From Burkholderiaceae bacterium (GTDB lineage: Bacteria > Pseudomonadota > Gammaproteobacteria > Burkholderiales > Burkholderiaceae_F), in NCBI GenBank assembly GCA_019236735.1, contig JAFAIM010000060.1:1-64000 (forward strand): 64,000 nt of DNA. The letters run 5' to 3'. Positions 1 to 64,000 of this stretch are shown piece by piece. The notes beneath the pieces are model-generated. The model saw only the letters and a program-made list of their open reading frames with translations, searched no databases and had not been told where the DNA came from. A program made the position numbers and the translations under genes. Numbering within the stretch: the first letter of the stretch is position 1; every line of letters starts with the position of its first letter.

Positions 1-50
1 AGGGGCGCGAAGGACGTCCAGTCTAATTTCGTGCAGCGACTATGCCTTCG

Positions 51-401
51 CTAGCCCCTCGTAGCGGACGTCTGCTGTAGCGCGGCGTTCGCCCCTTTGC
101 TCCGCCGCGGCCTGCCAGTACCACGGCGTCCACCTCCGGTTCCCTTCACTTCCTCGCGCAGGACCTGCCGCACCGCGTCCAGCATCGACTTCTGCTGGAT
201 GTAGCCGAGCAGTGCGTCGTTGATCAGTGTCTGGTAGTTACCTCCACCCGCTGCTTCAACAATCGAACGGAAGTGCTCGAGGACCCGATTGTCGAGTCGA
301 ATAGAGATCTTCGTCTTGCCGGGTTCCGGCTGGATGACAGGACCGCGGCGGCCTCTGGAGAAATCGAGATCACGGTGAGGTTCAGCTGCGACCCGCTTCA
401 T
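51..401 (-). CDS. brnA: BrnA-family antitoxin (orphan)
   Basis: This 116-residue protein carries a KISIRLDN...HFRS segment followed by a predicted helix around residues 30-75. That is the DNA-binding domain of BrnA antitoxins, which neutralise BrnT RNases and repress their own operon. The ATG at 401 (MKRVAAEP) is preferred over the ATG at 473 because it lies 17 bases inside the preceding BrnT-type reading frame, the overlap usual in brnTA operons. The C-terminus is basic (GGGRRGTGRPRRS). The matching toxin survives only as a fragment, so this antitoxin now appears to be alone. A generic ribbon-helix-helix regulator is the alternative. Confidence 0.75.
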   Translation of the reverse strand: MKRVAAEPHRDLDFSRGRRGPVIQPEPGKTKISIRLDNRVLEHFRSIVEAAGGGNYQTLINDALLGYIQQKSMLDAVRQVLREEVKGTGGGRRGTGRPRRSKGANAALQQTSATRG

Positions 402-555
402 ATTGCATCCTTTGCCGCCGACTGGCCTTCCATGCCGAGATGATCCGGATGAGGTCGGGGTGACGATACGCATAGCTGGGATCGTATGGACAATTGTACT
501 CCCGATCGATGCCAGGAGTGGTAGTACGACCGTGTTTCTGGCGCCGAAGCCAGCG
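382..555 (-). pseudogene. brnT toxin remnant (C-terminal part)
   Basis: Read leftward, this open stretch of about 57 codons ends in HPDLIRIISAWKASRRQ followed by RMQYEAG. This resembles the conserved C-terminus of BrnT RNase toxins (IRIISAR-A-RRER-YE). It is bounded upstream by an in-frame stop at 556-558 and contains no ATG, GTG or TTG start codon. The N-terminal part of the toxin, with the usual WD-K---N--KHG region, is missing. Its stop codon overlaps the start of the antitoxin gene, as in intact brnTA loci. I infer a deleted, inactive toxin gene. Confidence 0.55.
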
Positions 556-610
556 TCAGGCAGACGAATCTTGCGCTCGGCGGCAGAAGGTTCAGCCGCT
601 TGCGTTTGCG

Positions 611-3160
611 TCAGACCGTCGCCAAGGCCATGCGCTCGGATCGCTGCGACAGGCCTTCGAGCAGCTCGGCGGCGTTCGCCGGCGCCAGAGGCCGGGACAA
701 GAAGAAACCCTGGGCGCAGGCGCAGTCGAGCTCACGCAACCGGTCCAGCTGCATCTTGTTCTCTACGCCCTCTGCGATCACATCCTTTCCGAGAGCGTCG
801 GCGAGTCGGACAATGGCTCGAACGATCTCACCGCTTTCCTTGGTATCGCCAATCTGGCGCACGAACGAGCGGTCGATTTTCAAGCTCGTGATCGGCAGCG
901 CGGACAGATAGCTCAGCGACGAATAGCCGGTTCCGAAATCGTCCACACTCAGTCCCACGCCGAGCTCGCGCAGCTCCCTCAGCGTACCGGAGACACTTTC
1001 GAGCTTTTCCATCAGCTTGCTCTCGGTGATCTCCAGCGTCAGGCTGGCCGGCGGAACTCCCGCTTCGCGAAGCGCTTCACGCACGTGCTCGGCGAAGTGC
1101 GGCGCGCTCAGGTCCTTGCCGGAGATGTTGACGTGCACGACCAGCTCTCGCGACGCCGGAAAGGCGTCGTGCCACGCTCGCAGCTGGCGGCACACGCGCC
1201 GGATCGCCCACTGCGTCAGCTGGCCGATCAGCGCGGATTCTTCGGCTACCGGGATGAAGGATCCGGGGCCGATCAGGCCGCGCTGCGGATGCTCCCATCG
1301 CATCAGCGCTTCGAAACCCACCAACCTGCGCGGCTCGATCCGGTACAGCGGCTGGAACGCGAACGCCAACTGGCCGGACCCCATCGCCTGCTGCAGCTCG
1401 CTCTCGAGCTTCATGCGCTCGGAGGCCAGCTCGTACAAGCTGGCGTCGAACAGCGCATAGCAGGCTCGTCCCTTGTTCTTGGCCTTGTACATCGCCAGAT
1501 CGGCGTCGCGCATCACCTCCTCCGGCGATTCGTACCCCGGGTTGCTGAACGTGATGCCGATGCTGGCGCTGGTGCTGATCTCCGTTCCCGCGATCCAGAA
1601 GGGCTTGTGCAACGCGTCCTGTAGGCGCTCGGCCAGCACAACGGCCTGATGGGTGCCACCGCCCAGCTCGGTCAAGATCGCAAATTCGTCGCCGCCCAGC
1701 CGAGCCACCACGTCGGTCGGCCGCACGATCTGCTTGATGCGGCGCGCGGCGCGCACCAGGAACTTGTCGCCAGCACCGTGGCCCATGCTGTCGTTGATCC
1801 GCTTGAAGCGGTCGAAATCCAGGTACATCACCGCGAAATGGCGTGTCGGCTCGCGCCGGTGCATGTCGATCGCCGCGGTGAGCCGTTCGTAGAAACGGCT
1901 GCGGTTCGCCAGGTGCGTCAGGCTGTCGTGGTAGGCGATGTATCTGAGCTGACTTTCGGCCAGACGCCGCGCCGTGATGTCCTGTGCCTGGAAGATCAGG
2001 CAGGCTTCGGATTCGCCGGCGTCAGCGAAGAGCGCGCAGTGGAGCAGCATCCAGATGTCTGCGCCTTCCTGGGGACGGCAGCGCAATTCGAGCTCAACGG
2101 AATCGACCTCGCGCGCGAGAACACGCTCGAGCTGCGCATGCAGCGTGGCGGCGTCCTCGGCGACCAGCAGGTCGCCGAACGGCACCCCGTAGATCCTCTC
2201 CGCTGGCCGCTGCAGCAGCGCACACAGCGCGTGATTGGAACGCAGCAGCCGGCCGTCGGCGGCAACCAGTCCCATGCCGATTGCGGAATGCGTAAAGGCG
2301 CTCTGAAACCGCTTCTCGCTGCGTTCGAGCTCGCGCAGGTAGTGCGCCTGCTGTGCGGCTTCGCGCTGCGAGGCCTCGGCGCGCTCCCGGCTCGACCGCT
2401 CCAGCGCTTCGCGCTCGGTCGCTTCCTGCTGCGCGAAGTAGTAGTGCAGCGTGGCCTGGAACATCGCCACCATCGGGACGGCCACGATCAGCGTGGTGGC
2501 GCCGAACTGCCGGAAAGCCAGGTAGAGCACTGCGGCCACGGAAGCGCTTGCCGCGTAGCTCAAGCCGATCCAGCCGCCGTTATGGATGTTCTCGACGAGG
2601 TTCGGCCACTGCTTGCGCTTCAGCTGCAGCAGGGTGGCGGCGAGCGTCGAGCCGACGACGAAATAGCATGCCGCAAAGAGCATCGTGGCGACGAACACCC
2701 CGCCGTCGCCGCCGATTCCGGTGCCGCGCATTGTCTCGACCATCCACTGGTACGCGCTGGCGCACACCAGCATTGCCACCGCCGCGGCGGCCGGGCTGAA
2801 CAGGCGGCTGGACCAGCGCTTGGAAGAGCGCCAGGCGATCGCCGCAGACTCTGCTGCCGCTGCGAACACCGCTGCCTGCGGCCCGTACAACATCAGCAGC
2901 AAGAAAATGAAGATGTCGCCTGCGGCAAAGCAGTACTTGGTCTTCGGAATACGCAGCGGAAACATCGCTACGATGGCCGCCACCAGAGCGATGCCGAGCA
3001 CCTGCCACGCGTGCTCGCGCGGCAGTGACGCCACTTGCAAGATTGCGTAAGCGGCGGCGGCCAGCCCGGTCGCTGTCAGCGTCATCCAGTACAGCACCGC
3101 CCCCGGCGCGTAGTCCGGGAACAGGCGCAGCCGGATGCCGGTGATGGCCGCGAAGGGCAT
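611..3160 (-). CDS. Membrane GGDEF-EAL protein with PAS domain
   Basis: The protein has 849 residues. An N-terminal region of several hydrophobic segments (about 20-240) is followed by a short coiled coil, a PAS domain (about 285-400), a GGDEF domain (about 405-570, ARLGGDEFAIL near 490) and an EAL domain (about 580-835). The EAL catalytic set is visible: FEALMRW, VNISG, EITES, DDFGTGYSS, LKIDRSF, AEGVE and QGFF. It could therefore both make and hydrolyse cyclic di-GMP at the inner membrane. The ATG at 3160 overlaps the stop of the upstream peptidase gene (TGATG) and has a GGGAGAG ribosome site, so the two are probably translationally coupled. The signal sensed is unknown. Confidence 0.92.
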   Translation of the reverse strand: MPFAAITGIRLRLFPDYAPGAVLYWMTLTATGLAAAAYAILQVASLPREHAWQVLGIALVAAIVAMFPLRIPKTKYCFAAGDIFIFLLLMLYGPQAAVFAAAAESAAIAWRSSKRWSSRLFSPAAAAVAMLVCASAYQWMVETMRGTGIGGDGGVFVATMLFAACYFVVGSTLAATLLQLKRKQWPNLVENIHNGGWIGLSYAASASVAAVLYLAFRQFGATTLIVAVPMVAMFQATLHYYFAQQEATEREALERSSRERAEASQREAAQQAHYLRELERSEKRFQSAFTHSAIGMGLVAADGRLLRSNHALCALLQRPAERIYGVPFGDLLVAEDAATLHAQLERVLAREVDSVELELRCRPQEGADIWMLLHCALFADAGESEACLIFQAQDITARRLAESQLRYIAYHDSLTHLANRSRFYERLTAAIDMHRREPTRHFAVMYLDFDRFKRINDSMGHGAGDKFLVRAARRIKQIVRPTDVVARLGGDEFAILTELGGGTHQAVVLAERLQDALHKPFWIAGTEISTSASIGITFSNPGYESPEEVMRDADLAMYKAKNKGRACYALFDASLYELASERMKLESELQQAMGSGQLAFAFQPLYRIEPRRLVGFEALMRWEHPQRGLIGPGSFIPVAEESALIGQLTQWAIRRVCRQLRAWHDAFPASRELVVHVNISGKDLSAPHFAEHVREALREAGVPPASLTLEITESKLMEKLESVSGTLRELRELGVGLSVDDFGTGYSSLSYLSALPITSLKIDRSFVRQIGDTKESGEIVRAIVRLADALGKDVIAEGVENKMQLDRLRELDCACAQGFFLSRPLAPANAAELLEGLSQRSERMALATV

Positions 3161-5466
3161 CACGGCTCTCCCATTAAGCTCGAGTCATCGACGCCTGTGA
3201 CATTGGGTTGACCGCTTTCGCTCACCGCCATGCCTTCCGCGACTGCGATGCCCTCGGCAATTGCAAAGCCTTCCGCGACCGCCATGCCCTCGGCAATTGC
3301 AAAGCCTTCGGCGACCGCCATGCCCTCGGCGATCGCCATGCCGTTGCTCAGGACCACGCCCTTGGTCAGCACTGTTCCGCTGCCGCTGACGAGCCAGTTC
3401 GACAACGTTGCGGAGGGAACGAAGAACCCGGTTTGGCCGACGTACGACGTAGAGCCTGCCAGCGACGTCGCCCAGACCACGCCGGGAGTGACCAGCACCT
3501 CGTTTTGCAAGATCGGAGCCGACGCAATGGATTGAACGTACGTGTTGGCCGGCACCGTTGCGGGCCAGTACGTTACGGTCGTGCGGAGCACTCCCTGGTT
3601 CACCCAGACGATTCCCGGGTCGTAGATCGGCTGGTACTGCGTGAAAAGGGTCGAGCCGCTGAACAGATGGCTTCCGCCCGCCGTCACGATCCGGCCCCAC
3701 TGGAAGGTTTCGCCGTTGATCGTGGTCGAAGGTGTTGGAATCGCCTTGCCCGGCGCAAGCAGGTTGTCACCCGCGTGGATCGTGCCCGCGGCGATTGCCG
3801 GGCCGATGTCCGTGCGCAAGGCCTTGGCCAGTCGCACCGCGCCTTCGATGTTCAGCTCGCCGGCTCCCTGCTCGATCAGGAAATTGCCGGCCAGCGGCTG
3901 CGCCGTGTACTGCAGGATCGCCTTGATCAGCGGTGGCGTCAGCCCCGGATTGGCCTGCAGTAGCAATGCCGCGGTGCCCGCTACTGCGGGGGCCGCGATC
4001 GAGGTTCCGCTCAGATTGAACAGCTGCTGATCCCAGGGCTGCGACTTGCCGCCGTAGGGTGCGGACAGGATCGGGTAGGTCGCCGGCAGCCACGCCCAAT
4101 TTAGCGGCGAGCCGAGAATGTCCGAGGCGACCGCGCCGACAATCTTGTTGCCCGGAGCCACCAGATCCGGCTTGATCAGATTGTCGTAGTCGACGCTGCC
4201 GTCCGGGTCGAGCGAGACGCCGCGAGTCGGGCCGCGCGAGCTGAAGAAGTTGACGCTGTCGTCCGAGCGCGTAATCGTGCCGTGCGTGTTGGCCGAGCCT
4301 ACGGTGATCACCGACGGCTCATCGCCGGGCGAACTGATCGAGCCGTAGACCTCCGTTCCGTTCGGGCCCTTGCCGAAGTTGCCGGCCGCCACCACAACGG
4401 TGATGCCAGCGGCCACGGCGCTTCGGACCGCGCGGCACAGCGGGTCGGTCGTATACGACTCGGTCGAATCTGCGGCCAGGCTCAGGTTCATCACGCGGAT
4501 GTTGTATTGCTTGGCGTGATAAATGACCCAGTCGATCCCTTCCAGAACGTCGCTCACCTGCCCGCTGCCGTCGGCTCCGAGCACCTCGACGTCGAACAGA
4601 CTGGCATTCGGTGCGATCCCGGTAGAGTCGGTTCCCTGGTAGAAGCCGCGGCCCGCGGCGACCGAAGCGACATGGGTGCCGTGGCCGTAGTAGTCGCGCT
4701 GCAGTCCGGTGATGTTGATCGTCGAATCCAGGCTTGCCAACGCGTCGATGTCGGGCAGCGAGGCCAAATCCAAGCCCGGCGTCCAGGCCCGCAACCCGCC
4801 GAGTCCGACGTCGCCGGTCAGTGTCATGTTGACGGCATGCACGACCCGTGAGGCGCCGTATGCGTTGCTCATGTTGCGGTGGTTCCAGGCGATCCCGGAA
4901 TCGAGCACTGCAATGCCCACACCCGTGCCGTCCAGGCCGCTGTAAGCGGAACGGCCGTAGGTACGGACGGCGGGGGAGATCGCGCCGGTCACGTATTCGA
5001 GCGTGCTGGAGGTGCGCAGGGCGAGGCGGTTGGGCGAGACGCTCTGCACATCTGGCCGCGCCGCGATATTGGCGATCTGGTTTGCCGGCAACATCACCGA
5101 CAGCGCGGTGACCGAAAGGAATTGGTAGTAGACGGTGCCGCCATCGGCGACGACCGCTGCGCGCAGGCCCGCCAGCGTTGGGTCGGCGTTGTTGTTGGCG
5201 ACGATCAGCGCCTTGACATAACGAACGCCCTGCACGGTGTTGGCCCAGTTCAGCACAGGCGTTGTCGGGGCGGCGATCACGCCGAGCAGATCGATGGCGA
5301 TCTTGCTGGGCGCTCCATTCCCCGAGACCGCGCGAGCCGGCGCGGCTGCCAGTGCGAATACCACGGACGCCAGGCAGATCGCTCCCCGCCAGCCGGATGC
5401 GTTCGCAAGGCGAGGGCGACGCGAGGGTTCCGTGCGGCGAGGCAACGGTCTTGACTCCATGTTCAT
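3160..5466 (-). CDS. Secreted S8 (subtilisin-like) serine peptidase
   Basis: This protein of about 768 residues starts with a basic stretch and a hydrophobic signal ending in APARA, so it is exported. The subtilase triad is complete: Asp in VLDSGIA (about 189), His in GHGTHVASV (about 264) and Ser in SGTSIAAP (about 489), with the oxyanion Asn in AAGNFG. A PA-like or propeptide region precedes the catalytic core. The last 60 residues contain a six-residue repeat described separately. Starts at 5466 or 5460 are both possible; a GAGG lies 4-5 bases before the first and 8-10 before the second. The gene overlaps the downstream GGDEF-EAL gene. The substrate is unknown. Confidence 0.93.
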   Translation of the reverse strand: MNMESRPLPRRTEPSRRPRLANASGWRGAICLASVVFALAAAPARAVSGNGAPSKIAIDLLGVIAAPTTPVLNWANTVQGVRYVKALIVANNNADPTLAGLRAAVVADGGTVYYQFLSVTALSVMLPANQIANIAARPDVQSVSPNRLALRTSSTLEYVTGAISPAVRTYGRSAYSGLDGTGVGIAVLDSGIAWNHRNMSNAYGASRVVHAVNMTLTGDVGLGGLRAWTPGLDLASLPDIDALASLDSTINITGLQRDYYGHGTHVASVAAGRGFYQGTDSTGIAPNASLFDVEVLGADGSGQVSDVLEGIDWVIYHAKQYNIRVMNLSLAADSTESYTTDPLCRAVRSAVAAGITVVVAAGNFGKGPNGTEVYGSISSPGDEPSVITVGSANTHGTITRSDDSVNFFSSRGPTRGVSLDPDGSVDYDNLIKPDLVAPGNKIVGAVASDILGSPLNWAWLPATYPILSAPYGGKSQPWDQQLFNLSGTSIAAPAVAGTAALLLQANPGLTPPLIKAILQYTAQPLAGNFLIEQGAGELNIEGAVRLAKALRTDIGPAIAAGTIHAGDNLLAPGKAIPTPSTTINGETFQWGRIVTAGGSHLFSGSTLFTQYQPIYDPGIVWVNQGVLRTTVTYWPATVPANTYVQSIASAPILQNEVLVTPGVVWATSLAGSTSYVGQTGFFVPSATLSNWLVSGSGTVLTKGVVLSNGMAIAEGMAVAEGFAIAEGMAVAEGFAIAEGIAVAEGMAVSESGQPNVTGVDDSSLMGEP
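3223..3342 (-). repeat. 18-bp tandem repeat coding a G-x-A-x-A-E tail
   Basis: Near the 3' end of the peptidase gene, six to seven tandem units of 18 bp encode GMAIAE, GMAVAE, GFAIAE and close variants. The units alternate between methionine and phenylalanine at the second position and between isoleucine and valine at the fourth. Such regular hexapeptide periodicity could form a stacked beta structure or a surface-attachment stalk. That is inference only. The DNA repeat is likely to vary in copy number by slippage. Confidence 0.85.
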
Positions 5467-5669
5467 ATCCTCATCCCGTGCTCCGCAGAGCGCATCTAAA
5501 CTCCTTACGGCGGCCAGAGTGCGTAATCCGCCGGGCCATGGAAACCCGTTGTGGCACTCGCTCTCACATGCCAGTGAGAGCGACACAGTTCCGGTCATCA
5601 GACCCTATATCGGCTCCGGACATAGCGATCTTTAGGTAGCTCCACCGACTTTTTCGATAGGCTATGTAG

Positions 5670-6941
5670 ATGGACAAACTTAGGATCTGTGGCGGAGTAC
5701 AGCTGAAGGGCAGCGTTCCGGTGAGCGGCGCCAAGAATGCCGCTTTGAAGATGATGGCGGCGGCGCTGCTGACGCGCGACGAGCTTGTGCTGGACAACGT
5801 TCCGCGGCTGGCAGACATCGCGACGATGGGGCGGCTGCTGGCCGGAATGGGCGTGACGGTCGAGCGCGACGGTGATGCCAGTCATACGGTCGCGCTGCGC
5901 GCCGACGGCCTGCATTCGAACGAGGCGCCGTACGACCTGGTCAAGACGATGCGCGCCTCGATCGTCGTTCTCGGTCCGTTGCTGGCGCGTGTCGGTGCGG
6001 CGCGCGTGAGCCTCCCTGGCGGTTGCGCGATCGGCGCCCGCCCGGTCGACCAGCACCTGAAGGGGCTGCAGGCGTTGGGCGCGCAGATCCGGATCGAGCA
6101 TGGCTACATCGTCGCCGATCTCGGATCGAGCAAGCGCCTGCGCGGCGCGCGCATCGTGACGGATCTGGTGACGGTGACCGGCACCGAGAACCTGATGATG
6201 GCAGCGGTGCTGGCCGAGGGCGAGACCGTGATCGAGAACGCCGCGCGCGAGCCCGAGGTTGCCGACTTGGCGCAGTGCCTGAGCAAAATGGGCGCTCGGA
6301 TCCGCGGAGCCGGCACCGACCGCATCTCGATCGAAGGCGTCGAACGGCTGCATGCGGCCCGGTACCGAGTGATGCCCGACCGCATCGAGTCCGGCAGCTT
6401 CCTGGTGGCCGGCGCGATCACGCAGGGCGACGTTCGGCTCGAAGGCGCCGCGCCGGGCACGCTGGACGCAGTGCTGGAGAAGCTGCGCGAGGCGGGGGCC
6501 GATGTGCAAACCGGCGAGGACTGGATTCGACTGCGGATGAAGCGCCGGCCGAGCGCACTCGACCTGCGGACCGCTCCGTATCCCGGCTTTCCGACCGACA
6601 TGCAGGCACAGTTCATGGCGCTCGGCTGCGTGGCCGATGGCACGGGCACGATCGTCGAGACGATCTTCGAGAATCGCTTCATGCACGTGCTGGAGTTGCA
6701 ACGCCTGGGCGCCGATATCCGGATCGACGGCAACACGGCCGTAGTGCGCGGAGCGCCGCGCCTTTCGGCCGCACGCGTGATGGCGACGGACCTGCGGGCG
6801 TCAGCGAGCCTCGTGATCGCGGGCCTCGTTGCCGAGGGGGAAACCTGGGTCGACCGCATTTATCATCTGGACCGCGGCTACGAGAGGATGGAGCAGCGCT
6901 TGGCGCAGCTCGGCGCCCAGATCGAGCGCGTCACGGCATGA
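5670..6941 (+). CDS. murA: UDP-N-acetylglucosamine 1-carboxyvinyltransferase
   Basis: MurA transfers enolpyruvate from PEP to UDP-GlcNAc, the first committed step of peptidoglycan synthesis, in the cytoplasm. The 423-residue protein matches the usual length. It shows the K22-N23 substrate motif (SGAKNAALK) and the catalytic cysteine in the [14 protein letters not shown] loop (C119), so it should be fosfomycin-sensitive in principle. Its stop overlaps the start region of hisG by a few bases. The murA-hisG neighbourhood is typical of Burkholderiales. Confidence 0.98.
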
Positions 6942-6942
6942 C

Positions 6943-7581
6943 ATGATTACCTTAGCGCTGGCCAAGGGCCGGATCCTGGAAGAGGCCGGGCCTCTGCTGG
7001 GACGGGCCGGGATCGTTCCGCTGGAGGATCCTGCGGCGACGCGCAGCCTGATCATCGCCACCTCGGTACCGGATGTGCGCCTGGTGGCGGTGCGCGCTGC
7101 GGACGTGGCGACATACGTGCAGTACGGCGCCGCCGAAATGGGTGTGGCCGGCAAGGACATGCTGCTCGAGCACGGCGGCGCGGGCCTGTACCAGCCGCTC
7201 GAGCTCGGCATTGGGGTTTGTAGGCTGTGCGTGGCTGTGCCGAGCGGCTTCGACTACGCCGGCGCGGTGCGCCGCGGAGCACGGCTGCGCGTCGCCACCA
7301 AATACGTCCAGACCGCGCGCGAGTTCTTCGCCAACAAGGGTGTGCACGTGGACCTGATCCGCCTGTACGGCTCGATGGAGCTCGCGCCGCTGGCCGGGCT
7401 CGCTGACGCGATCGTTGACCTGGTGTCGACCGGCGGTACGCTGCGCGCGAACGGGCTGGTGGAAGTCGAGCAGATCGCCGCGATCAGCTCGCGGCTGATC
7501 GTCAGCCAGGCCGCCTACAAGCTGCACCAGCCGCGCCTGGCCGAGCTGATCGGTGCAATCGGCGCGGCGGTCTCGTCTTGA
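6943..7581 (+). CDS. hisG: ATP phosphoribosyltransferase catalytic subunit, short form
   Basis: HisG condenses ATP with PRPP in the first step of histidine synthesis. The ATG at 6943, one base after the murA stop, gives [16 protein letters not shown], the standard N-terminus, and a 212-residue protein. This is the short form lacking the C-terminal regulatory domain, which in known cases needs the HisRS-like partner HisZ for activity and feedback control. No hisZ is in this window. The phosphate-binding region [14 protein letters not shown] is present. Confidence 0.97.
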
Positions 7582-7598
7582 GCGGCGAGGCCTCGAGC

Positions 7599-8921
7599 AT
7601 GCAGACGCCGCCGACCCGGGTCCCGCTTCGGACCCTTGACACCGGTGAGCCGCAATTCGAAGCGCGCTTCCGCGAGCTCACGGCGCCCGCTGCAGCTTTC
7701 GACCCGGAAATCGATCGTCAAGCCGGAGCAATCGTCGACGACGTACGCCAGCGCGGCGACGCGGCACTGCTCGAATACACGCGGCGCTTCGACCGCGTAT
7801 CGGCCACCTCGGTGGCGGAACTGGAAATCGCGCCCAGCGAACTGCGTTCCGCCTTCGACGCGCTGTCGCCCGACGCGAGTGCGGCGCTGCAAGTAGCGGC
7901 GGAGCGGATCCGTTCGTTCCACCAGCGACAGCTCGGTGCCGACTGGAGCGTGACCGAGGCGGACGGCACCGTCCTGGGCCAGCGTCTGACACCGCTGGAG
8001 CGGGTGGGCTTGTACGTGCCGGGCGGCAAGGCGGCCTACCCATCCTCGGTGCTGATGAACGCGATCCCCGCCAGCGTCGCCGGCGTTCCGCAGATCGTGA
8101 TGGTCGTTCCGACCCCCGACGGCGTCCGCAATGCGATGGTGCTGGCGGCGGCGCACCTGGCGGGCGCCTCGCGAGTGTTCGCAGTGGGGGGCGCGCAGGC
8201 CGTGGCCGCACTGGCCTACGGTACCGAGACGATTCCTCGAGTCGACAAGATCGTGGGACCGGGGAATGCATACGTGGCCGCCGCCAAGCGTCGCGTGTTC
8301 GGTGCGGTGGGGATCGACATCATCGCGGGTCCGAGCGAGGTTCTCGTAATCTGCGACGGCGGCACCGATCCGGACTGGATCGCGATGGATCTGTTCGCGC
8401 AGGCCGAACACGACGAAATGGCGCAGGCGATCCTGCTGACCCCGCAAGCACAGTTCGTGCGCGCCGTGCAGGAGTCGATCGTCAGGCTGCTGCCGCAGAT
8501 GCCACGCGCCCGCATCATCGAGGCGTCGCTGCGAGCGCGCGGCGCGCTGATCCGCGTACGCGATCTGGCAGAGGCCTGCGAACTGGCCGACCGCATCGCA
8601 CCGGAGCACCTGGAGATTTCCACCGAGGATCCGCAACGCTGGGCAGCGCGCATCCGTCATGCAGGGGCCATTTTTCTCGGGCGCCATTCGAGCGAGGCGC
8701 TGGGCGACTACTGTGCCGGCCCCAATCACGTCCTGCCGACTGCGGGCACCGCGCGCTTCTCGTCGGCGCTGGGCGTGTACGATTTCCAAAAGCGCACCAG
8801 CCTGATCGCCGTTTCGGCCGCCGGCGCCCGCTCGCTTGGGGCGGTCGCAGCGACACTGGCACAGGCCGAGGAGCTTCCCGCGCACGCACGCAGCGCCCGG
8901 CTGCGCTTCGAGACACCATGA
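7599..8921 (+). CDS. hisD: Histidinol dehydrogenase
   Basis: This zinc enzyme oxidises L-histidinol to L-histidine in two NAD-dependent steps. Motifs seen include [57 protein letters not shown] (Zn and substrate residues) and GPNHVLPT. The ATG at 7599 follows a GAGG at 7587-7590 and is preferred, giving 440 residues. A TTG at 7578 overlapping the hisG stop would add seven residues. The gene overlaps hisC by four bases (ATGA). Confidence 0.97.
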
Positions 8922-10012
8922 AAGCTTCGCCGCCAACTTTCCCGCGCCTCGAAGTGCTGCGCGACGAGGTGCGCGCCATGCGAGCCTACGCGGTGCCGGA
9001 CGCGAGCGGTTTGATCAAGCTCGATGCAATGGAGAACCCGTTTTCGCTGCCTCCCGGCCTGGCGCGCGAACTGGGTGAACGCCTGTCGGCAGTCGCGCTC
9101 AATCGCTATCCGCCCGCGGACCCGGCGCGCTTCAAACAGCGGCTCGCCCAGATGGCGGGACTGCCTGCCGGCAAGGCGCTGATGTTGGGCAACGGCTCCG
9201 ACGAGCTGATCCACTTGATGATCCAGGCTTGCGCTCGCCGCGACGAGCCGGGCGGCGCGGTGGTACTGGCTCCAACGCCGACGTTTGTGATGTACGAAGT
9301 GTTCGCTCGGCTGGACGGATGCCGCTTCACCGGCGTGCCGCTGCGGCCGGACTTCCGCCTCGATATCGAGGCGCTGCTGCACGCGATCGGGGCACAGCAG
9401 CCGGCGCTGGTGTTCCTCGCCTATCCCAACAATCCGACCGGGAACCTTTTCGCGCGCGGCGAGATCGAGGCGGTTTTGGATCGCGCACCCGGGCTGGTCG
9501 TGATCGACGAGGCGTACCTGCCGTTCGCGCAGCACACCTGGATGCCGCAACTGGAGGAGCGGCCCAACCTGGTCGTACTGCGGACGCTGTCGAAGTTGGG
9601 CTTGGCCGGGCTGCGCCTGGGCTATGCCTGCGCGGATGCGCGCTGGATCGCCGAGTTCGACAAGTTGCGGCCACCCTACAACGTCGGCGTTCTTCCGCTG
9701 GCCGCTGCCGGGTTTCTGCTGGAGCACTTCGAGGTGCTGCAGCGGCAGGCAGATGTGATTCGCTCGGAGCGCGACCGCCTTTTGCAGGCGTTGCGTGCGC
9801 GTCCGGAGCTGACGGCGTTCGACTCGGCCGCCAATTTCATCCTGTTCCGAGCGGCCGATCCGGACCGGCTGTTCGACGGCTTGCTCCGTCGCGGTATCCT
9901 GCTGAAGAATGTATCGGGATCGCATCCGCTGCTCGCGGGATGCCTGCGCGTGACCGTCGGCACGCCGCAGGAGAACGAAGCGTTTCTGCAGGCGCTGGGG
10001 GCCCTGTCGTGA
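8918..10012 (+). CDS. hisC: Histidinol-phosphate aminotransferase
   Basis: This PLP-dependent class I/II aminotransferase converts imidazole-acetol phosphate to histidinol phosphate. The 364-residue protein shows [23 protein letters not shown], the PLP-contacting Asp in VVIDEAY (about 197) and the Schiff-base lysine in [15 protein letters not shown] (about K226). It starts on the hisD stop (ATGA) and ends on the hisB start, so the three cistrons are coupled. Confidence 0.97.
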
Positions 10013-10623
10013 ATCGGAAGAACCGCAAGCTGTCGGCGCGCGGCGCGCAGGTTGTGCGCGAAACGAAGGAAACCAGAATCCGTGTCGAGGTGGATCTGGA
10101 CGGCCCGGTTTGCAGCAACGTGCACACCGGGATCGGATTCTTCGACCATATGCTGGACCAGATTGCGCGCCACGCTGCGCTCGACCTGACGATCGAGGCG
10201 CAGGGCGATTTGCACATCGACGCTCACCACACGGTCGAAGACGTCGGTATCACGCTCGGACAGGCGGTCGCCCAGGCTCTGGGAGACAAAAGCGGCATCG
10301 CCCGCTTCGGCCACGCGTATGTTCCGCTGGACGAGGCGCTCAGTCGCGTGGTGATCGATTTTTCCGGACGGCCCGCCCTGGTGTGGCAGGTCGCCTTCAA
10401 GCGGGCGATGGTGGGCGAGTTCGACCTGGATCTGGTGCACGAGTTCTTCCAGGGCTTCGTCAACCACGCGCAGGTGACGCTGCACGTGGACAATCTGCGC
10501 GGGGACAACGCGCACCACCAGTGCGAAACGGTGTTCAAGGCATTCGCGCGCGCTCTGAGAATGGCGGTGCGTTTGGATCCGGACGCGGGCGGTGCGGTTC
10601 CGAGCACCAAGGGAACCCTGTGA
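10009..10623 (+). CDS. hisB: Imidazoleglycerol-phosphate dehydratase
   Basis: This manganese enzyme dehydrates imidazole-glycerol phosphate. The 204-residue protein has the paired metal motifs DAHHTVED and DNAHHQCE, plus [11 protein letters not shown]. It is the monofunctional form; the phosphatase domain fused to HisB in enterobacteria is absent, so histidinol-phosphatase must be encoded elsewhere. The start is a GTG at 10009 that overlaps the hisC stop and follows a G-rich ribosome site. Confidence 0.97.
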
Positions 10624-10669
10624 TGCATCGGCCGCCTGCGCGCGGCGGGCAAGCCGAAGGACGCCGGCG

Positions 10670-11305
10670 ATGATCGCGATCGTCGACTACGGGATGGGCA
10701 ACCTGCTTTCGGTCGCAAAAGCGATCGAGCGGGTCGCGCCCGGAGCCGAAGTGGCGATCACGTCGCGTCCGGGCGACGTCGACGCGGCTGAGCGCGTCGT
10801 GTTCCCCGGCCAAGGGGCGATGCCCGACTGCATGCGGTACCTGCGCGAAACCGGCCTGGAGAGTGCGGTGCGGCGAGCCGCCCAGGACAAACCGCTGCTG
10901 GCGATCTGCGTGGGCGAGCAAATGCTGTTCGACCGTTCGGAGGAGGGGGAAACACCTGGGTTGGGCCTGATCCCCGGCTCGGTAGTTCGCTTTGCAGCGC
11001 ACGATTTGCACGCTCCGCCCGGGCGAGCGCCGCTGAAAATTCCGCACATGGGCTGGAACCAGGTCAGCCAGACCCGCGCACACCCGCTGTGGCGCGACGT
11101 ACCGGACCAAAGCTACTTCTATTTTGTGCATAGCTACTACGCGCGGCCGGTGGATTCGGCGCTGGCGGTAGGCCAAGCCGACTATGGAGGTGTCTTTACC
11201 TGCGCCGTTGCGCGAGATAATATTTTTGCAACCCAGTTTCACCCGGAAAAGAGCGCAGGCGCGGGCCTTGCGATTTTCGAGAACTTCATCCGTTGGAATC
11301 CTTGA
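10670..11305 (+). CDS. hisH: Imidazole glycerol phosphate synthase, glutaminase subunit
   Basis: HisH is the class I glutamine amidotransferase that feeds ammonia to HisF. The ATG at 10670 has an AAGGA site eight bases upstream and gives [12 protein letters not shown], 211 residues. The nucleophile cysteine lies in LAICVGEQM (C80), and the His-Glu pair in QFHPEKS near the C-terminus. The marC-like gene often found between hisB and hisH in relatives is absent; only 46 bases separate the two cistrons. Confidence 0.97.
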
Positions 11306-11398
11306 ACCCCACGCTGCCCGCGTTTCCCACCGTCCGCTGAGAAGCCCTCCCGCCGCCCGTACTGCGCGCTGCCAGGCCGTGCCTGCCCCGCACTCCGC

Positions 11399-12139
11399 AT
11401 GCTGCTGATCCCCGCGATCGACATCAAAGATGGCCGCTGCGTTCGCCTGCGCCAGGGCGACCCAGGCAGCGCCACCGTGTACTCCGACAACCCGGTCGCG
11501 ATCGCGCGCCACTGGGTCGATCAGGGCGCGCGCCGCTTGCATGTGGTCGATTTGAACGGCGCGCGCTCGGGCCGCCCGGTCAACGAATCCGTGATTCGGC
11601 GCATCGTGGAAGAGGTCGGAGCCGAGGTTCCTGTGCAGCTCGGCGGCGGCTTGCGCGATCTGGATACCATCGAGCGGTACATCGACGGCGGGGTGAGCCT
11701 TGTCGTGATCGGCACCGCAGCGGTAAAGAACCCGGGCTTCCTGCACGATGCTTGCAGCGCGTTCGGCGGCCACGTGCTAGTGGCGCTGGATGCGCGCGAT
11801 GGCAAGGTTGCCACCGACGGCTGGAGCAAGCTCACCGGCCACGACGTGCTCGACTTGGCCGCCAAGTTCGAGGATTACGGCGTCGAGGCGATTTTGTACA
11901 CCGACATTGGACGCGACGGCATGCTCACCGGAGTGAACGTGGAGGCGACCGTCGCGCTGGCGCGTGCGGTGAAGATCCCCGTGATCGCCAGCGGCGGCGT
12001 GGCGACGATGGAAGACATCGAACGGCTGTGCGCAGCACAGATCGATGGCATCGAGGCGACCGTGCTCGGCCGCTCGTTGTACGAGGGAACGCTCGACTTC
12101 CGTGCGGCGCAGGAGCGCGCCGACCGCGCATCGGAGTAA
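11399..12139 (+). CDS. hisA: ProFAR isomerase
   Basis: HisA is a TIM-barrel isomerase that opens the ribose of ProFAR. The 246-residue protein begins [21 protein letters not shown], with the catalytic Asp8 in AIDIKDG, a phosphate-binding VQLGGGLRD loop, the second Asp in YTDIGRDGM and a C-terminal [11 protein letters not shown]. It lies 93 bases after hisH and 23 bases before hisF in the same direction. Confidence 0.97.
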
Positions 12140-12162
12140 CGCACGAGCCTGACCCCTCGCCG

Positions 12163-12936
12163 ATGTTGGCCAAGCGAATCATTCCCTGCCTCGACGTCAC
12201 TGCAGGTCGTGTCGTCAAGGGCATCAACTTCGTCGACCTGCGCGACGCGGGCGATCCGGTCGAGATCGCCCGCCGCTACGACGCCGAGGGTGCCGACGAG
12301 CTGGCGTTTCTGGACATCACGGCGAGCTCGGACGACCGCGACATCCTGCCGAATGTGATCGAGGCGGTTGCGCGCGAGGTCTTCATCCCGCTGACGGTTG
12401 GCGGCGGTGTGCGGCACGTGGACGACGTACGCCGGCTGTTGAACGCCGGAGCCGACAAGATCTCCATTAACACGGCAGCGGTGCAGGATCCCGGATTGGT
12501 CGAGCGGGCCGCCGGACGATACGGCTCGCAATGCATCGTCGTGGCGATCGATGCGCGCTCGATCGACCCCGGGGGAGGCAAGCGCGGATGGGAGGTGTTC
12601 ACGCACGGTGGCCGCACGCGCACTGGGCTGGACGCGGTTCAGTGGGCGCTGCGCGTGGTCGAGCTGGGAGCGGGCGAGATTCTGCTCACCAGCATGGACC
12701 GCGACGGGACACGGGGCGGCTTCGACCTGGATCTGACGCGCGCTGTTTCGGATGCTGTACCGGTACCGGTGATCGCCTCGGGCGGCGTCGGCAGCCTGCA
12801 GCATCTGGTCGACGGCGTGCTGCAGGGGCATGCGGACGCGGTGCTGGCCGCCTCGGTATTCCATTTCGGCGAATTCACGTTGCGCGAGGCCAAGCAGTAC
12901 ATGGGGGCACACGGCATCCCGATGAGGCTTTCGTAA
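12163..12936 (+). CDS. hisF: Imidazole glycerol phosphate synthase, cyclase subunit
   Basis: HisF is the TIM-barrel partner of HisH; it uses ammonia to form imidazole-glycerol phosphate and AICAR. The 257-residue protein starts [20 protein letters not shown] (catalytic D11), with the second catalytic Asp in VVAIDAR (D130), LTVGGGVRH and [10 protein letters not shown] phosphate loops and TSMDRDGTR. It is two bases from hisI. Confidence 0.98.
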
Positions 12937-12938
12937 CC

Positions 12939-13334
12939 ATGGGCTGGGTCGAGCAGATCCGCTTCGGCGCGGGCGGGCTCGTTCCCGTCGTCGCGCAGGA
13001 TGCCGACAGCGGACGCGTGCTGATGGTGGCGTGGGCCGACCGCGCTGCTCTGCTGCAGACCGAGGCAAGCGGCTTTGCCGTGTACTTCTCGCGCTCGCGT
13101 GGCCGCCTCTGGCGCAAGGGCGAGGAGTCCGGGCATCGCCAGCGGGTGCGCGAAATCCGCCTCGACTGTGACGCGGACGTGGTGCTGTACGTGGTCGAAC
13201 CCGAAGGAGGGATCGCCTGTCATACTGGGCGGGTCAGTTGCTTTTACCGGCGGCTGCAATCGGGCGATTGGGTCGAGGTCGATCCGGTGCAGGAGCCACC
13301 GGCCGCCAGCAGCGGGGATTCGGAGAACGGATGA
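12939..13334 (+). CDS. hisI: Phosphoribosyl-AMP cyclohydrolase
   Basis: This zinc enzyme opens the adenine ring of PR-AMP. The 131-residue protein has the metal-binding motifs [10 protein letters not shown] and the cysteine-containing [11 protein letters not shown], as well as [18 protein letters not shown]. It is the stand-alone form; the HisE activity is on a separate, four-base overlapping cistron (ATGA). Confidence 0.97.
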
Positions 13335-13726
13335 AGGACGCGGGATTCGATGCCGGCACGCTCGCACGGCTGGCCGACGTGATCGAGGCGCGTCGCGGAG
13401 GTGATCCGCAGCGCTCGTACGTCGCGCGCCTGCTCGCGCAAGGCCCGGATGCGATTTTGAAGAAGATCGGCGAGGAGGCCACCGAAACGGTTCTCGCGGC
13501 GAAGGACGGCTCGCCCGAGCGCATCGTGTCCGAGCTGGCCGATCTGTGGTTTCACTGCCTGGTAGCGCTGGCGGCCTACGGTCTGCGCCCGGAGACGGTG
13601 CTTGCCGAGCTGGAACGGCGCGCCGGGACGTCGGGGCTGGACGAAAAAGCTTCACGCCAGGCGGCGCAAAAAGCGGCGCATAAATCCGCGCTGGGCGAAC
13701 TTCCTGTGCGGGGAACCGATGGATGA
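13331..13726 (+). CDS. hisE: Phosphoribosyl-ATP pyrophosphatase
   Basis: HisE removes pyrophosphate from PR-ATP in step two of the pathway. The 131-residue protein has the MazG-like helical motif [17 protein letters not shown] and [13 protein letters not shown], which bind Mg. The C-terminus is a lysine- and alanine-rich extension ([14 protein letters not shown]). It begins on the hisI stop and ends eight bases inside the HIT gene. Confidence 0.96.
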
Positions 13727-14060
13727 GAACTGCCTGTTCTGCAAGATCGTGCGCGGCCAGATCCCGAGCTCCCGGGTGTATGAAGACGCCGACATCATCG
13801 CGTTCAAGGACATCCACGCCAAGGCCCCGGTGCACCTTCTGCTGGTGCCGCGGGAACACGTCGAATCGCTGATCACCGCCGGCCCGCAGCACGAATCGCT
13901 GATGGGTAAAATGCTTCTGTTGGCGCCGCGGCTTGCCCGCGAGCAGGGCTCGGTCGACGGTTTTCGGGTCGTGGTGAACAACGGCCCCGGCGGCGGACAG
14001 GAAGTTTTCCACCTGCACATGCATGTTCTGGCCGGTCCGCGGCCGTGGAAGGGTTTTTGA
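13719..14060 (+). CDS. HIT-family nucleotide hydrolase (HinT-like)
   Basis: This 113-residue protein has the zinc-like cysteine pair NCLFCKIV at the N-terminus and the histidine-triad signature HLHMHV near the C-terminus. HinT proteins hydrolyse adenosine phosphoramidates. The gene overlaps hisE by eight bases, and the hisE-HIT-tatA order is conserved in many betaproteobacteria. The physiological substrate is unknown. Confidence 0.95.
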
Positions 14061-14091
14061 GGGTCGCCGCGCGGCCCCGCAGGAGTGGCGC

Positions 14092-14322
14092 ATGGGCGGG
14101 CTATCGTTAGGGCACTGGCTGATCGTTTTGCTGGTGGTGGTGCTGATCTTCGGCACCGGCAAGCTGCGCCACCTTGGCAAGGATCTGGGTGGCGCGATCA
14201 AGGGCTTCAAAGAGGGCATGCGCGAGGGGGGGGCCGAAGAGTCCCCGCCGCAGCAGCAGGTGAGCGATGCGCGCGCATCCAGCACGATCGACGTGCAGGC
14301 CAAGGAAAAGGGCGGCTCGTAA
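14092..14322 (+). CDS. tatA: Sec-independent translocase subunit TatA
   Basis: TatA forms the variable-size channel of the twin-arginine pathway. The 76-residue protein has one N-terminal membrane helix ([16 protein letters not shown]), the hinge GTGKLR, an amphipathic helix ([16 protein letters not shown]) and a charged tail. The ATG at 14092 follows an AGGAG at 14081-14085; upstream in-frame starts lack this site. It is first of the tatABC set. Confidence 0.96.
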
Positions 14323-14391
14323 GAGTCTCAGCGCGACCGGCGCGCTTATGGCGCGGCCGCGTCCCGAACGGTCATCCGCCAGGCGCCCTGG

Positions 14392-14931
14392 ATGCTCGAC
14401 TTCAGCTTCGGCGAACTGATGGTGATTGGCGCGGTCGCGCTGATCGCTCTCGGCCCGGAACGGCTGCCGCGCGTGGCACGCACGTTCGGAGAACTGCTCG
14501 GAAAAGCGCAGCGCTATCTGGCGCAGGTGCGTTCCGAGTTCCAGCGTGAAATCGAGCTGGCCGACTTGAAGCGGGTGCAGGAAGAGGCGCGCCAGGCCGC
14601 AGCATCGCTGCAGTCTTCGTTTCGGCAGGTCGCCGGTTCGGTGCAAAGCGCAGCGGACCAGGCATCGACCGAGATGTCCGCTGCCGAGGCATCGGTCGCC
14701 GCAACATCCAGGTCGGGTTCGCCCGAGTGGGGGTCCGGCGGCTGGGCCACCCACCGCTTCCGTACGCGCGCCCGTCCCATGCCCTCGATCGACGATCTGG
14801 CCGAAGCGGTCGAGCGCTTGCAGGCGCGGCAACGGCCTTCGCCGCGCGGCGTTGTGGCCGGCTTGGCCGGCCTCGGCAGGAACCGCTACGCTCCGCGCTC
14901 CCGCGTGAATCGCCCGCGCATTTACCGATAG
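14392..14931 (+). CDS. tatB: Sec-independent translocase subunit TatB
   Basis: TatB partners TatC in twin-arginine signal recognition. The 179-residue protein begins MLDFSFGELMVIGAVALIALGPERLP, the classic TatB membrane helix and hinge, followed by a long amphipathic helix and a low-complexity alanine/serine tail ending in basic residues. It lies between tatA and tatC. Confidence 0.96.
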   Translation: MLDFSFGELMVIGAVALIALGPERLPRVARTFGELLGKAQRYLAQVRSEFQREIELADLKRVQEEARQAAASLQSSFRQVAGSVQSAADQASTEMSAAEASVAATSRSGSPEWGSGGWATHRFRTRARPMPSIDDLAEAVERLQARQRPSPRGVVAGLAGLGRNRYAPRSRVNRPRIYR

Positions 14932-14943
14932 GGCGGGGCCGAA

Positions 14944-15702
14944 ATGGCCGACACGGAAGAGCAGGGTTTCCTGTCCCACCTGATTGAGCTGCGCCAGCGG
15001 CTGATGCGCGCCGCCGCATCGGTTCTGATCGTGTTCGTGGTTCTGTCGCCTTTCATGCGCCAGATCTTCGAGCTGTTCGCGCGGCCGATCAAGGAGGCGC
15101 TGCCGCCCGGGGCTGACCATCTGCTGGCGATCAACGTGATTGATCCGTTCTTCGTCCCGCTGAAGGTCACGCTATTCGCCTCGCTGCTGATTGCACTGCC
15201 GTACGTGCTGTACCAGGTGTGGGCGTTCGTCGCCCCCGGCCTGTACCAGCACGAGAAGCGGCTGGCCGCGCCGGTGATCGCCTCGAGCGTGCTGATGTTC
15301 TTCGCCGGGATGGCGTACTGCTACTTCGTCGTGCTGCGTGTGCTGTATCGCTTCATGGTTCGCGTTCTGCCCGAGTCGGTCACCTATGCGCCGGATATCG
15401 ACAAGTACTTCAGCAACGTGCTGAGCCTGTTCCTCGCCTTCGGCTTGGCGTTCGAGGTTCCGATCGCGGTGCTGTTGCTGGTGCGGATGGGGATGGTCAG
15501 CGTCGCGCGGCTGCGCCAGATGCGCCCCTACGTGATCGTCGGGGCGTTCGTCGTCGCCGCCATTTTCACGCCGCCCGACGTGCTGTCGCAGATGCTGTTG
15601 GCGTTGCCGCTGTGCCTGCTCTTCGAGCTAGGTGTGCTGCTGGCGGCGCTGTTCGGCGTGAGCCGGCAAGCTAGCAGCGAGTCCGGCCGCCCCGCCAACT
15701 AG
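14944..15702 (+). CDS. tatC: Sec-independent translocase subunit TatC
   Basis: TatC is the six-helix receptor for twin-arginine signal peptides. The 252-residue protein shows the N-terminal FLSHLIELRQRLMRA motif and later YQVWAFVAPGLYQHEKR, both diagnostic. Its TAG stop at 15700-15702 is the first three bases of the palindromic repeat at 15700-15773, so the repeat may have supplied or replaced the original 3' end. Confidence 0.97.
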   Translation: MADTEEQGFLSHLIELRQRLMRAAASVLIVFVVLSPFMRQIFELFARPIKEALPPGADHLLAINVIDPFFVPLKVTLFASLLIALPYVLYQVWAFVAPGLYQHEKRLAAPVIASSVLMFFAGMAYCYFVVLRVLYRFMVRVLPESVTYAPDIDKYFSNVLSLFLAFGLAFEVPIAVLLLVRMGMVSVARLRQMRPYVIVGAFVVAAIFTPPDVLSQMLLALPLCLLFELGVLLAALFGVSRQASSESGRPAN

Positions 15703-15773
15703 TGGCATGTAACACCCGATTCGGGAGGGAAAGGCGCGCAAGGCACTACGGAATCGGGTGTTACATGCCACTA
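15700..15773. repeat. Palindromic repeat, short copy, between tatC and degS-like gene
   Basis: Two perfect 23-bp inverted arms (15700-15722 and 15751-15773, beginning TAGTGGCATGTAACACC) flank a 28-base centre. The same arms bound a 166-bp element at 53434-53599; the centre here equals that element with its middle deleted. It lies between convergent tatC and the protease gene, so it could form a strong hairpin in both transcripts and act as a bidirectional terminator. That function is inferred. Confidence 0.9.
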
Positions 15774-15788
15774 GGTTCCTGACGCGCG

Positions 15789-17003
15789 CTACTTCGGCGG
15801 CGGCGGCCGCTCGCCCACGGTAATCGACAGGTCAAGCTCGCGCGCCGCTCGCAGCACCTTCACGTTGGCGCGAGTACCGGGCTCGAGCTGAGCGATCTGG
15901 TTCAGCATCGAGCGGCTGTCGGCCACGGGGCTGCCGTTGATCGACAACAGGATATCGCCCGGCTCCATTCCCGCCCGCCCGGCCGGCGCGTTGCGCAGCA
16001 CTCCATTGACGACCACGCCGTCGGCGCGCTTCAGTTGCATCGCTTCGACCATTTCCGGCGTGATGTCGAACGGCTCGATCCCGAAGAAGCCGTGATGCAC
16101 GCGACCGGTATGGACGATCTGATCCATTACGTGGATCACGATGCTGGTGGGAATCGCAAACCCGATGCCGACCGAACCGCCCGAACGCGAAAAAATCGCC
16201 GTGTTGATGCCGATCAGCAGTCCGTTGCTGTCGACCAGCGCCCCGCCCGAGTTGCCCTGGTTGATCGCGGCATCGGTCTGGATGAAGTTCTCCAGCGTGT
16301 TGATGCCGAGGTTGGTTCGCCCCAGCGCCGAAACGATTCCCATCGTCACCGTTTGCCCGACGTCGAATGGGTTGCCAATTGCCAGCACGACGTCGCCCAC
16401 CCGCAGCGTCTCGGACCGCCCGAACGTGATCGCCGGCAGACTCTGCAGATCGACTTTCAGCACTGCCAGGTCGGTCTCCGGGTCGGCACCGACCAGGTGC
16501 GCGGGCACGCGCCGGCCGTCGGTCAGCGCTACCGCGATTTCATCCCCCGCCTGCACGACGTGGTTGTTGGTCAGGATGTAGCCCTCGGGCGAGACGATCA
16601 CCCCGGAGCCCAGGCTGATCACGCGCTGCGAATCCAGACCGTTCGGATCGCCAAAGAACTGACGCAGCAGCGGATCGTCCGCGCCGGTGCCGTGTTTCAG
16701 CTGCTTCGACGTATAGACGCTGACCACCGAGGGCATCGCCTGGCGCGCCGCGTCCGCGTAAGAACCGACCGCGCCGGAGCGCACCGTCGGCTCGCCGGGA
16801 GCGATCTGTCGGATGCCGGTCGGGCTTTGGGACGTTGCGACGGCGGGCAGCGTAGTCGGACGCTGCGTAGATACGGAGGTCTGGGCTGCCGGAGCCACCG
16901 AATAGCGGCCCAGCCATTGCGGCCTGAGCGTGGCAACGACGAACAACAGCCCCAGCCCCACCGTGGTGGCCTGGGCGAACAGGAGCCAAAGTCGACGCAG
17001 CAT
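15789..17003 (-). CDS. DegS/HtrA-like periplasmic serine protease, one PDZ domain
   Basis: The 404-residue protein starts MLRRLWLLFAQ with one N-terminal membrane anchor, a trypsin-like protease domain and one C-terminal PDZ domain (about 300-390). The triad is visible: His in TNNHVVQ, Asp in ETDLAVLKV and Ser in QGNSGGALVD. One PDZ plus an anchor is the DegS/HhoB layout used in envelope stress signalling; two-PDZ DegP/MucD is unlikely. The ATG at 17003 is chosen over an upstream start at 17096 because the anchor begins there. It converges on tatC. Confidence 0.9.
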   Translation of the reverse strand: MLRRLWLLFAQATTVGLGLLFVVATLRPQWLGRYSVAPAAQTSVSTQRPTTLPAVATSQSPTGIRQIAPGEPTVRSGAVGSYADAARQAMPSVVSVYTSKQLKHGTGADDPLLRQFFGDPNGLDSQRVISLGSGVIVSPEGYILTNNHVVQAGDEIAVALTDGRRVPAHLVGADPETDLAVLKVDLQSLPAITFGRSETLRVGDVVLAIGNPFDVGQTVTMGIVSALGRTNLGINTLENFIQTDAAINQGNSGGALVDSNGLLIGINTAIFSRSGGSVGIGFAIPTSIVIHVMDQIVHTGRVHHGFFGIEPFDITPEMVEAMQLKRADGVVVNGVLRNAPAGRAGMEPGDILLSINGSPVADSRSMLNQIAQLEPGTRANVKVLRAARELDLSITVGERPPPPK

Positions 17004-17124
17004 GACCGTCAGAACGACCGCGGAACGTTCCGGATTGAGGCCCGGGGAGCGCACCCCCTCGCGCCCCGACCTTGAAATCGCGCCAAATCGCCTCAAATCT
17101 CAAGCTGATGCGAGAGGCCTGGCA

Positions 17125-17130
17125 ATTATA
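17125..17130 (-). promoter_or_regulatory. Candidate -10 box for the degS-like gene
   Basis: A consensus TATAAT read leftward lies about 120 bases before the protease start, in the 250-base divergent gap with sspA. No good -35 hexamer is seen at the usual spacing, so it may depend on an activator or be fortuitous. Confidence 0.35.
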
Positions 17131-17254
17131 CCTTCCGGCGGCAAGCGGCCCATTCAGTGATTCGCCCATCTTCCAGAGACCAGGCTCTTTGAAGTAAAAT
17201 ATCCGGTTCCGCCGCGTCCTTCCCTCAGGTCCTTCCCGGATAGGAAACAATTCG

Positions 17255-17857
17255 ATGATGGTGCTCTATTCAGGAACGACCTGTCCATTTTCACAGCGTT
17301 GCCGGCTGGTGCTGTTCGAAAAGGGGATGGATTTCGAGATCAAGGATGTCGACCTCTTCAAGAAGCCGGAAGACATCAATGTCATGAACCCGTACGGGCA
17401 GGTGCCGATCCTGGTGGAGCGCGACCTGACGCTGTACGAGTCGAACATCATCAACGAATACATCGACGAGCGCTTCCCGCATCCGCAGCTGATGCCGGCT
17501 GATCCGGTGATGCGCGCGCGCGCGCGCTTGTTCCTGTTCAACTTCGAGCGCGAGCTGTTCGTCCATGTGCAGACGATCGAGAACACGAACAACCAGAAGG
17601 CGATCGAAAAGGGCAAGGTGTTGATCCGCGACCGCTTGACCCAGCTCGCCCCGATCCTGCTCAAGAGCAAGTACATGTTGGGCGACGAGTTCTCGATGCT
17701 CGACGTGGCGATCGCGCCGCTGCTGTGGCGCCTCGACCACTACGGCATCGACCTGCCCAAGAGCGCCGCTCCGCTGATGAAATACGCCGAGCGCATCTTC
17801 AGCCGCCCGGCGTATATCGAGGCGCTCACGCCCAGCGAGAAGGTCATGCGCCGCTGA
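17255..17857 (+). CDS. sspA: Stringent starvation protein A (GST fold)
   Basis: SspA is a glutathione-S-transferase-fold protein that binds RNA polymerase and affects starvation and acid responses. The 200-residue protein has a thioredoxin-like N-terminal domain (LYSGTTCPFSQRCRLVLFEKG), the NPYGQVPILVERDLTLYESNIINEYIDE region and an all-helical C-terminal half. sspB follows after 37 bases, as in many proteobacteria. The petABC genes that sit just before sspA in many Burkholderiales are not here. Confidence 0.96.
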   Translation: MMVLYSGTTCPFSQRCRLVLFEKGMDFEIKDVDLFKKPEDINVMNPYGQVPILVERDLTLYESNIINEYIDERFPHPQLMPADPVMRARARLFLFNFERELFVHVQTIENTNNQKAIEKGKVLIRDRLTQLAPILLKSKYMLGDEFSMLDVAIAPLLWRLDHYGIDLPKSAAPLMKYAERIFSRPAYIEALTPSEKVMRR

Positions 17858-17894
17858 TCGTGCGACAATCAGCGCAGAAGAAAGCGGCCGAGCC

Positions 17895-18395
17895 ATGCCC
17901 GACCTGTCGACCAAGCCGTACCTGATCCGCGCCATCTACGAGTGGTGCAACGACAGCGGCTTCACGCCCTATATCGCGGTGGCGGTCGGCGAGGGCGTTC
18001 GCGTTCCACCGGAGCACGTGAAAAATGGTGAGATCGTTCTGAACGTCTCCGCTTTGGCCACCAACCGCCTGACGCTCGGCAACGAGGCAATCGAATTCCA
18101 AGCCCGCTTCGGCGGCGTGCCGCGCGAAGTCTACGTACCGATCGAACGAGTGATAGCGGTGTACGCGCGCGAAAATGGCCAGGGCATGGCGTTCGAGTCA
18201 GCGCGAACCATTCCGATCAGCGCGCCCGGCCCCGTGTCCGCGCAGCCGGCGCCGCCGCGTGCCGGCGCGCTCGAGTTGGCCTCCAGCGGCCCGCAGTTGG
18301 CCTCCGGCGGCCCACAGACCCTGAGCGGTCCACCGACTCGTCCACCCGGTGGGCGGACTCCCGGCGTGCGACCGCGCCTGAAGCGGGTCAAGTAA
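17895..18395 (+). CDS. sspB: ClpXP specificity-enhancing factor SspB
   Basis: SspB tethers ssrA-tagged proteins to ClpX. The 166-residue protein has the dimeric substrate-binding domain (about 1-110: TKPYLIRAIYEWCNDSG, TPYIAVAV, NVSALATNRL, FQARFGG) and a proline-rich flexible tail. The tail ends in a short basic segment (PRLKRVK), which in known SspB docks to the ClpX zinc domain. Confidence 0.96.
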   Translation: MPDLSTKPYLIRAIYEWCNDSGFTPYIAVAVGEGVRVPPEHVKNGEIVLNVSALATNRLTLGNEAIEFQARFGGVPREVYVPIERVIAVYARENGQGMAFESARTIPISAPGPVSAQPAPPRAGALELASSGPQLASGGPQTLSGPPTRPPGGRTPGVRPRLKRVK

Positions 18396-18454
18396 ACGGG
18401 CTGTCTCGCCGTCTTGCAGGAGGCGAGCCGTCAAGCGATACATGCTTCACCGAC

Positions 18455-18530
18455 GCCGGCTTAGCTCAGTTGGTAGAGCAGCCGCCTTGTAAGCGGCAGG
18501 TCGCCCGTTCGAGTCGGGCAGCCGGCACCA
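18455..18530 (+). tRNA. tRNA-Thr (anticodon UGU)
   Basis: The sequence folds as a cloverleaf: acceptor GCCGGCT pairs with AGCCGGC, D-arm GCTCAGTTGGTAGAGC, anticodon stem GCCGC/GCGGC with loop CTTGTAA (anticodon TGT), T-arm with GTTCGAGTC, and an encoded CCA end. Its 3' 53 bases recur exactly at 19701-19753. Confidence 0.97.
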
Positions 18531-18531
18531 G
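18478..18531 (+). repeat. attL-like direct repeat (3' half of tRNA-Thr)
   Basis: This 54-base block, from the anticodon arm to one base past CCA, is identical to 19701-19754. Integrases commonly use the 3' half of tRNA genes as attB, which leaves an intact tRNA and a displaced partial copy. This is the copy within the working tRNA gene. Confidence 0.8.
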
Positions 18532-18638
18532 AATGCAAGTATCTCGGCGGTAGTGTCCGTGCGCACAACTCGTGGATAAGAACCTCGTTCCGAGCCCGCA
18601 ACAGATTCCTTCTTGGCGGATCTTCCAGTCCATTATTT

Positions 18639-18965
18639 TTGCCGCCTTCCTGCCACTCGCGTCTTGTTCGTTCTTTGACAGATCGTCGTTCTATGAGATC
18701 CGATCCGAAGATCATGTCCGTGCAAGTTTGGTTTGAGCAGCGATCGAGGCCGGAGGGACTCAGCGTGCGCGTTGATCGCGCGTCCACGCCTCAGGAGGAT
18801 GAGCCCATTCGCAATGCCCAGCTAAGTGTTGAAGCGGTGCTGAAAGCATCGAACTGTCAGATGTGGCGCTTCGAGGTCAAACATTTGCCTGCCATGAAGT
18901 TGGCGAATCGCGCAGATGGGTATGGTGCTCCCACACGGAACACGCGGCTCTTGGAACGGTTGTGA
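18639..18965 (+). CDS. Doubtful hypothetical ORF in the mini-island
   Basis: An open frame of 108 codons lies in a stretch between 18531 and 18980 that otherwise holds nothing recognisable. The product matches no family I know, has many in-frame methionines and no clear ribosome site, and the base composition is less GC-rich than in flanking genes. A segment VQVWFEQRSRPEGLSVRV could be a real domain fragment. I list it so that the gap is not read as empty. Confidence 0.2.
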   Translation: MPPSCHSRLVRSLTDRRSMRSDPKIMSVQVWFEQRSRPEGLSVRVDRASTPQEDEPIRNAQLSVEAVLKASNCQMWRFEVKHLPAMKLANRADGYGAPTRNTRLLERL

Positions 18966-18980
18966 CGCCGCTGCTGCGCC

Positions 18981-19325
18981 TTAGCCAATCGCCTCGGCTA
19001 GCAGTTTGCGCAGGGTCTTGGTGTCGGCGGCCGAGAGCGTCCCCATGGTGCGGGCGACGAGGCTACGCTCGATGGTGGTGAAGACGGGTTTGAGAACGGA
19101 GGCCTTGATCAGGCCAGTGGCCTGCCAGTCGGCGATCATGGCCTCACCGAAGGCGAGCGGTTGGCGCACCTGCCCGGTGATCGCCATGATCACCAGATCG
19201 CGCCGGGTGGCGTTGTAGCTGCTGCTGGAGACGACGACGGCGGGCCGCTTCTTGGCGCCCGACTGGTCGGTGAATGGAAACGGCACCAACACCACGTCGC
19301 CGAAGCCGAACTTGGCCGTGGCCAC
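18981..19325 (-). CDS. MazF/PemK-family mRNA interferase toxin
   Basis: The 114-residue protein has the PemK/MazF beta-barrel pattern: FGFGDVVLVPFPFTDQSGAKKRPAVVVSS at the start and SVLKPVFTTIERSLVARTMGTLS near the end. Such toxins cleave mRNA or rRNA in single-stranded regions. The start is a GTG at 19325, three bases after the antitoxin stop, so the pair is coupled. The locus lies in the tRNA-bounded segment, where it could act as an addiction module. Confidence 0.88.
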   Translation of the reverse strand: MATAKFGFGDVVLVPFPFTDQSGAKKRPAVVVSSSSYNATRRDLVIMAITGQVRQPLAFGEAMIADWQATGLIKASVLKPVFTTIERSLVARTMGTLSAADTKTLRKLLAEAIG

Positions 19326-19328
19326 CGG

Positions 19329-19529
19329 TTACATCCGATCGTAGGCGGCGTCCTCGTCGTTGTTCCACACCGCGGCGAAACTCGCCTCGCTCGCCTTGGC
19401 GGCGGCACGCGTGAAACGCTGCTCGTCGTCGCGCGCGCGCAGGAAGTCGACGAAGTCTTCCACTTCAGCCAGGCGCTGCGGGGCGAGCTGCCGGATCTTC
19501 TCGATCAGGGCTTGTTCGGCTGCATTCAT
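19329..19529 (-). CDS. Antitoxin of the MazF-type pair
   Basis: The 66-residue acidic protein begins MNAAEQALIEKIRQLAPQ and continues with RLAEVEDFVDFLRAR, typical of DUF2281-like antitoxins that pair with PemK toxins. The C-terminus (AVWNNDEDAAYDRM) is the usual toxin-wrapping tail. An AAGGAG site precedes the ATG at 19529. Another ATG at 19559 also has a strong GGAGG site and would add ten residues; both are plausible. Confidence 0.82.
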   Translation of the reverse strand: MNAAEQALIEKIRQLAPQRLAEVEDFVDFLRARDDEQRFTRAAAKASEASFAAVWNNDEDAAYDRM

Positions 19530-19700
19530 CGCGTTCGACTCCTTCGGATAGCCCATCATGTCACCTCCCAGCCTGCGCCAGCGCCAGGTCGAGCATCTCA
19601 ACGACGACTCTGCCGAATGCGTTTGGCAACATATTGCACTAGGTTCACTCTGGATTCTGGTAGAAAATTAGCACACAAGTCATTGAATCCTGGGGCAAGG

Positions 19701-19754
19701 GCAGCCGCCTTGTAAGCGGCAGGTCGCCCGTTCGAGTCGGGCAGCCGGCACCAG
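19701..19754 (+). repeat. attR-like direct repeat (partial tRNA-Thr copy)
   Basis: Exact copy of 18478-18531. It lacks the acceptor 5' strand and D-arm, so it cannot make a tRNA. It marks the right end of the mini-island and directly abuts the decayed HDOD gene. Confidence 0.8.
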
Positions 19755-19756
19755 TC

Positions 19757-20440
19757 ACGATCGACCTGACGACGAAGTGGTTCGCCGACCTGTTTAAGCG
19801 GTTCCCGGGCGTCGGGGCGCCCGCTGCGGGCCGGGCCGAGGTCACGCCGCCCGTGCGCGAATCGGCAACCGAGGCTGCGAAGCCCAATGCGGCACCCGCA
19901 CGGAGTTTGTCAAACGCGGGCGGCGAGGATGTCGAGCGGCGCTTCACTGCATTGCTGCTCGGCGTCGCTTCGCCGTCTGCAACGCAGGCGAGAATGGCCG
20001 AGTGACGCGCCATCGAGCAGATCGACGCGCTCATCGCCAACAACCGTGGTGCAAGCCTAGTGCCCAGGCTGCAGCTCGAATTGCCTCGTTTAATCCGTCT
20101 GGTCAGACGCGATGATGTATCAGCGCGCGACCTGACCGAGCGTCTTTCACACGATCCGACGCTGAAACCAACCCGTTTCACGCTTACCTGGCCGGGATGG
20201 TCGCGAATATCGGATGGGTCGCCACGCTTCGAGTGCTCGACACCGAGTACCCGCACGACATGCCGCCGTCTTTCGACGAGTTTCATGATTGCTGAGCAAC
20301 GCTGCGGCCAGATTGTCGGAGCAGATCGCGCGCCAATGGGATTTTCCCCCGAACGTATGCGACGCCGTCCACGAACGCGCGGTTTGCTCGTCGGGCACGG
20401 CGGTCAGCGATCTCGCGTTCGCGATTGGTTTGGACTCTGC
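19757..20440 (+). pseudogene. HDOD-domain gene remnant
   Basis: Pieces of an HDOD signalling protein are readable in all three frames. The first frame gives IDLTTKWFADLFKRFPG, then a TGA at 20003-20005, then LELPRLIRLVRRDDVSARDL with TERLSHDPTL. The second, from about 20170, gives NPFHAYLAGMVANIGW. The third, from about 20290, gives AARLSEQIARQWDFPP. The start codon is missing at the attR junction. One stop and two frame changes make it non-functional. HDOD proteins commonly link to c-di-GMP and cell-cycle signalling. Confidence 0.65.
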
Positions 20441-20442
20441 AT

Positions 20443-20673
20443 CTACCAGCGCTGCGGTGGCCTGCGCGACGTGTGGAAGACTCGTAGCACTTCAACCACG
20501 TCCGAGCGAACGCGGTAGGGAACCATATGGCGAGTGTTCAAGACGACGAGCTCGCGGGTATTCGGGACCCGTCCCGGTCGGCCTAGGCCGGGCTGATCGG
20601 CGAGCTGTGCAACTGCCTCGAGTACGCGCTGCACGACTAGGCGCGCGGCCGCACCAAGCTTGATTTGTACGTT
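20443..20673 (-). pseudogene. ParE/RelE toxin remnant (C-terminal two thirds)
   Basis: The frame reads AAARLVVQRVLEAVAQLADQ, then PGLGRPGRVPNTRELVVLNT and YRVRSDVVEVLRVFHTSR, a clear ParE-family toxin body. It runs directly into the stop codon of the cyclase gene at 20674-20676, so the N-terminal strand and the start are gone. A GTG at 20634 could start a 63-residue fragment. No antitoxin is adjacent. I infer a truncated toxin created when the neighbouring segment joined here. Confidence 0.7.
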
Positions 20674-23304
20674 TTATTGGATCGTCTCGAGCCAGCTGCG
20701 CGCCTCCTCCATCGCCTGCTCGTAGGCGAGTGCGTTGCCGGCAGCCTCCGCCGCTGCGAACGACGCTGCTCCGAGCGTTTGGTGCGCTTTTGAGACCAAC
20801 GCCGGCAGATATGCGTCGTCAATCGGTTCGCGGCGATAACCGATTCGCCTCGCTTGAGCTTCGGCCGCGCCGTGGAATCGCGCGGCCAAGTCCCATTTTT
20901 GACACAACACCGCCAAACCGGCGCAGTAATCGAGCACCGCATGTCCGATCTGCTTCGAACCGATCTCGACGGCGATCGACAGCGTCTGCCGCAGCACTCG
21001 CGCAGCTTCGGACGCGCGGCCGGACTCGATCAACACGCTCGACAGATTGCAAAGCAAAAAGGACAGCACGCGCCGATCGCCGGCCGCGCGGATCAGCGCT
21101 ACCGCCTCCTCGTATAGCGGCTGCGCCAGTTCCGGTTGCCGTTGGCTGCGAAACAGCTCGGCCAGGCCGTTGACCGCCACCGCCAGCAGGCGCTTGTCAT
21201 TGAGCTGGCGCGAGAGCGCCAACGATGCCTCGAAATGTTCGCGCGCCTCGGCTGGCTGCCCGTGCGCAATGCAGGCGTATCCGTACAAGCGGTGCGCCTC
21301 GGCGATCGACGGCACATCGCCGATCTCGCGCGCGATTGCCAGACTCTCGTCGGCGAAGGCTTTGGCCCCGTCGTAACTGCCCGTCAGGTACCCGAGCTCG
21401 ACCCCGCCGAGCAGCGCCCGGCTGCGCAGCAGGTCGCGCTCGTGCGCGCCGTCGCGCCCGAGCGCCTCGACCGCCAAGCGGTAACCGGGCGCCAAGTAGC
21501 CGCGCGCAATCAGCCAGTTCTTGATTGCAATGAACAGCGCCAGGCCGCTGCGGGCACCGTTGGCGACGTTTGCGCACGACTCGAAAGCCACCAGCAAGTT
21601 GCTCCACTCGGCATCGAGCTGGGAAAAAGAGGTCTTTGGCGGGCGGCCGGCATGCGCTTCGGCGCCTTCGGCGAGCGTCAGGAAAAAGTGCAGATGACGA
21701 GCGCGCGCGGCCGCCTCATCGTCGCAGTCTCTCAGCCGATCCGCCGCGTACTGCCGCACCGTCTCGAGCAACTGGTAGCGCCCTTGATCCGGTTCGGCGA
21801 TCACGAGCGACTTCTCGACCAGGTTTGCGAGCAAGTCGAGCACATCCGGCTTGACGACTTCTCCGCCGGCCCCGACCGCTTCCGCCGCCTCGAGCGTCCA
21901 GCCGCCGGCAAATACGGACAGGCGACGCAGCAGGATCCGCTCGGAGGACGTCAACAGCTCGTAGCTCCAGTCGATCGACGCGCGCATCGTCTTGTGGCGC
22001 GGCAGCGCCGTCCGATCTCCGTGCGTGAGCAAGCGAAACCGGTCAGACAGGCGCTCGGCGATCTGTTCCACCGACAGCGCGCGAGTGCGTCCGGCCGCCA
22101 GTTCGATCGCGAGCGGAATGCCGTCCAGGCGCTGGCAGATGTCGGCCACCGCGTTTGCACCCGCCTCCTCGATCTGGAAATCGGGCTGCACCGCGAGCAC
22201 CCGCGCCAGAAAAAGGCGCGCCGCTTCGTACTGCGTCAGGATCGACGTCGTGATCGCCGCGCCGGCATCGGGAGTGGAAAGCGATCGCACTGGGTAGGTG
22301 GTTTCGCCGGCCACCCGCAAAGGCTCTCTGCTCGAAGCCAGGATGCGCACGCGCGGACCGCTTTGCAGCAGCGCGGCCGCAAGCTCGGCACAGGGATGCA
22401 GAAGATGCTCGCAGTTGTCCAGGATCAGCAGCATGCAGCGGTCCTGCACGAATCGCATCAGCGACTCGACCATTGGCCGCCCGCTTTCCTCCTTTATGCC
22501 GAGGATCGACGCCGCCAGCTGCGCAACGAGGCGAGCGTCGGTCAAACCCGCCAGTCCTACAAACCAGACGCCGTCCGGGTAGCCGTCCATCAGATCGGCG
22601 GCGGCCTGCAAGCACAGGCGGGTCTTGCCGATACCACCCGGACCGAGCAACGTCAGCAGGCGGGTTTGGCCGAGCAGTTCGGTGACCTGCGCAAGTTCGC
22701 GCTCGCGGCCGACAAAGGATGAGGCTTGCAACGGAAGATTGTTCGGTGTCGCTTCGAGCGAGCGCAGCGGCGGAAAATCTTGCCGAAGGTCCGGGTGCAG
22801 CACCTGGTAGACGCGTTCCGGACGCTCGAGGTCGCGCAGTCTCACCAAACCGAGGTCGCGCAGCGCGAGTTCCTGCGGAGCACGCTCGCCGATATCTGTG
22901 ACCACCGCCTGCGACAGCAGCACCTGCCCGCCATGCGCAACGCCGGCGATTCGCGCGGTGCGGTTGATCGCTGGGCCGAAGAAGTCGTTGCCCCGGCGTT
23001 CGGCGAGCCCGGCGTGCAGTCCGCAACGCACCGGCAGCTCAATGCCGCAGGTCACGGTCGGATCGGCCAGTGCGCGCTGCAATTGAACCGCTGCCAGGAC
23101 CGCGTCCAGCGAGCTGTCAAACGCTGCCAACGCGCCATCGCCAACCATTTTGACCAGTACGCCGCGATAGCGCTCGATCGTCTCGCACGTGATCGCGTCG
23201 TGGCGCGCGAGCCCCTGCGCCATTCGCTCGGGCTCCGACTCCCACAGGCGAGAGCTGCCCTGAATGTCGGTGAAAAGGTAGGTGGTGTGGGCCGTTTGGG
23301 CCAT
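20674..23304 (-). CDS. Class III cyclase - STAND ATPase - TPR protein
   Basis: The 876-residue protein starts MAQTAHTTYLFTDIQGSSR. Its N-terminal class III adenylate/guanylate cyclase domain (about 5-170) keeps metal aspartates D13 (FTDI) and D56 (VGDG), a lysine at K52, and N114/R118 in INRTARIAG. An AfsR/NB-ARC-type ATPase follows, with a P-loop GPGGIGKTRL near 221 and LLILDNCEH as Walker B, then tandem TPR-like helices to the C-terminus. No DNA-binding domain is seen. It could make a cyclic nucleotide in response to a ligand. It is the last gene of the leftward ycaO-tfuA set, 111 bases after tfuA. The ATG at 23304 is preferred over a TTG at 23355. Confidence 0.88.
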   Translation of the reverse strand: MAQTAHTTYLFTDIQGSSRLWESEPERMAQGLARHDAITCETIERYRGVLVKMVGDGALAAFDSSLDAVLAAVQLQRALADPTVTCGIELPVRCGLHAGLAERRGNDFFGPAINRTARIAGVAHGGQVLLSQAVVTDIGERAPQELALRDLGLVRLRDLERPERVYQVLHPDLRQDFPPLRSLEATPNNLPLQASSFVGRERELAQVTELLGQTRLLTLLGPGGIGKTRLCLQAAADLMDGYPDGVWFVGLAGLTDARLVAQLAASILGIKEESGRPMVESLMRFVQDRCMLLILDNCEHLLHPCAELAAALLQSGPRVRILASSREPLRVAGETTYPVRSLSTPDAGAAITTSILTQYEAARLFLARVLAVQPDFQIEEAGANAVADICQRLDGIPLAIELAAGRTRALSVEQIAERLSDRFRLLTHGDRTALPRHKTMRASIDWSYELLTSSERILLRRLSVFAGGWTLEAAEAVGAGGEVVKPDVLDLLANLVEKSLVIAEPDQGRYQLLETVRQYAADRLRDCDDEAAARARHLHFFLTLAEGAEAHAGRPPKTSFSQLDAEWSNLLVAFESCANVANGARSGLALFIAIKNWLIARGYLAPGYRLAVEALGRDGAHERDLLRSRALLGGVELGYLTGSYDGAKAFADESLAIAREIGDVPSIAEAHRLYGYACIAHGQPAEAREHFEASLALSRQLNDKRLLAVAVNGLAELFRSQRQPELAQPLYEEAVALIRAAGDRRVLSFLLCNLSSVLIESGRASEAARVLRQTLSIAVEIGSKQIGHAVLDYCAGLAVLCQKWDLAARFHGAAEAQARRIGYRREPIDDAYLPALVSKAHQTLGAASFAAAEAAGNALAYEQAMEEARSWLETIQ

Positions 23305-23415
23305 GACGGCGGAGGGCGGATGCTTGCCGCCCCTCCAAAGCGGCAATCGTCGCAAGCCTACTTTACGGCACCATGGCGCAGTGCACCAGGGGTGGATCGG
23401 AAGGGCCTTCTTGCG

Positions 23416-24147
23416 TCAGCTCAGCGGCGGCACGTCGGCAATCTGCTGCTCGAATTGGCGCCTCCAGTATTCCGTCGGGCGGAATCCTGGGCGAGGGCGC
23501 GACGATCCGCCTGAGCGATCCCCGAGGTGCCGCAGCAGAATCCGCGCATCGAGCCGCTTGATATCGACGTAGCTGCGACGGTAGGCGTCGAATTGTCGCG
23601 AGCCAGCCGATTTGCCAAGCGCCTCCGTGAATTGGCGTTGCAGCTGCTCGGGCGTCCGATCGGAGAAATGCAGCGGCTTCATTCGCGCGATCAACTCCGC
23701 CTCGATCTGGCGGTCGATCGATCCTTGCCGCCGCAGCGCTCGCAGCGTGAAGCGGATGTTGGCCATCGCGTCGGACAGCGGCCGGAAGTCGAGCTCGCGC
23801 GGGCAGTGCAGAACAGCTACCTCGTCGTCATCGGTCCAGGCACCACTGCGAAACAACCGGAAGATGCTGCCCAGGCCCAGCATCCCCAGCCCCTTGAGCT
23901 CGGCGGCGCGAAGTGCGCCCATGCTGCCGGCACCGGTCACTTCCACCCCCTCGGAGATCGCGAACAGGATCTCCTTGTGCCAGACCGATGGCAGGTTGCC
24001 GAAGACTCCGTCGACGATGCCGATGCGGCGATAGCCGGCTTCGACCGCCCGAAACACGGAACCCAGCGCGACCGGACCGAAGCGAGTGACGCCATCCTGA
24101 ACCGGCTCGCGATAGAGCGATGGACCGGCAAATACGCAGCGCTTCAT
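23416..24147 (-). CDS. TfuA-like protein, partner of YcaO
   Basis: The 243-residue protein has the TfuA core: FAGPSLYREPVQ, GIVDGVFGNLPSVWHKEIL and EVTGAGSMGALRAAELKGLGM, within about 1-130. TfuA proteins act with YcaO enzymes in making trifolitoxin, in thioamidation of archaeal McrA and in thioviridamide-type peptides, probably by delivering sulfur. The C-terminal 110 residues are basic and may bind the partner. ycaO lies 15 bases upstream in the same direction. Confidence 0.9.
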   Translation of the reverse strand: MKRCVFAGPSLYREPVQDGVTRFGPVALGSVFRAVEAGYRRIGIVDGVFGNLPSVWHKEILFAISEGVEVTGAGSMGALRAAELKGLGMLGLGSIFRLFRSGAWTDDDEVAVLHCPRELDFRPLSDAMANIRFTLRALRRQGSIDRQIEAELIARMKPLHFSDRTPEQLQRQFTEALGKSAGSRQFDAYRRSYVDIKRLDARILLRHLGDRSGGSSRPRPGFRPTEYWRRQFEQQIADVPPLS

Positions 24148-24162
24148 CGATTCGATGCGCGA

Positions 24163-25461
24163 TTAGCCTGCACACTGAGCCAGCAGGCGCTGCATCCGAG
24201 GTCCCGGCGTGTACCCGGGACTGCCCAGCAGTCCCTCCAACCCGGGAACTGTGACATGGAACACCGGCACCTGCAGGGCCTGCTGTGTCAGATCGACTGC
24301 GATTGCCTGCGGCAAACCCTCGGCGCTCAGTTCCGACAGCACCCACGCTAGCAGCTCGTCGATGGTCTTCAGCGACGGCGCTTCGGGCATGTCATCCGGG
24401 TCGAGCGTCTGCGGCTCCTCTTCGAGTTGCCGCGCCCAGCTCGCGCCGGCGTCGTCGTCGATCCGAATTGCATGCTTGTATCTGGACCAGAGCACGTCGT
24501 CGCGCCCCCCGGCGATGTGCGTCAAGCGGCTCTGCAGCGCCTCTGTGATCGCACGCGACAGCGCGACACGGCGGTACGGGTGGCAGCCGAAGCCGGCCGC
24601 ACGCTGCGGGTAGAAAGTGCGGCCGGACGAATCGAATACCCGGCAAAAGAAGCATGGGATCGGCACCGTCTGCGACACGTACCAAGCGGCGGCGTATACG
24701 CCGGCCGCGTCGCACCGCTCGATCAGCCACCGGTTGTATGGGTCCGACACGCGATCGAGGCGCAGCCTGCCGCGCGGGTCTTCTGCTCCCAGCTGGCGGC
24801 GTGCGATCCAGAGCGAGGCTTGGTCACGCTCGATCACTTCGCATAGGGCATGCAGCAGCGCTTCGCTTCTGGTGTTTCCCGACGCCAAGCCGTTGGACGA
24901 GGCGACGAACAATCGGGCGGGCTGGCGGCGCGAGCGGTGGCCCAGATGGATGCAGTCGCGCGGCACTCGGCGCATCTTGCCCGACACCAGATCGCGCCCC
25001 TCGACCCATTCGGAACGCGAGTCTTGGCGCAGCCTCGCGCTGGGGCGTATCGGCAAAAGGAGCGGACTGGCACAGGTCCTGTCCGCAACGGCATCGCTTA
25101 AGGTTTTCAGCTGGCCGCGCGGAACGAAGTGCTCGGCGTGATGCACTTCGATGCTTTCCATCAGGCCGGAGGCCTGCGCCAGCTCGTGCGTCAGCCCTTT
25201 GCCTTGCGAGACCGTTAGCGATTGCGCCAGCGGGCGCACCACTTGCCACGTGGGTACGCCGACATGATCCAGTCCGGTGACGTTGCCGACCCGTGTGATG
25301 CCGATTGCGGCCATAAGGCCGCGCGCCCGCGCAAGGGTCGTTCCGATAGAGGCGGCGCGGATGGTTCCACCGAGGTCGAATGCGCGATCGCGGGTGCCGG
25401 GTTCGCGACCGGTGCAGGGAGCTGTCACAGCCGCCCGGCACGATTCCGTCTCAGTCTTCAT
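24163..25461 (-). CDS. YcaO-domain ATP-dependent peptide-backbone modifying enzyme
   Basis: YcaO proteins phosphorylate peptide-bond amides to form azolines or, with TfuA, thioamides. The 432-residue protein shows the three conserved stretches: QASGLMESIEVHHAEH, ALLHALCEVIERDQ and SRAITEALQSRLTHIAGGRDD, which carry the ATP/Mg glutamates. The C-terminus (GYTPGPRMQRLLAQCAG) lacks the PxPxP tail of azoline-forming YcaOs, consistent with the TfuA-dependent class. The ATG overlaps the stop of the small upstream ORF by 11 bases, so the two are coupled. Confidence 0.92.
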   Translation of the reverse strand: MKTETESCRAAVTAPCTGREPGTRDRAFDLGGTIRAASIGTTLARARGLMAAIGITRVGNVTGLDHVGVPTWQVVRPLAQSLTVSQGKGLTHELAQASGLMESIEVHHAEHFVPRGQLKTLSDAVADRTCASPLLLPIRPSARLRQDSRSEWVEGRDLVSGKMRRVPRDCIHLGHRSRRQPARLFVASSNGLASGNTRSEALLHALCEVIERDQASLWIARRQLGAEDPRGRLRLDRVSDPYNRWLIERCDAAGVYAAAWYVSQTVPIPCFFCRVFDSSGRTFYPQRAAGFGCHPYRRVALSRAITEALQSRLTHIAGGRDDVLWSRYKHAIRIDDDAGASWARQLEEEPQTLDPDDMPEAPSLKTIDELLAWVLSELSAEGLPQAIAVDLTQQALQVPVFHVTVPGLEGLLGSPGYTPGPRMQRLLAQCAG

Positions 25462-25714
25462 CCTCCACGATGTGAACGATCTGGTTCGGCCCGATCTCGT
25501 ACCCCTGCTTCTTCAGGAGCTTGGAGATCTGCTGACCGGCCTTCTGGCGCTTCTTCAGAAGATCGAGGACTTCACTCGCCGTCTTTCGGTCGAGCGTGCG
25601 CGTCGCGCCGGTCTTTCCGGAAACAACTACTAAAGTTTTGTTTCTTGCGACGAACAGGTAGTCATCGCCGCCCTTCCAGGCCGGCGGCTTGCCCTTCCCG
25701 GGTTTGCCCGCCAT
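25451..25714 (-). CDS. Small lysine-rich protein, candidate YcaO/TfuA substrate
   Basis: This 87-residue protein starts from an ATG with a strong GGAGG site and overlaps ycaO. Its N-terminus is rich in Gly, Lys and Pro (MAGKPGKGKPPAWKGGDDY), followed by a strand-rich segment (FVARNKTLVVVSGKTG), a basic helix (ASEVLDLLKKRQKAGQQI) and an acidic end (HIVEDED). I recognise no family. Its size, coupling and first position fit a modified substrate, precursor peptide or accessory binding protein. It does not look like a classical precursor with a Ser/Thr/Cys-rich core. Confidence 0.7.
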   Translation of the reverse strand: MAGKPGKGKPPAWKGGDDYLFVARNKTLVVVSGKTGATRTLDRKTASEVLDLLKKRQKAGQQISKLLKKQGYEIGPNQIVHIVEDED

Positions 25715-25743
25715 TCGACCTCCTCCCTCAAGCGATCGAGGAT

Positions 25744-25759
25744 CGTCCGATTCCGGACG
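25744..25759. promoter_or_regulatory. Inverted repeat in the leader of the ycaO set
   Basis: CGTCCG-ATTC-CGGACG lies between the candidate -10 and the start of the small ORF. It could be an operator or a short hairpin in the mRNA leader. The evidence is the symmetry only. Confidence 0.3.
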
Positions 25760-25771
25760 TTGTGCACGCAG

Positions 25772-25800
25772 ATGCTCGCCCCTACGCCGGGCGATGTCAA
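25772..25800 (-). promoter_or_regulatory. Candidate sigma-70 promoter of the small ORF-ycaO-tfuA set
   Basis: Read leftward, a perfect TTGACA (25800-25795) is followed after 17 bases by GAGCAT (25777-25772), a weak -10. It ends 57 bases before the small ORF. The gap to divergent ycgR (268 bases) shows no other clear promoter. Confidence 0.45.
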
Positions 25801-25982
25801 CTTTTCCCCGGACCGCGCAGTACCGCAGCTTCAGGGCGGCGCGCAGCCCGCACCGCTCCGCGCGCACCACGACGGCGCGCTGGGGAATTGCTCCGTCATG
25901 CCGGGGCAGTTTGCGGCTTCGGCGAACGTTGCGGCGTGATCTACTGTGTTCAGAAAATCTCGCGCAGCCCGCACGCACAGCC

Positions 25983-26750
25983 ATGGACACGATGCCTTTT
26001 CCGGAGTCGGAGTCGCCGGACCTCGAGCGCTACTGGCTGTATTCGAAATTCGAGATCGATGCCTTGATGGCCCGACTGTGCGATGAGCGGGTGCACATGA
26101 CCGTCTACTGGGGCAACGACGGTCAGTTCGCGGTCACGCAGATCATGAAAGTCGACGCGGTGCGCGACGAAGCGCACTTCGACATGCCGAACCACGCGCA
26201 CCAGCAATCCGGCCTGCTCGCGGCCGCCGAGCTGGTAGCTGTGGCTTTCATCGACAACATTAAGCTGCAGTTCCGCGTCGCGGCACCGCGGCGTTCGAGC
26301 GACAGCGGCTACCCGACGTTCCTGTGCGCGTTCCCCGAGCGAGTGCTGCGCTTGCAGCGGCGCGAGTACTACCGGGTGCGCACGCCGGAGACGGTTTCCG
26401 CCAACTGCCTGGTTCCCTACTCCAGCGATCAAGGCCAGTACGAGTCGGTGCGAGTCCTCGACGTCAGCGTCGGCGGTCTGGCGATGCTGGCGTACCCGAA
26501 GCACTTCGTTCCGGTGGCCTCCGAAACGATCGACCACTGCTACCTGGATCTGCCAGGGGTCGGCACCGTCTTGATCAAACTGCGCGTTGCGCACGTGGAA
26601 AACGCGCCCGACGGCAAAGGACTGCGCTGCGGCTGCGAGTTTGTCGACCTGTCACCGCAGGCCCGGATGATGCTGCAGCGCTACGTGCACCGCATCGACG
26701 TCGAGCAGAGGCATCAGCGCGGGCCGAGCTCCCGCAAGGTCGCCGCCTAG
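25983..26750 (+). CDS. ycgR: YcgR-like flagellar brake protein (PilZ)
   Basis: The 255-residue protein has the N-terminal YcgR domain (about 15-120) and a C-terminal PilZ domain (about 125-240). The cyclic-di-GMP motif is complete: RREYYRVRTPE (RxxxR type) and DVSVGGLA (DxSxxG). When bound to c-di-GMP such proteins slow or bias the flagellar motor. It lies about 0.8 kb before the flhB operon, which fits the role. The ATG at 25983 is taken as start because the upstream open frame looks non-coding. Confidence 0.9.
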   Translation: MDTMPFPESESPDLERYWLYSKFEIDALMARLCDERVHMTVYWGNDGQFAVTQIMKVDAVRDEAHFDMPNHAHQQSGLLAAAELVAVAFIDNIKLQFRVAAPRRSSDSGYPTFLCAFPERVLRLQRREYYRVRTPETVSANCLVPYSSDQGQYESVRVLDVSVGGLAMLAYPKHFVPVASETIDHCYLDLPGVGTVLIKLRVAHVENAPDGKGLRCGCEFVDLSPQARMMLQRYVHRIDVEQRHQRGPSSRKVAA

Positions 26751-26761
26751 CTCAAGGCTAG

Positions 26762-26797
26762 CCAGGCGCGCAAGGCACTGTCGAATTGGCTGTTACA
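26762..26797. repeat. Half copy of the palindromic repeat
   Basis: CCAGGCGCGCAAGGCACT followed by a diverged arm ending TGTTACA matches one end of the element at 53434-53599 in reverse orientation. The second arm is missing. It begins 12 bases after the ycgR stop, again between convergent genes. Confidence 0.75.
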
Positions 26798-26837
26798 GGC
26801 GACGAAGCGCCTACGACAGGCGACGAAGCGCCTACGC
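26796..26837 (+). repeat. 21-bp tandem duplication
   Basis: Two adjacent 21-bp units, each CAGGCGACGAAGCGCCTACG plus one base, differ only in the last base. The second unit overlaps the stop codon of the leftward hypothetical gene. It directly follows the half repeat. Confidence 0.9.
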
Positions 26838-27275
26838 GTCACGCGCCGCGTCCGGCGCTGGCTGCAGCGCGGCCGCCTCTGCACTTCCGTACAGCTCGTT
26901 CCACGCACGCTCGTACTGGTCGCCGGTTCCGATCCACGCCACCGTCCCGATCGATAGCGCTGCCGTATACAGAGCCGCGATGCGTTCGCCCACGCCGTCA
27001 CGAGCGCGGATCCGGACGGCCGCCAGCAAATGCGGATGGCCATGCGCGTACACCCGCGCCAACACCCGCATTCCGGCCGCGTATGGAAGCAGCGACTCGG
27101 GCAGTCCGGCAATTCCGCGACGACCGTCGCGGCGCCGTTCGGAGGTGTCCTCGAACCACACGAAAAGGTCGGTGCTGGCGGCCGGAGCTGCGGCAGCGGC
27201 TTCTTTGCGACCGTGTTCGGACAGCGGACGCGTTGCGTGTTCCGCGAGGCGGCGGACCAGTTCGGCTCGGGTCAT
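26832..27275 (-). CDS. Hypothetical protein, 147 residues
   Basis: I do not recognise this protein. It begins MTRAELVRRLAEHATRPLSE, with an alanine-rich linker, a segment DLFVWFEDTSERR, and a C-terminal half with strand-like stretches (MRVLARVYAHGHPHLLAAVR, GTVAWIGTGDQYERAWNEL). There is no signal peptide or membrane segment. A GGAGAG lies nine bases before the ATG at 27275. It stands alone between ycgR and flhB, on the opposite strand to both. Confidence 0.55.
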   Translation of the reverse strand: MTRAELVRRLAEHATRPLSEHGRKEAAAAAPAASTDLFVWFEDTSERRRDGRRGIAGLPESLLPYAAGMRVLARVYAHGHPHLLAAVRIRARDGVGERIAALYTAALSIGTVAWIGTGDQYERAWNELYGSAEAAALQPAPDAARDA

Positions 27276-27454
27276 GAGGGAAAGCTCTCCAAATCGGGCG
27301 CGCAACACCGCGCTTCCCCTTCGCAATCGGCCGGGTCGATCGCTGCCTTGAGCAATGCCGGGCGAAACCGTCCCAATTCTGAGCATCGGGCGATCCGGCC
27401 GCGGGTGTGCGCCGGCCTAAAGTGCGGCGCGAGTCGGCCGATATTTGATCGTTA

Positions 27455-27482
27455 GGGGGGTCTTCGCCCCCCGAATAATCGG
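27455..27482 (+). promoter_or_regulatory. Hairpin plus CCGAATAATCGG motif before flhB
   Basis: A six-base GC hairpin (GGGGGG-TCTTCG-CCCCCC, 27455-27472) runs into CCGAATAATCGG (27471-27482), which ends 51 bases before flhB. The same 12-mer occurs 47 bases before flgB, so it may be a flagellar class II promoter or activator site. The other parts of the 257-base gap show nothing clear. Confidence 0.4.
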
Positions 27483-27533
27483 TGCGGATCCACTTACTTC
27501 GCGCGACCGGGGTCGCGCGGTGGTCGCGCGCTG

Positions 27534-28688
27534 ATGGCCGATTCGGAACACTCGTCGCAGGATCGCTCGCTCGAACCAACTGCGAAGCGACTCGAGGACG
27601 CTCGCCGCGAAGGGCAGGTCCCCCGCTCGCGCTATCTGTCCCATCTGCTGATCCTCGGCTCGGGCGTGCTCGGATTGAGTTTGGCGGGCTCGCGCATGGC
27701 GCAGGCATGCCGCGGCGTTCTGGCTGCGGGGCTGAGCTTCGATGCTGCCGCGGTGTCCGATCCAGGAAAAATGGGAGTGCGTCTGACGCAGCTGAGCGTG
27801 GATGCCGCCTGGGCGGCGCTTCCGCTGCTGGCCGTGTTGGCGGCGGCAGCGGTGGCCGCGCCGCTGCTGATCGGTGGTTGGAACTTCGCGCCACGGGTGG
27901 TGGCGCCGCATTTCGAGCGGCTCGACCCGCTGGCGGGCATACAGCGGCTGTTCTCGCTACGTGCCTTGGTGGAGCTCGGCAAGGTGGCGCTGGTCGCTGT
28001 GCTGCTGTCGCTGGTCGGTGGCAGCTACATCCTCGACCACATGGGCGAGTTCGCCACGCTGTCGCTGCAGAGCCTGCCCGCCGCGGCCGCGCAGCTCGGA
28101 TCGATCCTGTTGGCGGCATTCGTTCTACTCGCCGGAACCTTGGCGGTCGCTGCCACGATCGACGTGCCGTACCAGATCACGCGCTACCGCTCGATGCTGC
28201 GGATGACGGTCGAGGAAGTGCGCGAGGAGCAGAAGCAGAGCCAGGGCGATCCGCAGATCAAGATGCGGGTGAAGAAGGCGCAGCGCGAGATCGCGCGCAA
28301 GCGAATGATGGCGGCGGTGCCCAAGGCCGACGTCGTCGTCACGAACCCAACCCACTTCGCGGTCGCATTGAAATACCTGCAGCAGCGCCACCGTGCACCG
28401 GTCGTGGTCGCCAAGGGCATGGGAGCGGTGGCGGAGCGGATCCGCGAGATCGCCGCCGAAAATGGCGTTCCCAGTTTGCAAGCTCCGCCGCTGGCGCGCG
28501 CGCTGTACCGCCACGTGGAGATTGGCGCCGAGATCCCGGCAGCGCTGTACACGGCGGTGGCGCAAGTGCTCGCGTACGTGTACCAGCTGCGCCGCTATCG
28601 CGATGGCGAGGCCGAGCGTCCGCAGGAGCCCGGCGACATCCCGATTCCACCCGGCCTCGATCCGTTCGAGCCTAGGGCAACGGCATGA
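27534..28688 (+). CDS. flhB: Flagellar export apparatus protein FlhB
   Basis: FlhB is the substrate-specificity switch of the flagellar type III exporter. The 384-residue protein has a basic N-terminus, four hydrophobic segments (about 35-210) and a cytoplasmic domain with the self-cleaving NPTH site (N271-P272) in VVTNPTHFAVALKY. It overlaps flhA by four bases. Confidence 0.97.
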   Translation: MADSEHSSQDRSLEPTAKRLEDARREGQVPRSRYLSHLLILGSGVLGLSLAGSRMAQACRGVLAAGLSFDAAAVSDPGKMGVRLTQLSVDAAWAALPLLAVLAAAAVAAPLLIGGWNFAPRVVAPHFERLDPLAGIQRLFSLRALVELGKVALVAVLLSLVGGSYILDHMGEFATLSLQSLPAAAAQLGSILLAAFVLLAGTLAVAATIDVPYQITRYRSMLRMTVEEVREEQKQSQGDPQIKMRVKKAQREIARKRMMAAVPKADVVVTNPTHFAVALKYLQQRHRAPVVVAKGMGAVAERIREIAAENGVPSLQAPPLARALYRHVEIGAEIPAALYTAVAQVLAYVYQLRRYRDGEAERPQEPGDIPIPPGLDPFEPRATA

Positions 28689-30778
28689 ACGCCCTGGGCT
28701 CGCTGTTCGACCATCCGCTGCTGCGCGACGTGCCCTGGCGGTCGCTCGGCGTGCCGCTGCTGATCTTCCTGGTGCTCGCCATGATGATCATCCCGCTGCC
28801 GCCGTTCCTCTTGGATCTGCTGTTCACCTTCAACATCGCGCTGGCGCTGGTGGTGCTGATGGCGGCCGCGTATACGCGTCGGCCGCTCGATTTCGCCACG
28901 TTCCCCACGGTGCTGCTGTTGACGACCTTGATGAGGCTGTCGTTGAACGTGGCCTCGACTCGCGCGGTGCTCACGCAGGGGCATACCGGCCCGGCGGCCG
29001 CGGGCAAGGTGATCGAGTCGTTCGGGCATTTCGTGATCAGCGGCAACTTCGCCGTCGGCCTGATCGTGTTCTCGATCCTGGTCGTGATCAACTTCGTCGT
29101 TGTCACCAAAGGCGCCGGCCGCATTGCGGAGGTGGCAGCCCGCTTCACGCTCGACGCGATGCCGGGCAAGCAGATGGCGATCGACGCGGATCTGAACACC
29201 GGTGCGATCGACGACAAGGAAGCGCGGCGCCGCCGCGCCGAAATCGCACAGGAAGCCGATTTCTACGGCGCGATGGACGGCGCCAGCAAGTTCGTACGCG
29301 GCGACGCCGTCGCTGGAATCCTGATCATGTTCATCAACGTGATCGGAGGACTGGCGATCGGCATGTTGCAGCACGACCTGACGTTCTCCGTCGCGGTGGG
29401 CAACTACGTGCTGTTGACGATCGGCGATGGCTTGGTTGCACAGATCCCGTCCCTGATGATCTCGATCGCCGCCGGCCTGATCGTCTCGCGCGTCGGCCGC
29501 GAGGGCTCGGACATCGGAGTCCAGCTGGTCGAACAGCTGTTCGGCACGCCGCGCGCGCTCGGCATCACTGCGGCGATCCTGTTCGTGTTGGGCGTGATCC
29601 CAGGAATGCCGTGGCTCGTGTTTCTGCTCCTGGCGACAGCTTGCGGGTCGGCGGCACGCCGGCTGTGGATGCGAGAGCAGCGCGCACTGCAGGCGCAGGC
29701 GCGCACGCAGGCGGCACCGCCCGAGACACCTTCGCAGGAAGCCAGCTGGGACGACATCGTTCCGGTCGACGTGCTCGGGCTGGAGGTCGGATACCGGCTG
29801 ATTCCGCTGGTCGACCAGAATGCTGACGGCGAGCTGCTGAAACGAATCAAGGCGATCCGCAAGAAGTTCGCCCAGGACATCGGATTCTTGCCGCCGCCGG
29901 TGCATATCCGCGACAACCTGGAACTGAAGCCCAGCCAGTACCGGATGCTGCTCAAGGGAGTCGTGATCGGCGAAGGCGAAGCCTTCAGCGGGATGTGGCT
30001 TGCGATCAACCCGGGTGGAGTGACGCAGGCGGTTCCGGGAACGCCGACCCGAGATCCGGCGTTCGGGCTGCCGGCGATCTGGATCGAAACCCGCACGCGC
30101 GAATCGGCACAAGTGCTCGGGTACACGGTGGTCGATTGCGCCACCGTGGTCGCCACTCACGTCAATCACCTGCTGTTGACGAGCGCCGGCCAGCTGATGG
30201 GGCGGTCCGAATCGCAGGCGTTGCTGGACCACGTCGCCAAGTCGCAGCCCAAGCTGGTCGAAGACCTGGTGCCCAAGCTGATTCCGCTGGGAACGCTGCA
30301 GAAGGTGCTTTCGAACCTGCTCGACGAAGGGGTGCACATCCGCGACGTTCGCACGATCGTCGAAACGCTCGCCGACGCTGCCACGCGCACCACCGATCCG
30401 TCCGAACTGACGGCGCAGGTGCGGACCGCGCTGCGCGCATCGATCGCCCAGTCGTTGTTCGGCAACTCGCGCGAACTGCCGGTGATCGCATTGGACCCGC
30501 AGCTGGAGAAGGTGCTTTCGCAGTCGGTCGGCGCGGCGAACGAGGCGCCGGCGTTCGAGCCGGGGCTGGTCGAGCTGCTGCAGCGCGGCGCCGCAATCGC
30601 GGCCAAGCGCCAGGAGGATGTCGGCCTCAGCCCGACGCTGCTCGTGCCCGATCGCCTGCGCATGCCGCTTACTCGGCTGCTGCGTCGATCCGCGCCGCGG
30701 CTGCGAGTGCTGGGCCACGCCGAAGTTCCCGAGACCAGCACGATCCGCGTCAGCACGGTGCTGGGCGCGCCCGCTTGA
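28685..30778 (+). CDS. flhA: Flagellar export gate protein FlhA
   Basis: FlhA forms the export gate ring. The 697-residue protein has about eight membrane segments (1-320) with the FHIPEP-family loop (KGAGRIAEVAARFTLDAMPGKQMAIDADLN and QEADFYGAMDGASKFVRGDAVAG) and a large cytosolic docking domain. It begins on the flhB stop. Confidence 0.97.
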   Translation: MNALGSLFDHPLLRDVPWRSLGVPLLIFLVLAMMIIPLPPFLLDLLFTFNIALALVVLMAAAYTRRPLDFATFPTVLLLTTLMRLSLNVASTRAVLTQGHTGPAAAGKVIESFGHFVISGNFAVGLIVFSILVVINFVVVTKGAGRIAEVAARFTLDAMPGKQMAIDADLNTGAIDDKEARRRRAEIAQEADFYGAMDGASKFVRGDAVAGILIMFINVIGGLAIGMLQHDLTFSVAVGNYVLLTIGDGLVAQIPSLMISIAAGLIVSRVGREGSDIGVQLVEQLFGTPRALGITAAILFVLGVIPGMPWLVFLLLATACGSAARRLWMREQRALQAQARTQAAPPETPSQEASWDDIVPVDVLGLEVGYRLIPLVDQNADGELLKRIKAIRKKFAQDIGFLPPPVHIRDNLELKPSQYRMLLKGVVIGEGEAFSGMWLAINPGGVTQAVPGTPTRDPAFGLPAIWIETRTRESAQVLGYTVVDCATVVATHVNHLLLTSAGQLMGRSESQALLDHVAKSQPKLVEDLVPKLIPLGTLQKVLSNLLDEGVHIRDVRTIVETLADAATRTTDPSELTAQVRTALRASIAQSLFGNSRELPVIALDPQLEKVLSQSVGAANEAPAFEPGLVELLQRGAAIAAKRQEDVGLSPTLLVPDRLRMPLTRLLRRSAPRLRVLGHAEVPETSTIRVSTVLGAPA

Positions 30779-30852
30779 TGTTGGAACGCACATGAGCCGA
30801 CTGGTAGCAACTGTGACGCGTGTGAGGGCCGCGGGGGGCGAAGGCGGGGTTT

Positions 30853-30939
30853 CGCGAAGCGAAGCTTCGCGCCGCCGGAGCCGGCGAGCCTTGCAAGGCG
30901 AGCCGTGGGAGCCGAGAGGGGGGGCGCAGCCTCCCCCTC
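30853..30939. repeat. Cluster of hairpins between flhA and flhF
   Basis: The 254-base gap contains CGCGAAGC-GAA-GCTTCGCG (30853-30871), the 12-bp palindrome GCCTTGCAAGGC (30888-30899) and GAGGGGG/CCCCCTC (30916-30939). It may be a dispersed structured repeat that lowers read-through or stabilises the flhBA message. Confidence 0.6.
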
Positions 30940-31032
30940 GAAGCCGATCCTCCCGCCTTTCGATTTCGACGCTACGAGCGATGGCAGGAGAAGCTGCTTT
31001 TCGACAGCGAGCGTCTTAAACAGGAGACAGTC

Positions 31033-32928
31033 ATGAGTTTCAGGCGATACATCGCAGCCACGGTGCGCGACGGACTCGACCGCGTCCGGCGCGAGCTGGG
31101 CGTGGACGCCGTGATCCTCTCGAACAAGCGCCTGGGCCCGGGGCGGATCGAGATCGTCGCTGCCGCATCCGATTCGATGGACGCGCTGGTTGAAGAGGCG
31201 GACCGCCCCAACGGGACGCCGCGCCAGAGCTCGCCGAATCGCGAGCGCCCGCGTTCCAACGCAGCGCCGAATCCTGAGTCGTTTCAGGACTATTTGCGCC
31301 GCCAAGCACCCGCAGGCGCCGCAAAAGGCGCGCAAGCGCAGGTGCGGGAAGCGTCCGCACAGGAATCGATCCCACGCGAAGCGCCTCCGCGCGCAAAGCC
31401 GGCTCCACGCGTCGGAGCCAAAGCGAGCGTGCCCCCTGAAGCGCGCAGCGCGGAGGAGGGCGTGGCGATGTATCACGAAGTGGCCGCAGTGCGTACGCAA
31501 CCGCACGCGGCGCCGGTCAGCAAAGTCCTCGAGGCGGCGCCGATCCCGGCCGCCGCTCCTCGGGCAGTGCAAGCGCCTGCCGCTGCGGCTGCATCCGCGC
31601 CACGCGCCGCGGCGCCTGCCGTTTTTCGGCAACGTCCGCCGCGCGAAGAGCAGGTACCGGCTGCCGAGACTGCCCACGCTGCCGAGGCGATCGGCGGTCC
31701 CGCTTCGCCCGCGGCGGTCAAGCTGAGGAACGCTGCGGTCCAGCTGATGAACGCCTGCCCGACGCCGCCCGCGCCACCGGCGGCGCCGCAGGCTGCCGAG
31801 CTCGCGCAGCCGGCGCCCGCTCCCGGACCGAAACCTGCTGCGGCAACTCCACAGGAGTCGATCCCGTCGAGGTCCACCGCGCATGACGACGGCCAGGTGC
31901 TGCAGGAGTTGCGCTCGCTGCGCGCCGCGCTCGCTCCCCAGGTCGAACGCGACGATGCGCGAGTGATGCAGGAGCTGCGCTCGCTACGTACCTCGCTATC
32001 GGACCGGATCGCAGCGCTCGAATCGAACATCGCTTTGAGCCGGCCCGCGGCTGCATCGGGCGCAGCCGAAACGCTCGCGCCCCGTAACCCGGCGCCGACG
32101 CGCGTGATGACGCGCCTGCTGATGTCGGGCTTCTCGCCCGACCTGGCACGCCGGGTGGCCACGCACGTCCCGCCTACGGCCGATAACGCGCAGATGGACT
32201 CTTGGCTGCACGAAGTGATCGCGGGCAACCTGCGCTGCGCGGGCGCTGCCGACGGACTGCTGGAAAGCCAAGGGGCAATCGCGCTGGTCGGGCCGACCGG
32301 AGTCGGCAAGACGACAACGGTGGCCAAACTGGCGGCGCGCTTCGCGGTCCGCCACGGCACCTCGCAGCTGGGGCTCGTTACGCTCGATTCGTACCGGATC
32401 GGAGCGCACGAGCAGCTGCGTGGCTATGGCCGCATCCTCGGAGTGCCGGTGCATCTCGCGCAAGACGGCGCCACGCTGCGGGAGTTGCTGGCGTCGCTGC
32501 ACGGCAAGCGTCTGGTGCTGATCGACACCTGCGGACTGTCGCAGCGCGACGAGCGGATGGAGGAGGTGCTCGGCACGCTGGGAGCCGCCCGCTTCGCCAT
32601 GCAGCCGATCCGCCGTGTACTTCTGCTGAACGCCGCTTCCCATCCGGAGACGCTCGACGAGGTGGCGCGCGCCTGGCGCGGGAACGAAGCGGCTGGGGCG
32701 ATCTTGACCAAGATGGACGAAGCGGCGCGAATCGGCGGAGCGGTCGACTGCCTGCTTCGGTACCGGATGACGCTGTTCGGCCTGACCAATGGTCAGCGCG
32801 TTCCGGAGGACTGGCATCCGGCAGGGGCCCGCCTGATCGCGCACGTCGCGCTGAAACCGTCGGCGTCGCCGTACACGCTCGGCGATCAGGAGACTCAGGC
32901 ACTCGCGGACCAGTTGCAGGGTAGCTAA
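31033..32928 (+). CDS. flhF: Flagellar GTPase FlhF
   Basis: FlhF is an SRP-type GTPase that places the flagellum at the pole. The 631-residue protein begins MSFRRYIAATVRDGLDRVRR and has an alanine/proline-rich linker of about 260 residues, longer than usual. It then has the NG domain from about 350, with the P-loop GPTGVGKTTTVAKL near 418, DSYRIGAHEQL and DTCGLSQRD. The G4 TKMDEA motif is present. It follows flhA after a structured gap. Confidence 0.95.
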   Translation: MSFRRYIAATVRDGLDRVRRELGVDAVILSNKRLGPGRIEIVAAASDSMDALVEEADRPNGTPRQSSPNRERPRSNAAPNPESFQDYLRRQAPAGAAKGAQAQVREASAQESIPREAPPRAKPAPRVGAKASVPPEARSAEEGVAMYHEVAAVRTQPHAAPVSKVLEAAPIPAAAPRAVQAPAAAAASAPRAAAPAVFRQRPPREEQVPAAETAHAAEAIGGPASPAAVKLRNAAVQLMNACPTPPAPPAAPQAAELAQPAPAPGPKPAAATPQESIPSRSTAHDDGQVLQELRSLRAALAPQVERDDARVMQELRSLRTSLSDRIAALESNIALSRPAAASGAAETLAPRNPAPTRVMTRLLMSGFSPDLARRVATHVPPTADNAQMDSWLHEVIAGNLRCAGAADGLLESQGAIALVGPTGVGKTTTVAKLAARFAVRHGTSQLGLVTLDSYRIGAHEQLRGYGRILGVPVHLAQDGATLRELLASLHGKRLVLIDTCGLSQRDERMEEVLGTLGAARFAMQPIRRVLLLNAASHPETLDEVARAWRGNEAAGAILTKMDEAARIGGAVDCLLRYRMTLFGLTNGQRVPEDWHPAGARLIAHVALKPSASPYTLGDQETQALADQLQGS

Positions 32929-32950
32929 CTAACCTCCACAACCCCTGACG

Positions 32951-33730
32951 ATGTCCGACATGGCCCGCGGGCGCGACCAGGCCGCCGGCCTGCGGAGGCT
33001 GTTCGCACCCGCGCAGCCCCGCTGGCTGCCCGTCGTGCTCGCCACCGACGAGCCGGGTGCCGGCAGCTGGGTGGCTGCGCTAGCGCGGCAGTTCGCTGGG
33101 CAGGGATCGCGCACGTTGATCGTCGACGCTGCCCGGGCGCAGGTGGCATCCGCGTTCGGGTTGCGCGCCCGCTACGACCTTGTCCACGCCTTCGACGGCG
33201 ATTGCGCCCCGCGCGAAGCGTGCATCCCGGCGGCTGCCGACATCCGCATTCTTCCGGCCGCGCGCGCGCTCGGTCACGGTCGGCGTGGAGCCGATGCGAT
33301 CGCGCGCTTTGAGGCCGGCGTCCGCGCTCTCGCCGGCGCGGCCGATTGGGTACTGCTCGTGCTGCCGGCGCGACAGGCGCGCATCGCCGCGCTGTTCCGC
33401 GGCCGGCCGGCGCCCGCGGATGTCCTGGTCGCGCTCGGGGCTGGCGCGGACAGCGAGCGCCTCGCGATCGAAGCGATTCGCTCCTTGAGCGTGGTGGACA
33501 TCGACGCTTTTCGGCTTCTTTTCCAGGCTACGGGCGTGGACGGCGCCGGTAGCCTGCTGTCGAGGCTCGCCGCAAGCGGCGCGCGCGAACTACGCGCGCG
33601 GGTGTCGGCCGTAGGCAACGTCCACGACGCCGCGGCGATCCAGCGCCTGGTGCGCGAGTTGCGTTGCCGCGGTCCGCGCGCCGACGGCGCGCCTGCCGGT
33701 ACGGCCGCGGCCGTGGAGACCGTTTTTTGA
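32951..33730 (+). CDS. flhG: Degenerate FlhG-like (MinD/ParA) protein
   Basis: By position between flhF and fliA this is FlhG, the ATPase that limits flagellar number. The 259-residue protein keeps the general MinD-like pattern (VVLATDEPGAGSWVAALARQF, LIVDAARAQ, ADWVLLVLPA). However, the deviant Walker A reads DEPGAGSW, without the lysines of KGGxGKT. The second aspartate motif and the switch regions are also weak. It may not hydrolyse ATP. The stop codon is shared with the TTG start of fliA. Confidence 0.72.
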   Translation: MSDMARGRDQAAGLRRLFAPAQPRWLPVVLATDEPGAGSWVAALARQFAGQGSRTLIVDAARAQVASAFGLRARYDLVHAFDGDCAPREACIPAAADIRILPAARALGHGRRGADAIARFEAGVRALAGAADWVLLVLPARQARIAALFRGRPAPADVLVALGAGADSERLAIEAIRSLSVVDIDAFRLLFQATGVDGAGSLLSRLAASGARELRARVSAVGNVHDAAAIQRLVRELRCRGPRADGAPAGTAAAVETVF

Positions 33731-34464
33731 AGAACGAGGCTTTTGTCTACAACGCGCGCGGCACGCTCGATCGACAGAGCGAGTACGCGAAGCAGTATGC
33801 GCCGCTGGTGCGCAGGATCGCGCATCAGATGATCGCGAAGCTGCCGGCCAACGTCGAGCTCGACGACATGATCCAGGCCGGGATGATCGGCCTGATGGAT
33901 GCGGTCAGCCGTTTCGAAGAGACCCACGGGACCCAGTTCGAGGTCTACGCCGCCAGCCGAATCCGGGGATCGATGCTCGACGAGCTGCGGGCCGGCGACT
34001 GGCTGCCGCGTTCGGCGCGCAAGAGCCAGCGCGACATCGAGAACGCGATCCATCGTCTCGAACAGCGCTTAAAGCGCCCACCGGCCGAGGCCGAGATTGC
34101 CCGCGAAATGGGGCTATCGGTCGCGGACTACCAGGAGATGCTCGGTGACGCGCGCGGCGCCCAGCTTCTGTACTTCGACGATCTCGGCGGCTCCGATGAC
34201 GACGATGACTATCTGGAGCGCCACATCGCGTCCGACGGCGGAGATCCGTCCGAGATCCTGCGCGACAAGCGCTTCCGCAACTCCCTGGTGGCCGCGATCG
34301 AAGAGTTGCCCGAGCGCGAGCGCCAGTTGATGAGCATGTACTACGAACAGGACATGAATCTGCGCGAGATCGGTTCCGTGATGGGCGTGACCGAGTCACG
34401 CGTGTGCCAGCTGCACAGCCAGGCGGTCGCCCGGCTTCGCGCCAAGCTGAAGAACTGGGTCTGA
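33727..34464 (+). CDS. fliA: Flagellar sigma factor sigma-28
   Basis: FliA directs transcription of late flagellar and chemotaxis genes. The 245-residue protein has region 2 (VRRIAHQMIAKLPANVELDDMIQAG, FEVYAASRIRGSMLDELR), region 3 and region 4 (LPERERQLMSMYYEQDMNLREIG). The TTG at 33727, overlapping the upstream stop (TTGA), gives LKNEAFVYN and is the most likely start. Its anti-sigma factor FlgM is encoded 3.5 kb away. Confidence 0.96.
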   Translation: MKNEAFVYNARGTLDRQSEYAKQYAPLVRRIAHQMIAKLPANVELDDMIQAGMIGLMDAVSRFEETHGTQFEVYAASRIRGSMLDELRAGDWLPRSARKSQRDIENAIHRLEQRLKRPPAEAEIAREMGLSVADYQEMLGDARGAQLLYFDDLGGSDDDDDYLERHIASDGGDPSEILRDKRFRNSLVAAIEELPERERQLMSMYYEQDMNLREIGSVMGVTESRVCQLHSQAVARLRAKLKNWV

Positions 34465-34492
34465 CACGCCCGAACCCTTGTTGGAGATAGCG

Positions 34493-35005
34493 ATGAGACC
34501 TGTCCGCACTGTCCGGAACCCCCCTGCCACGACCGTCCAGCGATGGATCGGCTGCGCGGCCTGCGCGCTGGCGTTGGCTGCAACCACTGCCGCATTGCCC
34601 GCGCTGGCAAAGGCCGAATTCGCCTCGCGCGACGAGGCCATCGCGATGGTGAAAAAGGGCGTCGCCTTCATCAAGTCCGCTGGCAAGGAAAAGGGCTACG
34701 CGGAGATCAGCAACAAAAAGGGCCAGTTCACCGACCGCGACCTGTACCTGGTCGTATATGGAATGGACGGCACCGTGTTCGCGCACGGCGCGAACGAGAA
34801 GCAAGTCGGACGCAACCTAATTGACCTGAAGGACGTCGACGGCAAGCCGTTCGTCAAGGAACGCGTAGAGCTGGCGCAGAAGCAGCCGTCGTTCTGGCAG
34901 GAGTACAAATTCACCGACCCGGTGACGCGCAAGATCGAGCCGAAGGAGATGTACTGCGAGCGCCTGGACGACGTGGTCGTCTGCGGAGGCATCTACAAGC
35001 ATTGA
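34493..35005 (+). CDS. Secreted single-Cache-domain protein
   Basis: The 170-residue protein has a signal peptide ([25 protein letters not shown]) and then a Cache_2-type domain: [40 protein letters not shown] and [19 protein letters not shown]. Such domains bind small carboxylates or amines. It has no membrane anchor, lies 33 bases before an MCP gene, and may act as a periplasmic ligand-binding partner of that receptor. The start at 34493 has a GGAGAT site. Confidence 0.85.
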
Positions 35006-35037
35006 GGCAGCCTCGCGCCTGCCCGGGGAACAGTCGA

Positions 35038-36774
35038 ATGAAGATCCTCCACAAGATGCTGCTGGCGCCTGCCGCCGGGATGATGCTGATGGGCGTCGCG
35101 GTTGCGATCTCGTTCGAGGGATTGCGCCAACAGCGCTTCGCGCAGGAGGAGCTGACGGAGCGGGTGCTGCCGGTGAGCGCCGTGATCTCGCGCGCGAAGT
35201 CGCAGATCGCGACCGCCCGCGGCGAGGTCTACCGCCTGTTCATGCTGCTGGGCAGTTTCGACGCCAAGCGCATCGACCAGGAGCGCGCAGCGGTGCACAA
35301 GCGCTTGCTTGCGATCGGCACCGACCTGGCCGGAACCGGGCTTGCGCAGGACGCGCAGAGCGGGTCGGTGCTGCCTCGTGGCGCTGCCGAGATCGAAAAA
35401 TACGCAAGGAAAGCCGACGATGCGATCGAGCTCGGATCGGGCGACGTCAACACCGGAATCGCAGCGATGATGAGCGCCGACGAGCAGTACGGCGTCGTGA
35501 TACAGACGCTCGATCAGGTCGGCAGCTTGGTCGCCGGCCAGGCGGATTTGGCCGCCCGGCACGCACAGCGCGTCACTTCGCTGTCGCAGCTACTGATCGC
35601 CGCAGCGTTGATTGCGGCGATCGCCGCCTCGCTGATCGCAGCCGTGCCGCTGGCGCGCCGCACCGCGCGCGAGCTGCGCGAGGCCTCGGGCGTGGCCGGA
35701 AGGCTGGCTGACGGCGATCTGGAAGCGCGCTTCGGCAGCGAGACTCGTGACGAACTCGGCGACCTGTCGCGCTCGCTCGAGCGGATGCGCGAATCGTTTG
35801 CCGGCATGATCGGCCAGATTCGCGTCACCACCGAATCGGTCAGCGTAGCCTCGTCGCAGATCGCCCAAGGCAACGCGGACCTGAGCATGCGAACCGAACA
35901 GCAGGCGTCGAACCTTCAGGAGACCGCTGCCTCGATGGAGGAGCTGTCGGCGACAGTGAAGAACAATGCGCAGACCGCGCGCCAGGCCAATCAGCTGGCG
36001 GCGTCGGCGTCGGAAGTGGCCGCGCGCGGCGGCGAGGCAGTCGGGCAGGTGGTCTCGACAATGGCTGAGATCCAGGCCTCCAGCCGCAAAATCGCGGAAA
36101 TTACCGCCGTGATCGACGGCATCGCTTTCCAGACCAATATCTTGGCGCTGAACGCAGCGGTCGAAGCGGCGCGTGCGGGCGAGCAGGGGCGCGGGTTCGC
36201 GGTGGTCGCGGGCGAGGTGCGCAACCTTGCGCAGCGCAGCGCCCAGGCGGCGCGTGAGATCAAGCAGTTGATCTCCGACAGCGCGCAGAAGGTCGACAGC
36301 GGCTCCCGCCAGGTCGCTGCGGCCGGCCAGACGATGCGCGATATCGTCGAGCAAGTGAAGCGTGTGGCCGACCTGATGGGCGAAATCTCCTCTGCGACGC
36401 TGCAGCAGGACTCCGGAATCGGTCAGGTCAATGCAGCGGTCTTGCAGCTGGACCAGATGACCCAGCAGAACGCCGCGCTTGTCGAGCAGAGCGCTGCTGC
36501 TGCCGAAAGCTTGAAGGCGCAGGCTGCGTTGCTTGCGCAGGCGGTGGCCATTTTCAAGCTCGGGCGACAAGGCGCTGTGCGGGCGATCGCCCAGGCGCAG
36601 GCCAGCTCGTACGCGGTGGTCAAGTCGGCGCCAGCGCAGAAACTGTCCCGGCGCGCCAGCGCCCGTCCTGGGCCCGCGGAGTCGCCGAAAGCCGCTCCGC
36701 CTGCTCCAACGGCGCCACCGCCGGCGAGGCCGGGCGGCGAGACGCCGAGCAACGACGACTGGGAAGAGTTCTAA
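35038..36774 (+). CDS. Methyl-accepting chemotaxis protein
   Basis: The 578-residue receptor has an N-terminal membrane segment (about 4-22), a periplasmic helical ligand domain, a second membrane segment (about 185-210), a HAMP domain and the signalling hairpin with [20 protein letters not shown] and [19 protein letters not shown] proline-rich tail ends in NDDWEEF, which resembles the CheR/CheB tethering pentapeptide (xWxxF). The ATG at 35038 follows a GGGGAA site. It ends six bases before convergent flgN. Confidence 0.95.
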
Positions 36775-36780
36775 CGAGTT

Positions 36781-37167
36781 CTAACGGTGCGGCGCGAACG
36801 ATGCGCGACCGTCAGCCGAGTAGAGCGTGCCACCAACGGCACGTGCACCCAGCAGCGACTCGATCCGTGCCCGATTCATCCGCAGATGCGGTGCGAGCAA
36901 TCGCGCATTGCGTCGGTTCAACTCGTTCGCACGCCGGATTCCATCATGCAGCGTGCGCCGGTCGATTCGATCCGCCTCAACAGCGGACGCCAGGCGCCGC
37001 AAGCTCTCTTCCTTGCCTTGGACCGCCTGCGCGAGACCGTCGGGATCGGCTCCGATCAGCGCGTCGCCCTCGCGCTGCAGCCAATGCAGCAGCTGAGCGA
37101 GCGCATCGAGATGGTCGAACGCCGCCGGAACCGCTGCCGGCAGCAGCGAGGGAAGATGGGGTTTCAA
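36781..37167 (-). CDS. flgN: Flagellar chaperone FlgN
   Basis: FlgN protects the hook-filament junction proteins FlgK and FlgL before export. The 128-residue mostly helical protein (LAQLLHWLQREGDALIGADPDGL, VQGKEESLRRLASA, ANELNRRNARLLAP) fits the family and overlaps flgM by four bases, the standard arrangement. Confidence 0.9.
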   Translation of the reverse strand: MKPHLPSLLPAAVPAAFDHLDALAQLLHWLQREGDALIGADPDGLAQAVQGKEESLRRLASAVEADRIDRRTLHDGIRRANELNRRNARLLAPHLRMNRARIESLLGARAVGGTLYSADGRASFAPHR

Positions 37168-37466
37168 GCCTTGCGGCCCGCCAGGTCGGCGGCACTTGCC
37201 AGCAGCTTGTCGGCGATCACGCCGGCATTGACCTGATAGCGGCCCTCCGCAATCGCGGAGCGAACCTCTGATACCTTGGCAGCGTCGATCGGGCTCTCGG
37301 AGAACTGGGACTCGAGTTGGCTCAGGCGCCCCATCGGCGACAAGCGCACGCTGGCACTGTTACCGGCGGACGGCTTTGCTGCAGTATTCGACGTGCGAGC
37401 GGAGTTGCCGGAGTTCGGCTGCGTGCGCTCCGTGCGCGCCGGTTCACTGGTTCTGGTGATTTTCAT
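37164..37466 (-). CDS. flgM: Anti-sigma-28 factor FlgM
   Basis: FlgM holds FliA inactive until the hook is complete. The 100-residue protein has a disordered Ser/Thr/Asn-rich first half and the C-terminal FliA-binding helices (IDAAKVSEVRSAIAEGRYQV, AGVIADKLLASAADL). An AGGAG precedes the ATG, and a sigma-28 promoter lies 33 bases upstream. Confidence 0.95.
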   Translation of the reverse strand: MKITRTSEPARTERTQPNSGNSARTSNTAAKPSAGNSASVRLSPMGRLSQLESQFSESPIDAAKVSEVRSAIAEGRYQVNAGVIADKLLASAADLAGRKA

Positions 37467-37498
37467 CGCGACTCCTGCCGCAAACCCATTTGCAATTC

Positions 37499-37525
37499 AA
37501 TTCGGCGATCCGTGTGCGAACTTTA
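37499..37525 (-). promoter_or_regulatory. Sigma-28 (FliA) promoter of flgMN
   Basis: Read leftward: TAAA at 37525-37522, a 15-base spacer, then GCCGAATT at 37506-37499. This matches the TAAA-N15-GCCGATAA consensus at all but two -10 positions. It places FlgM production under the sigma factor it inhibits, the known feedback. Confidence 0.8.
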
Positions 37526-37622
37526 GCGCATCCTTAACGTCTTGATCCGGCTTCATGACCCGCAAAAGCGGTGTGTCTAGTACGCCCATTTTCCCCGCTC
37601 GAAGTTCCGGCACCAATCATCC

Positions 37623-38306
37623 TCAGAACGCCACTTCCACCACACGGCCATCGCGTGCCGTTCCGGTGATGATCTTGCCGGAATCGACTCGCACTCGCAC
37701 CGGCTGGCCGACGGCAGCCGCTGCCATCGCCACCCCATCGGTCGTAATGGAAAAGCCCTGGCCGCGACCGACCAGCTTGACAGGATCTCCCTGCACGACC
37801 GCCGGGATCTCGGACAGCAGGTTCAGCGCGATCGCTTGCCCTGCCTCGATCCGACGCGTCGGCGCGCGGTGTTGCAGCTGCGAGGCCTCGCGCGCCACGC
37901 TCTGCGCCTCGCGCGTCCATTCCACCTCTTCGGTCCGCACATCTGCCTCTGCGATCGGCTCGCCGGCGGCGAGCTGGCGCATCGCAACCAATCCCGGGCC
38001 GAAGATGCGCACCTGCACTGGAACGTTGATTGTCCAGCGTGCTCCCGATGCGCAACGCAATCCGACGAAGCTGCGACCCCACAAACGCGCGCCGCTTCGC
38101 AAAAATGGCTCAGCGTTTTCGCACGGAGCCAGCTGCAATTTTGGATCGAGCTGCCCGACCGAGATGTCGACGCGGTCAGCGCCTTCGATGGTACCCAATT
38201 CGTTCTGGACGAACTGGCGCACCGCTTCTACCGGGACCTGGGCTTGCGCCGATGCCGTGATGCCTAGGCAGGCGCAGAGCCAGAAGATGGTGAGGGACGA
38301 TCTCAT
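37623..38306 (-). CDS. flgA: P-ring assembly chaperone FlgA
   Basis: FlgA helps FlgI polymerise into the P ring in the periplasm. The 227-residue protein has a signal peptide (SSLTIFWLCACLGITASAQAQ), a first domain with VDISVGQLDPKLQLAPC and a SAF-like C-terminal domain (AAGEPIAEADVRTEEVEW, VQGDPVKLVGRGQGFSI, GRVVEVAF). It is divergent from flgB. Confidence 0.93.
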   Translation of the reverse strand: MRSSLTIFWLCACLGITASAQAQVPVEAVRQFVQNELGTIEGADRVDISVGQLDPKLQLAPCENAEPFLRSGARLWGRSFVGLRCASGARWTINVPVQVRIFGPGLVAMRQLAAGEPIAEADVRTEEVEWTREAQSVAREASQLQHRAPTRRIEAGQAIALNLLSEIPAVVQGDPVKLVGRGQGFSITTDGVAMAAAAVGQPVRVRVDSGKIITGTARDGRVVEVAF

Positions 38307-38396
38307 GGACGAAAGCTTAAGAGGCACGCGCGCGACCGATGGGGGAGAAAGGTCCGCGCGGCCACGACTTATCGGCCGATCGATAAGGCCCCTCAT

Positions 38397-38408
38397 CCGA
38401 ATAATCGG
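38397..38408 (+). promoter_or_regulatory. CCGAATAATCGG motif before flgB
   Basis: Exact copy of the 12-mer before flhB, 47 bases upstream of flgB. The preceding GATCGATAAGG resembles GATCGTTAGG before the flhB copy. It is a candidate shared promoter or activator site. Confidence 0.4.
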
Positions 38409-38455
38409 CAACAGCCCAGAGAACTTTAGGGGCCCTGAACGGGCGCAACGTAACG

Positions 38456-38872
38456 ATGCCAACGACTCCGATCGACCGCATGACGGCAACGCTGGACTTC
38501 CAGGCCACCGCACTTGGCCTGCAGGCGCAGCGCGCAAAGGTTTTGGCATCAAACATCGCCAACGCCGATACGCCGAACTACCAGGCGAGGGATTTCGATT
38601 TCGGTCAGGCACTCGCGCAGGCTACCCAATCCGCGACACAACCCACCGCACCGGTGCGCACCCATCCGGGGCACCTGCCGGCGAGCGCGACGGCGACGCC
38701 ACAGCCGGCGCTGCAGTACCGGCAGCCCTTGCAGGCTGCGCTCGACGGCAATTCCGTTGACGTGGACACCGAGCGGGCCGCCTTTGCCGAGAACTCGCTT
38801 CGCTACGAGGCGAGTCTGCGCTTCCTCAACGGGCAGATCCGAACGATGCTCAGCGCGATCAATGGCCAGTAA
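38456..38872 (+). CDS. flgB: Flagellar proximal rod protein FlgB
   Basis: The 138-residue rod protein has the N-terminal family motif LGLQAQRAKVLASNIANADTPNYQARDFDF and the C-terminal helix (FAENSLRYEASLRFLNGQIRTMLSAI). It opens the flgB-flgL rightward cluster. Confidence 0.96.
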   Translation: MPTTPIDRMTATLDFQATALGLQAQRAKVLASNIANADTPNYQARDFDFGQALAQATQSATQPTAPVRTHPGHLPASATATPQPALQYRQPLQAALDGNSVDVDTERAAFAENSLRYEASLRFLNGQIRTMLSAINGQ

Positions 38873-38917
38873 GCGCGGCGGTAGCCGCGCTTACCCGCTG
38901 TAGCGAAAGGAACTCCA

Positions 38918-39325
38918 ATGTCCCTGTTCAAGATCTTCGATGTATCCGGGTCAGCGATTTCGGCCCAGAGCCAGCGGCTGAATGTCGTGGCGAGCAATCT
39001 GGCGAACGCCGAATCGATCGCAGGACCGGACGGGCAGCCGTACAAGGCGCGCCAGGTGCTGTTTCAGACGCAGATTTTGAGCACCGATCCGTCGGCGGCC
39101 GGGGTGCGGGTCGCACAGGTGGTCCAGGACGAAACTCCTGCGCGGCGCATCCACGACCCGTCCAATCCGCTGGCCGATGCCGATGGCATGGTGACGATGC
39201 CCAACGTCAATCCGGTCGAAGAGATGGTCAACATGATTTCGGCTTCGCGCAGCTACCAGACCAATGTGGACGTGATGAACACGGCCAAGAGCCTGCTGCA
39301 GAAGGTGTTGACGCTGGGAACTTGA
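38918..39325 (+). CDS. flgC: Flagellar proximal rod protein FlgC
   Basis: The 135-residue protein has [31 protein letters not shown], then the conserved YKARQVLF and the C-terminal [29 protein letters not shown] helix. It lies 45 bases after flgB. Confidence 0.97.
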
Positions 39326-39340
39326 ATCTAAGGAACGAAC

Positions 39341-40066
39341 ATGGCCGTAGCTACCAACACCACCCCCAGCACGCTCGCGAGCCTGCTGCAGCAAAACGCA
39401 GCCTCGAGCGCAACCGGTACCACTTCGGGTGCGACCGGCAACAGCACGCAGAACCTGTCCAACACGTTCCTGACGCTGCTGGTGGCGCAGATGAACAACC
39501 AGGATCCCCTCAACCCGGTCGACAACTCGCAGATTACGTCGCAGATGGCGCAGATCAGCACGGTCACCGGGATCAACAGCTTGAACAGCTCGGTGAGCCA
39601 GCTGGTGAGCGAGTTGCAGCAGAGCCAGGCCGTGCAGTCGGCGCAGATTGCTGGACGCACCGTGCTGGTGCCCGGAAACTCGCTGGCGCTGTCCGCCGTT
39701 TCCAGCAGCGGCTCGACCCAGACGCTCGCCGCGTACGGCGGTTTCTCGCTGGGGCAAGCAGCCGACACGGTGAACGTGACGGTGAAGGACTCGAGCGGGG
39801 CGGTCGTACGCACGATCAGCCTCGGTGCGCTCGGCGCGGGCATCCAGGATTTTTCGTGGGACGGCACCACCGACAGCGGCGCGAAGGCCGCGGCCGGCAA
39901 CTATACGTATTCGGTGTCCGCCAGCGCCAACGGCCAGCCGGTGAGCACGACCGCGTACAGCGCGCAGCAGATCGTTGGCGTGGCGCCGCAGTCGGATGGA
40001 AGCTTGCAGTTCTTGCTCGCCAACGGTACGCAGGTCGGGTTCAGCGCGATCGCGCAGATCCTGTAA
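39341..40066 (+). CDS. flgD: Hook assembly scaffold protein FlgD
   Basis: FlgD caps the growing hook. The 241-residue protein has the export/cap motif FLTLLVAQMNNQDPLNPVDNSQ, a SQMAQISTVTGINSLNSSVSQL helix and the FlgD Ig-like domain with DFSWDGTTDSGAKAAAGNYTY. Confidence 0.97.
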   Translation: MAVATNTTPSTLASLLQQNAASSATGTTSGATGNSTQNLSNTFLTLLVAQMNNQDPLNPVDNSQITSQMAQISTVTGINSLNSSVSQLVSELQQSQAVQSAQIAGRTVLVPGNSLALSAVSSSGSTQTLAAYGGFSLGQAADTVNVTVKDSSGAVVRTISLGALGAGIQDFSWDGTTDSGAKAAAGNYTYSVSASANGQPVSTTAYSAQQIVGVAPQSDGSLQFLLANGTQVGFSAIAQIL

Positions 40067-40100
40067 GACGATTTCGCAATTGATGTAACGGGAGAACGAT

Positions 40101-41318
40101 ATGAGTTTCGAACAGGCCCTGTCGGGGTTGAATGCAGCCTCGCAGAACCTCGATGTGATCGGCAACAACGTGGCCAATGCCTCCACGGTCGGATTCAAAG
40201 ACGGGCGTGCGGAGTTCGCCGACGTGTACGCGGCCTCGCTCGCCAGCGGCGGCACGCAGATCGGAATCGGAACCAGCCTGTCGGCGGTGAGCCCGGAGTT
40301 CACGCAGGGCAACATCACGACCACCGGCAACCCGATGGATGTGGCGATCAACGGCCAGGGCTTCTTCCGGATGAGCACCGGCGGAACGATCACCTACTCG
40401 CGCGACGGCGAGTTCTCGCTGAACTCCAACGGCTTCATCGTCAACAGTTCCGGCGCTCTGCTCACCGGCTTCCCCGCCACAGCGAACGGCGGGATCAGCC
40501 CGAGCACACCCGTTCCGGTCCAGCTGTCGCTCGCGAACATCGCTCCGCAGCCGACCACCACCGCGAGCCTGTCGCTGAATCTGGATTCGCGCTCAACCGT
40601 TCCGGTCTCCGCCTTCAACGTCAACGATCCGACCACGTACAACTCGTCGACCGCGATGACGGTGTACGACTCGCAGGGCAACTCGCATACGCTGGCGCTG
40701 TACTTTCGCACCACCGCGGCCAACACATGGTCCGTGTATGCCACTGCCGACGGCACGCTGCTGAACGCCGGCGCGCCGATCGGAACGCTGAACTTCAATA
40801 CCGCCGGCCAGATGGCCGCCGATGTCACGATGAACCCGTCGATCGCGCTGACGAATGGCGCGACCACCCCGCTGACATTCGCGCTGACATTTCCCGCAGC
40901 GTCGACCAGCCAGTATGGCGCCAGTTTCGCCGTTAGCGCGAATTCGCAGAACGGCTACACGACCGGCCAGCTGTCCGGTTTCTCGATCGGCACCGACGGA
41001 ATCATCCAGGGGCGCTATAGCAACGGTCAGACGCGCGACCAAGGGCAGATCGCGCTGGCCAACTTCGTCAACCCGCAGGGCCTGTCGGCATTGAGCGGCA
41101 ACCAGTGGGTCGAAACGTCGGCTTCCGGTCAACCGCTGATCGGAGCGCCCTCGACGGGCAGCAACGGATCGTTGCAGGCCGGCGCACTGGAGAGCTCCAA
41201 CGTCGACATCACGACCGAGCTGGTCAACATGATTACGGCGCAACGCGTGTACCAGGCCAACGCCGAGACGATCAAGACCGAGGACCAGGTGCAGCAGACG
41301 CTGATGAACCTGCGCTAA
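40101..41318 (+). CDS. flgE: Flagellar hook protein FlgE
   Basis: FlgE builds the hook. The 405-residue protein has the N-terminal rod/hook motif ALSGLNAASQNLDVIGNNVANASTVGFK, a central domain with DSQGNSHTLALYF, and the C-terminal SSNVDITTELVNMITAQRVYQANAETIKTED helix. Confidence 0.97.
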   Translation: MSFEQALSGLNAASQNLDVIGNNVANASTVGFKDGRAEFADVYAASLASGGTQIGIGTSLSAVSPEFTQGNITTTGNPMDVAINGQGFFRMSTGGTITYSRDGEFSLNSNGFIVNSSGALLTGFPATANGGISPSTPVPVQLSLANIAPQPTTTASLSLNLDSRSTVPVSAFNVNDPTTYNSSTAMTVYDSQGNSHTLALYFRTTAANTWSVYATADGTLLNAGAPIGTLNFNTAGQMAADVTMNPSIALTNGATTPLTFALTFPAASTSQYGASFAVSANSQNGYTTGQLSGFSIGTDGIIQGRYSNGQTRDQGQIALANFVNPQGLSALSGNQWVETSASGQPLIGAPSTGSNGSLQAGALESSNVDITTELVNMITAQRVYQANAETIKTEDQVQQTLMNLR

Positions 41319-41345
41319 TTCCCGATCCAGGAACCGCACTGAGCC

Positions 41346-42080
41346 ATGGACAGACTGATTTACACGTCGATGAGCGGCGCCAAGTACCTGCTGGAGCGGC
41401 AGGCGACGCTGTCCAACAACCTCGCCAACGCGACCACAACCGGCTTTCGCGCGGACACGGTCGGGTTGCGCGCGGTGCCTGCGGTCAGCCCGCAGGCCGG
41501 CACGCGCGTGTTCACGGTCGAAACGACCACCGGGGCGGATTTCTCCCAGGGGCCGGTGACTGCGACCGGTCGCACGCTCGACGTCGCGGTCCAGGGGCAG
41601 GGTTGGCTTGCGGTGCAAGCGGCGGACGGCTCGGAAGCCTATACGCGCAACGGTTCGCTGCAGATCGGCCCCGACGGCACTCTTCAACTGCCAAACGGGC
41701 TGCAAGTGCAAGGCACCGGCGGTCCGATCGCGATCCCGGCGGACGCGCAGAACATGCTGATCGCTCCTGACGGAACCGTATCGGTCAAGGCAGCCAGCTC
41801 CAAGACCCCGACGACGGTCGGCCAGTTGAAGCTAGTCAATCCGTCCACTTCGGACCTGGTCAAGGGCTCCGATGGACTGTTCCGCACGCAAGGCGGTGCT
41901 CCCGCCGACGCCGACGCGTCGGTGAGAGTGGTCGACGGCGCGCTGGAGGGCAGCAACGTGAATGTCGTCGAGGCCATGGTCGGGATGATCGCCGCCTCGC
42001 GTCAGTTCGAGCTTTCGATGAAGATGCTCAGCACGGCCGAGCAAAACGAGCAGAAAGCAGGCACCGTAATCGGGGCCTGA
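41346..42080 (+). CDS. flgF: Flagellar rod protein FlgF
   Basis: The 244-residue proximal rod protein starts [22 protein letters not shown] with [13 protein letters not shown], and ends with the coiled-coil [28 protein letters not shown]. It is in series between flgE and flgG. Confidence 0.97.
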
Positions 42081-42109
42081 GCGGAACGAAGCAAAGCGGG
42101 AGCAAGCAA

Positions 42110-42892
42110 ATGATCAGAAGCCTGTGGATCGCGAAGACCGGCATGGACGCCCAGCAGACGCAGCTGGACGTGATTTCCAACAATCTGGCGAACGTTGGCA
42201 CCAACGGGTACAAGCGGCAGGTCGCCGCGTTCGAAGACCTTCTGTACCAGAACATCCGCCAGGCCGGAGCGAACAGCTCGCAGCAGACGCAGCTGCCCAC
42301 CGGCTTGCAATTGGGAACCGGGGTGCAGCTGGTGGCGACGCCGCGCATCTTCTCGCAAGGGAACCTGCAGCAAACCGGCAACCCGTTCGACATGGCCATC
42401 AACGGCAACGGATTCTTTCAGGTCCAGATGCCGGATGGAACGACCTCTTACACGCGCGACGGCACCTTTCACATCGATGCAGCCGGCCAGCTCGTGAACA
42501 ACTCGGGCTTCGCACTGACGCCTGCCGTGACGATTCCGCCTACCGCGCAGTCCGTCACGATCGGCGCCGACGGCACCGTCAGCGTCACATTGCCGGGCCA
42601 GGCGACGCCGCAGAACGTCGGCGCGATCCAGCTCGCCAGTTTCATCAATCCGGCCGGGCTGGAATCCAAGGGGCAGAACCTGTATGCGGAGACCGCGGCA
42701 TCGGGCACCCCGACGGCCAACACGCCGGGAAGCAACGGCCTGGGCACGCTGCAGCAGGGTTACGTGGAGACTAGCAACGTCAACGTGGTCGAGGAGCTGG
42801 TGTCGATGATCCAAACCCAGCGCGCGTACGAGCTCAACTCCAAGGCGATCTCCACGTCGGACCAGATGCTGGCGCGCCTGTCGCAGATGTAA
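42110..42892 (+). CDS. flgG: Flagellar distal rod protein FlgG
   Basis: The 260-residue protein starts [22 protein letters not shown] with [15 protein letters not shown], the family signature, and ends with [34 protein letters not shown]. The length matches the family. Confidence 0.98.
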
Positions 42893-42955
42893 TTCCGCTG
42901 CGGGTCTGCGGCGTGGCCAGAACACGCAGGCGGCCTCGCGCGGCGAAAGCCAACG

Positions 42956-43633
42956 ATGAGAATGCAGTCCCGATCCGTCTGCCTGGCCTTGCTCGCTGCG
43001 TGCGCGCTCGGCGGCTGCGCGTCGCCGCGCGATTCGATCAAGGTGGCCAGGACCACCGCGCTGCCTCAGCCGATCGAATCACCAGAGGAACATCCGACCG
43101 GCGCCATTTTCCGGCCGCAAGGCACGCTGCTGTTGTTCCAGGACCGCCGGCCGCGTGCGATCGGCGATCTGCTGACGATCCAATTGAACGAGACAACCAA
43201 CGCCAGCCAGAGCGCGACCTCCAACACCGAGAAGAAGACCGCAGCCACTGCGGTCATTCCCGGGGTGAAGGGCATCCTCGGCATGGGAATCAACGGCCTG
43301 AACACGACCGCGAGCTCCGACAACGCTTTCAACGGCACTGGTGCCACCACCTCTTCCGGCGCTTTCACCGGGACCATCACGGTGACGGTGATCGAGGTGC
43401 TGTCCAACGGCAACCTGCGGGTGGCGGGCGAGAAGCAAATCGGGATCCGCGAGAACTCCGAGGTTCTGCGGTTTTCCGGCGTGATCGATCCTGCGCTGAT
43501 CCAGCCAGGCAGCGTGATCAGCTCGACCCAGGTCGCTGACGCACGCCTGGACTACCGCGGCGGCGGCAACATCGAGCAGGCGCAGATCCAGGGTTGGCTC
43601 GGGCGCTTCTTCAACTCGTGGTCGCCGTTCTGA
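42956..43633 (+). CDS. flgH: Flagellar L-ring lipoprotein FlgH
   Basis: FlgH forms the outer-membrane ring. The 225-residue protein has a lipobox (LAACALGGC, Cys about 21), followed by AIGDLLTIQLNETTNASQSA and NGNLRVAGEKQIGIRENSEVLRFSGVI, both typical. It overlaps flgI by one base (TGATG). Confidence 0.97.
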   Translation: MRMQSRSVCLALLAACALGGCASPRDSIKVARTTALPQPIESPEEHPTGAIFRPQGTLLLFQDRRPRAIGDLLTIQLNETTNASQSATSNTEKKTAATAVIPGVKGILGMGINGLNTTASSDNAFNGTGATTSSGAFTGTITVTVIEVLSNGNLRVAGEKQIGIRENSEVLRFSGVIDPALIQPGSVISSTQVADARLDYRGGGNIEQAQIQGWLGRFFNSWSPF

Positions 43634-44838
43634 TGTTGCCCGCTCTGATTTCTGCGCTTCTGACGTTGACGCTTCTGACGGAGGCGTTTCGGCGCAGCGG
43701 TGCAGCCGGCCGGGCTGCGTTGCGATGCGCAGCCGGGTACTTCGCCGGATCGCTCGCGGTGGTGCTGTGCGCGCTTGTGCTGGCGGCGCCGGCGCGCGCC
43801 GAACGCATTCGCGACCTGGCAACGGTGCAGGGAGTGCGCGGCAATCAGTTGATCGGCTACGGTCTGGTTGTCGGCCTGGACGGCAGCGGCGATCAGACCA
43901 CGCAGACTCCCTTCACGGTACAGAGTTTGGAGTCGATGCTGACGCAACTGGGGATCACGCTGCCTCCCGGAACCAACCCGCAGTTGAAGAACGTCGCTGC
44001 GGTGATGGTGACGGCCGAACTGCCGCCGTTCGCTCGGCCCGGGCAGCAGCTCGACGTGACGGTCTCATCGCTCGGCAACGCGCGCAGCCTGAAGGGCGGA
44101 ACTCTTCTGATGACACCGCTGAGGGGTGTCGACGGGCAGATCTACGCGGTCGCGCAGGGCAACGTGCTGGTGGCCGGAGCGGGAGCTGCGCAGGGCGGAT
44201 CGAAGGTGCAGATCAACCATCTGGCCGCCGGTCGCGTGCCCGACGGCGCGAGCGTCGAGCGAGCGGTCGCTTCGCCGTTCTTGCAGGGCGACAGCATTTC
44301 ACTGGAGCTCAACTCTACCGACTTTGCCACAGCGCAGGCAGTGACCGACGCCATCAACGACGAAATGGGCGTGGGCACTGCCCATGCTCTGGACGGGCGC
44401 GTGATCGATGTGAAGGCGCCGACCGATCCCGATCGTCGGGTGCGCTTCGTGGCACAGCTGGAGGGTCTGAAAGTTGCGAGCGTCGAGCCTCCCGCGCGAG
44501 TAATTGTGAATGCGCGCACCGGTTCGATCGCGATCAACCGCACAGTGGCGCTCGATGCGGCGGCAGTGGCACACGGGAACCTGTCGGTGACGATCACGTC
44601 GACCCCGATGGTGTCGCAGCCCAACCCGTTCGGGCAGGGCCAGACCACTGTCGTTGAGAAAACCGACATCCAGCTCAAGCAGGAGGGCGGCGCGCTGATG
44701 AAACTGCCCGCCGCGGCCAATCTGGCGGACCTGGTGAAGGCGTTGAATTCGCTGGGCGCCAACCCGGCCGACCTCGTGGCGATCCTGCAGGCGCTGAAAG
44801 CCGCCGGCGCGCTGCACGCCGACCTCGAAGTCATTTGA
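43633..44838 (+). CDS. flgI: Flagellar P-ring protein FlgI
   Basis: FlgI makes the periplasmic ring. The 401-residue precursor has an unusually long N-terminal export region of about 55 residues ending APARAERIRDLATV, then the family block GYGLVVGLDGSGDQT and NVAAVMVTAELPPFARPGQQLDV. The ATG at 43633 overlaps the flgH stop and is preferred; an upstream in-frame start at 43594 would lie inside flgH. Confidence 0.96.
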   Translation: MLPALISALLTLTLLTEAFRRSGAAGRAALRCAAGYFAGSLAVVLCALVLAAPARAERIRDLATVQGVRGNQLIGYGLVVGLDGSGDQTTQTPFTVQSLESMLTQLGITLPPGTNPQLKNVAAVMVTAELPPFARPGQQLDVTVSSLGNARSLKGGTLLMTPLRGVDGQIYAVAQGNVLVAGAGAAQGGSKVQINHLAAGRVPDGASVERAVASPFLQGDSISLELNSTDFATAQAVTDAINDEMGVGTAHALDGRVIDVKAPTDPDRRVRFVAQLEGLKVASVEPPARVIVNARTGSIAINRTVALDAAAVAHGNLSVTITSTPMVSQPNPFGQGQTTVVEKTDIQLKQEGGALMKLPAAANLADLVKALNSLGANPADLVAILQALKAAGALHADLEVI

Positions 44839-44893
44839 AGCCGCCTGCGCGAACGGCGGCCGCCAGTGTCCTGAGTCGCAGATTCGTCGAACC

Positions 44894-45862
44894 ATGCCAA
44901 GCTTCGACCCGACCAACCCGATCGGCGCAGCGTCCGGCCTGGCGGCCAGCGGGCTCGCGGCGGACAGCCGCACGCTCGAGCAGCTCAAGCGCGCAGCCCA
45001 CGACGATCCGCGCCAGGCAGCGAAGAAAGCGGCCACCCAGTTTGAAGCGCTGTTTCTGCAAATGGTGCTGAAGAGCATGCGCGAAGCGACACCTCATTCG
45101 GGCCTGCTCGACTCGCAGGAACAGGACATGTACCGCGGCATGCTGGACGACCAAGTCGCTCAGAGCATTGCGGGTCGCGGCACCGGCCTTTCGGAGCTGA
45201 TCGCGAAGCAATTGACGCGCAACCTGCCTGCTGGAGCGCACGCTGCGCAGGCGGCGCAAGCCTCCGCGCCCGCCGCCGCTGCGGGGATGGTCTCGATAAA
45301 TGCCACTGTCGCGCGCCAGCCGGTCGGAGCACTCGCGCCCGGCGTTACTTCGAATCCGGCGTCGTCTCCGGGCGACGGCGTCCCGACCGCCGCGATGCGG
45401 CGCGACTTTCTGCGGCAGCACTGGAACGACGCCGTGCGGGCCCAGCAGGCCACCGGCGTGCCGGCCAGCTTCATCCTCGGCCAGGCGGCGCTCGAGTCCG
45501 GCTGGGGCCAGCGCGAGATTCGCGGTGCGGATGGCTCGCCCAGCTACAACTTGTTCGGCATCAAAGCCGGTTCGGGCTGGCGCGGCCGGACTGTCCAAGT
45601 CGCTACGACCGAGTACGACCGTACCGGTCCGCAAAAGACGGTACAGAGCTTTCGCGCCTACGACAGCTATGCGGCCGCTTTTCAGGACTGGGCGCTTGCG
45701 ATCGGCCGCAACCCCCGCTATGCCGACGCGATCGCCTCGTCGGACACCGCCGGCGGGTTCGCCTTTGGCATGCAACAGGCGGGCTATTCGACCGACCCGG
45801 CATACGGCCAGAAGCTCGTCCAGACCATCAGAACTGCCACATCCATGGGAGGCACGGGATGA
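44894..45862 (+). CDS. flgJ: Rod cap protein and peptidoglycan hydrolase FlgJ
   Basis: The 322-residue protein joins an N-terminal rod-cap domain (about 35-110: KAATQFEALFLQMVLKSMREAT) to a C-terminal glucosaminidase domain (about 165-315) with GQAALESGWGQREI and YNLFGIKAGSGWRG. It opens peptidoglycan for the rod. The two-domain form is usual in beta- and gammaproteobacteria. Confidence 0.96.
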   Translation: MPSFDPTNPIGAASGLAASGLAADSRTLEQLKRAAHDDPRQAAKKAATQFEALFLQMVLKSMREATPHSGLLDSQEQDMYRGMLDDQVAQSIAGRGTGLSELIAKQLTRNLPAGAHAAQAAQASAPAAAAGMVSINATVARQPVGALAPGVTSNPASSPGDGVPTAAMRRDFLRQHWNDAVRAQQATGVPASFILGQAALESGWGQREIRGADGSPSYNLFGIKAGSGWRGRTVQVATTEYDRTGPQKTVQSFRAYDSYAAAFQDWALAIGRNPRYADAIASSDTAGGFAFGMQQAGYSTDPAYGQKLVQTIRTATSMGGTG

Positions 45863-45924
45863 CCTCGCCGTTCAACTTTCCCCCCCGCTTGCCGATTTCT
45901 TCAGCAAGGCCAGGGTGAGTCAAT

Positions 45925-47850
45925 ATGTCCACTGGATTGTTCTCGATCGGGACCAGCGCGCTGTCGGCCGCCTACACGGCGCTCGAGACGACGGGCAACA
46001 ACATCGCGAACGCGAACACGCCCGGCTATTCGCGCGAAATCGTCGATCTGCAGGCGCAGGTCGGAACCAGCCTAAGCGGAAGCTACATCGGCCAGGGCGT
46101 GACGGTCGCGGGAATCACGCGCGCCTACGATCAGCTGCTGACCCAGCAGGTCGACCTCGCGCAAGCCGGATCGAGCCAGGCAGACACCCGCGCAACGCTG
46201 CTTGGCCAAGTCAACAACCTGTTCTCTGCCACGACGGGCAGCCTCGGTGATGTCGTCAACCAATTCTTCTCGCAACTGCAGACGCTGACTCAGCAGCCCT
46301 CGAGCCTTGCCGTACGCCAGTCGGTGCTCTCGTCCGGGCAACAGCTGGCGGCCGGTTTTGGCGACGCCTACAGCCAGCTGCAACAGATGCAGCAAAGCGC
46401 CAATGCACAGATCGGCCAGCAAATCGCTGGCGTCAATTCGACCATCGCCCAGATTGCGCAGCTGAACGATCAGATCGCCACGGCCACCGCCGCAGGCGGG
46501 TCGCCCAACCAGCTGCTGGATGCGCGCGACCAGGCGATCCAGACGCTCAACCAGTCGATCGGCGTCACCACGTTGCAGCAGAGCGATGGCTCGATCAACG
46601 TGTTCCTGTCCGACGGTCAGCCGCTGGTCGTCGGCGACCAGGTCACGCAAATGGCGATGGGGCAGGATCCGACCAATCCACAGAACATCATCGTAGGCGG
46701 TAAGGCCGGCAACACGATCGTTCCGCTATCGGTCAGCAGCGCGATCGGCGGCCAGATTGGCGCGCTGATGCAGTTCAGCATGCAAGACATCCCTACGGTC
46801 GAGAATCAGATCGGACGCTTGGCGACCGTGATCGGATCCCAGGTCAATCAGCAGAGCAATCTGGGCCAGGATCTGAACGGCGCGGCCGGCGTGAACTTCT
46901 TCTCGTCGATGTCGCCGACCGTGATCCCTTCGACAACGAACGCCACATCCGGGGGCTCCCCGTCCGAAACGGTCACGGCGACGTTCAGCGATACGACCCA
47001 GTTGCAGGCGTCCGACTATCGCCTCCAAGTCGTCGGCGGCAATTACGTGCTCACGCGGCTTTCCGACGGACACCAGACCACACTGTCCTCGCTGCCCTCA
47101 ACGCCGGCTACCGTCGACGGCATTACGATCAGCGTCAGCGGTACTGCCGTCAACGGCGACAGCTTCACGATCGAGCCCGTGCGCAACGGTGCCAACAACT
47201 TGTCCGTTGCGATCGGACAGCCCCAACAGATCGCCGCCGCCAGTCCGGTGCGGGCATCGCTGCCGTCGAGCAATACTGGATCGCTGACCGTGTCTTCGCT
47301 GTCGGTCGTGGGGCCGTCGCGCAACGCCAACTTGACCGACGCGGTCACGATCAAATTCACGAGTCCGACCGCGTATACGATCACGGACTCCACCAACAAC
47401 ACGAGCACTACCGGCACGTACACCTCCGGCCAGCCGATCGCGTTCAACGGTTGGAGCCTGACGCTGCTGGGTGCGCCGCAGACGAACGATTCCGTCAGCG
47501 TTGGCGCCAACGTGGGCGGCACCGGCGACAACACCAACGCGCTCGCACTGGCGCAGCTACAGGGCGCGAACTTGATCGACGGCGCCTCGCTCGGTTCCGG
47601 TTACGCAGCAGCCGTCTCGCAGGTCGGGACGATGACGGCCGATGCGCAGGCCGAGCAGCAGAACCAGAGCACGATCCTGAAGAACGCGACCAATTCGCAA
47701 AGTTCACTGGCGGGAGTGAACCTGGACGAGGAGGCTTCGAAGCTGATCCAGTACCAGAAGCAGTACGAGGCGGCGGCGCAGACGCTGTCGATCGCCTCGT
47801 CGCTGTTCAGCCAGATCATCTCGATCATGTCGTCCGCGCCGACGGGTTGA
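45925..47850 (+). CDS. flgK: Hook-filament junction protein FlgK
   Basis: FlgK (HAP1) joins hook and filament. The 641-residue protein starts MSTGLFSIGTSALSAAYTAL with the N-terminal heptad region (TTGNNIANANTPGYSREIV), and ends with the C-terminal D0 coil (GVNLDEEASKLIQYQKQYEAAAQTLSIA). Export depends on FlgN. Confidence 0.97.
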   Translation: MSTGLFSIGTSALSAAYTALETTGNNIANANTPGYSREIVDLQAQVGTSLSGSYIGQGVTVAGITRAYDQLLTQQVDLAQAGSSQADTRATLLGQVNNLFSATTGSLGDVVNQFFSQLQTLTQQPSSLAVRQSVLSSGQQLAAGFGDAYSQLQQMQQSANAQIGQQIAGVNSTIAQIAQLNDQIATATAAGGSPNQLLDARDQAIQTLNQSIGVTTLQQSDGSINVFLSDGQPLVVGDQVTQMAMGQDPTNPQNIIVGGKAGNTIVPLSVSSAIGGQIGALMQFSMQDIPTVENQIGRLATVIGSQVNQQSNLGQDLNGAAGVNFFSSMSPTVIPSTTNATSGGSPSETVTATFSDTTQLQASDYRLQVVGGNYVLTRLSDGHQTTLSSLPSTPATVDGITISVSGTAVNGDSFTIEPVRNGANNLSVAIGQPQQIAAASPVRASLPSSNTGSLTVSSLSVVGPSRNANLTDAVTIKFTSPTAYTITDSTNNTSTTGTYTSGQPIAFNGWSLTLLGAPQTNDSVSVGANVGGTGDNTNALALAQLQGANLIDGASLGSGYAAAVSQVGTMTADAQAEQQNQSTILKNATNSQSSLAGVNLDEEASKLIQYQKQYEAAAQTLSIASSLFSQIISIMSSAPTG

Positions 47851-47890
47851 GGCGGCGAAGCGCTGCGGACGGATCCAGGATGGCATAGCG

Positions 47891-49099
47891 ATGCTGAGAA
47901 TCTCCACCTACACGATGTTCCAGGACGGCGAAGCGGCGATCGGCTACGCCCAGAGTCAGCTGATGCAGACCGAGCTGCAGCTGTCGAGCGGCAAACAGAT
48001 CAATTCGCCTGCCGACAACCCAATCGGGGCTGCCAACGTGGCGTCGCTGCAAGGCACCGTATCGCAGTTGACCCAGTTTCAGAGCAACCAGAACCAGGCC
48101 CAGCTGCAATTGAACCAGGCCGACTCGACGATGACGAGCCTGGTCAACCTGGTGCAGAACGCGCAGCAGAACCTAATCCAGGCCGGCGACGGCGCCTACT
48201 CCGATTCGCAGCGCGCCGCTCTCGCACAGCAGCTGCAAGGCGACCTGAGCCAGATGGCGGGGCTGGCCAACACCAGCGACGGACAGGGGGGCTATCTGTT
48301 TGCCGGTTCGCAGCAGTCGGCCCCGCCGTTCTCGCAGGTTGGCAACAACGTGACGTACAACGGTGACTCGACGCTGCAATCGGTCCAGGTCTCGCAGAAC
48401 CGCCTGCTGCAGATCAAGTTCTCTGGTGACGACGTGTTCCAGAAAATCCGCCCCGGCAACGGCTCCTTTGTGACGGCGGCGAGCAGCACCAATACCGGCT
48501 CGGGAGTGATCGATCCGGGTTCGGTCACCAATCCATCCGCGCTGACGGGCGACAACTACACGATCAGCTTCACCGTCGGCGGCTCCGGCACGACGTACAA
48601 CGTGCAGGATACGACCAAGAATGTGTCGGTCGCCAGCGGCAACTACACCTCTCCTACGACGATCTCATTCGACGGCGCGCAAGTAACGCTGAGCGGCGCG
48701 CCCGCCAACAACGACAGCTTTACCGTGGCGCCTGCCTCGTACCAGTCGATCTTCACGACGATGGCCAATGCGATCGCCGCGCTGCAGCAGCCGACCAGCA
48801 CGCCGGCCGCATCCGCCCAACTGCAGACCTCGCTGGGCTCGGCTTTGGCGTCGATGGGGCAGGGGCTCGATCATTTGACCCTGGTGCAGGCGCAGGTCGG
48901 AACGCAGTTGCAGCAGCTCAATTCGTACACGAGCCTGAACAGCTCCCGCTCGCTTCAGGCCAATTCGGCTCTGTCTGCGATTCAGGATTTGGATTACGCA
49001 AAAGCCGCCTCGCAGATGGCGCAACAGCAGACCGTGTTCCAGGCCGCCTTGCAGAGCTATTCGGCCGTGTCCAAGCTGTCGCTGTTCAACTATCTGTAG
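47891..49099 (+). CDS. flgL: Hook-filament junction protein FlgL
   Basis: FlgL (HAP3) is the flagellin-like second junction protein. The 402-residue protein has the N-terminal helix with LSSGKQINSPADNPIGAANV and the C-terminal helix ending AKAASQMAQQQTVFQAALQS and LSLFNYL. It ends the flg cluster. Confidence 0.97.
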   Translation: MLRISTYTMFQDGEAAIGYAQSQLMQTELQLSSGKQINSPADNPIGAANVASLQGTVSQLTQFQSNQNQAQLQLNQADSTMTSLVNLVQNAQQNLIQAGDGAYSDSQRAALAQQLQGDLSQMAGLANTSDGQGGYLFAGSQQSAPPFSQVGNNVTYNGDSTLQSVQVSQNRLLQIKFSGDDVFQKIRPGNGSFVTAASSTNTGSGVIDPGSVTNPSALTGDNYTISFTVGGSGTTYNVQDTTKNVSVASGNYTSPTTISFDGAQVTLSGAPANNDSFTVAPASYQSIFTTMANAIAALQQPTSTPAASAQLQTSLGSALASMGQGLDHLTLVQAQVGTQLQQLNSYTSLNSSRSLQANSALSAIQDLDYAKAASQMAQQQTVFQAALQSYSAVSKLSLFNYL

Positions 49100-49164
49100 G
49101 CAGAGGCTTCCGGTATTCTTTGTGCCGGCTGGTTGCCGCAATCGCGGCGTGACGGAGCAGCTGG

Positions 49165-52100
49165 GTGGCCGATTCGACTCTGTTTGATCGCAGCCGCTTG
49201 CGGGCGCGCACGCCGGCCGGGCCGCCCGACCTCGCCTCCGGCGCGCGCATGCTGGCGATCGAATCGGCGCCGCGCGGCGCGCCACAGGCGCCCGTGACGC
49301 CCCCGTGGCGCCAGTCGCAGGGTGCGCAAGTGTCGGAACCGTCGCTGCCGCCCGCGACCCTGTTCGACGAGCTGCCCGACGCGGTCCTGCGTTTCGACCG
49401 CTGCCTCGTCGTCGTATACGCGAACGCCCAGGTCGAGCGCGCCACCGCGATCTCGCGTGCCGCCTTCATCGGGCGACCCCTGAACCACGTCGACAACTTC
49501 GCCCAATACGCGCCGCTGTGGGAGTCGAAGCTGGCGGCGACGTTCGATTCTCTGGACGCGCGCAGCTTCAAGTTCACGTACGCACACCCGGCCGGGCAGA
49601 AGACCTTTGAGGTGCGTCTGCTGATCGAGCGCGACCACCAAGGCGAAGCCGCTTTCGTGACGGCGATCGTGCGCGACGTGACGGTGCCGCGCGGCGCGCT
49701 GCAGGCAACTCGCGCAGCCGACGCGATGCTGTCGACGCTGATGGCCAGCGCGCGCGTCGGCATGGCGGTGCTCGACGCCAACCTGCGCTATGTGCGCTGT
49801 AACGCGCATCTGGCGCAGCTGCTTGGGGTCGAAACCGGACAGCTGCTGGGCCGGCGTTTGGACCAGGCGTTCGACCACTCCTCGCAGCCCGCCGTGATGC
49901 GCTCCCTGGAGCGGCTGCGCGACGGCGAAGTGCGCGTTCCGCAGCAGATCGAATACGAGTTCGGCGCCGGCGACCACCCGTGGGTGCGCGAGCGCCGTAC
50001 ACCCTTGTTTTCGCCGAGCGGTTCGTTCAGCGGCGTGTTCCTGACGGTCGAGCGGCTCGATCGCGAGCGGTTTGCCGAGACCTCGCTGGCGGCGCTGCGG
50101 CAAGCGCTCGACTCGGCCGGCGAAATGGTGCTGGAGATCGGCCGCGACGGATCGATCGTGGACGCGAACGAGACCGCGCTTGCGTGGCTCGGCTACAGCC
50201 GCGAACAGCTGACCGGACTGCGCCTGAATGCGATCGACGCCAGCCTGACCGACGAGCGCTTCGCCGAGATGATCGAGGCCCTGCTCGGCCGCGGCGCTTT
50301 CCACGGCGAGGCGCGCTACCGCACCCGCCTGGGCTCGGAATTCGAAGTCGACCTAGTTTTGCAGCGAGTCGAGCACAGCGAGCGCGAATTCATCTTCCTG
50401 CTGGTGCGCGACATCTCGGACCGCAAACGCATCGAGCTGGAGCTGGCGGAGAACGCCGAGCGCCTGGCGACGATCTTCAACGAGAGTCCGGTGGGGATCC
50501 TGCAGCTGGACTCGGCGTTCCGGATCCGTCGCGCCAATCGCGCTGCGTGCGCGCTGCTCGGCTATCGCGAAAACGACCTGCTCGGGCGCGATCCGGTCCG
50601 GATGATGCACCCCGACGACGTCCAGGCCAGCCTGAAACAGCGTGAACGCCTGATGCAGTACCTGCCGGCCGGCGCCGCCCTCGTGTCGGAGCCGGATCGG
50701 CGGATGCTCGATCAAGAGGGTCGTACGGTCTGGGTCAAGCTCGGTTGGCGTGCGCTCGGCGCGGCCGACGCCTCGCGTGGCTACCTGCTGGTGATGGAGA
50801 ACTTCACCGACCAGAAGCTGTTCGAGGGGCAGCTGCGTGCGGCGCTGCGCGAACAGCAGTCGCTGCTGGAGACGATGAGCACCGGCGTGGTCAAGACACG
50901 CGACGGCCGGATCGTGCTGGCCAACCGCGAATTCGCTCGCATGTTCGGCTTCACCGACTCCGACGCCATCGGAATGTCGCTTTGGCAACTATGCCTGCGA
51001 AACGACGGGCAGGCACCCGAGGACGTTCCTGGTCTGCCGGCGGTGCGCCCCGGTTTGACCACGAGTGCAGAGGTCGTTCTGTACGGGCGTGACGGCCAGC
51101 CGCGCTGGTGCCTGGTCCAGGCGCGCCCGCTCGACGACGGCGACGGCGACGGCGAGGCGCCGGCCGAGGCGATCTTCACGTTCCAGGACTTCACCGAGCT
51201 GCGCCAGCAACGCGAGGCGACGGCGCGCGCGGCGGCCGAACTGCAGGCGCTGCTGGCCGAGAGCCGGGCGATCTTCGACACCGCGCTGGTCGGGTTGCTG
51301 TTCGTGCGCGACGGGCGACTGGCGCGCGCCAACCCGGCGATGGAAGATTTGCTCGGCTGCGACGCCGGCACGCTGGTCGACCAGATTCAGTTGTTCGCGC
51401 ATCCATCCGACAAGCTGCTGCTGACGAGCCTGGAGGAGCGCTTCGAGACGATCCGCAACTCGGGAGCGTGCGAATTCGAGATGCTGCTGTACCGCCGCCG
51501 TGGCGATCCGATCTGGGTAGCAGTGCAGGGACGCGCGGTCAATCCGGAGCGCCCCGAGCTGGGACACATCTTCGCGTTCGCCGACATCGACGAGCGCAAG
51601 CGTTCCGAACGCGAGCTGCGTTTGGCTCTGAACGAGCTGCAGCTAATTTTCGATAACGCGCTCGTAGCGATCCTGTACGTGGCCAATGACCTGGTCGTCA
51701 AAGCCAATGCCGCCGCCGAGCGCATGTTCGGTTTCGCTGCAGCGGACTTGCGCGAGCTGCAGTTCGCACTGCTGTTCGCAGATCCGGCAAGCTGGCAGAC
51801 GGTTCAGTCGCGCTGGGACAACGGCGCGAGCGGATCGGCCACGTTCGAGCACCTGATGCGGCGTGCCGACGGGTCGGCATTCTGGTGTGCCGGCAACGTG
51901 CGGCCGCTCGAGCCCGAAGCGCCTGAGCGCGGCGTCATCGTCACGATGATGGACGTGGACGCGCGGCACCGCTCCGAGGACGAGGTGCGCTCGATGCGCA
52001 ACTACCTAGACCTCGTGATCGAGAACTTGCCGGTGCTGGTTTCGGTGCGCGACGTCAAGAGCGGCCGCTTCGTCAGCTTGAACCGCGCCGGCGAGTCGAT

Positions 52101-53412
52101 GACCGGGCTGGCGCGCGATCAGGTCGTCGGACGCACGTGGCACGAAGTCTACGGCCGGCAGTTCGCCGACCTGTACCGTGAGATGGACCGCAAGGCGATC
52201 GTTGACGGCCACCAGATCTACCGGCCACGCGATGTCATGCTGAGAGCCGACGGCCGCACGCTGATCGTCAACCAGCGAGTCGTGCCGGTGTTCGACGGCA
52301 GCACCCCAGGCGACGAGAACGCCGCCAGCTATGTGATGTCGATCGTCGACGATCTGACCGATGAGGTGCGCGCCGAGACGGCGCTGCGCGAAACCGAGTC
52401 GCGCTTCCGCCAGCTCGCCGAGAACATCGACCAGTTGGTGTTCATCGCCAACGCCAATCTCACCGAGGTGTTGTACGTCAACTCGCGCTACACACAACTG
52501 GTGGGGGCGCCGCCGTCGGAGCTGCTGGACGATCCCGGCAACGCTTTGCGCCACGTGCATTTCGACGACGCTGCGCGGCTGGCGCGCGAACTGCCGCGCG
52601 CGATCGCCGGCCTGCGTCACTTGAAGCGCGCGGAGCTGTCGGTGCGGGTGGACCATCCGAGCGGCGGCGTGCGCGTGATCAGCGTGCGGCTGAACCCAGC
52701 CCGGATGCTCGACGGGCAGCTGCGGGTTTTCGGAGTGGCCGAGGACGTCACGGCCCGGATGGAGGCCGAGCGGCAGCGCCTGGAGGATGCGGTCGGTCAG
52801 CGCGACGTGCTGGTGCGCGAAGTCCACCACCGCATCAAAAACAACTTGCAGGGCGTCGCCGGCCTGCTGCAACACATGGCGAGCGGCAAGCCGGAGGTCT
52901 CGGTCCAGCTGAACGAGATCGCCGGCCAGATCCAGGCGATTGCACAGGTGCACGGCCTGCAGATCGGTTCCGGCGGTACGCTGCCGGTGCTCGGCGTAGT
53001 GCAGGGCATCTTCAACAATCTCACCGCGATGTTCGGGGTCGAGATACGGCTTGCGCCGTCGGCAGCAGCGCTGTGGCGCTGGGGCCTGCCCGAAGGCGAG
53101 GCGGTCCCGCTGGCCCTGGTGATCAACGAGTTGGGCACCAACGCGATCAAGTACCGCGAGGTGCGCCAGCTGCCGCTGGAAGTTCGGATCGAGACGCGTT
53201 CCGATGGATTGGCAGTGCGGATCGAGAACGCGGGCCGCCTGCCCGCCGGATTCGATCTGGCGCGGATATCCTCCGGGGTGTCGGGCCTGGGCTTGATCAA
53301 GGCGCTGCTGCCGCGCCGCGGAGCGCAATTGGCGCTGGAGCAGGAGGATGACCGCGTCGTCGCAACTCTCGCGCTGTCGGCGCCGGCAGTACGCGAAGAC
53401 CGGGCGGGTTGA
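49165..53412 (+). CDS. Cytosolic sensor histidine kinase with nine PAS domains (HisKA_2 type)
   Basis: The 1415-residue protein has no membrane segment or signal peptide. I count nine consecutive PAS modules of about 120-130 residues, each opening with a helix and ending in a D-(I/V)-(S/T)-(D/E) linker (for example VRDISDRK, MENFTDQK, FADIDERK, VAEDVTARM). The kinase part starts near 1215 with VREVHHRIKNNLQGVAGLLQH, the HisKA_2 phosphoacceptor box, and a HATPase domain (LVINELGTNAIKYRE, SGVSGLGLIK). It pairs with the ANTAR regulator next door, a partnership known for HisKA_2 kinases. The start is a GTG; a later start is possible. Confidence 0.9.
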   Translation: MADSTLFDRSRLRARTPAGPPDLASGARMLAIESAPRGAPQAPVTPPWRQSQGAQVSEPSLPPATLFDELPDAVLRFDRCLVVVYANAQVERATAISRAAFIGRPLNHVDNFAQYAPLWESKLAATFDSLDARSFKFTYAHPAGQKTFEVRLLIERDHQGEAAFVTAIVRDVTVPRGALQATRAADAMLSTLMASARVGMAVLDANLRYVRCNAHLAQLLGVETGQLLGRRLDQAFDHSSQPAVMRSLERLRDGEVRVPQQIEYEFGAGDHPWVRERRTPLFSPSGSFSGVFLTVERLDRERFAETSLAALRQALDSAGEMVLEIGRDGSIVDANETALAWLGYSREQLTGLRLNAIDASLTDERFAEMIEALLGRGAFHGEARYRTRLGSEFEVDLVLQRVEHSEREFIFLLVRDISDRKRIELELAENAERLATIFNESPVGILQLDSAFRIRRANRAACALLGYRENDLLGRDPVRMMHPDDVQASLKQRERLMQYLPAGAALVSEPDRRMLDQEGRTVWVKLGWRALGAADASRGYLLVMENFTDQKLFEGQLRAALREQQSLLETMSTGVVKTRDGRIVLANREFARMFGFTDSDAIGMSLWQLCLRNDGQAPEDVPGLPAVRPGLTTSAEVVLYGRDGQPRWCLVQARPLDDGDGDGEAPAEAIFTFQDFTELRQQREATARAAAELQALLAESRAIFDTALVGLLFVRDGRLARANPAMEDLLGCDAGTLVDQIQLFAHPSDKLLLTSLEERFETIRNSGACEFEMLLYRRRGDPIWVAVQGRAVNPERPELGHIFAFADIDERKRSERELRLALNELQLIFDNALVAILYVANDLVVKANAAAERMFGFAAADLRELQFALLFADPASWQTVQSRWDNGASGSATFEHLMRRADGSAFWCAGNVRPLEPEAPERGVIVTMMDVDARHRSEDEVRSMRNYLDLVIENLPVLVSVRDVKSGRFVSLNRAGESMTGLARDQVVGRTWHEVYGRQFADLYREMDRKAIVDGHQIYRPRDVMLRADGRTLIVNQRVVPVFDGSTPGDENAASYVMSIVDDLTDEVRAETALRETESRFRQLAENIDQLVFIANANLTEVLYVNSRYTQLVGAPPSELLDDPGNALRHVHFDDAARLARELPRAIAGLRHLKRAELSVRVDHPSGGVRVISVRLNPARMLDGQLRVFGVAEDVTARMEAERQRLEDAVGQRDVLVREVHHRIKNNLQGVAGLLQHMASGKPEVSVQLNEIAGQIQAIAQVHGLQIGSGGTLPVLGVVQGIFNNLTAMFGVEIRLAPSAAALWRWGLPEGEAVPLALVINELGTNAIKYREVRQLPLEVRIETRSDGLAVRIENAGRLPAGFDLARISSGVSGLGLIKALLPRRGAQLALEQEDDRVVATLALSAPAVREDRAG

Positions 53413-53429
53413 CGAGGGGAGACCACGCG

Positions 53430-53600
53430 ATGTTAGTGGCATGTAACACCCGATTCGGTAGTGCCTTGCGCGCCTGGGCGGCCGACTGCTTTGTCGCTCG
53501 CCTCGCGAATACTCGCCTGATATTCGTCTCGGCTCGCTTCGCGCATTCGGCTCGCCCAGGCGTGCCTTTCCCTCCCGAATCGGGTGTCACATGTCACTAG
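53430..53600 (+). CDS. Short ORF through the palindromic repeat (likely former start of the regulator gene)
   Basis: An ATG at 53430, with a GAGGGGAG ribosome site eight bases before it, opens a 56-codon frame that runs through the whole inserted repeat (MLVACNTRFGSALRAWAADC... ending ESGVTCH). Its TAG at 53598-53600 overlaps the ATG of the response regulator at 53591. The ribosome site and ATG probably belonged to the regulator before the repeat inserted; the short ORF would now deliver ribosomes to the new start. The peptide itself is unlikely to have a function. Confidence 0.4.
   Translation: MLVACNTRFGSALRAWAADCFVARLANTRLIFVSARFAHSARPGVPFPPESGVTCH
53434..53599. repeat. 166-bp palindromic repeat element, full copy
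   Basis: Arms of 23 bp (53434-53456 and 53577-53599) match with two mismatches. The interior contains further inverted segments (GCGCCTGGGCG at 53469-53479 against CGCCCAGGCG at 53553-53562). Both strands are open in at least one frame. No transposase is encoded, so this is a MITE- or REP-like unit. Related copies are at 15700-15773 and 26762-26797. Confidence 0.88.
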
Positions 53601-54229
53601 GCGCGGCCAATGACCGGACCATCGGGGCGCGTCCCACCAGGATCCTGGTGGTCGACGACGATCGCCTCGTGCTTGCGACCGTAGTGGCGGGCTTACGGCA
53701 AGCGGGCTTCGAGGTACTGGAGGCCGACAACGGTGATGACGCAATTTTGCTTGCGCGTAACCACCGTCCTCGCCTGGCGATCCTCGACATGCGGATGCAG
53801 GGCAAGTCCGGCATGGACGTCGCGCGCTATCTGGCGTCGAACACATCGACCGGATTCATCTTTTTGTCGGCCTTCGGCGATCAATCGATTGTCGACGAGT
53901 CGGCGCGGCTGGGTGCGCTCGGATACCTGGTAAAGCCGATCGACATCCGCCAGATCGTTCCGGCGGTGAACGCTGCGTTGGCAAAGCTCGATGCCGGGCA
54001 GACACCGTCCGCGCCAGCGGCGCCGCGCGCGGCACTCGCCGCAGCCGCATCGGCTGCACGGGATGAAGCGATCGCGGTCGGGATCCTGATGGAGCGCTTG
54101 CGCCTCGATCAGGCGCGCGCGGTGGTCGCGCTGCGCGAGCAGGCGCGCGCCGAAGGTCGCAGCGTCGAGTCGCTCGCCAGCAGCATGGTCGAGGCCGCCA
54201 ACCGACTTAACTCGATCGCGCGCTCGTAG
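53591..54229 (+). CDS. Response regulator with ANTAR RNA-binding domain
   Basis: The 212-residue protein has a receiver domain (about 15-130; acidic pocket VDDDR, phospho-acceptor D66 in LAILDMRM, LSAF and LVKPID) and a C-terminal ANTAR domain (about 145-205: AVGILMERLRLDQARAVVALR), which binds paired hairpins in nascent RNA to prevent termination. The only usable start is the ATG inside the repeat arm at 53591. The last 99 bases are duplicated at 55669-55767. Targets are unknown; no twin-hairpin ANTAR site was identified by eye. Confidence 0.93.
   Translation: MSLGAANDRTIGARPTRILVVDDDRLVLATVVAGLRQAGFEVLEADNGDDAILLARNHRPRLAILDMRMQGKSGMDVARYLASNTSTGFIFLSAFGDQSIVDESARLGALGYLVKPIDIRQIVPAVNAALAKLDAGQTPSAPAAPRAALAAAASAARDEAIAVGILMERLRLDQARAVVALREQARAEGRSVESLASSMVEAANRLNSIARS
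54131..54229 (+). repeat. 99-bp direct repeat, copy A (3' end of the ANTAR gene)
   Basis: The last 33 codons of the regulator, including the stop, recur at 55669-55767 with four mismatches. Together the copies bracket 1.4 kb of accessory genes. Confidence 0.92.
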
Positions 54230-54232
54230 CGA

Positions 54233-54397
54233 ATGGTCGCAAGTTGTTTGCGGGCGTCGGCGACAATCATCGCGGCTTGTGTTTGTGTCGGCGCCGTAGC
54301 AATTGCGCAAGCACAAGGTGTGTATAAGACCGTCGGTCCGGATGGGCGAGTGACGCTCGTTACCGGCGCTCAGACGCGTTCGATCCGAGCTGCATAA
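54233..54397 (+). pseudogene. Truncated DUF4124-like secreted protein
   Basis: A 54-codon frame begins three bases after the regulator stop with a signal peptide (ATIIAACVCVGAVAIAQAQG) and VYKTVGPDGRVTL, the start of a DUF4124 domain. It then changes to unrelated residues and stops inside the convergent DUF1203 gene. I infer that the rest of the gene was lost when the adjoining segment arrived. Confidence 0.5.
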
Positions 54398-54837
54398 CAG
54401 CCCCGTTTGGCGTAGTGCGCTTGCAAGTAGCTCACTTTGGGATCGGCAAAGAGCCTTTCGATCAGTCCCGCCAGTTCGCGTCCTTCGACCAAGTCAGCGT
54501 CCACCATCAGATGGTCCCGATCGAAGCCGCGTAGCGAGATGGTCCGGATGCGCAATGCCTCAGGAATCTCTCCAATCCTGTCGTATGCAAGCTGCGCACC
54601 CTCGCGCACAAAGATCGCGTGGCTCGCTCGGTAGGGAGTGTCTGCCGGTTGATGCGTGTAATTGAGGAGCAGCAATTTCTCACCGGGTTCGGCGTCCCGC
54701 AATTCGATTCGGTCCGGAAAACCCGGTTTGGAATCGGCGACGTAACGCCTCACGCCGATGACAGCAAGTGCCTGATCGTCCAAACCGGACAGATGGCGAA
54801 ATGGTGCAGGATCCAACCCGATGATTCGAAAAGACAT
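54370..54837 (-). CDS. DUF1203 family protein
   Basis: The 155-residue protein begins MSFRIIGLDPAPFRHLSGLDD and has PDRIELRDAEPGEKLLLLNY with THQPADTPYRASHAIFVREG, features of DUF1203, a family of unknown function. An AAGGAAG site precedes the ATG at 54837. It lies in the segment between the duplicated regulator ends. Nothing in the sequence suggests a specific activity. Confidence 0.82.
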   Translation of the reverse strand: MSFRIIGLDPAPFRHLSGLDDQALAVIGVRRYVADSKPGFPDRIELRDAEPGEKLLLLNYTHQPADTPYRASHAIFVREGAQLAYDRIGEIPEALRIRTISLRGFDRDHLMVDADLVEGRELAGLIERLFADPKVSYLQAHYAKRGCYAARIERV

Positions 54838-54930
54838 CGCAACTTCCTTCCGACGCCGTGAAGTGCGAAGCATGGCATCCTTTGGCGGCCGAAAAACTCC
54901 ATTTCTTGCTCTCAAATTTGAAATGTTTAG

Positions 54931-54982
54931 CCGAGAGTCGGCAACCGCAGTATCGAGCGGGTGCTCCTGAAGCACGCCGAAC
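54931..54982 (-). pseudogene. 5' remnant of a GNAT toxin gene
   Basis: Read leftward this gives VLQEHPLDTAVADSR from a GTG at 54975. It matches the start of the GNAT toxin at 59391 (LEEHPLDPAVHDR), including upstream bases that encode the end of its antitoxin (GGTTCGGC). Only about 15 codons remain. It starts right after the vapC stop. Confidence 0.6.
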
Positions 54983-55360
54983 CTACCAACTCGATCGCTG
55001 AACGCCCGCCACCGCATCAAAATGGGCGTCGCGGCTCAGGATCGGAAGCCGGTGCTGCAGAGCAAGCGCGGCGATCCAGGCATCGTTGCCTGGAATCGGA
55101 TGCCCCGAGCGCTTCAGCCCGACGCGCAGCGCCGCGTAGCTGATGGTCGTCTGCTCGGTGATCGCCAGAACGTCGAAATGTCGCAACTGTGCGTCAAGCC
55201 AGGACTCGTAAGCCTTCCGGTGCCTGGACTCCGCGATGCCATAGCGAAACTCGCCGAGCACAATGACCGGAATGGCCACTCGCGGCTGTGTTTGCAGTAT
55301 TGCGCCCACCGCAGCATCGCCGTCCACGAAGGCGGACAACGCGTTGGTGTCCAGGATCAC
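54983..55360 (-). CDS. vapC: VapC-like PIN-domain RNase toxin
   Basis: The 125-residue protein has the PIN acidic residues: Asp in VILDTNALSAF, Glu in VLGEFRYGI, Asp in PGNDAWIAALA and Asp in LSRDAHFDAV. VapC toxins cut tRNA or rRNA. The start is a GTG at 55360 overlapping the antitoxin stop by four bases. The longer upstream frame lies inside vapB and is not used. Confidence 0.9.
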   Translation of the reverse strand: MILDTNALSAFVDGDAAVGAILQTQPRVAIPVIVLGEFRYGIAESRHRKAYESWLDAQLRHFDVLAITEQTTISYAALRVGLKRSGHPIPGNDAWIAALALQHRLPILSRDAHFDAVAGVQRSSW

Positions 55361-55617
55361 ACCCGATCCTCGGGCTCGATCACTTCGAAGGTTTCGTCGA
55401 TCCGCGCCTGGATCCGTTCCGTCTCCTTGCGCAGCCTGCGCAGTCCCCCGAAACCTCCCATCCACGGAGGCCGCCCATCAGCAGCAGCGGTCGCGCCGCC
55501 GGCGAGCTTTTCCTGCAGTGCCTCCGCGACGAATTCCTTGAGGCTCTGGCTGCGTTCGGCCGCTTTCGATTTGACTCTGCGGAACAGCGGATCCGGAATC
55601 TCGATGGTCGTCTTCAT
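55357..55617 (-). CDS. vapB: VapB-like antitoxin
   Basis: The 86-residue protein starts MKTTIEIPDPLFRRVKSKAAERSQ and continues LKEFVAEALQEKL, a ribbon-helix-helix DNA-binding domain, with a C-terminal toxin-binding tail (ERIQARIDETFEVIEPEDRV). A partial copy of its 5' end and leader is found at 59690-59763. Confidence 0.88.
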   Translation of the reverse strand: MKTTIEIPDPLFRRVKSKAAERSQSLKEFVAEALQEKLAGGATAAADGRPPWMGGFGGLRRLRKETERIQARIDETFEVIEPEDRV

Positions 55618-55668
55618 CGTGCGCCCAGTTTACCATATTTACGGTTTTACGGCTTAAGGCTGAAGACT

Positions 55669-55767
55669 CTGCGCGAGCAGGCGCGCGCCGAAGGGCGCAG
55701 CGTCGAGTCGCTCGCCAGCAGCATGGTCGAGGCCGCCAACCGGCTCAACTCGATCGCGCGCTCCTAG
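55669..55767 (+). repeat. 99-bp direct repeat, copy B (orphan ANTAR tail)
   Basis: This second copy of the regulator 3' end (LREQARAEGRSVESLASSM...) has no receiver or start. It marks the right border of the inserted segment. Confidence 0.92.
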
Positions 55768-55865
55768 GAAATCGTCGGGACCGCGAAGGAGCCGGTCGCG
55801 AAGTCCAGCCATTCCTGGGTTCGGCGCGGTTCCTGACTACCGCTGTTGCGTGCAAAGGGAGCGTT

Positions 55866-55925
55866 CCGACCGACCGCCGTTGCTGAAAACCGACCGGCCG
55901 TGATCGGCCAGCTGCGGTCGGTCGG
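55866..55925. repeat. Inverted repeat, 12-bp arms
   Basis: CCGACCGACCGC at 55866-55877 pairs with GCGGTCGGTCGG at 55914-55925, and the loop holds further GGCC-rich symmetry. It lies in the 219-base gap before the PagL-like gene and could act as a terminator-like structure. Confidence 0.6.
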
Positions 55926-55986
55926 GTCGTCGGGAATTCGTGCATATTGGGGTCACTGGCCGTCGCCATATAAGCTGTGCTTCCCT

Positions 55987-56676
55987 ATGAACAGCCGACC
56001 TCGATCAGTCATGGCGCAGCTCACTGCATGCCATGACCGTCCGAGCCGGCCTCGCTGCGCCTGGTACTTGCGGCGCATCGCGCTGGCATCGGTCGGGCTC
56101 CTGCCCCTCACCGTATCACCCCGCGTCGAAGCTGCGCCCCTCGCACTAGCGCCGGAGTTGCAGGTTGAGGTTCTGCATCCGACCAAGCATGATCGGGATC
56201 TCAAGACGATCAACCTGCGCGGCTTTATCGCGGCGAAGCGCTTCGACGCCATCCCGCTGTCCCTGAACTTCGGCGTGACGCTCAGCCGGGTCACGGGCAC
56301 GATCACCCAACTTGTAGGCGATTTCAATCAGGGCACCTTGCATGGCGAGACCTTCGCCAGCCCCGCTTGGGGATTTGGCCCGACGGTGCAGCCGCGTTTT
56401 GAGCTCTTGCACTACGCTGGCCTGACGGTGCGCGCCGATTTCAGCGGCAGCTTCCTTTGGTACAACCATGACTTTCCAAGCGGTGGCCGGCGCTATAACT
56501 TCATGTGGCAGGCCGGACCCACGCTTGCCTACGCGCCGCCTTCATCCTGTCTGCGGCTGTCCGCCGGGTACCGGCTTTGGATGCATGTCTCAAATGGCAC
56601 CGGCCTGGGTCCGCGGAACCCCTCCTATGAAGGTGCCGGACCCTTTGTCGGCTTCGGTTGCGCCCTGCATTCGTAG
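55987..56676 (+). CDS. Putative outer-membrane lipid A deacylase (PagL-like)
   Basis: The 229-residue protein has a signal-like segment (RRIALASVGLLPLTVSPRVEAA), then alternating strands of a small beta-barrel. Near the C-terminus MHVSNGTGLGPRNPSYEGAG resembles the PagL catalytic region (His-x-Ser-Asn, then a Glu about 15 residues later). PagL removes the 3-O acyl chain of lipid A. The resemblance is local; another small barrel such as an OmpW-like protein is possible. The start could also be the ATG at 56011. Confidence 0.5.
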   Translation: MNSRPRSVMAQLTACHDRPSRPRCAWYLRRIALASVGLLPLTVSPRVEAAPLALAPELQVEVLHPTKHDRDLKTINLRGFIAAKRFDAIPLSLNFGVTLSRVTGTITQLVGDFNQGTLHGETFASPAWGFGPTVQPRFELLHYAGLTVRADFSGSFLWYNHDFPSGGRRYNFMWQAGPTLAYAPPSSCLRLSAGYRLWMHVSNGTGLGPRNPSYEGAGPFVGFGCALHS

Positions 56677-57142
56677 CGCTCCCGCGGAACGGCTGCTGCC
56701 GCAGGTTGTCGGGAACAATGAGAAGAGAGCAGCCGGGCGTGGAGCATGATAATCAGATAGCAACGACATTACGGGCCTTTGGCGGCTCCAAGCCGACCGA
56801 CGTGCGAGGGTCAGGTTATGGCAGGACCGGTTGCCACGGAGCCGAACGACGCCTACGGGTCGGTCGGGAAAAATCCCGGCCGGTTTCGGTGATCTCGACG
56901 AGGGGACCGCAACGCGAGGCATTGCGAACCCTCGATCCGCCGGCGGCCGCTTGGCCATTGATACCGACCTTGCGAAACCCGCGTAAGCTGCCCGACACGA
57001 ACGAACCTGGCCGGCCACTTCCGGTCATCGAGGGGTACTGCCAGAATCGCGACAAAGCGGACTCTTCCCTCATGCTGTCATGCATGCCAGAAGGCATGGG
57101 GTCCACCCGTCACGAGCTACGAGGGCCATTCAGCGCGAGGCT
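56677..57142. other. Intergenic stretch without a recognisable gene
   Basis: These 466 bases have open frames on both strands, but none shows a known motif, good ribosome site or coding-like composition. Short GGTCGG/CCGACC-rich patches recall the inverted repeat at 55866-55925. I see nothing else in it. Confidence 0.5.
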
Positions 57143-57649
57143 TCACTTCACTCTGTGGAATTCCCTGTAGAAGTGACCTTCAGGTGCGCTGATTTCAATC
57201 ACCAGGACGTCGCCATTCAGCTTGAATGGCCGGGACTGTTCGGTCCCGATATAGCTCGGATGCAGGCTGCCTTCGACGATGTGAGTCACAACACTCTTGT
57301 TCTCGTCCACGCGATAGGTGCCGAAGTAGGCGACGTAGCCGTCGTAGGCCGAGCGTACTTCGGCTTCCGTGCCCTTCTCGTCGTCCCCCGATGCGAAGGC
57401 GGGCGTTGCGGGGACTCTCATGCCCTGGACGCTCATGTGCCCGGTACTGTCGTAGATCAGGAACCCCGCGGGGTGCTCTCCATATGGATACGTCGCTTTG
57501 CCGGAAGGATCGGTATCGACAAATTTGACAATCTGCCACGTGCCCACGAGTTGCGTCGCCAGGCGATTTGCGGCGGAGCGGTCGTCGTCGGTTGCTGAAA
57601 ACGCCGAGAGGAGGGCTGCTGAAAGAAACAAGATTGCGGCGCGCGCCAT
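57143..57649 (-). CDS. Secreted lipocalin-like domain protein
   Basis: The 168-residue protein has a signal peptide (ARAAILFLSAALLSAFSA) and a lipocalin-like fold pattern: LVGTWQIVKFVDTDPSG, HPAGFLIYDSTGHMSVQ, YDGYVAYFGTYRVDENKSVV and HIVEGSLHPSYIGTEQSRPF. The family is poorly characterised. An AGGAGG site precedes the ATG at 57649. Confidence 0.8.
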   Translation of the reverse strand: MARAAILFLSAALLSAFSATDDDRSAANRLATQLVGTWQIVKFVDTDPSGKATYPYGEHPAGFLIYDSTGHMSVQGMRVPATPAFASGDDEKGTEAEVRSAYDGYVAYFGTYRVDENKSVVTHIVEGSLHPSYIGTEQSRPFKLNGDVLVIEISAPEGHFYREFHRVK

Positions 57650-57911
57650 GCGACCTCCTCCGAGTCCTTGTGATCCGACGCCTACGCCGCAGAAGGCTAC
57701 GCCGACTCTACGGGCGCGGGGAAGGCCGCCGAGCCACTGATTGACGTTGTTCATCGAGTTCCGGCACGTCCGTTACGCCGCGTGCCGAGCGGCCGGTCCA
57801 CGCTGACCTGACGGTCGGGTATGGGTCGGTCTCGAATATTTACGGACCGCTAACGGTGCCGCCAACCAACGGCCGCATCTGCGTCAGTTGCACGCGGTTG
57901 CGGCGCGCGCC

Positions 57912-58319
57912 TTACGGTTTGCGCTGGCGATCGACGAACTCACGCGGGCTGAGCACGGTTACGCTCCCGCGGGCGCGCGAAGGGAAGTGACGGAGATTGC
58001 CGGTTACCAGTACGCTCGCACTCGCCAACGCAACCGCAAGGAATGGCTCGTCGTCTCGATCGGGTAGGCGAACCGGCCACGGCGGGGCAGCCGTAACGAC
58101 GAATGCGAACTGGTCAAGCGCGGCAAGAACGTCGTCGATTCGGGCAGGCTCGAACGCGAATTCCGCGCGCCGCAGAACCTCCTCGTACTCCTGGCGGATC
58201 GCGGCGTCGAAGGCAAGTTCGAGGTCGCCCGCGAGGACCGCTTCGAGGATCCATCCGGGCGGACCAGCAGCAGAGAGCAGTCCCGAAACCAGGACGTTCG
58301 TATCGAGGACGACCCTCAT
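57912..58319 (-). CDS. PIN-domain toxin of a putative toxin-antitoxin pair
   Basis: The 135-residue protein begins MRVVLDTNVLVSGLLSAAGPP, with IRQEYEEVL, LPDRDDEPFLAVALA and LVTGNLRHF, the acidic residues of the COG1569-type PIN family. It overlaps the upstream Phd-like antitoxin gene by four bases. Confidence 0.9.
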   Translation of the reverse strand: MRVVLDTNVLVSGLLSAAGPPGWILEAVLAGDLELAFDAAIRQEYEEVLRRAEFAFEPARIDDVLAALDQFAFVVTAAPPWPVRLPDRDDEPFLAVALASASVLVTGNLRHFPSRARGSVTVLSPREFVDRQRKP

Positions 58320-58624
58320 CCCGGGGTGCGACGGCCGCGTTCCCGGCGGGCTTTCGCAATGACCGATTCGATGTGTCGAGCGGGCATCCGGCTCATGCCG
58401 CGACGTTGGGCCTCCGCGCGGATCGCTCGCAATGCTTCCAGGGCGCGCGCGCGGCGAAGCGTTTCAAGCGTCCGATCAATCGAACCCGCGTCAACCGGGA
58501 TCATGACCGCAACCGGTCGACCGTTGGCCGTCAGCACGGCTTCGCGCTCGCTCTTGAGGGCGTCTCGAACCTGCCTCGGTCGGGTCCGGAAGTCTCGAAT
58601 CGTCACGGTCTTCATGGAAGACAT
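58316..58624 (-). CDS. Phd/YefM-type antitoxin
   Basis: The 102-residue protein has VTIRDFRTRPRQVRDALKSE with REAVLTANGRPVAVMIPVD, the Phd/YefM DNA-binding domain, and a basic C-terminal tail. ATGs at 58624 and 58615 are both possible. A 14-bp palindrome just upstream may be its operator. Confidence 0.85.
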   Translation of the reverse strand: MSSMKTVTIRDFRTRPRQVRDALKSEREAVLTANGRPVAVMIPVDAGSIDRTLETLRRARALEALRAIRAEAQRRGMSRMPARHIESVIAKARRERGRRTPG

Positions 58625-58637
58625 GGTACACCCGTGA

Positions 58638-58651
58638 GTGACAGATGTCAC
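58638..58651. promoter_or_regulatory. Candidate operator palindrome of the Phd/PIN pair
   Basis: GTGACA-GA-TGTCAC is a 14-bp near-perfect palindrome 14 bases before the antitoxin start. Phd-type antitoxins repress through such sites. The 254-base stretch beyond it, to 58905, holds no recognisable gene. Confidence 0.5.
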
Positions 58652-58905
58652 CCAAATTGGATACCGTAAGCAATGCCAACCGTCCGAAGAGCTCGTTTCC
58701 GGATCGGCGGTCAGCTTTGCTGACGTTGCCGAAATCGTCTCGCCGCAGGTCGTTTGGGGTTGATCGCGAACGGCTGCTCCGCAGGACCCTTCAGCGACCG
58801 GATTGGGTCGTTACCGCTGCGGAGCGTCCGCTGCCCCGCAGCGCGACGCCGAGGCGGCTTCCGCGGCTGCACCGGTCGGGGTGGACCGCTCGGCGGTATC
58901 GGCTT

Positions 58906-59391
58906 TCAGCGCCCCAGCGCCAAGTAGAGCGTGAGGTCGCGATCGATCAGCGGCTTGAAGCCAAAGTGTTCGTAGAAGGCACTGGCGGCGTCATCCTTGG
59001 CGTCAACAATCAACGCATAGGCGGCGACCTGGGCTCGAGCCTTCAGGCAGCGATCGACGGCGCAGCCCACCAGAATCTTGCCCAAACCACTGCCCTGCTG
59101 ATCGATCCGACAGGCTAGGCGGCCCATACGGAAGCAAGGAACCGGAAACCGCGGCAACTTCTTACGCTCCGGTTCCGCCAGCCGAGCCACATCCACCTCG
59201 GCGGCGCTGAGAGTGTAGTAGCCTAGGATCGTCCCGCGCGCCGCCGTATCCACGAGGACGTAGACCGAGGTAAGGCCCTTACGCCGGTGCTGTTCGGCGA
59301 ACCGCTGCAGGTATTCATTTAGCACCGGCACTCCGCAGTCGAAGCCCGATCGGTCATGGACCGCGGGATCGAGCGGGTGCTCCTCAAGCAC
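58906..59391 (-). CDS. tacT: GNAT-family toxin (TacT-like)
   Basis: The 161-residue protein begins at a GTG with LEEHPLDPAVHDRSGFDCG, with LNEYLQRFAEQHRRKGLTSVYV, YYTLSAAEV, the acetyl-CoA loop QQGSGLGKILVG and FYEHFGFKPL. TacT-type enzymes acetylate charged tRNAs and block translation. The start overlaps the DUF1778 antitoxin gene by eight bases. Confidence 0.88.
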   Translation of the reverse strand: MLEEHPLDPAVHDRSGFDCGVPVLNEYLQRFAEQHRRKGLTSVYVLVDTAARGTILGYYTLSAAEVDVARLAEPERKKLPRFPVPCFRMGRLACRIDQQGSGLGKILVGCAVDRCLKARAQVAAYALIVDAKDDAASAFYEHFGFKPLIDRDLTLYLALGR

Positions 59392-59656
59392 GCCGAACCC
59401 TGCGCCTCGCCCGGTTTAAGGCCTCTCTCAGTGCAGGGTTGGGAGCGAACGCCGAATCCAGCGCCCGCGCAAAGCGAGTGAAGTCACGCCCCGATAGGGT
59501 CAGGCGGGCTTCGCGTTCCAGCAGTTCCTTGGCCTTTTCCTTCGCAGCGGCGCGCACGAACCCGGCCATGGTCGTGCCCATCAGTGCGGCCGCCTTGGCA
59601 ACGACGGCCTTCTCGTCAGGGTCCATCTTCAGGTCGAATCGGGCTGTTGTCGACAT
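59384..59656 (-). CDS. tacA: DUF1778 antitoxin (TacA-like)
   Basis: The 90-residue protein starts MSTTARFDLKMDPDEKAVVAKA, with an AALMGTTMAGFVRAAAKEKAKELL ribbon-helix-helix domain and a C-terminal toxin-binding region (FTRFARALDSAFAPNPALRE). The ATG at 59656 is preferred over the TTG at 59668. Confidence 0.88.
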   Translation of the reverse strand: MSTTARFDLKMDPDEKAVVAKAAALMGTTMAGFVRAAAKEKAKELLEREARLTLSGRDFTRFARALDSAFAPNPALREALNRARRRVRRA

Positions 59657-59689
59657 CGTCGGATCCAATCTGGTACGGCATTTTACCGT

Positions 59690-59763
59690 ATCTTGGTCGC
59701 TGCGGACCAGCGGATCGGGAAATTTCGATGGTCGTCTTCATTTGGCGACCATATCACCACATT
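59690..59763 (-). pseudogene. vapB 5' remnant and leader
   Basis: Read leftward, the leader GCCGTAAAT-TGGT--TATGGT and first codons (ATGAAGACGACCATCGAAAT) match the start of vapB at 55617. The match is lost after about ten codons. The leader end supplies the stop codon and the last residues of the neighbouring sensor kinase. Confidence 0.6.
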
Positions 59764-61073
59764 TACGGCTTTAAAGCGCCCGGCTGATCCCACATCGTGA
59801 AGAAGAACGTGGCGCCCTTGCCGGGCTCGGACTCGGCCCAGATTCGGCCGCCGTGCCTGCGAACGATCCGCTGCACCGTCGCCAAGCCCACACCGGTTCC
59901 GGCGAACTCGCTCTGCGAATGCAACCGCTGGAACACTCCGAACAGACGGTCGGCGAAACGCATGTCGAAACCGGCGCCGTTGTCGCGCACGAAGAATGCA
60001 TGCTCGGCTCCCGACTGCCGGCCGAATTCGATTCGGGCCCCCGACGATCGAGCTGAGAACTTGAAGGCATTGCCGAGCAGGTTCTGCAGCACCAGTCGCA
60101 GCAGCGTACGGTCGCCCTCGACACTCAGCCCGGGCTCGACCGCTACCTGCACCTGGCGGGCTGGCTCGGCCGCTTTCAGTTCTTCGGCGAGCTGGCGCGC
60201 TGTTTCGGAAAGATCGACCCGCTCGAAGTGCAGTTCGCGGCCCGTCGTGCTCGACAGCGACAGCAGCGTGTCGATCATCGAATTCATCCGGCCCGCCGCC
60301 GCGACGATCCGTTTCATGTGCTCACGTCCGAGCGCATCCAGCCGCTCGCCGTAGTCCTCCAGGACGATTTGCGCGAAACCGTCGACCACGCGCAATGGGG
60401 CGCGCAGATCGTGCGAAACCGAGTAGGTGAAGCTCTCCAGCTCCCGCGCTGCCAGATCGGAGCGACGCGTACGCGCCGCGTTATCGGCTTCGAGCTCGCG
60501 GATGCGCGCATTCGCTGCCGCAGCATCCTCGGCCCCGCTCGCACCGTCCGCAGGCAGGCTCGCCACCCCGGCATATCCGCTGAAACGTCCGGTTGCCGAA
60601 TACAAGGGAGAGCCGCTCAACAGCAAGGAGCGCGTCGAAGACGGGGCGGCACCCACCGGTACATCGTGAAACGGCAGCCGCTGAGCCACTGCTTCGGCGA
60701 TGCGCGCAGGGGCTGCAGCCGCCTTGTCGTCCAGCTGCCACGGAGCTCGCCCGAGCAGCGCTTCGAGCCGAAGGCCATCCGGGCTGCCGCGGCCCGCTTC
60801 GGCCTCAACGATGCGCAGATCCGCATCGGTGCGCCACCACCAATTGCTCGACGCCGCCAGTGCGCGGCGCAATGCCGCCCGTTCCGCCTCCGCACGCCGC
60901 GGCCGCAGCGCAATCAGAAATGCGATGCCGCTCACCGCGCCCAGCGCGAGAGCGCCCAGCAGCATCAGCGGTACGAGGTACGGGGCCACGAGTCCGAGTG
61001 GGGTCCGCTCGGGCGCGATTGTGCCAGCGAAGCACCCAATCGGCCGAATTGAGCGGTTTTTCCGGATCTTCAT
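59763..61073 (-). CDS. Membrane sensor histidine kinase
   Basis: The 436-residue protein has one clear membrane segment (about 25-55), a PAS-like sensor region, a coiled coil, and a HisKA domain with phospho-acceptor His in FTYSVSHDLRAPLRVVDGF. The HATPase domain follows (LLRLVLQNLLGNAFKFSAR, VRDNGAGFDMRFADRLFGVFQR, GTGVGLATVQRIVRRHGG). This resembles bacteriophytochrome-type kinases without the photosensor. Its stop lies in the vapB remnant. No partner regulator is adjacent on this strand; the divergent receiver gene is a candidate. Confidence 0.92.
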   Translation of the reverse strand: MKIRKNRSIRPIGCFAGTIAPERTPLGLVAPYLVPLMLLGALALGAVSGIAFLIALRPRRAEAERAALRRALAASSNWWWRTDADLRIVEAEAGRGSPDGLRLEALLGRAPWQLDDKAAAAPARIAEAVAQRLPFHDVPVGAAPSSTRSLLLSGSPLYSATGRFSGYAGVASLPADGASGAEDAAAANARIRELEADNAARTRRSDLAARELESFTYSVSHDLRAPLRVVDGFAQIVLEDYGERLDALGREHMKRIVAAAGRMNSMIDTLLSLSSTTGRELHFERVDLSETARQLAEELKAAEPARQVQVAVEPGLSVEGDRTLLRLVLQNLLGNAFKFSARSSGARIEFGRQSGAEHAFFVRDNGAGFDMRFADRLFGVFQRLHSQSEFAGTGVGLATVQRIVRRHGGRIWAESEPGKGATFFFTMWDQPGALKP

Positions 61074-61270
61074 TTCGAATGCTTCCTTTCGGCTCGCAGG
61101 GGTCCGCTGAAGCGGAAATACGGGAGGTTTGGCTAGACCAATCGAAGCCCCGTATTCGCCGGCTTTCCAGCCCGTGCGCCAGTTAAGTTCGCCTTGGCGC
61201 CGTCGAAAAAATGCTAAGGGCGCGCAGATTGCGCGCAGCACGCATTGCGCGCACACGCACCACGAAGGTC

Positions 61271-62332
61271 ATGATTCGAGACTCGACCCCGCTGCTGTTT
61301 CCGAGCGCCGACGGCCCGGGCCTGCCTGCGGACGGCGAGGGGCCCGCTGAACGGCTGACCGAGCCCTTCGCAGGCCGGCCTTGGGCAATCGCTCCGGCTC
61401 TGGTGGCAGGTCTTTGCGCGGCCGGAGCGCTGCCTTTTGCGCTGCACGATGGGCTTGGGCTTCCGAGCGCGTGGGCAGCCGCGCTGACGCTGGCCGCGGC
61501 CGCGCCGGCTGGGCTGATGCTGGGGCGCCGGCTGAGCCGCCCGCTGCGGGCTTTGTCCGCCCGCGCCGAGCAGCTGTCGGTGAGGTACACCGGGCGGGCG
61601 GTTCGGGGCAGCCGCAACGACATGCGCAACCTGATGGCATCGTTCGATGCGATGACGCAGGCGCTGCTGTTGCAGTTGGAACGCCTAAAGGCGCTGCACC
61701 TGGAGGAGATGCAGAGCAGCCTCGAGCTGCAGCGACGCTACGCGTTGATGCGCGTGCTGCGCAACGTGGCAACCGCCGCGCTGGAGTGCGAACACTTCGA
61801 GCAGGTGCTCGAGCGCGCGGTCGAAGAGTTGGGCGGGTATCTGGACTGGCCGATCGGGCGCGTATTGATCGCCGGCGATCCTGCCGACGGACGCGATCCA
61901 CCGCAGCGCTCAACGTGGTTTGTCGCCGAAGGCGACCGTTACACAGCCTTTGTTGCGGCAAGCGAGGCGGAGGGCGCCGAGTTCAGCGCAAACGGCCCGA
62001 TCGGACTGGCCGGCGCCACCGGGATGCCTCATTGGGTGACCGATCTGGCCGTGCTGCGACAGTGGCAGCGCGGGGAGACGGCGCGCCAGTGCGGCCTGAA
62101 AAGCGGCTTCGTAATCCCGATCGCCGGCGATGGCTCGAGCCACGCGTTCCTCGAATTCTTCTCCGACCATCGCGTGGAAGCGTCGGCCGAGATGATCGAG
62201 CTGATCGAACAGATTCACGCGGAGCTCTGGCAGGCCGGCCAATGGCGCCGCGAGCGCGCCAAACTCGCGGCCCGGTCGCGCGCGCCGGCAGCAGCGGCCA
62301 CGCTGCACATGACGGGAGCCGCACAGCGATGA
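61271..62332 (+). CDS. HAMP-GAF domain signalling protein
   Basis: The 353-residue protein has two hydrophobic segments (about 35-85) with no sizeable periplasmic loop, a HAMP-like linker (RRLSRPLRALSARAEQL), a coiled coil and a GAF-like domain (about 165-330: ALECEHFEQVLERAVEEL, GFVIPIAGDGSSHAFLEFFSD). There is no catalytic domain. It overlaps the next gene by four bases, so it may relay signals to the receiver-GGDEF-EAL protein. The start at 61271 is chosen; 61211 is possible. Confidence 0.7.
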   Translation: MIRDSTPLLFPSADGPGLPADGEGPAERLTEPFAGRPWAIAPALVAGLCAAGALPFALHDGLGLPSAWAAALTLAAAAPAGLMLGRRLSRPLRALSARAEQLSVRYTGRAVRGSRNDMRNLMASFDAMTQALLLQLERLKALHLEEMQSSLELQRRYALMRVLRNVATAALECEHFEQVLERAVEELGGYLDWPIGRVLIAGDPADGRDPPQRSTWFVAEGDRYTAFVAASEAEGAEFSANGPIGLAGATGMPHWVTDLAVLRQWQRGETARQCGLKSGFVIPIAGDGSSHAFLEFFSDHRVEASAEMIELIEQIHAELWQAGQWRRERAKLAARSRAPAAAATLHMTGAAQR

Positions 62333-64000
62333 AGCCGGTCGAGGCGGCGATCGCCGAGCTTGCTGCCTCGATCGCTGCGTTGGCGGCGGACGCCCAGGCC
62401 ATTCGATCCGCGACTGGCGCGGCAGGCGAGGGCACCGTGCTGCTGGTGGACGACGATCCGGTCGCTCGCATGATGACGGCAGCCGCGTTGGCTCGGCGCG
62501 GCTGGCGGGTGATCGAGGCCGACAGCGCCACCAGCGCACTGCAGCTGTTCGAGCGCGAGCAGCCGCAAGTGATCGCCCTCGATGCGGTAATGCCCGAACG
62601 GGACGGCTTCGCCACGTGCGAGCTGCTGCGCCAGCTTCCGGGCGGCGTGCACGTACCGGTTGTGATGTTGACCAGCTTGGAAGACGAGCAGTCCGTCGTA
62701 CGTGCGTACGACGTCGGCGCCTCGGACTTCTTCGTGAAGGCACCTGGGCGCTGGATGCTGCTGTCGCAGCGCCTGCGCTATCTGGTGCGGGCGTCGCGCG
62801 TGCGCGCGGAACTGGCGCGCAGCCGAGCCGACCTGCTTCGAGTGCAGCGGACGGACGCGCTGACCAAGCTGCCGAATCGGCGACGCTTCCAGGAAATCTT
62901 CGGTGCGGAGCTGCAGCGTGCGCATGAACGCGGCTCGCGCACCGGCTTGCTGTTGCTCGGCGTCAACCGTTTTCGCCTGATCAACGACTCGCTCGGAGTT
63001 GGCGCCGGCGATCAGCTGCTGCTGCAGATTTCGCGCCGTCTCGCCGACGCCTTTCGGGGCGAGGGCGATGCGGATCGATCGCGCCAATGGGGTTGCGACT
63101 CCGATGACGTCGATCCTGCCACGCGTCCGCCGGGGCCGTGCATGGCTCGAGTCGGTGGGCACGAATTCGCGTGTATGGTGCCCGACCTGGTCTACGAGGA
63201 CGACCTCGAGCGGCTGGCAAGACAGGCGTTCGAGGCCTTCGAGCAGCCGTTCTGGGTCGGCGGCAACGAACTGTTCGCCACCGCATCGATCGGCGCGGTC
63301 GTCTCACCGTCCGACGGACGCAGGGTTGTTCCTCTGCTCGCGCGCGCCGATCTGGCCATGCGCACAGTCGAGGAGGTGGGCGGCAACGGATTCCGGCGCT
63401 ACGCCGAGCGAATGAACACCACGCGCGCGGCGCACTGGAAACTCGAATCCGACCTGCACCGCGCGATCGGCTTGCGCCAGCTGCGCTTGCTCTACCAGCC
63501 CAAGATCGACGTAGCCACCGGCGCCATCGTCGGAGCCGAGGCGCTGATCCGCTGGCAGCGTGACGGTGAGCTCGTATCGCCCGCTGCCTTCATCCCCGCC
63601 GCGGAAGACTCGGGGCTGATCGTTCCGATCACCGAGTGGGTGCTGACCGAGGCATGCCGGCAACTGGGCGTATGGAATCGGGCAGGGCTGCCGCCAATCC
63701 CACTGTCAGTGAATATCTCGGGCCGCCACCTGCAACGTGGAACGCTGACCGTCCCCGTTCGCGACTGCCTGAACGCATACCCGATCGCCCCGGGTCAGCT
63801 GGAGCTGGAGATCACCGAGACGGCGTTGATGCGCAACCTCGACGACGTGCTGCCGCAGCTGCGCGCGCTCAAGGCGCTGGGGGTCTCGCTGTCGATCGAC
63901 GATTTCGGCACCGGATATTCCTCGCTCGCGTATTTAAAGCGCCTGCCAATCGACATTCTGAAAATCGACCGCGCGTTCGTCGGCGAGCTGGAGACGAGCC
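62329..64000 (+). CDS. Receiver-GGDEF-EAL regulator (3' end cut by the window)
   Basis: At least 557 residues are visible. The N-terminal receiver (about 30-150) keeps VDDDP, the phospho-acceptor in IALDAVMPERDG, MLTS and VKAPG. The GGDEF domain (about 175-365) has the signature changed to GGHEF in ARVGGHEFACMV and an insertion rich in Asp/Arg before it, so it probably does not make c-di-GMP. The EAL domain (from about 375) keeps GAEALIRW, SVNISG, EITET, DDFGTGYSS and LKIDRAF. The product is likely a phosphodiesterase controlled by phosphorylation. The end lies beyond 64000. Confidence 0.93.
   Translation, partial: MKPVEAAIAELAASIAALAADAQAIRSATGAAGEGTVLLVDDDPVARMMTAAALARRGWRVIEADSATSALQLFEREQPQVIALDAVMPERDGFATCELLRQLPGGVHVPVVMLTSLEDEQSVVRAYDVGASDFFVKAPGRWMLLSQRLRYLVRASRVRAELARSRADLLRVQRTDALTKLPNRRRFQEIFGAELQRAHERGSRTGLLLLGVNRFRLINDSLGVGAGDQLLLQISRRLADAFRGEGDADRSRQWGCDSDDVDPATRPPGPCMARVGGHEFACMVPDLVYEDDLERLARQAFEAFEQPFWVGGNELFATASIGAVVSPSDGRRVVPLLARADLAMRTVEEVGGNGFRRYAERMNTTRAAHWKLESDLHRAIGLRQLRLLYQPKIDVATGAIVGAEALIRWQRDGELVSPAAFIPAAEDSGLIVPITEWVLTEACRQLGVWNRAGLPPIPLSVNISGRHLQRGTLTVPVRDCLNAYPIAPGQLELEITETALMRNLDDVLPQLRALKALGVSLSIDDFGTGYSSLAYLKRLPIDILKIDRAFVGELETS

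Follow-up and report, generated by a model that had tools for sequence, protein, structure and literature searches.

Chromosomal toxin-antitoxin (TA) modules have been seen as selfish stabilisers, as leftovers and as tools of the host, and the matter is debated. The locus described here brings that question down to a single tRNA gene: how did a TA pair come to lie between an intact tRNA-Thr and a second copy of that tRNA's 3' half, and what has kept it there? The pair lies in a window of 64,000 bases, the whole stretch of DNA analysed here, which comprises bases 1-64,000 of the 138,956 on contig C29 of a 95-contig draft genome (the host genome, G000). Different TA pairs at several tRNAs of this genome, being nearly all the recognisable cargo between attachment (att) sites, serve as natural replicates. 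With them it becomes testable whether TA modules are the last island genes to survive or lone travellers in the form of very small integrative cassettes.

An exact repeat of the tRNA-Thr 3' half

The first-pass annotation had described an exact 54-base repeat of the tRNA-Thr 3' half 1,223 bases downstream, and our alignment confirms it: the two copies (Table 1) are spaced 1,223 bases start to start, and the match extends to 57 nt at 98% identity (from 18475 and 19698). The repeated block, which we take from tRNA numbering to begin just before the anticodon stem, belongs to the sole tRNA that ARAGORN finds in the window. A search of G000 placed the tRNA itself first (1.8e-34) and the distal copy second (2.7e-22); what follows, at 3.5e-8, is a different tRNA, so that the genome contains no other long second copy of the tRNA-Thr 3' half.

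Table 1. Positions and contents of the tRNA-Thr locus (window coordinates) and of the other tRNA-side loci of the host genome.
Feature	Position	Strand	Size	Evidence or content
sspA-like gene, host backbone	17255-17857	+		name presumed from the ORF translation
sspB, host backbone	17895-18395	+		SspB, 115.6 bits
tRNA-Thr(TGT), intact, proposed integration site	18455-18530	+		ARAGORN
Proximal att copy: tRNA-Thr 3' half through CCA plus one base	18478-18531	+	54 nt	exact repeat
DNA with no recognisable gene	18532-18980	.	449 bp	scans of ORFs 18639-18965 and 18572-18736
PemK/MazF-family toxin, GTG start	18981-19325	-	114 aa	PF02452, 42 bits (cut-off 23.1)
Probable antitoxin gene, from ATG at 19529	19329-19529	-	~66 aa	ORF open to TTG at 19601
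Distal att copy: displaced tRNA-Thr 3' half, no 5' half	19701-19754	+	54 nt	exact repeat
tRNA-Thr interval			1.17 kb	PemK/MazF and probable antitoxin
tRNA-Cys interval			1.08 kb	TacA1 antitoxin and GNAT
tRNA-Ser interval			1.25 kb	RHH and PemK
tRNA-His island	L187:275-6280 (contig C81)		6 kb	integrase at tRNA, DUF4238 between, Gp49/HTH_3 pair at far repeat
tRNA-Phe interval			10 kb	includes a PIN-domain gene
tRNA-Leu unit A				BrnT and CopG-type antitoxin, HTH_3 proteins, sub-threshold HigB piece
tRNA-Leu unit B				PemK and MazE
tRNA-Leu unit C				Phd/YefM fragment, 25.0 bits, below the 29.8 cut-off
tRNA-Leu unit D				PemK and MazE-like
tRNA-Lys flank, no repeat				Unstab_antitox and ParE
tRNA-Arg(CCG) flank, no repeat	L184:79-780			DUF433 and DUF5615 pair directly behind the tRNA
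tRNA-Val flank, no repeat				HigB with HTH; AbiEii outside the screen

Compared with the opening 23 nt of the tRNA, the 23 nt preceding the distal copy are the same at only 7 positions, which leaves this copy with no tRNA 5' half; the 30 nt following one copy and the 30 nt following the other coincide at 6 positions. The repeat is therefore neither a decayed tandem tRNA, a reading that the first-pass annotation had set against its own, nor a simple segmental duplication. A larger island bounded by a further tRNA-Thr copy was also rejected: the rest of the contig, which runs on for ~119 kb past the distal copy, gave a single match, internal and 15 nt long, at a distance of 23.7 kb downstream, which we judge to be chance. 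Insertion at a tRNA by an integrase duplicates the 3' part alone, on one side, and leaves a complete tRNA gene behind, just as is seen here, and the footprint of integration proposed earlier is supported by a repeat confined to the 3' half beside an intact gene. In P22-type integration, which takes place at the anticodon loop of tRNA-Thr, the core is ~50 nt long and runs from the anticodon region to the 3' end. The present repeat resembles that core in length and starting region, whereas no phage genes were recognised between its copies.

The DNA between the repeats holds the toxin gene, the probable antitoxin gene and little else recognisable, and its GC content is 0.602, compared with 0.654 for the whole contig. 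In the stretch beside the tRNA, the ORF at 18639-18965 (+) has no match in Pfam, NCBIfam or PHROGs, and that at 18572-18736 (+) none in NCBIfam or PHROGs. As the earlier note had remarked, the interval is too small for an integrase: 1.17 kb leaves no room for one, and among its scanned ORFs the only matches are to PemK/MazF-like families, antitoxin-like families and unnamed PHROGs.

The toxin-antitoxin pair

In addition to its Pfam match, the toxin matches phrog_1936, a MazF-like family of PHROGs, at 40.1 bits; its score for the NCBIfam MazF equivalog is 21.1 bits against a cut-off of 120, so that by this test it is not MazF sensu stricto. The candidate antitoxin ORF lies 3 bp upstream of the toxin gene and resembles DUF2281 (20.4 bits) and VapB (18.3 bits), both below cut-off. 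The MazF-type pair first read from the translations thus has behind it a PemK/MazF domain over its cut-off and a small upstream ORF with sub-threshold antitoxin matches; PADLOC returned no match for the pair in the window.

Relatives of the toxin were taken from 31 loci with up to 6 kb of flank, 21 of which carry titles that we read as betaproteobacterial, and the best 15 of the 31 are 67-77% identical to it. The DNA match spans both genes (at least 19024-19517) in 17 of these loci and crosses the junction less fully in six more. This homology ends at the edges of the pair (window 18977-19549), except in locus L119, which additionally matches a ParE remnant at 20454-20604 (69%, in a different order). 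No tRNA-Thr lies beside the toxin relatives within the flanks covered; one of the 31 loci shows a tRNA gene, a tRNA-SeC ~1.7 kb from the toxin. Among 66 other genomes of the host's family, one (G067) encodes a close homologue (74%) and three encode distant ones (29-37%). The ratio dN/dS for the toxin is ~0.23-0.27 against three relatives (dN 0.16-0.17, dS 0.62-0.76), the fourth (L114) being misframed and left out, and this indicates that the toxin is under purifying selection relative to its homologues.

The tRNA-Thr locus in relatives

In 25 of 30 sspB loci, that of G000 included, tRNA-Thr(TGT) lies within 1.5 kb of sspB. Beyond the tRNA, 6 of 14 relatives, some of them represented by little flanking DNA, carry a ubiX-grxD-prmC-prfA-hemA cluster that runs towards it (gene names read from the translations of one genome). 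In both G000 and its genus mate G001 this cluster is found on a contig other than that of tRNA-Thr; the flank beyond the distal copy has therefore been rearranged in the genus, and the cluster does not offer a clean empty site for comparison. The backbone beyond the repeat of G001, when sought on C29, gave no match past the tRNA. In G001 a cstA gene lies between sspB and tRNA-Thr (L040:6227-8401).

The arrangement is not fixed among relatives, a possibility that the first-pass annotation had raised against itself. Among 28 relatives whose tRNA-Thr loci were scanned at a repeat score of at least 14, four of them with ~1 kb or less of downstream DNA, a 3'-end repeat other than a full second tRNA is present in two, G001 and G022, and a full tandem tRNA-Thr in G071. 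The repeat of G001 is 18 nt long and 2,277 bp away, and encloses a Fic-family gene that reads as apparently frameshifted near its N terminus; this interval has no blastn match to that of the window. The repeat of G022 (15 nt, at 1,759 bp) encloses a small multidrug-type transporter and a phosphoesterase piece, as read from translations. Since the cargo differs in G000, G001 and G022, the tRNA-Thr site has been used more than once.

The integrase that was predicted to use this tRNA did not come to light in G000 or 11 relatives. Contig C29 carries no match to the tyrosine integrases (PF00589), and by that measure the tRNA-Thr element is not an autonomous island; the whole of G000 contains three tyrosine-integrase genes, one of which adjoins tRNA-His. 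In the 11 relatives we found no tyrosine integrase on the tRNA-Thr contig, several of which are short, or within 300 kb where contigs are long. Viral contigs of IMG/VR hold no exact match to a 44-mer of tRNA-Thr or to a 23-mer of the tRNA-Leu left end (see below), and phages none to the tRNA-Thr element. Of this element, plasmids matched only the tRNA half, in four Paracoccus records; queried with the tRNA-Leu array, they gave 61 matching records, and among the matches listed only its BrnT/BrnA part is covered.

Repeats and TA genes at other tRNAs of the genome

For 32 distinct tRNAs of G000 (34 entries, same-named pairs being represented by one sequence), as much as 20 kb of downstream DNA was searched for repeats scoring at least 15. 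Thirty-eight tRNAs are predicted; of the six left out, five lie less than 5 kb from a contig end, and one of the 32 has only 130 bp downstream. Repeats were found at six of the 32, each reaching or just passing the 3' end of its tRNA: 54 nt at Thr, 31 nt at His, 17 nt at each of Cys, Ser(gga) and Phe, and three copies at Leu(caa). No antisense match scored 15 or more in the 34 entries over the same distance, which excludes chance as the source of the tRNA-Thr repeat. Two control genomes, G009 and G067, have a repeat at one of 78 tRNAs (Fisher P 0.002 for 6/32 against 1/78); their antisense control gave three entries, of which two are matches to a neighbouring tRNA-Ser on the opposite strand and one is a match of 15 nt. 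In G001, where contig ends truncate many of the flanks, tRNA-Thr alone among 30 distinct tRNAs has a repeat. One genome per species was compared, and outside the window the evidence for the pattern comes from a single genome.

All the small intervals of G000 (Thr, Cys, Ser and Leu) carry TA modules. The larger tRNA-His island also has an HTH_17 excisionase-like gene, and PADLOC calls its DUF4238 gene DUF4238-Pers. Beyond the tRNA-Cys repeat lies a Fic gene (L186:1310-2386) with ~79% DNA identity to that inside the tRNA-Thr interval of G001 (L040:4271-5404); the two are oppositely oriented relative to their tRNAs.

The distribution of PemK genes follows the same loci. G000 has six, four of them inside the Thr, Ser and Leu intervals and the other two with no tRNA piece within 1.5 kb; a single PemK gene was found in G067 and none in G001 or G009. 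Together, the intervals at Thr, Cys, Ser and Leu amount to 8.5 kb, or 0.26% of the genome. If the Thr case, being the starting point, is excluded, 7.3 kb contain three of the remaining five PemK genes, for which uniform placement gives P about 1e-7; with the His and Phe intervals added, P is ~3.5e-6. Uniform placement is a naive null here, because TA genes cluster in islands. The four interval PemK proteins are 24-31% identical; three pairs reach E-values near 1e-5, and alignments of the remaining pairs are limited to short pieces. As distant members of one family, they are likely to have been acquired separately.

Origin of the tRNA-Thr interval

We think it probable that the tRNA-Thr interval is a CIME-like integrated element, which has both att sites and no recombination genes and whose TA pair has been kept by addiction. 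An incoming circle with a copy of the tRNA-Thr 3' half would have been recombined into the tRNA by a tyrosine integrase, with the crossover inside the anticodon stem-loop or beside it. With the incoming half a working tRNA would have been restored and the original half displaced 1.2 kb downstream, and all recognisable cargo except the PemK/MazF pair would later have been lost. The pair may have stayed because its loss, by deletion or by att x att recombination, leaves a stable toxin without its labile antitoxin. Three parts of this account are inferences: that an integrase acted, where it crossed over, and that addiction caused the retention. The distal copy has no change in 54 nt, where, by a rough estimate, an insertion dating from the divergence of G000 and G001 (backbone ~77% identical) would show ~5.9, and this points to a fairly young insertion. 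The tRNA-His island, whose integrase and TA pair lie at opposite ends, illustrates a layout that could give rise to a TA remnant.

Several observations count against this reading. No autonomous relative and no tRNA-Thr integrase were found in the searches above, the 449 bp beside the tRNA are not recognisable as island remains, the flank beyond the distal copy is rearranged, and TA genes also adjoin three tRNAs of G000 that have no repeat.

In two papers (PMC5704250, PMC7563491), CIMEs are described as decayed elements that keep their att sites and lack recombination and transfer genes. They measure 1.2-13 kb in Streptococcus salivarius, occur at tRNA-Lys in S. agalactiae, and accrete at tRNA and other target genes (PMC5704250, PMC7563491). 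The intervals of G000 are alike in having kept att sites while losing integration and transfer genes, in their small size and in tandem accretion at one target-gene end. The tRNA-Thr interval has both attachment sites, in the form of the 54-nt repeat, and no integration or transfer gene among its scanned ORFs. CIMEs, as described there, derive from ICEs or IMEs and carry varied cargo, whereas our searches found no parent, for which reason we term the element CIME-like, and every small interval examined in G000 holds TA genes. A second comparison is with Shewanella, in which GI21, with HipAB, lies inside CGI48, itself seated in tRNA-Trp (PMC8978831). As in the tRNA-His island of G000, the integrase there is at the attL end and the TA genes are next to attR; unlike the tRNA-Thr interval, in which only a TA pair is recognisable, GI21 and CGI48 are 21 and 48 kb long and have integrases. 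TA genes are reported to promote island maintenance (PMC8978831; PMC5704250). A single TA element at a tRNA is of a known kind, while a genome-wide set of near TA-only cassettes appears to be new: no report of such a set at tRNAs was found in a literature search outside which most subscription journals fell.

The tRNA-Leu array

The most striking of the loci examined in the genome is tRNA-Leu(CAA), where four TA-bearing units stand in tandem (L195:91-5153, contig C11). Four right ends of ~81 nt, each preceding tRNA-Leu 3' sequences or their remains, fit one profile that was itself built from them (57.7-71.9 bits). The right-end model scores 61-68 bits at the four places. Run on the other 299 genomes of a 300-genome sample of the order, with stricter filters at which faint matches are lost, it matched five of them weakly, with no score higher than 19.5 bits. 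Units A and B have recurring left ends, which are found once more in G001, whose tRNA-Leu flank has Leu-type end motifs and no tRNA repeat. The terminal tRNA copies are identical to the tRNA at 53 of 55 places in unit A and 52 of 55 in unit D, eroded in unit B and cut to 19 nt in unit C. The array looks like an accretion of related elements at one tRNA, with a mixed order of decay and no clean gradient. The tRNA-Thr element was considered as a member of this family and ruled out, as it has no match to the Leu end profiles and aligns poorly.

The array bears on a different origin for the tRNA-Thr element, which we hold to be possible though not likely: that it was never larger, being a minimal TA satellite between att arms that was mobilised in trans by the integrases of other elements and that accumulates at tRNAs as cassettes do in integrons. 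Unit B is compact, with left end, PemK/MazE and right end within 0.87 kb, and unit D fits a PemK/MazE-like pair and right end into 0.8 kb, although its left end falls off the profile. The compact tandem units at tRNA-Leu favour elements small from the start, and the shared right-end motif, the recurring left ends (G001 included) and the distance between the interval PemK proteins agree with such satellites. However, the shared ends are specific to tRNA-Leu and the tRNA-Thr element does not match them. Units A and C contain debris (the HigB piece and the Phd/YefM fragment), as the tRNA-Thr interval contains 449 bp of unassigned DNA, and neither a helper integrase nor an exact IMG/VR match to the 44-mer or the left-end 23-mer was found.

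A broader proposal is that a guild of minimal, non-autonomous, TA-only cassettes docks at tRNAs, is moved in trans by integrases belonging to other elements and builds integron-like arrays such as that at tRNA-Leu, with the tRNA-Thr element as one member; this we advance tentatively and would sooner doubt than adopt. The TA cassettes of chromosomal integrons are small TA units in tandem, every one of which is closed by a recombination site pointing the same way, and the tRNA-Leu array is alike in these respects. The two differ in the sites themselves, which in G000 consist of a tRNA 3' half and ~81 nt beside it.

TA genes beside tRNAs without repeats

TA families were also sought beside tRNAs without repeats, among ORFs no longer than 175 aa that lie within 2.5 kb downstream of the tRNA, where at least 1.2 kb of downstream DNA was present. 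GNAT domains were left out of the count, as was a small HTH-like ORF at locus L182 that has no Pfam match. TA families were found at 3 of 18 such loci in G000 (Lys, Arg and Val), and at none of 31 in G009 (25 of the 28 families listed), 29 in G067 or 18 in G001. At tRNA-Arg the next conserved gene lies ~79 bp away in G001 and ~700 bp away in G000, the extra stretch holding the DUF433-DUF5615 pair, which G001 lacks at this position. Comparison of distant tRNA flanks by tblastx gave mostly noise and was informative for tRNA-Arg and tRNA-His. TA genes at these three tRNAs make it doubtful that integrases alone account for every TA module beside a tRNA, and another route by which such genes reach tRNA flanks may exist.

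If that route were general, TA modules would enter tRNA flanks by illegitimate or homologous recombination, no integration would be involved, and the 54-nt repeat would be a by-product. The repeat-less loci, with the longer tRNA-Arg spacing in G000, fit such an account. We consider it improbable for tRNA-Thr, as the repeats at all six tRNAs are tRNA 3' parts that reach or pass the 3' end, the usual footprint of an integrase, and antisense repeats are absent. Chance, decay of tandem tRNAs or an assembly artefact, which a draft of 95 contigs might invite, is scarcely credible against 54 exact nucleotides with no 5' half, a contig that continues for ~119 kb and controls with a repeat at only one of 78 tRNAs.

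Neighbouring regions of the window

Beyond the distal repeat, bases 19755-20663 are debris, in which an HDOD piece is weakly recognisable, below cut-off, and a ParE toxin that has lost its N terminus (profile positions 30-88 of 89) abuts the next gene; this debris is possibly an older insertion at the same place. On the minus strand, 20674-25461 encodes a large regulator with adenylate cyclase, NB-ARC-like and TPR domains, followed by TfuA and YcaO, and from its domains this is a possible peptide- or protein-modifying TfuA/YcaO locus. FlhB- and FlhA-family genes (Bac_export_2, FHIPEP) at 27534-30778 (+) probably belong to a flagellar cluster.
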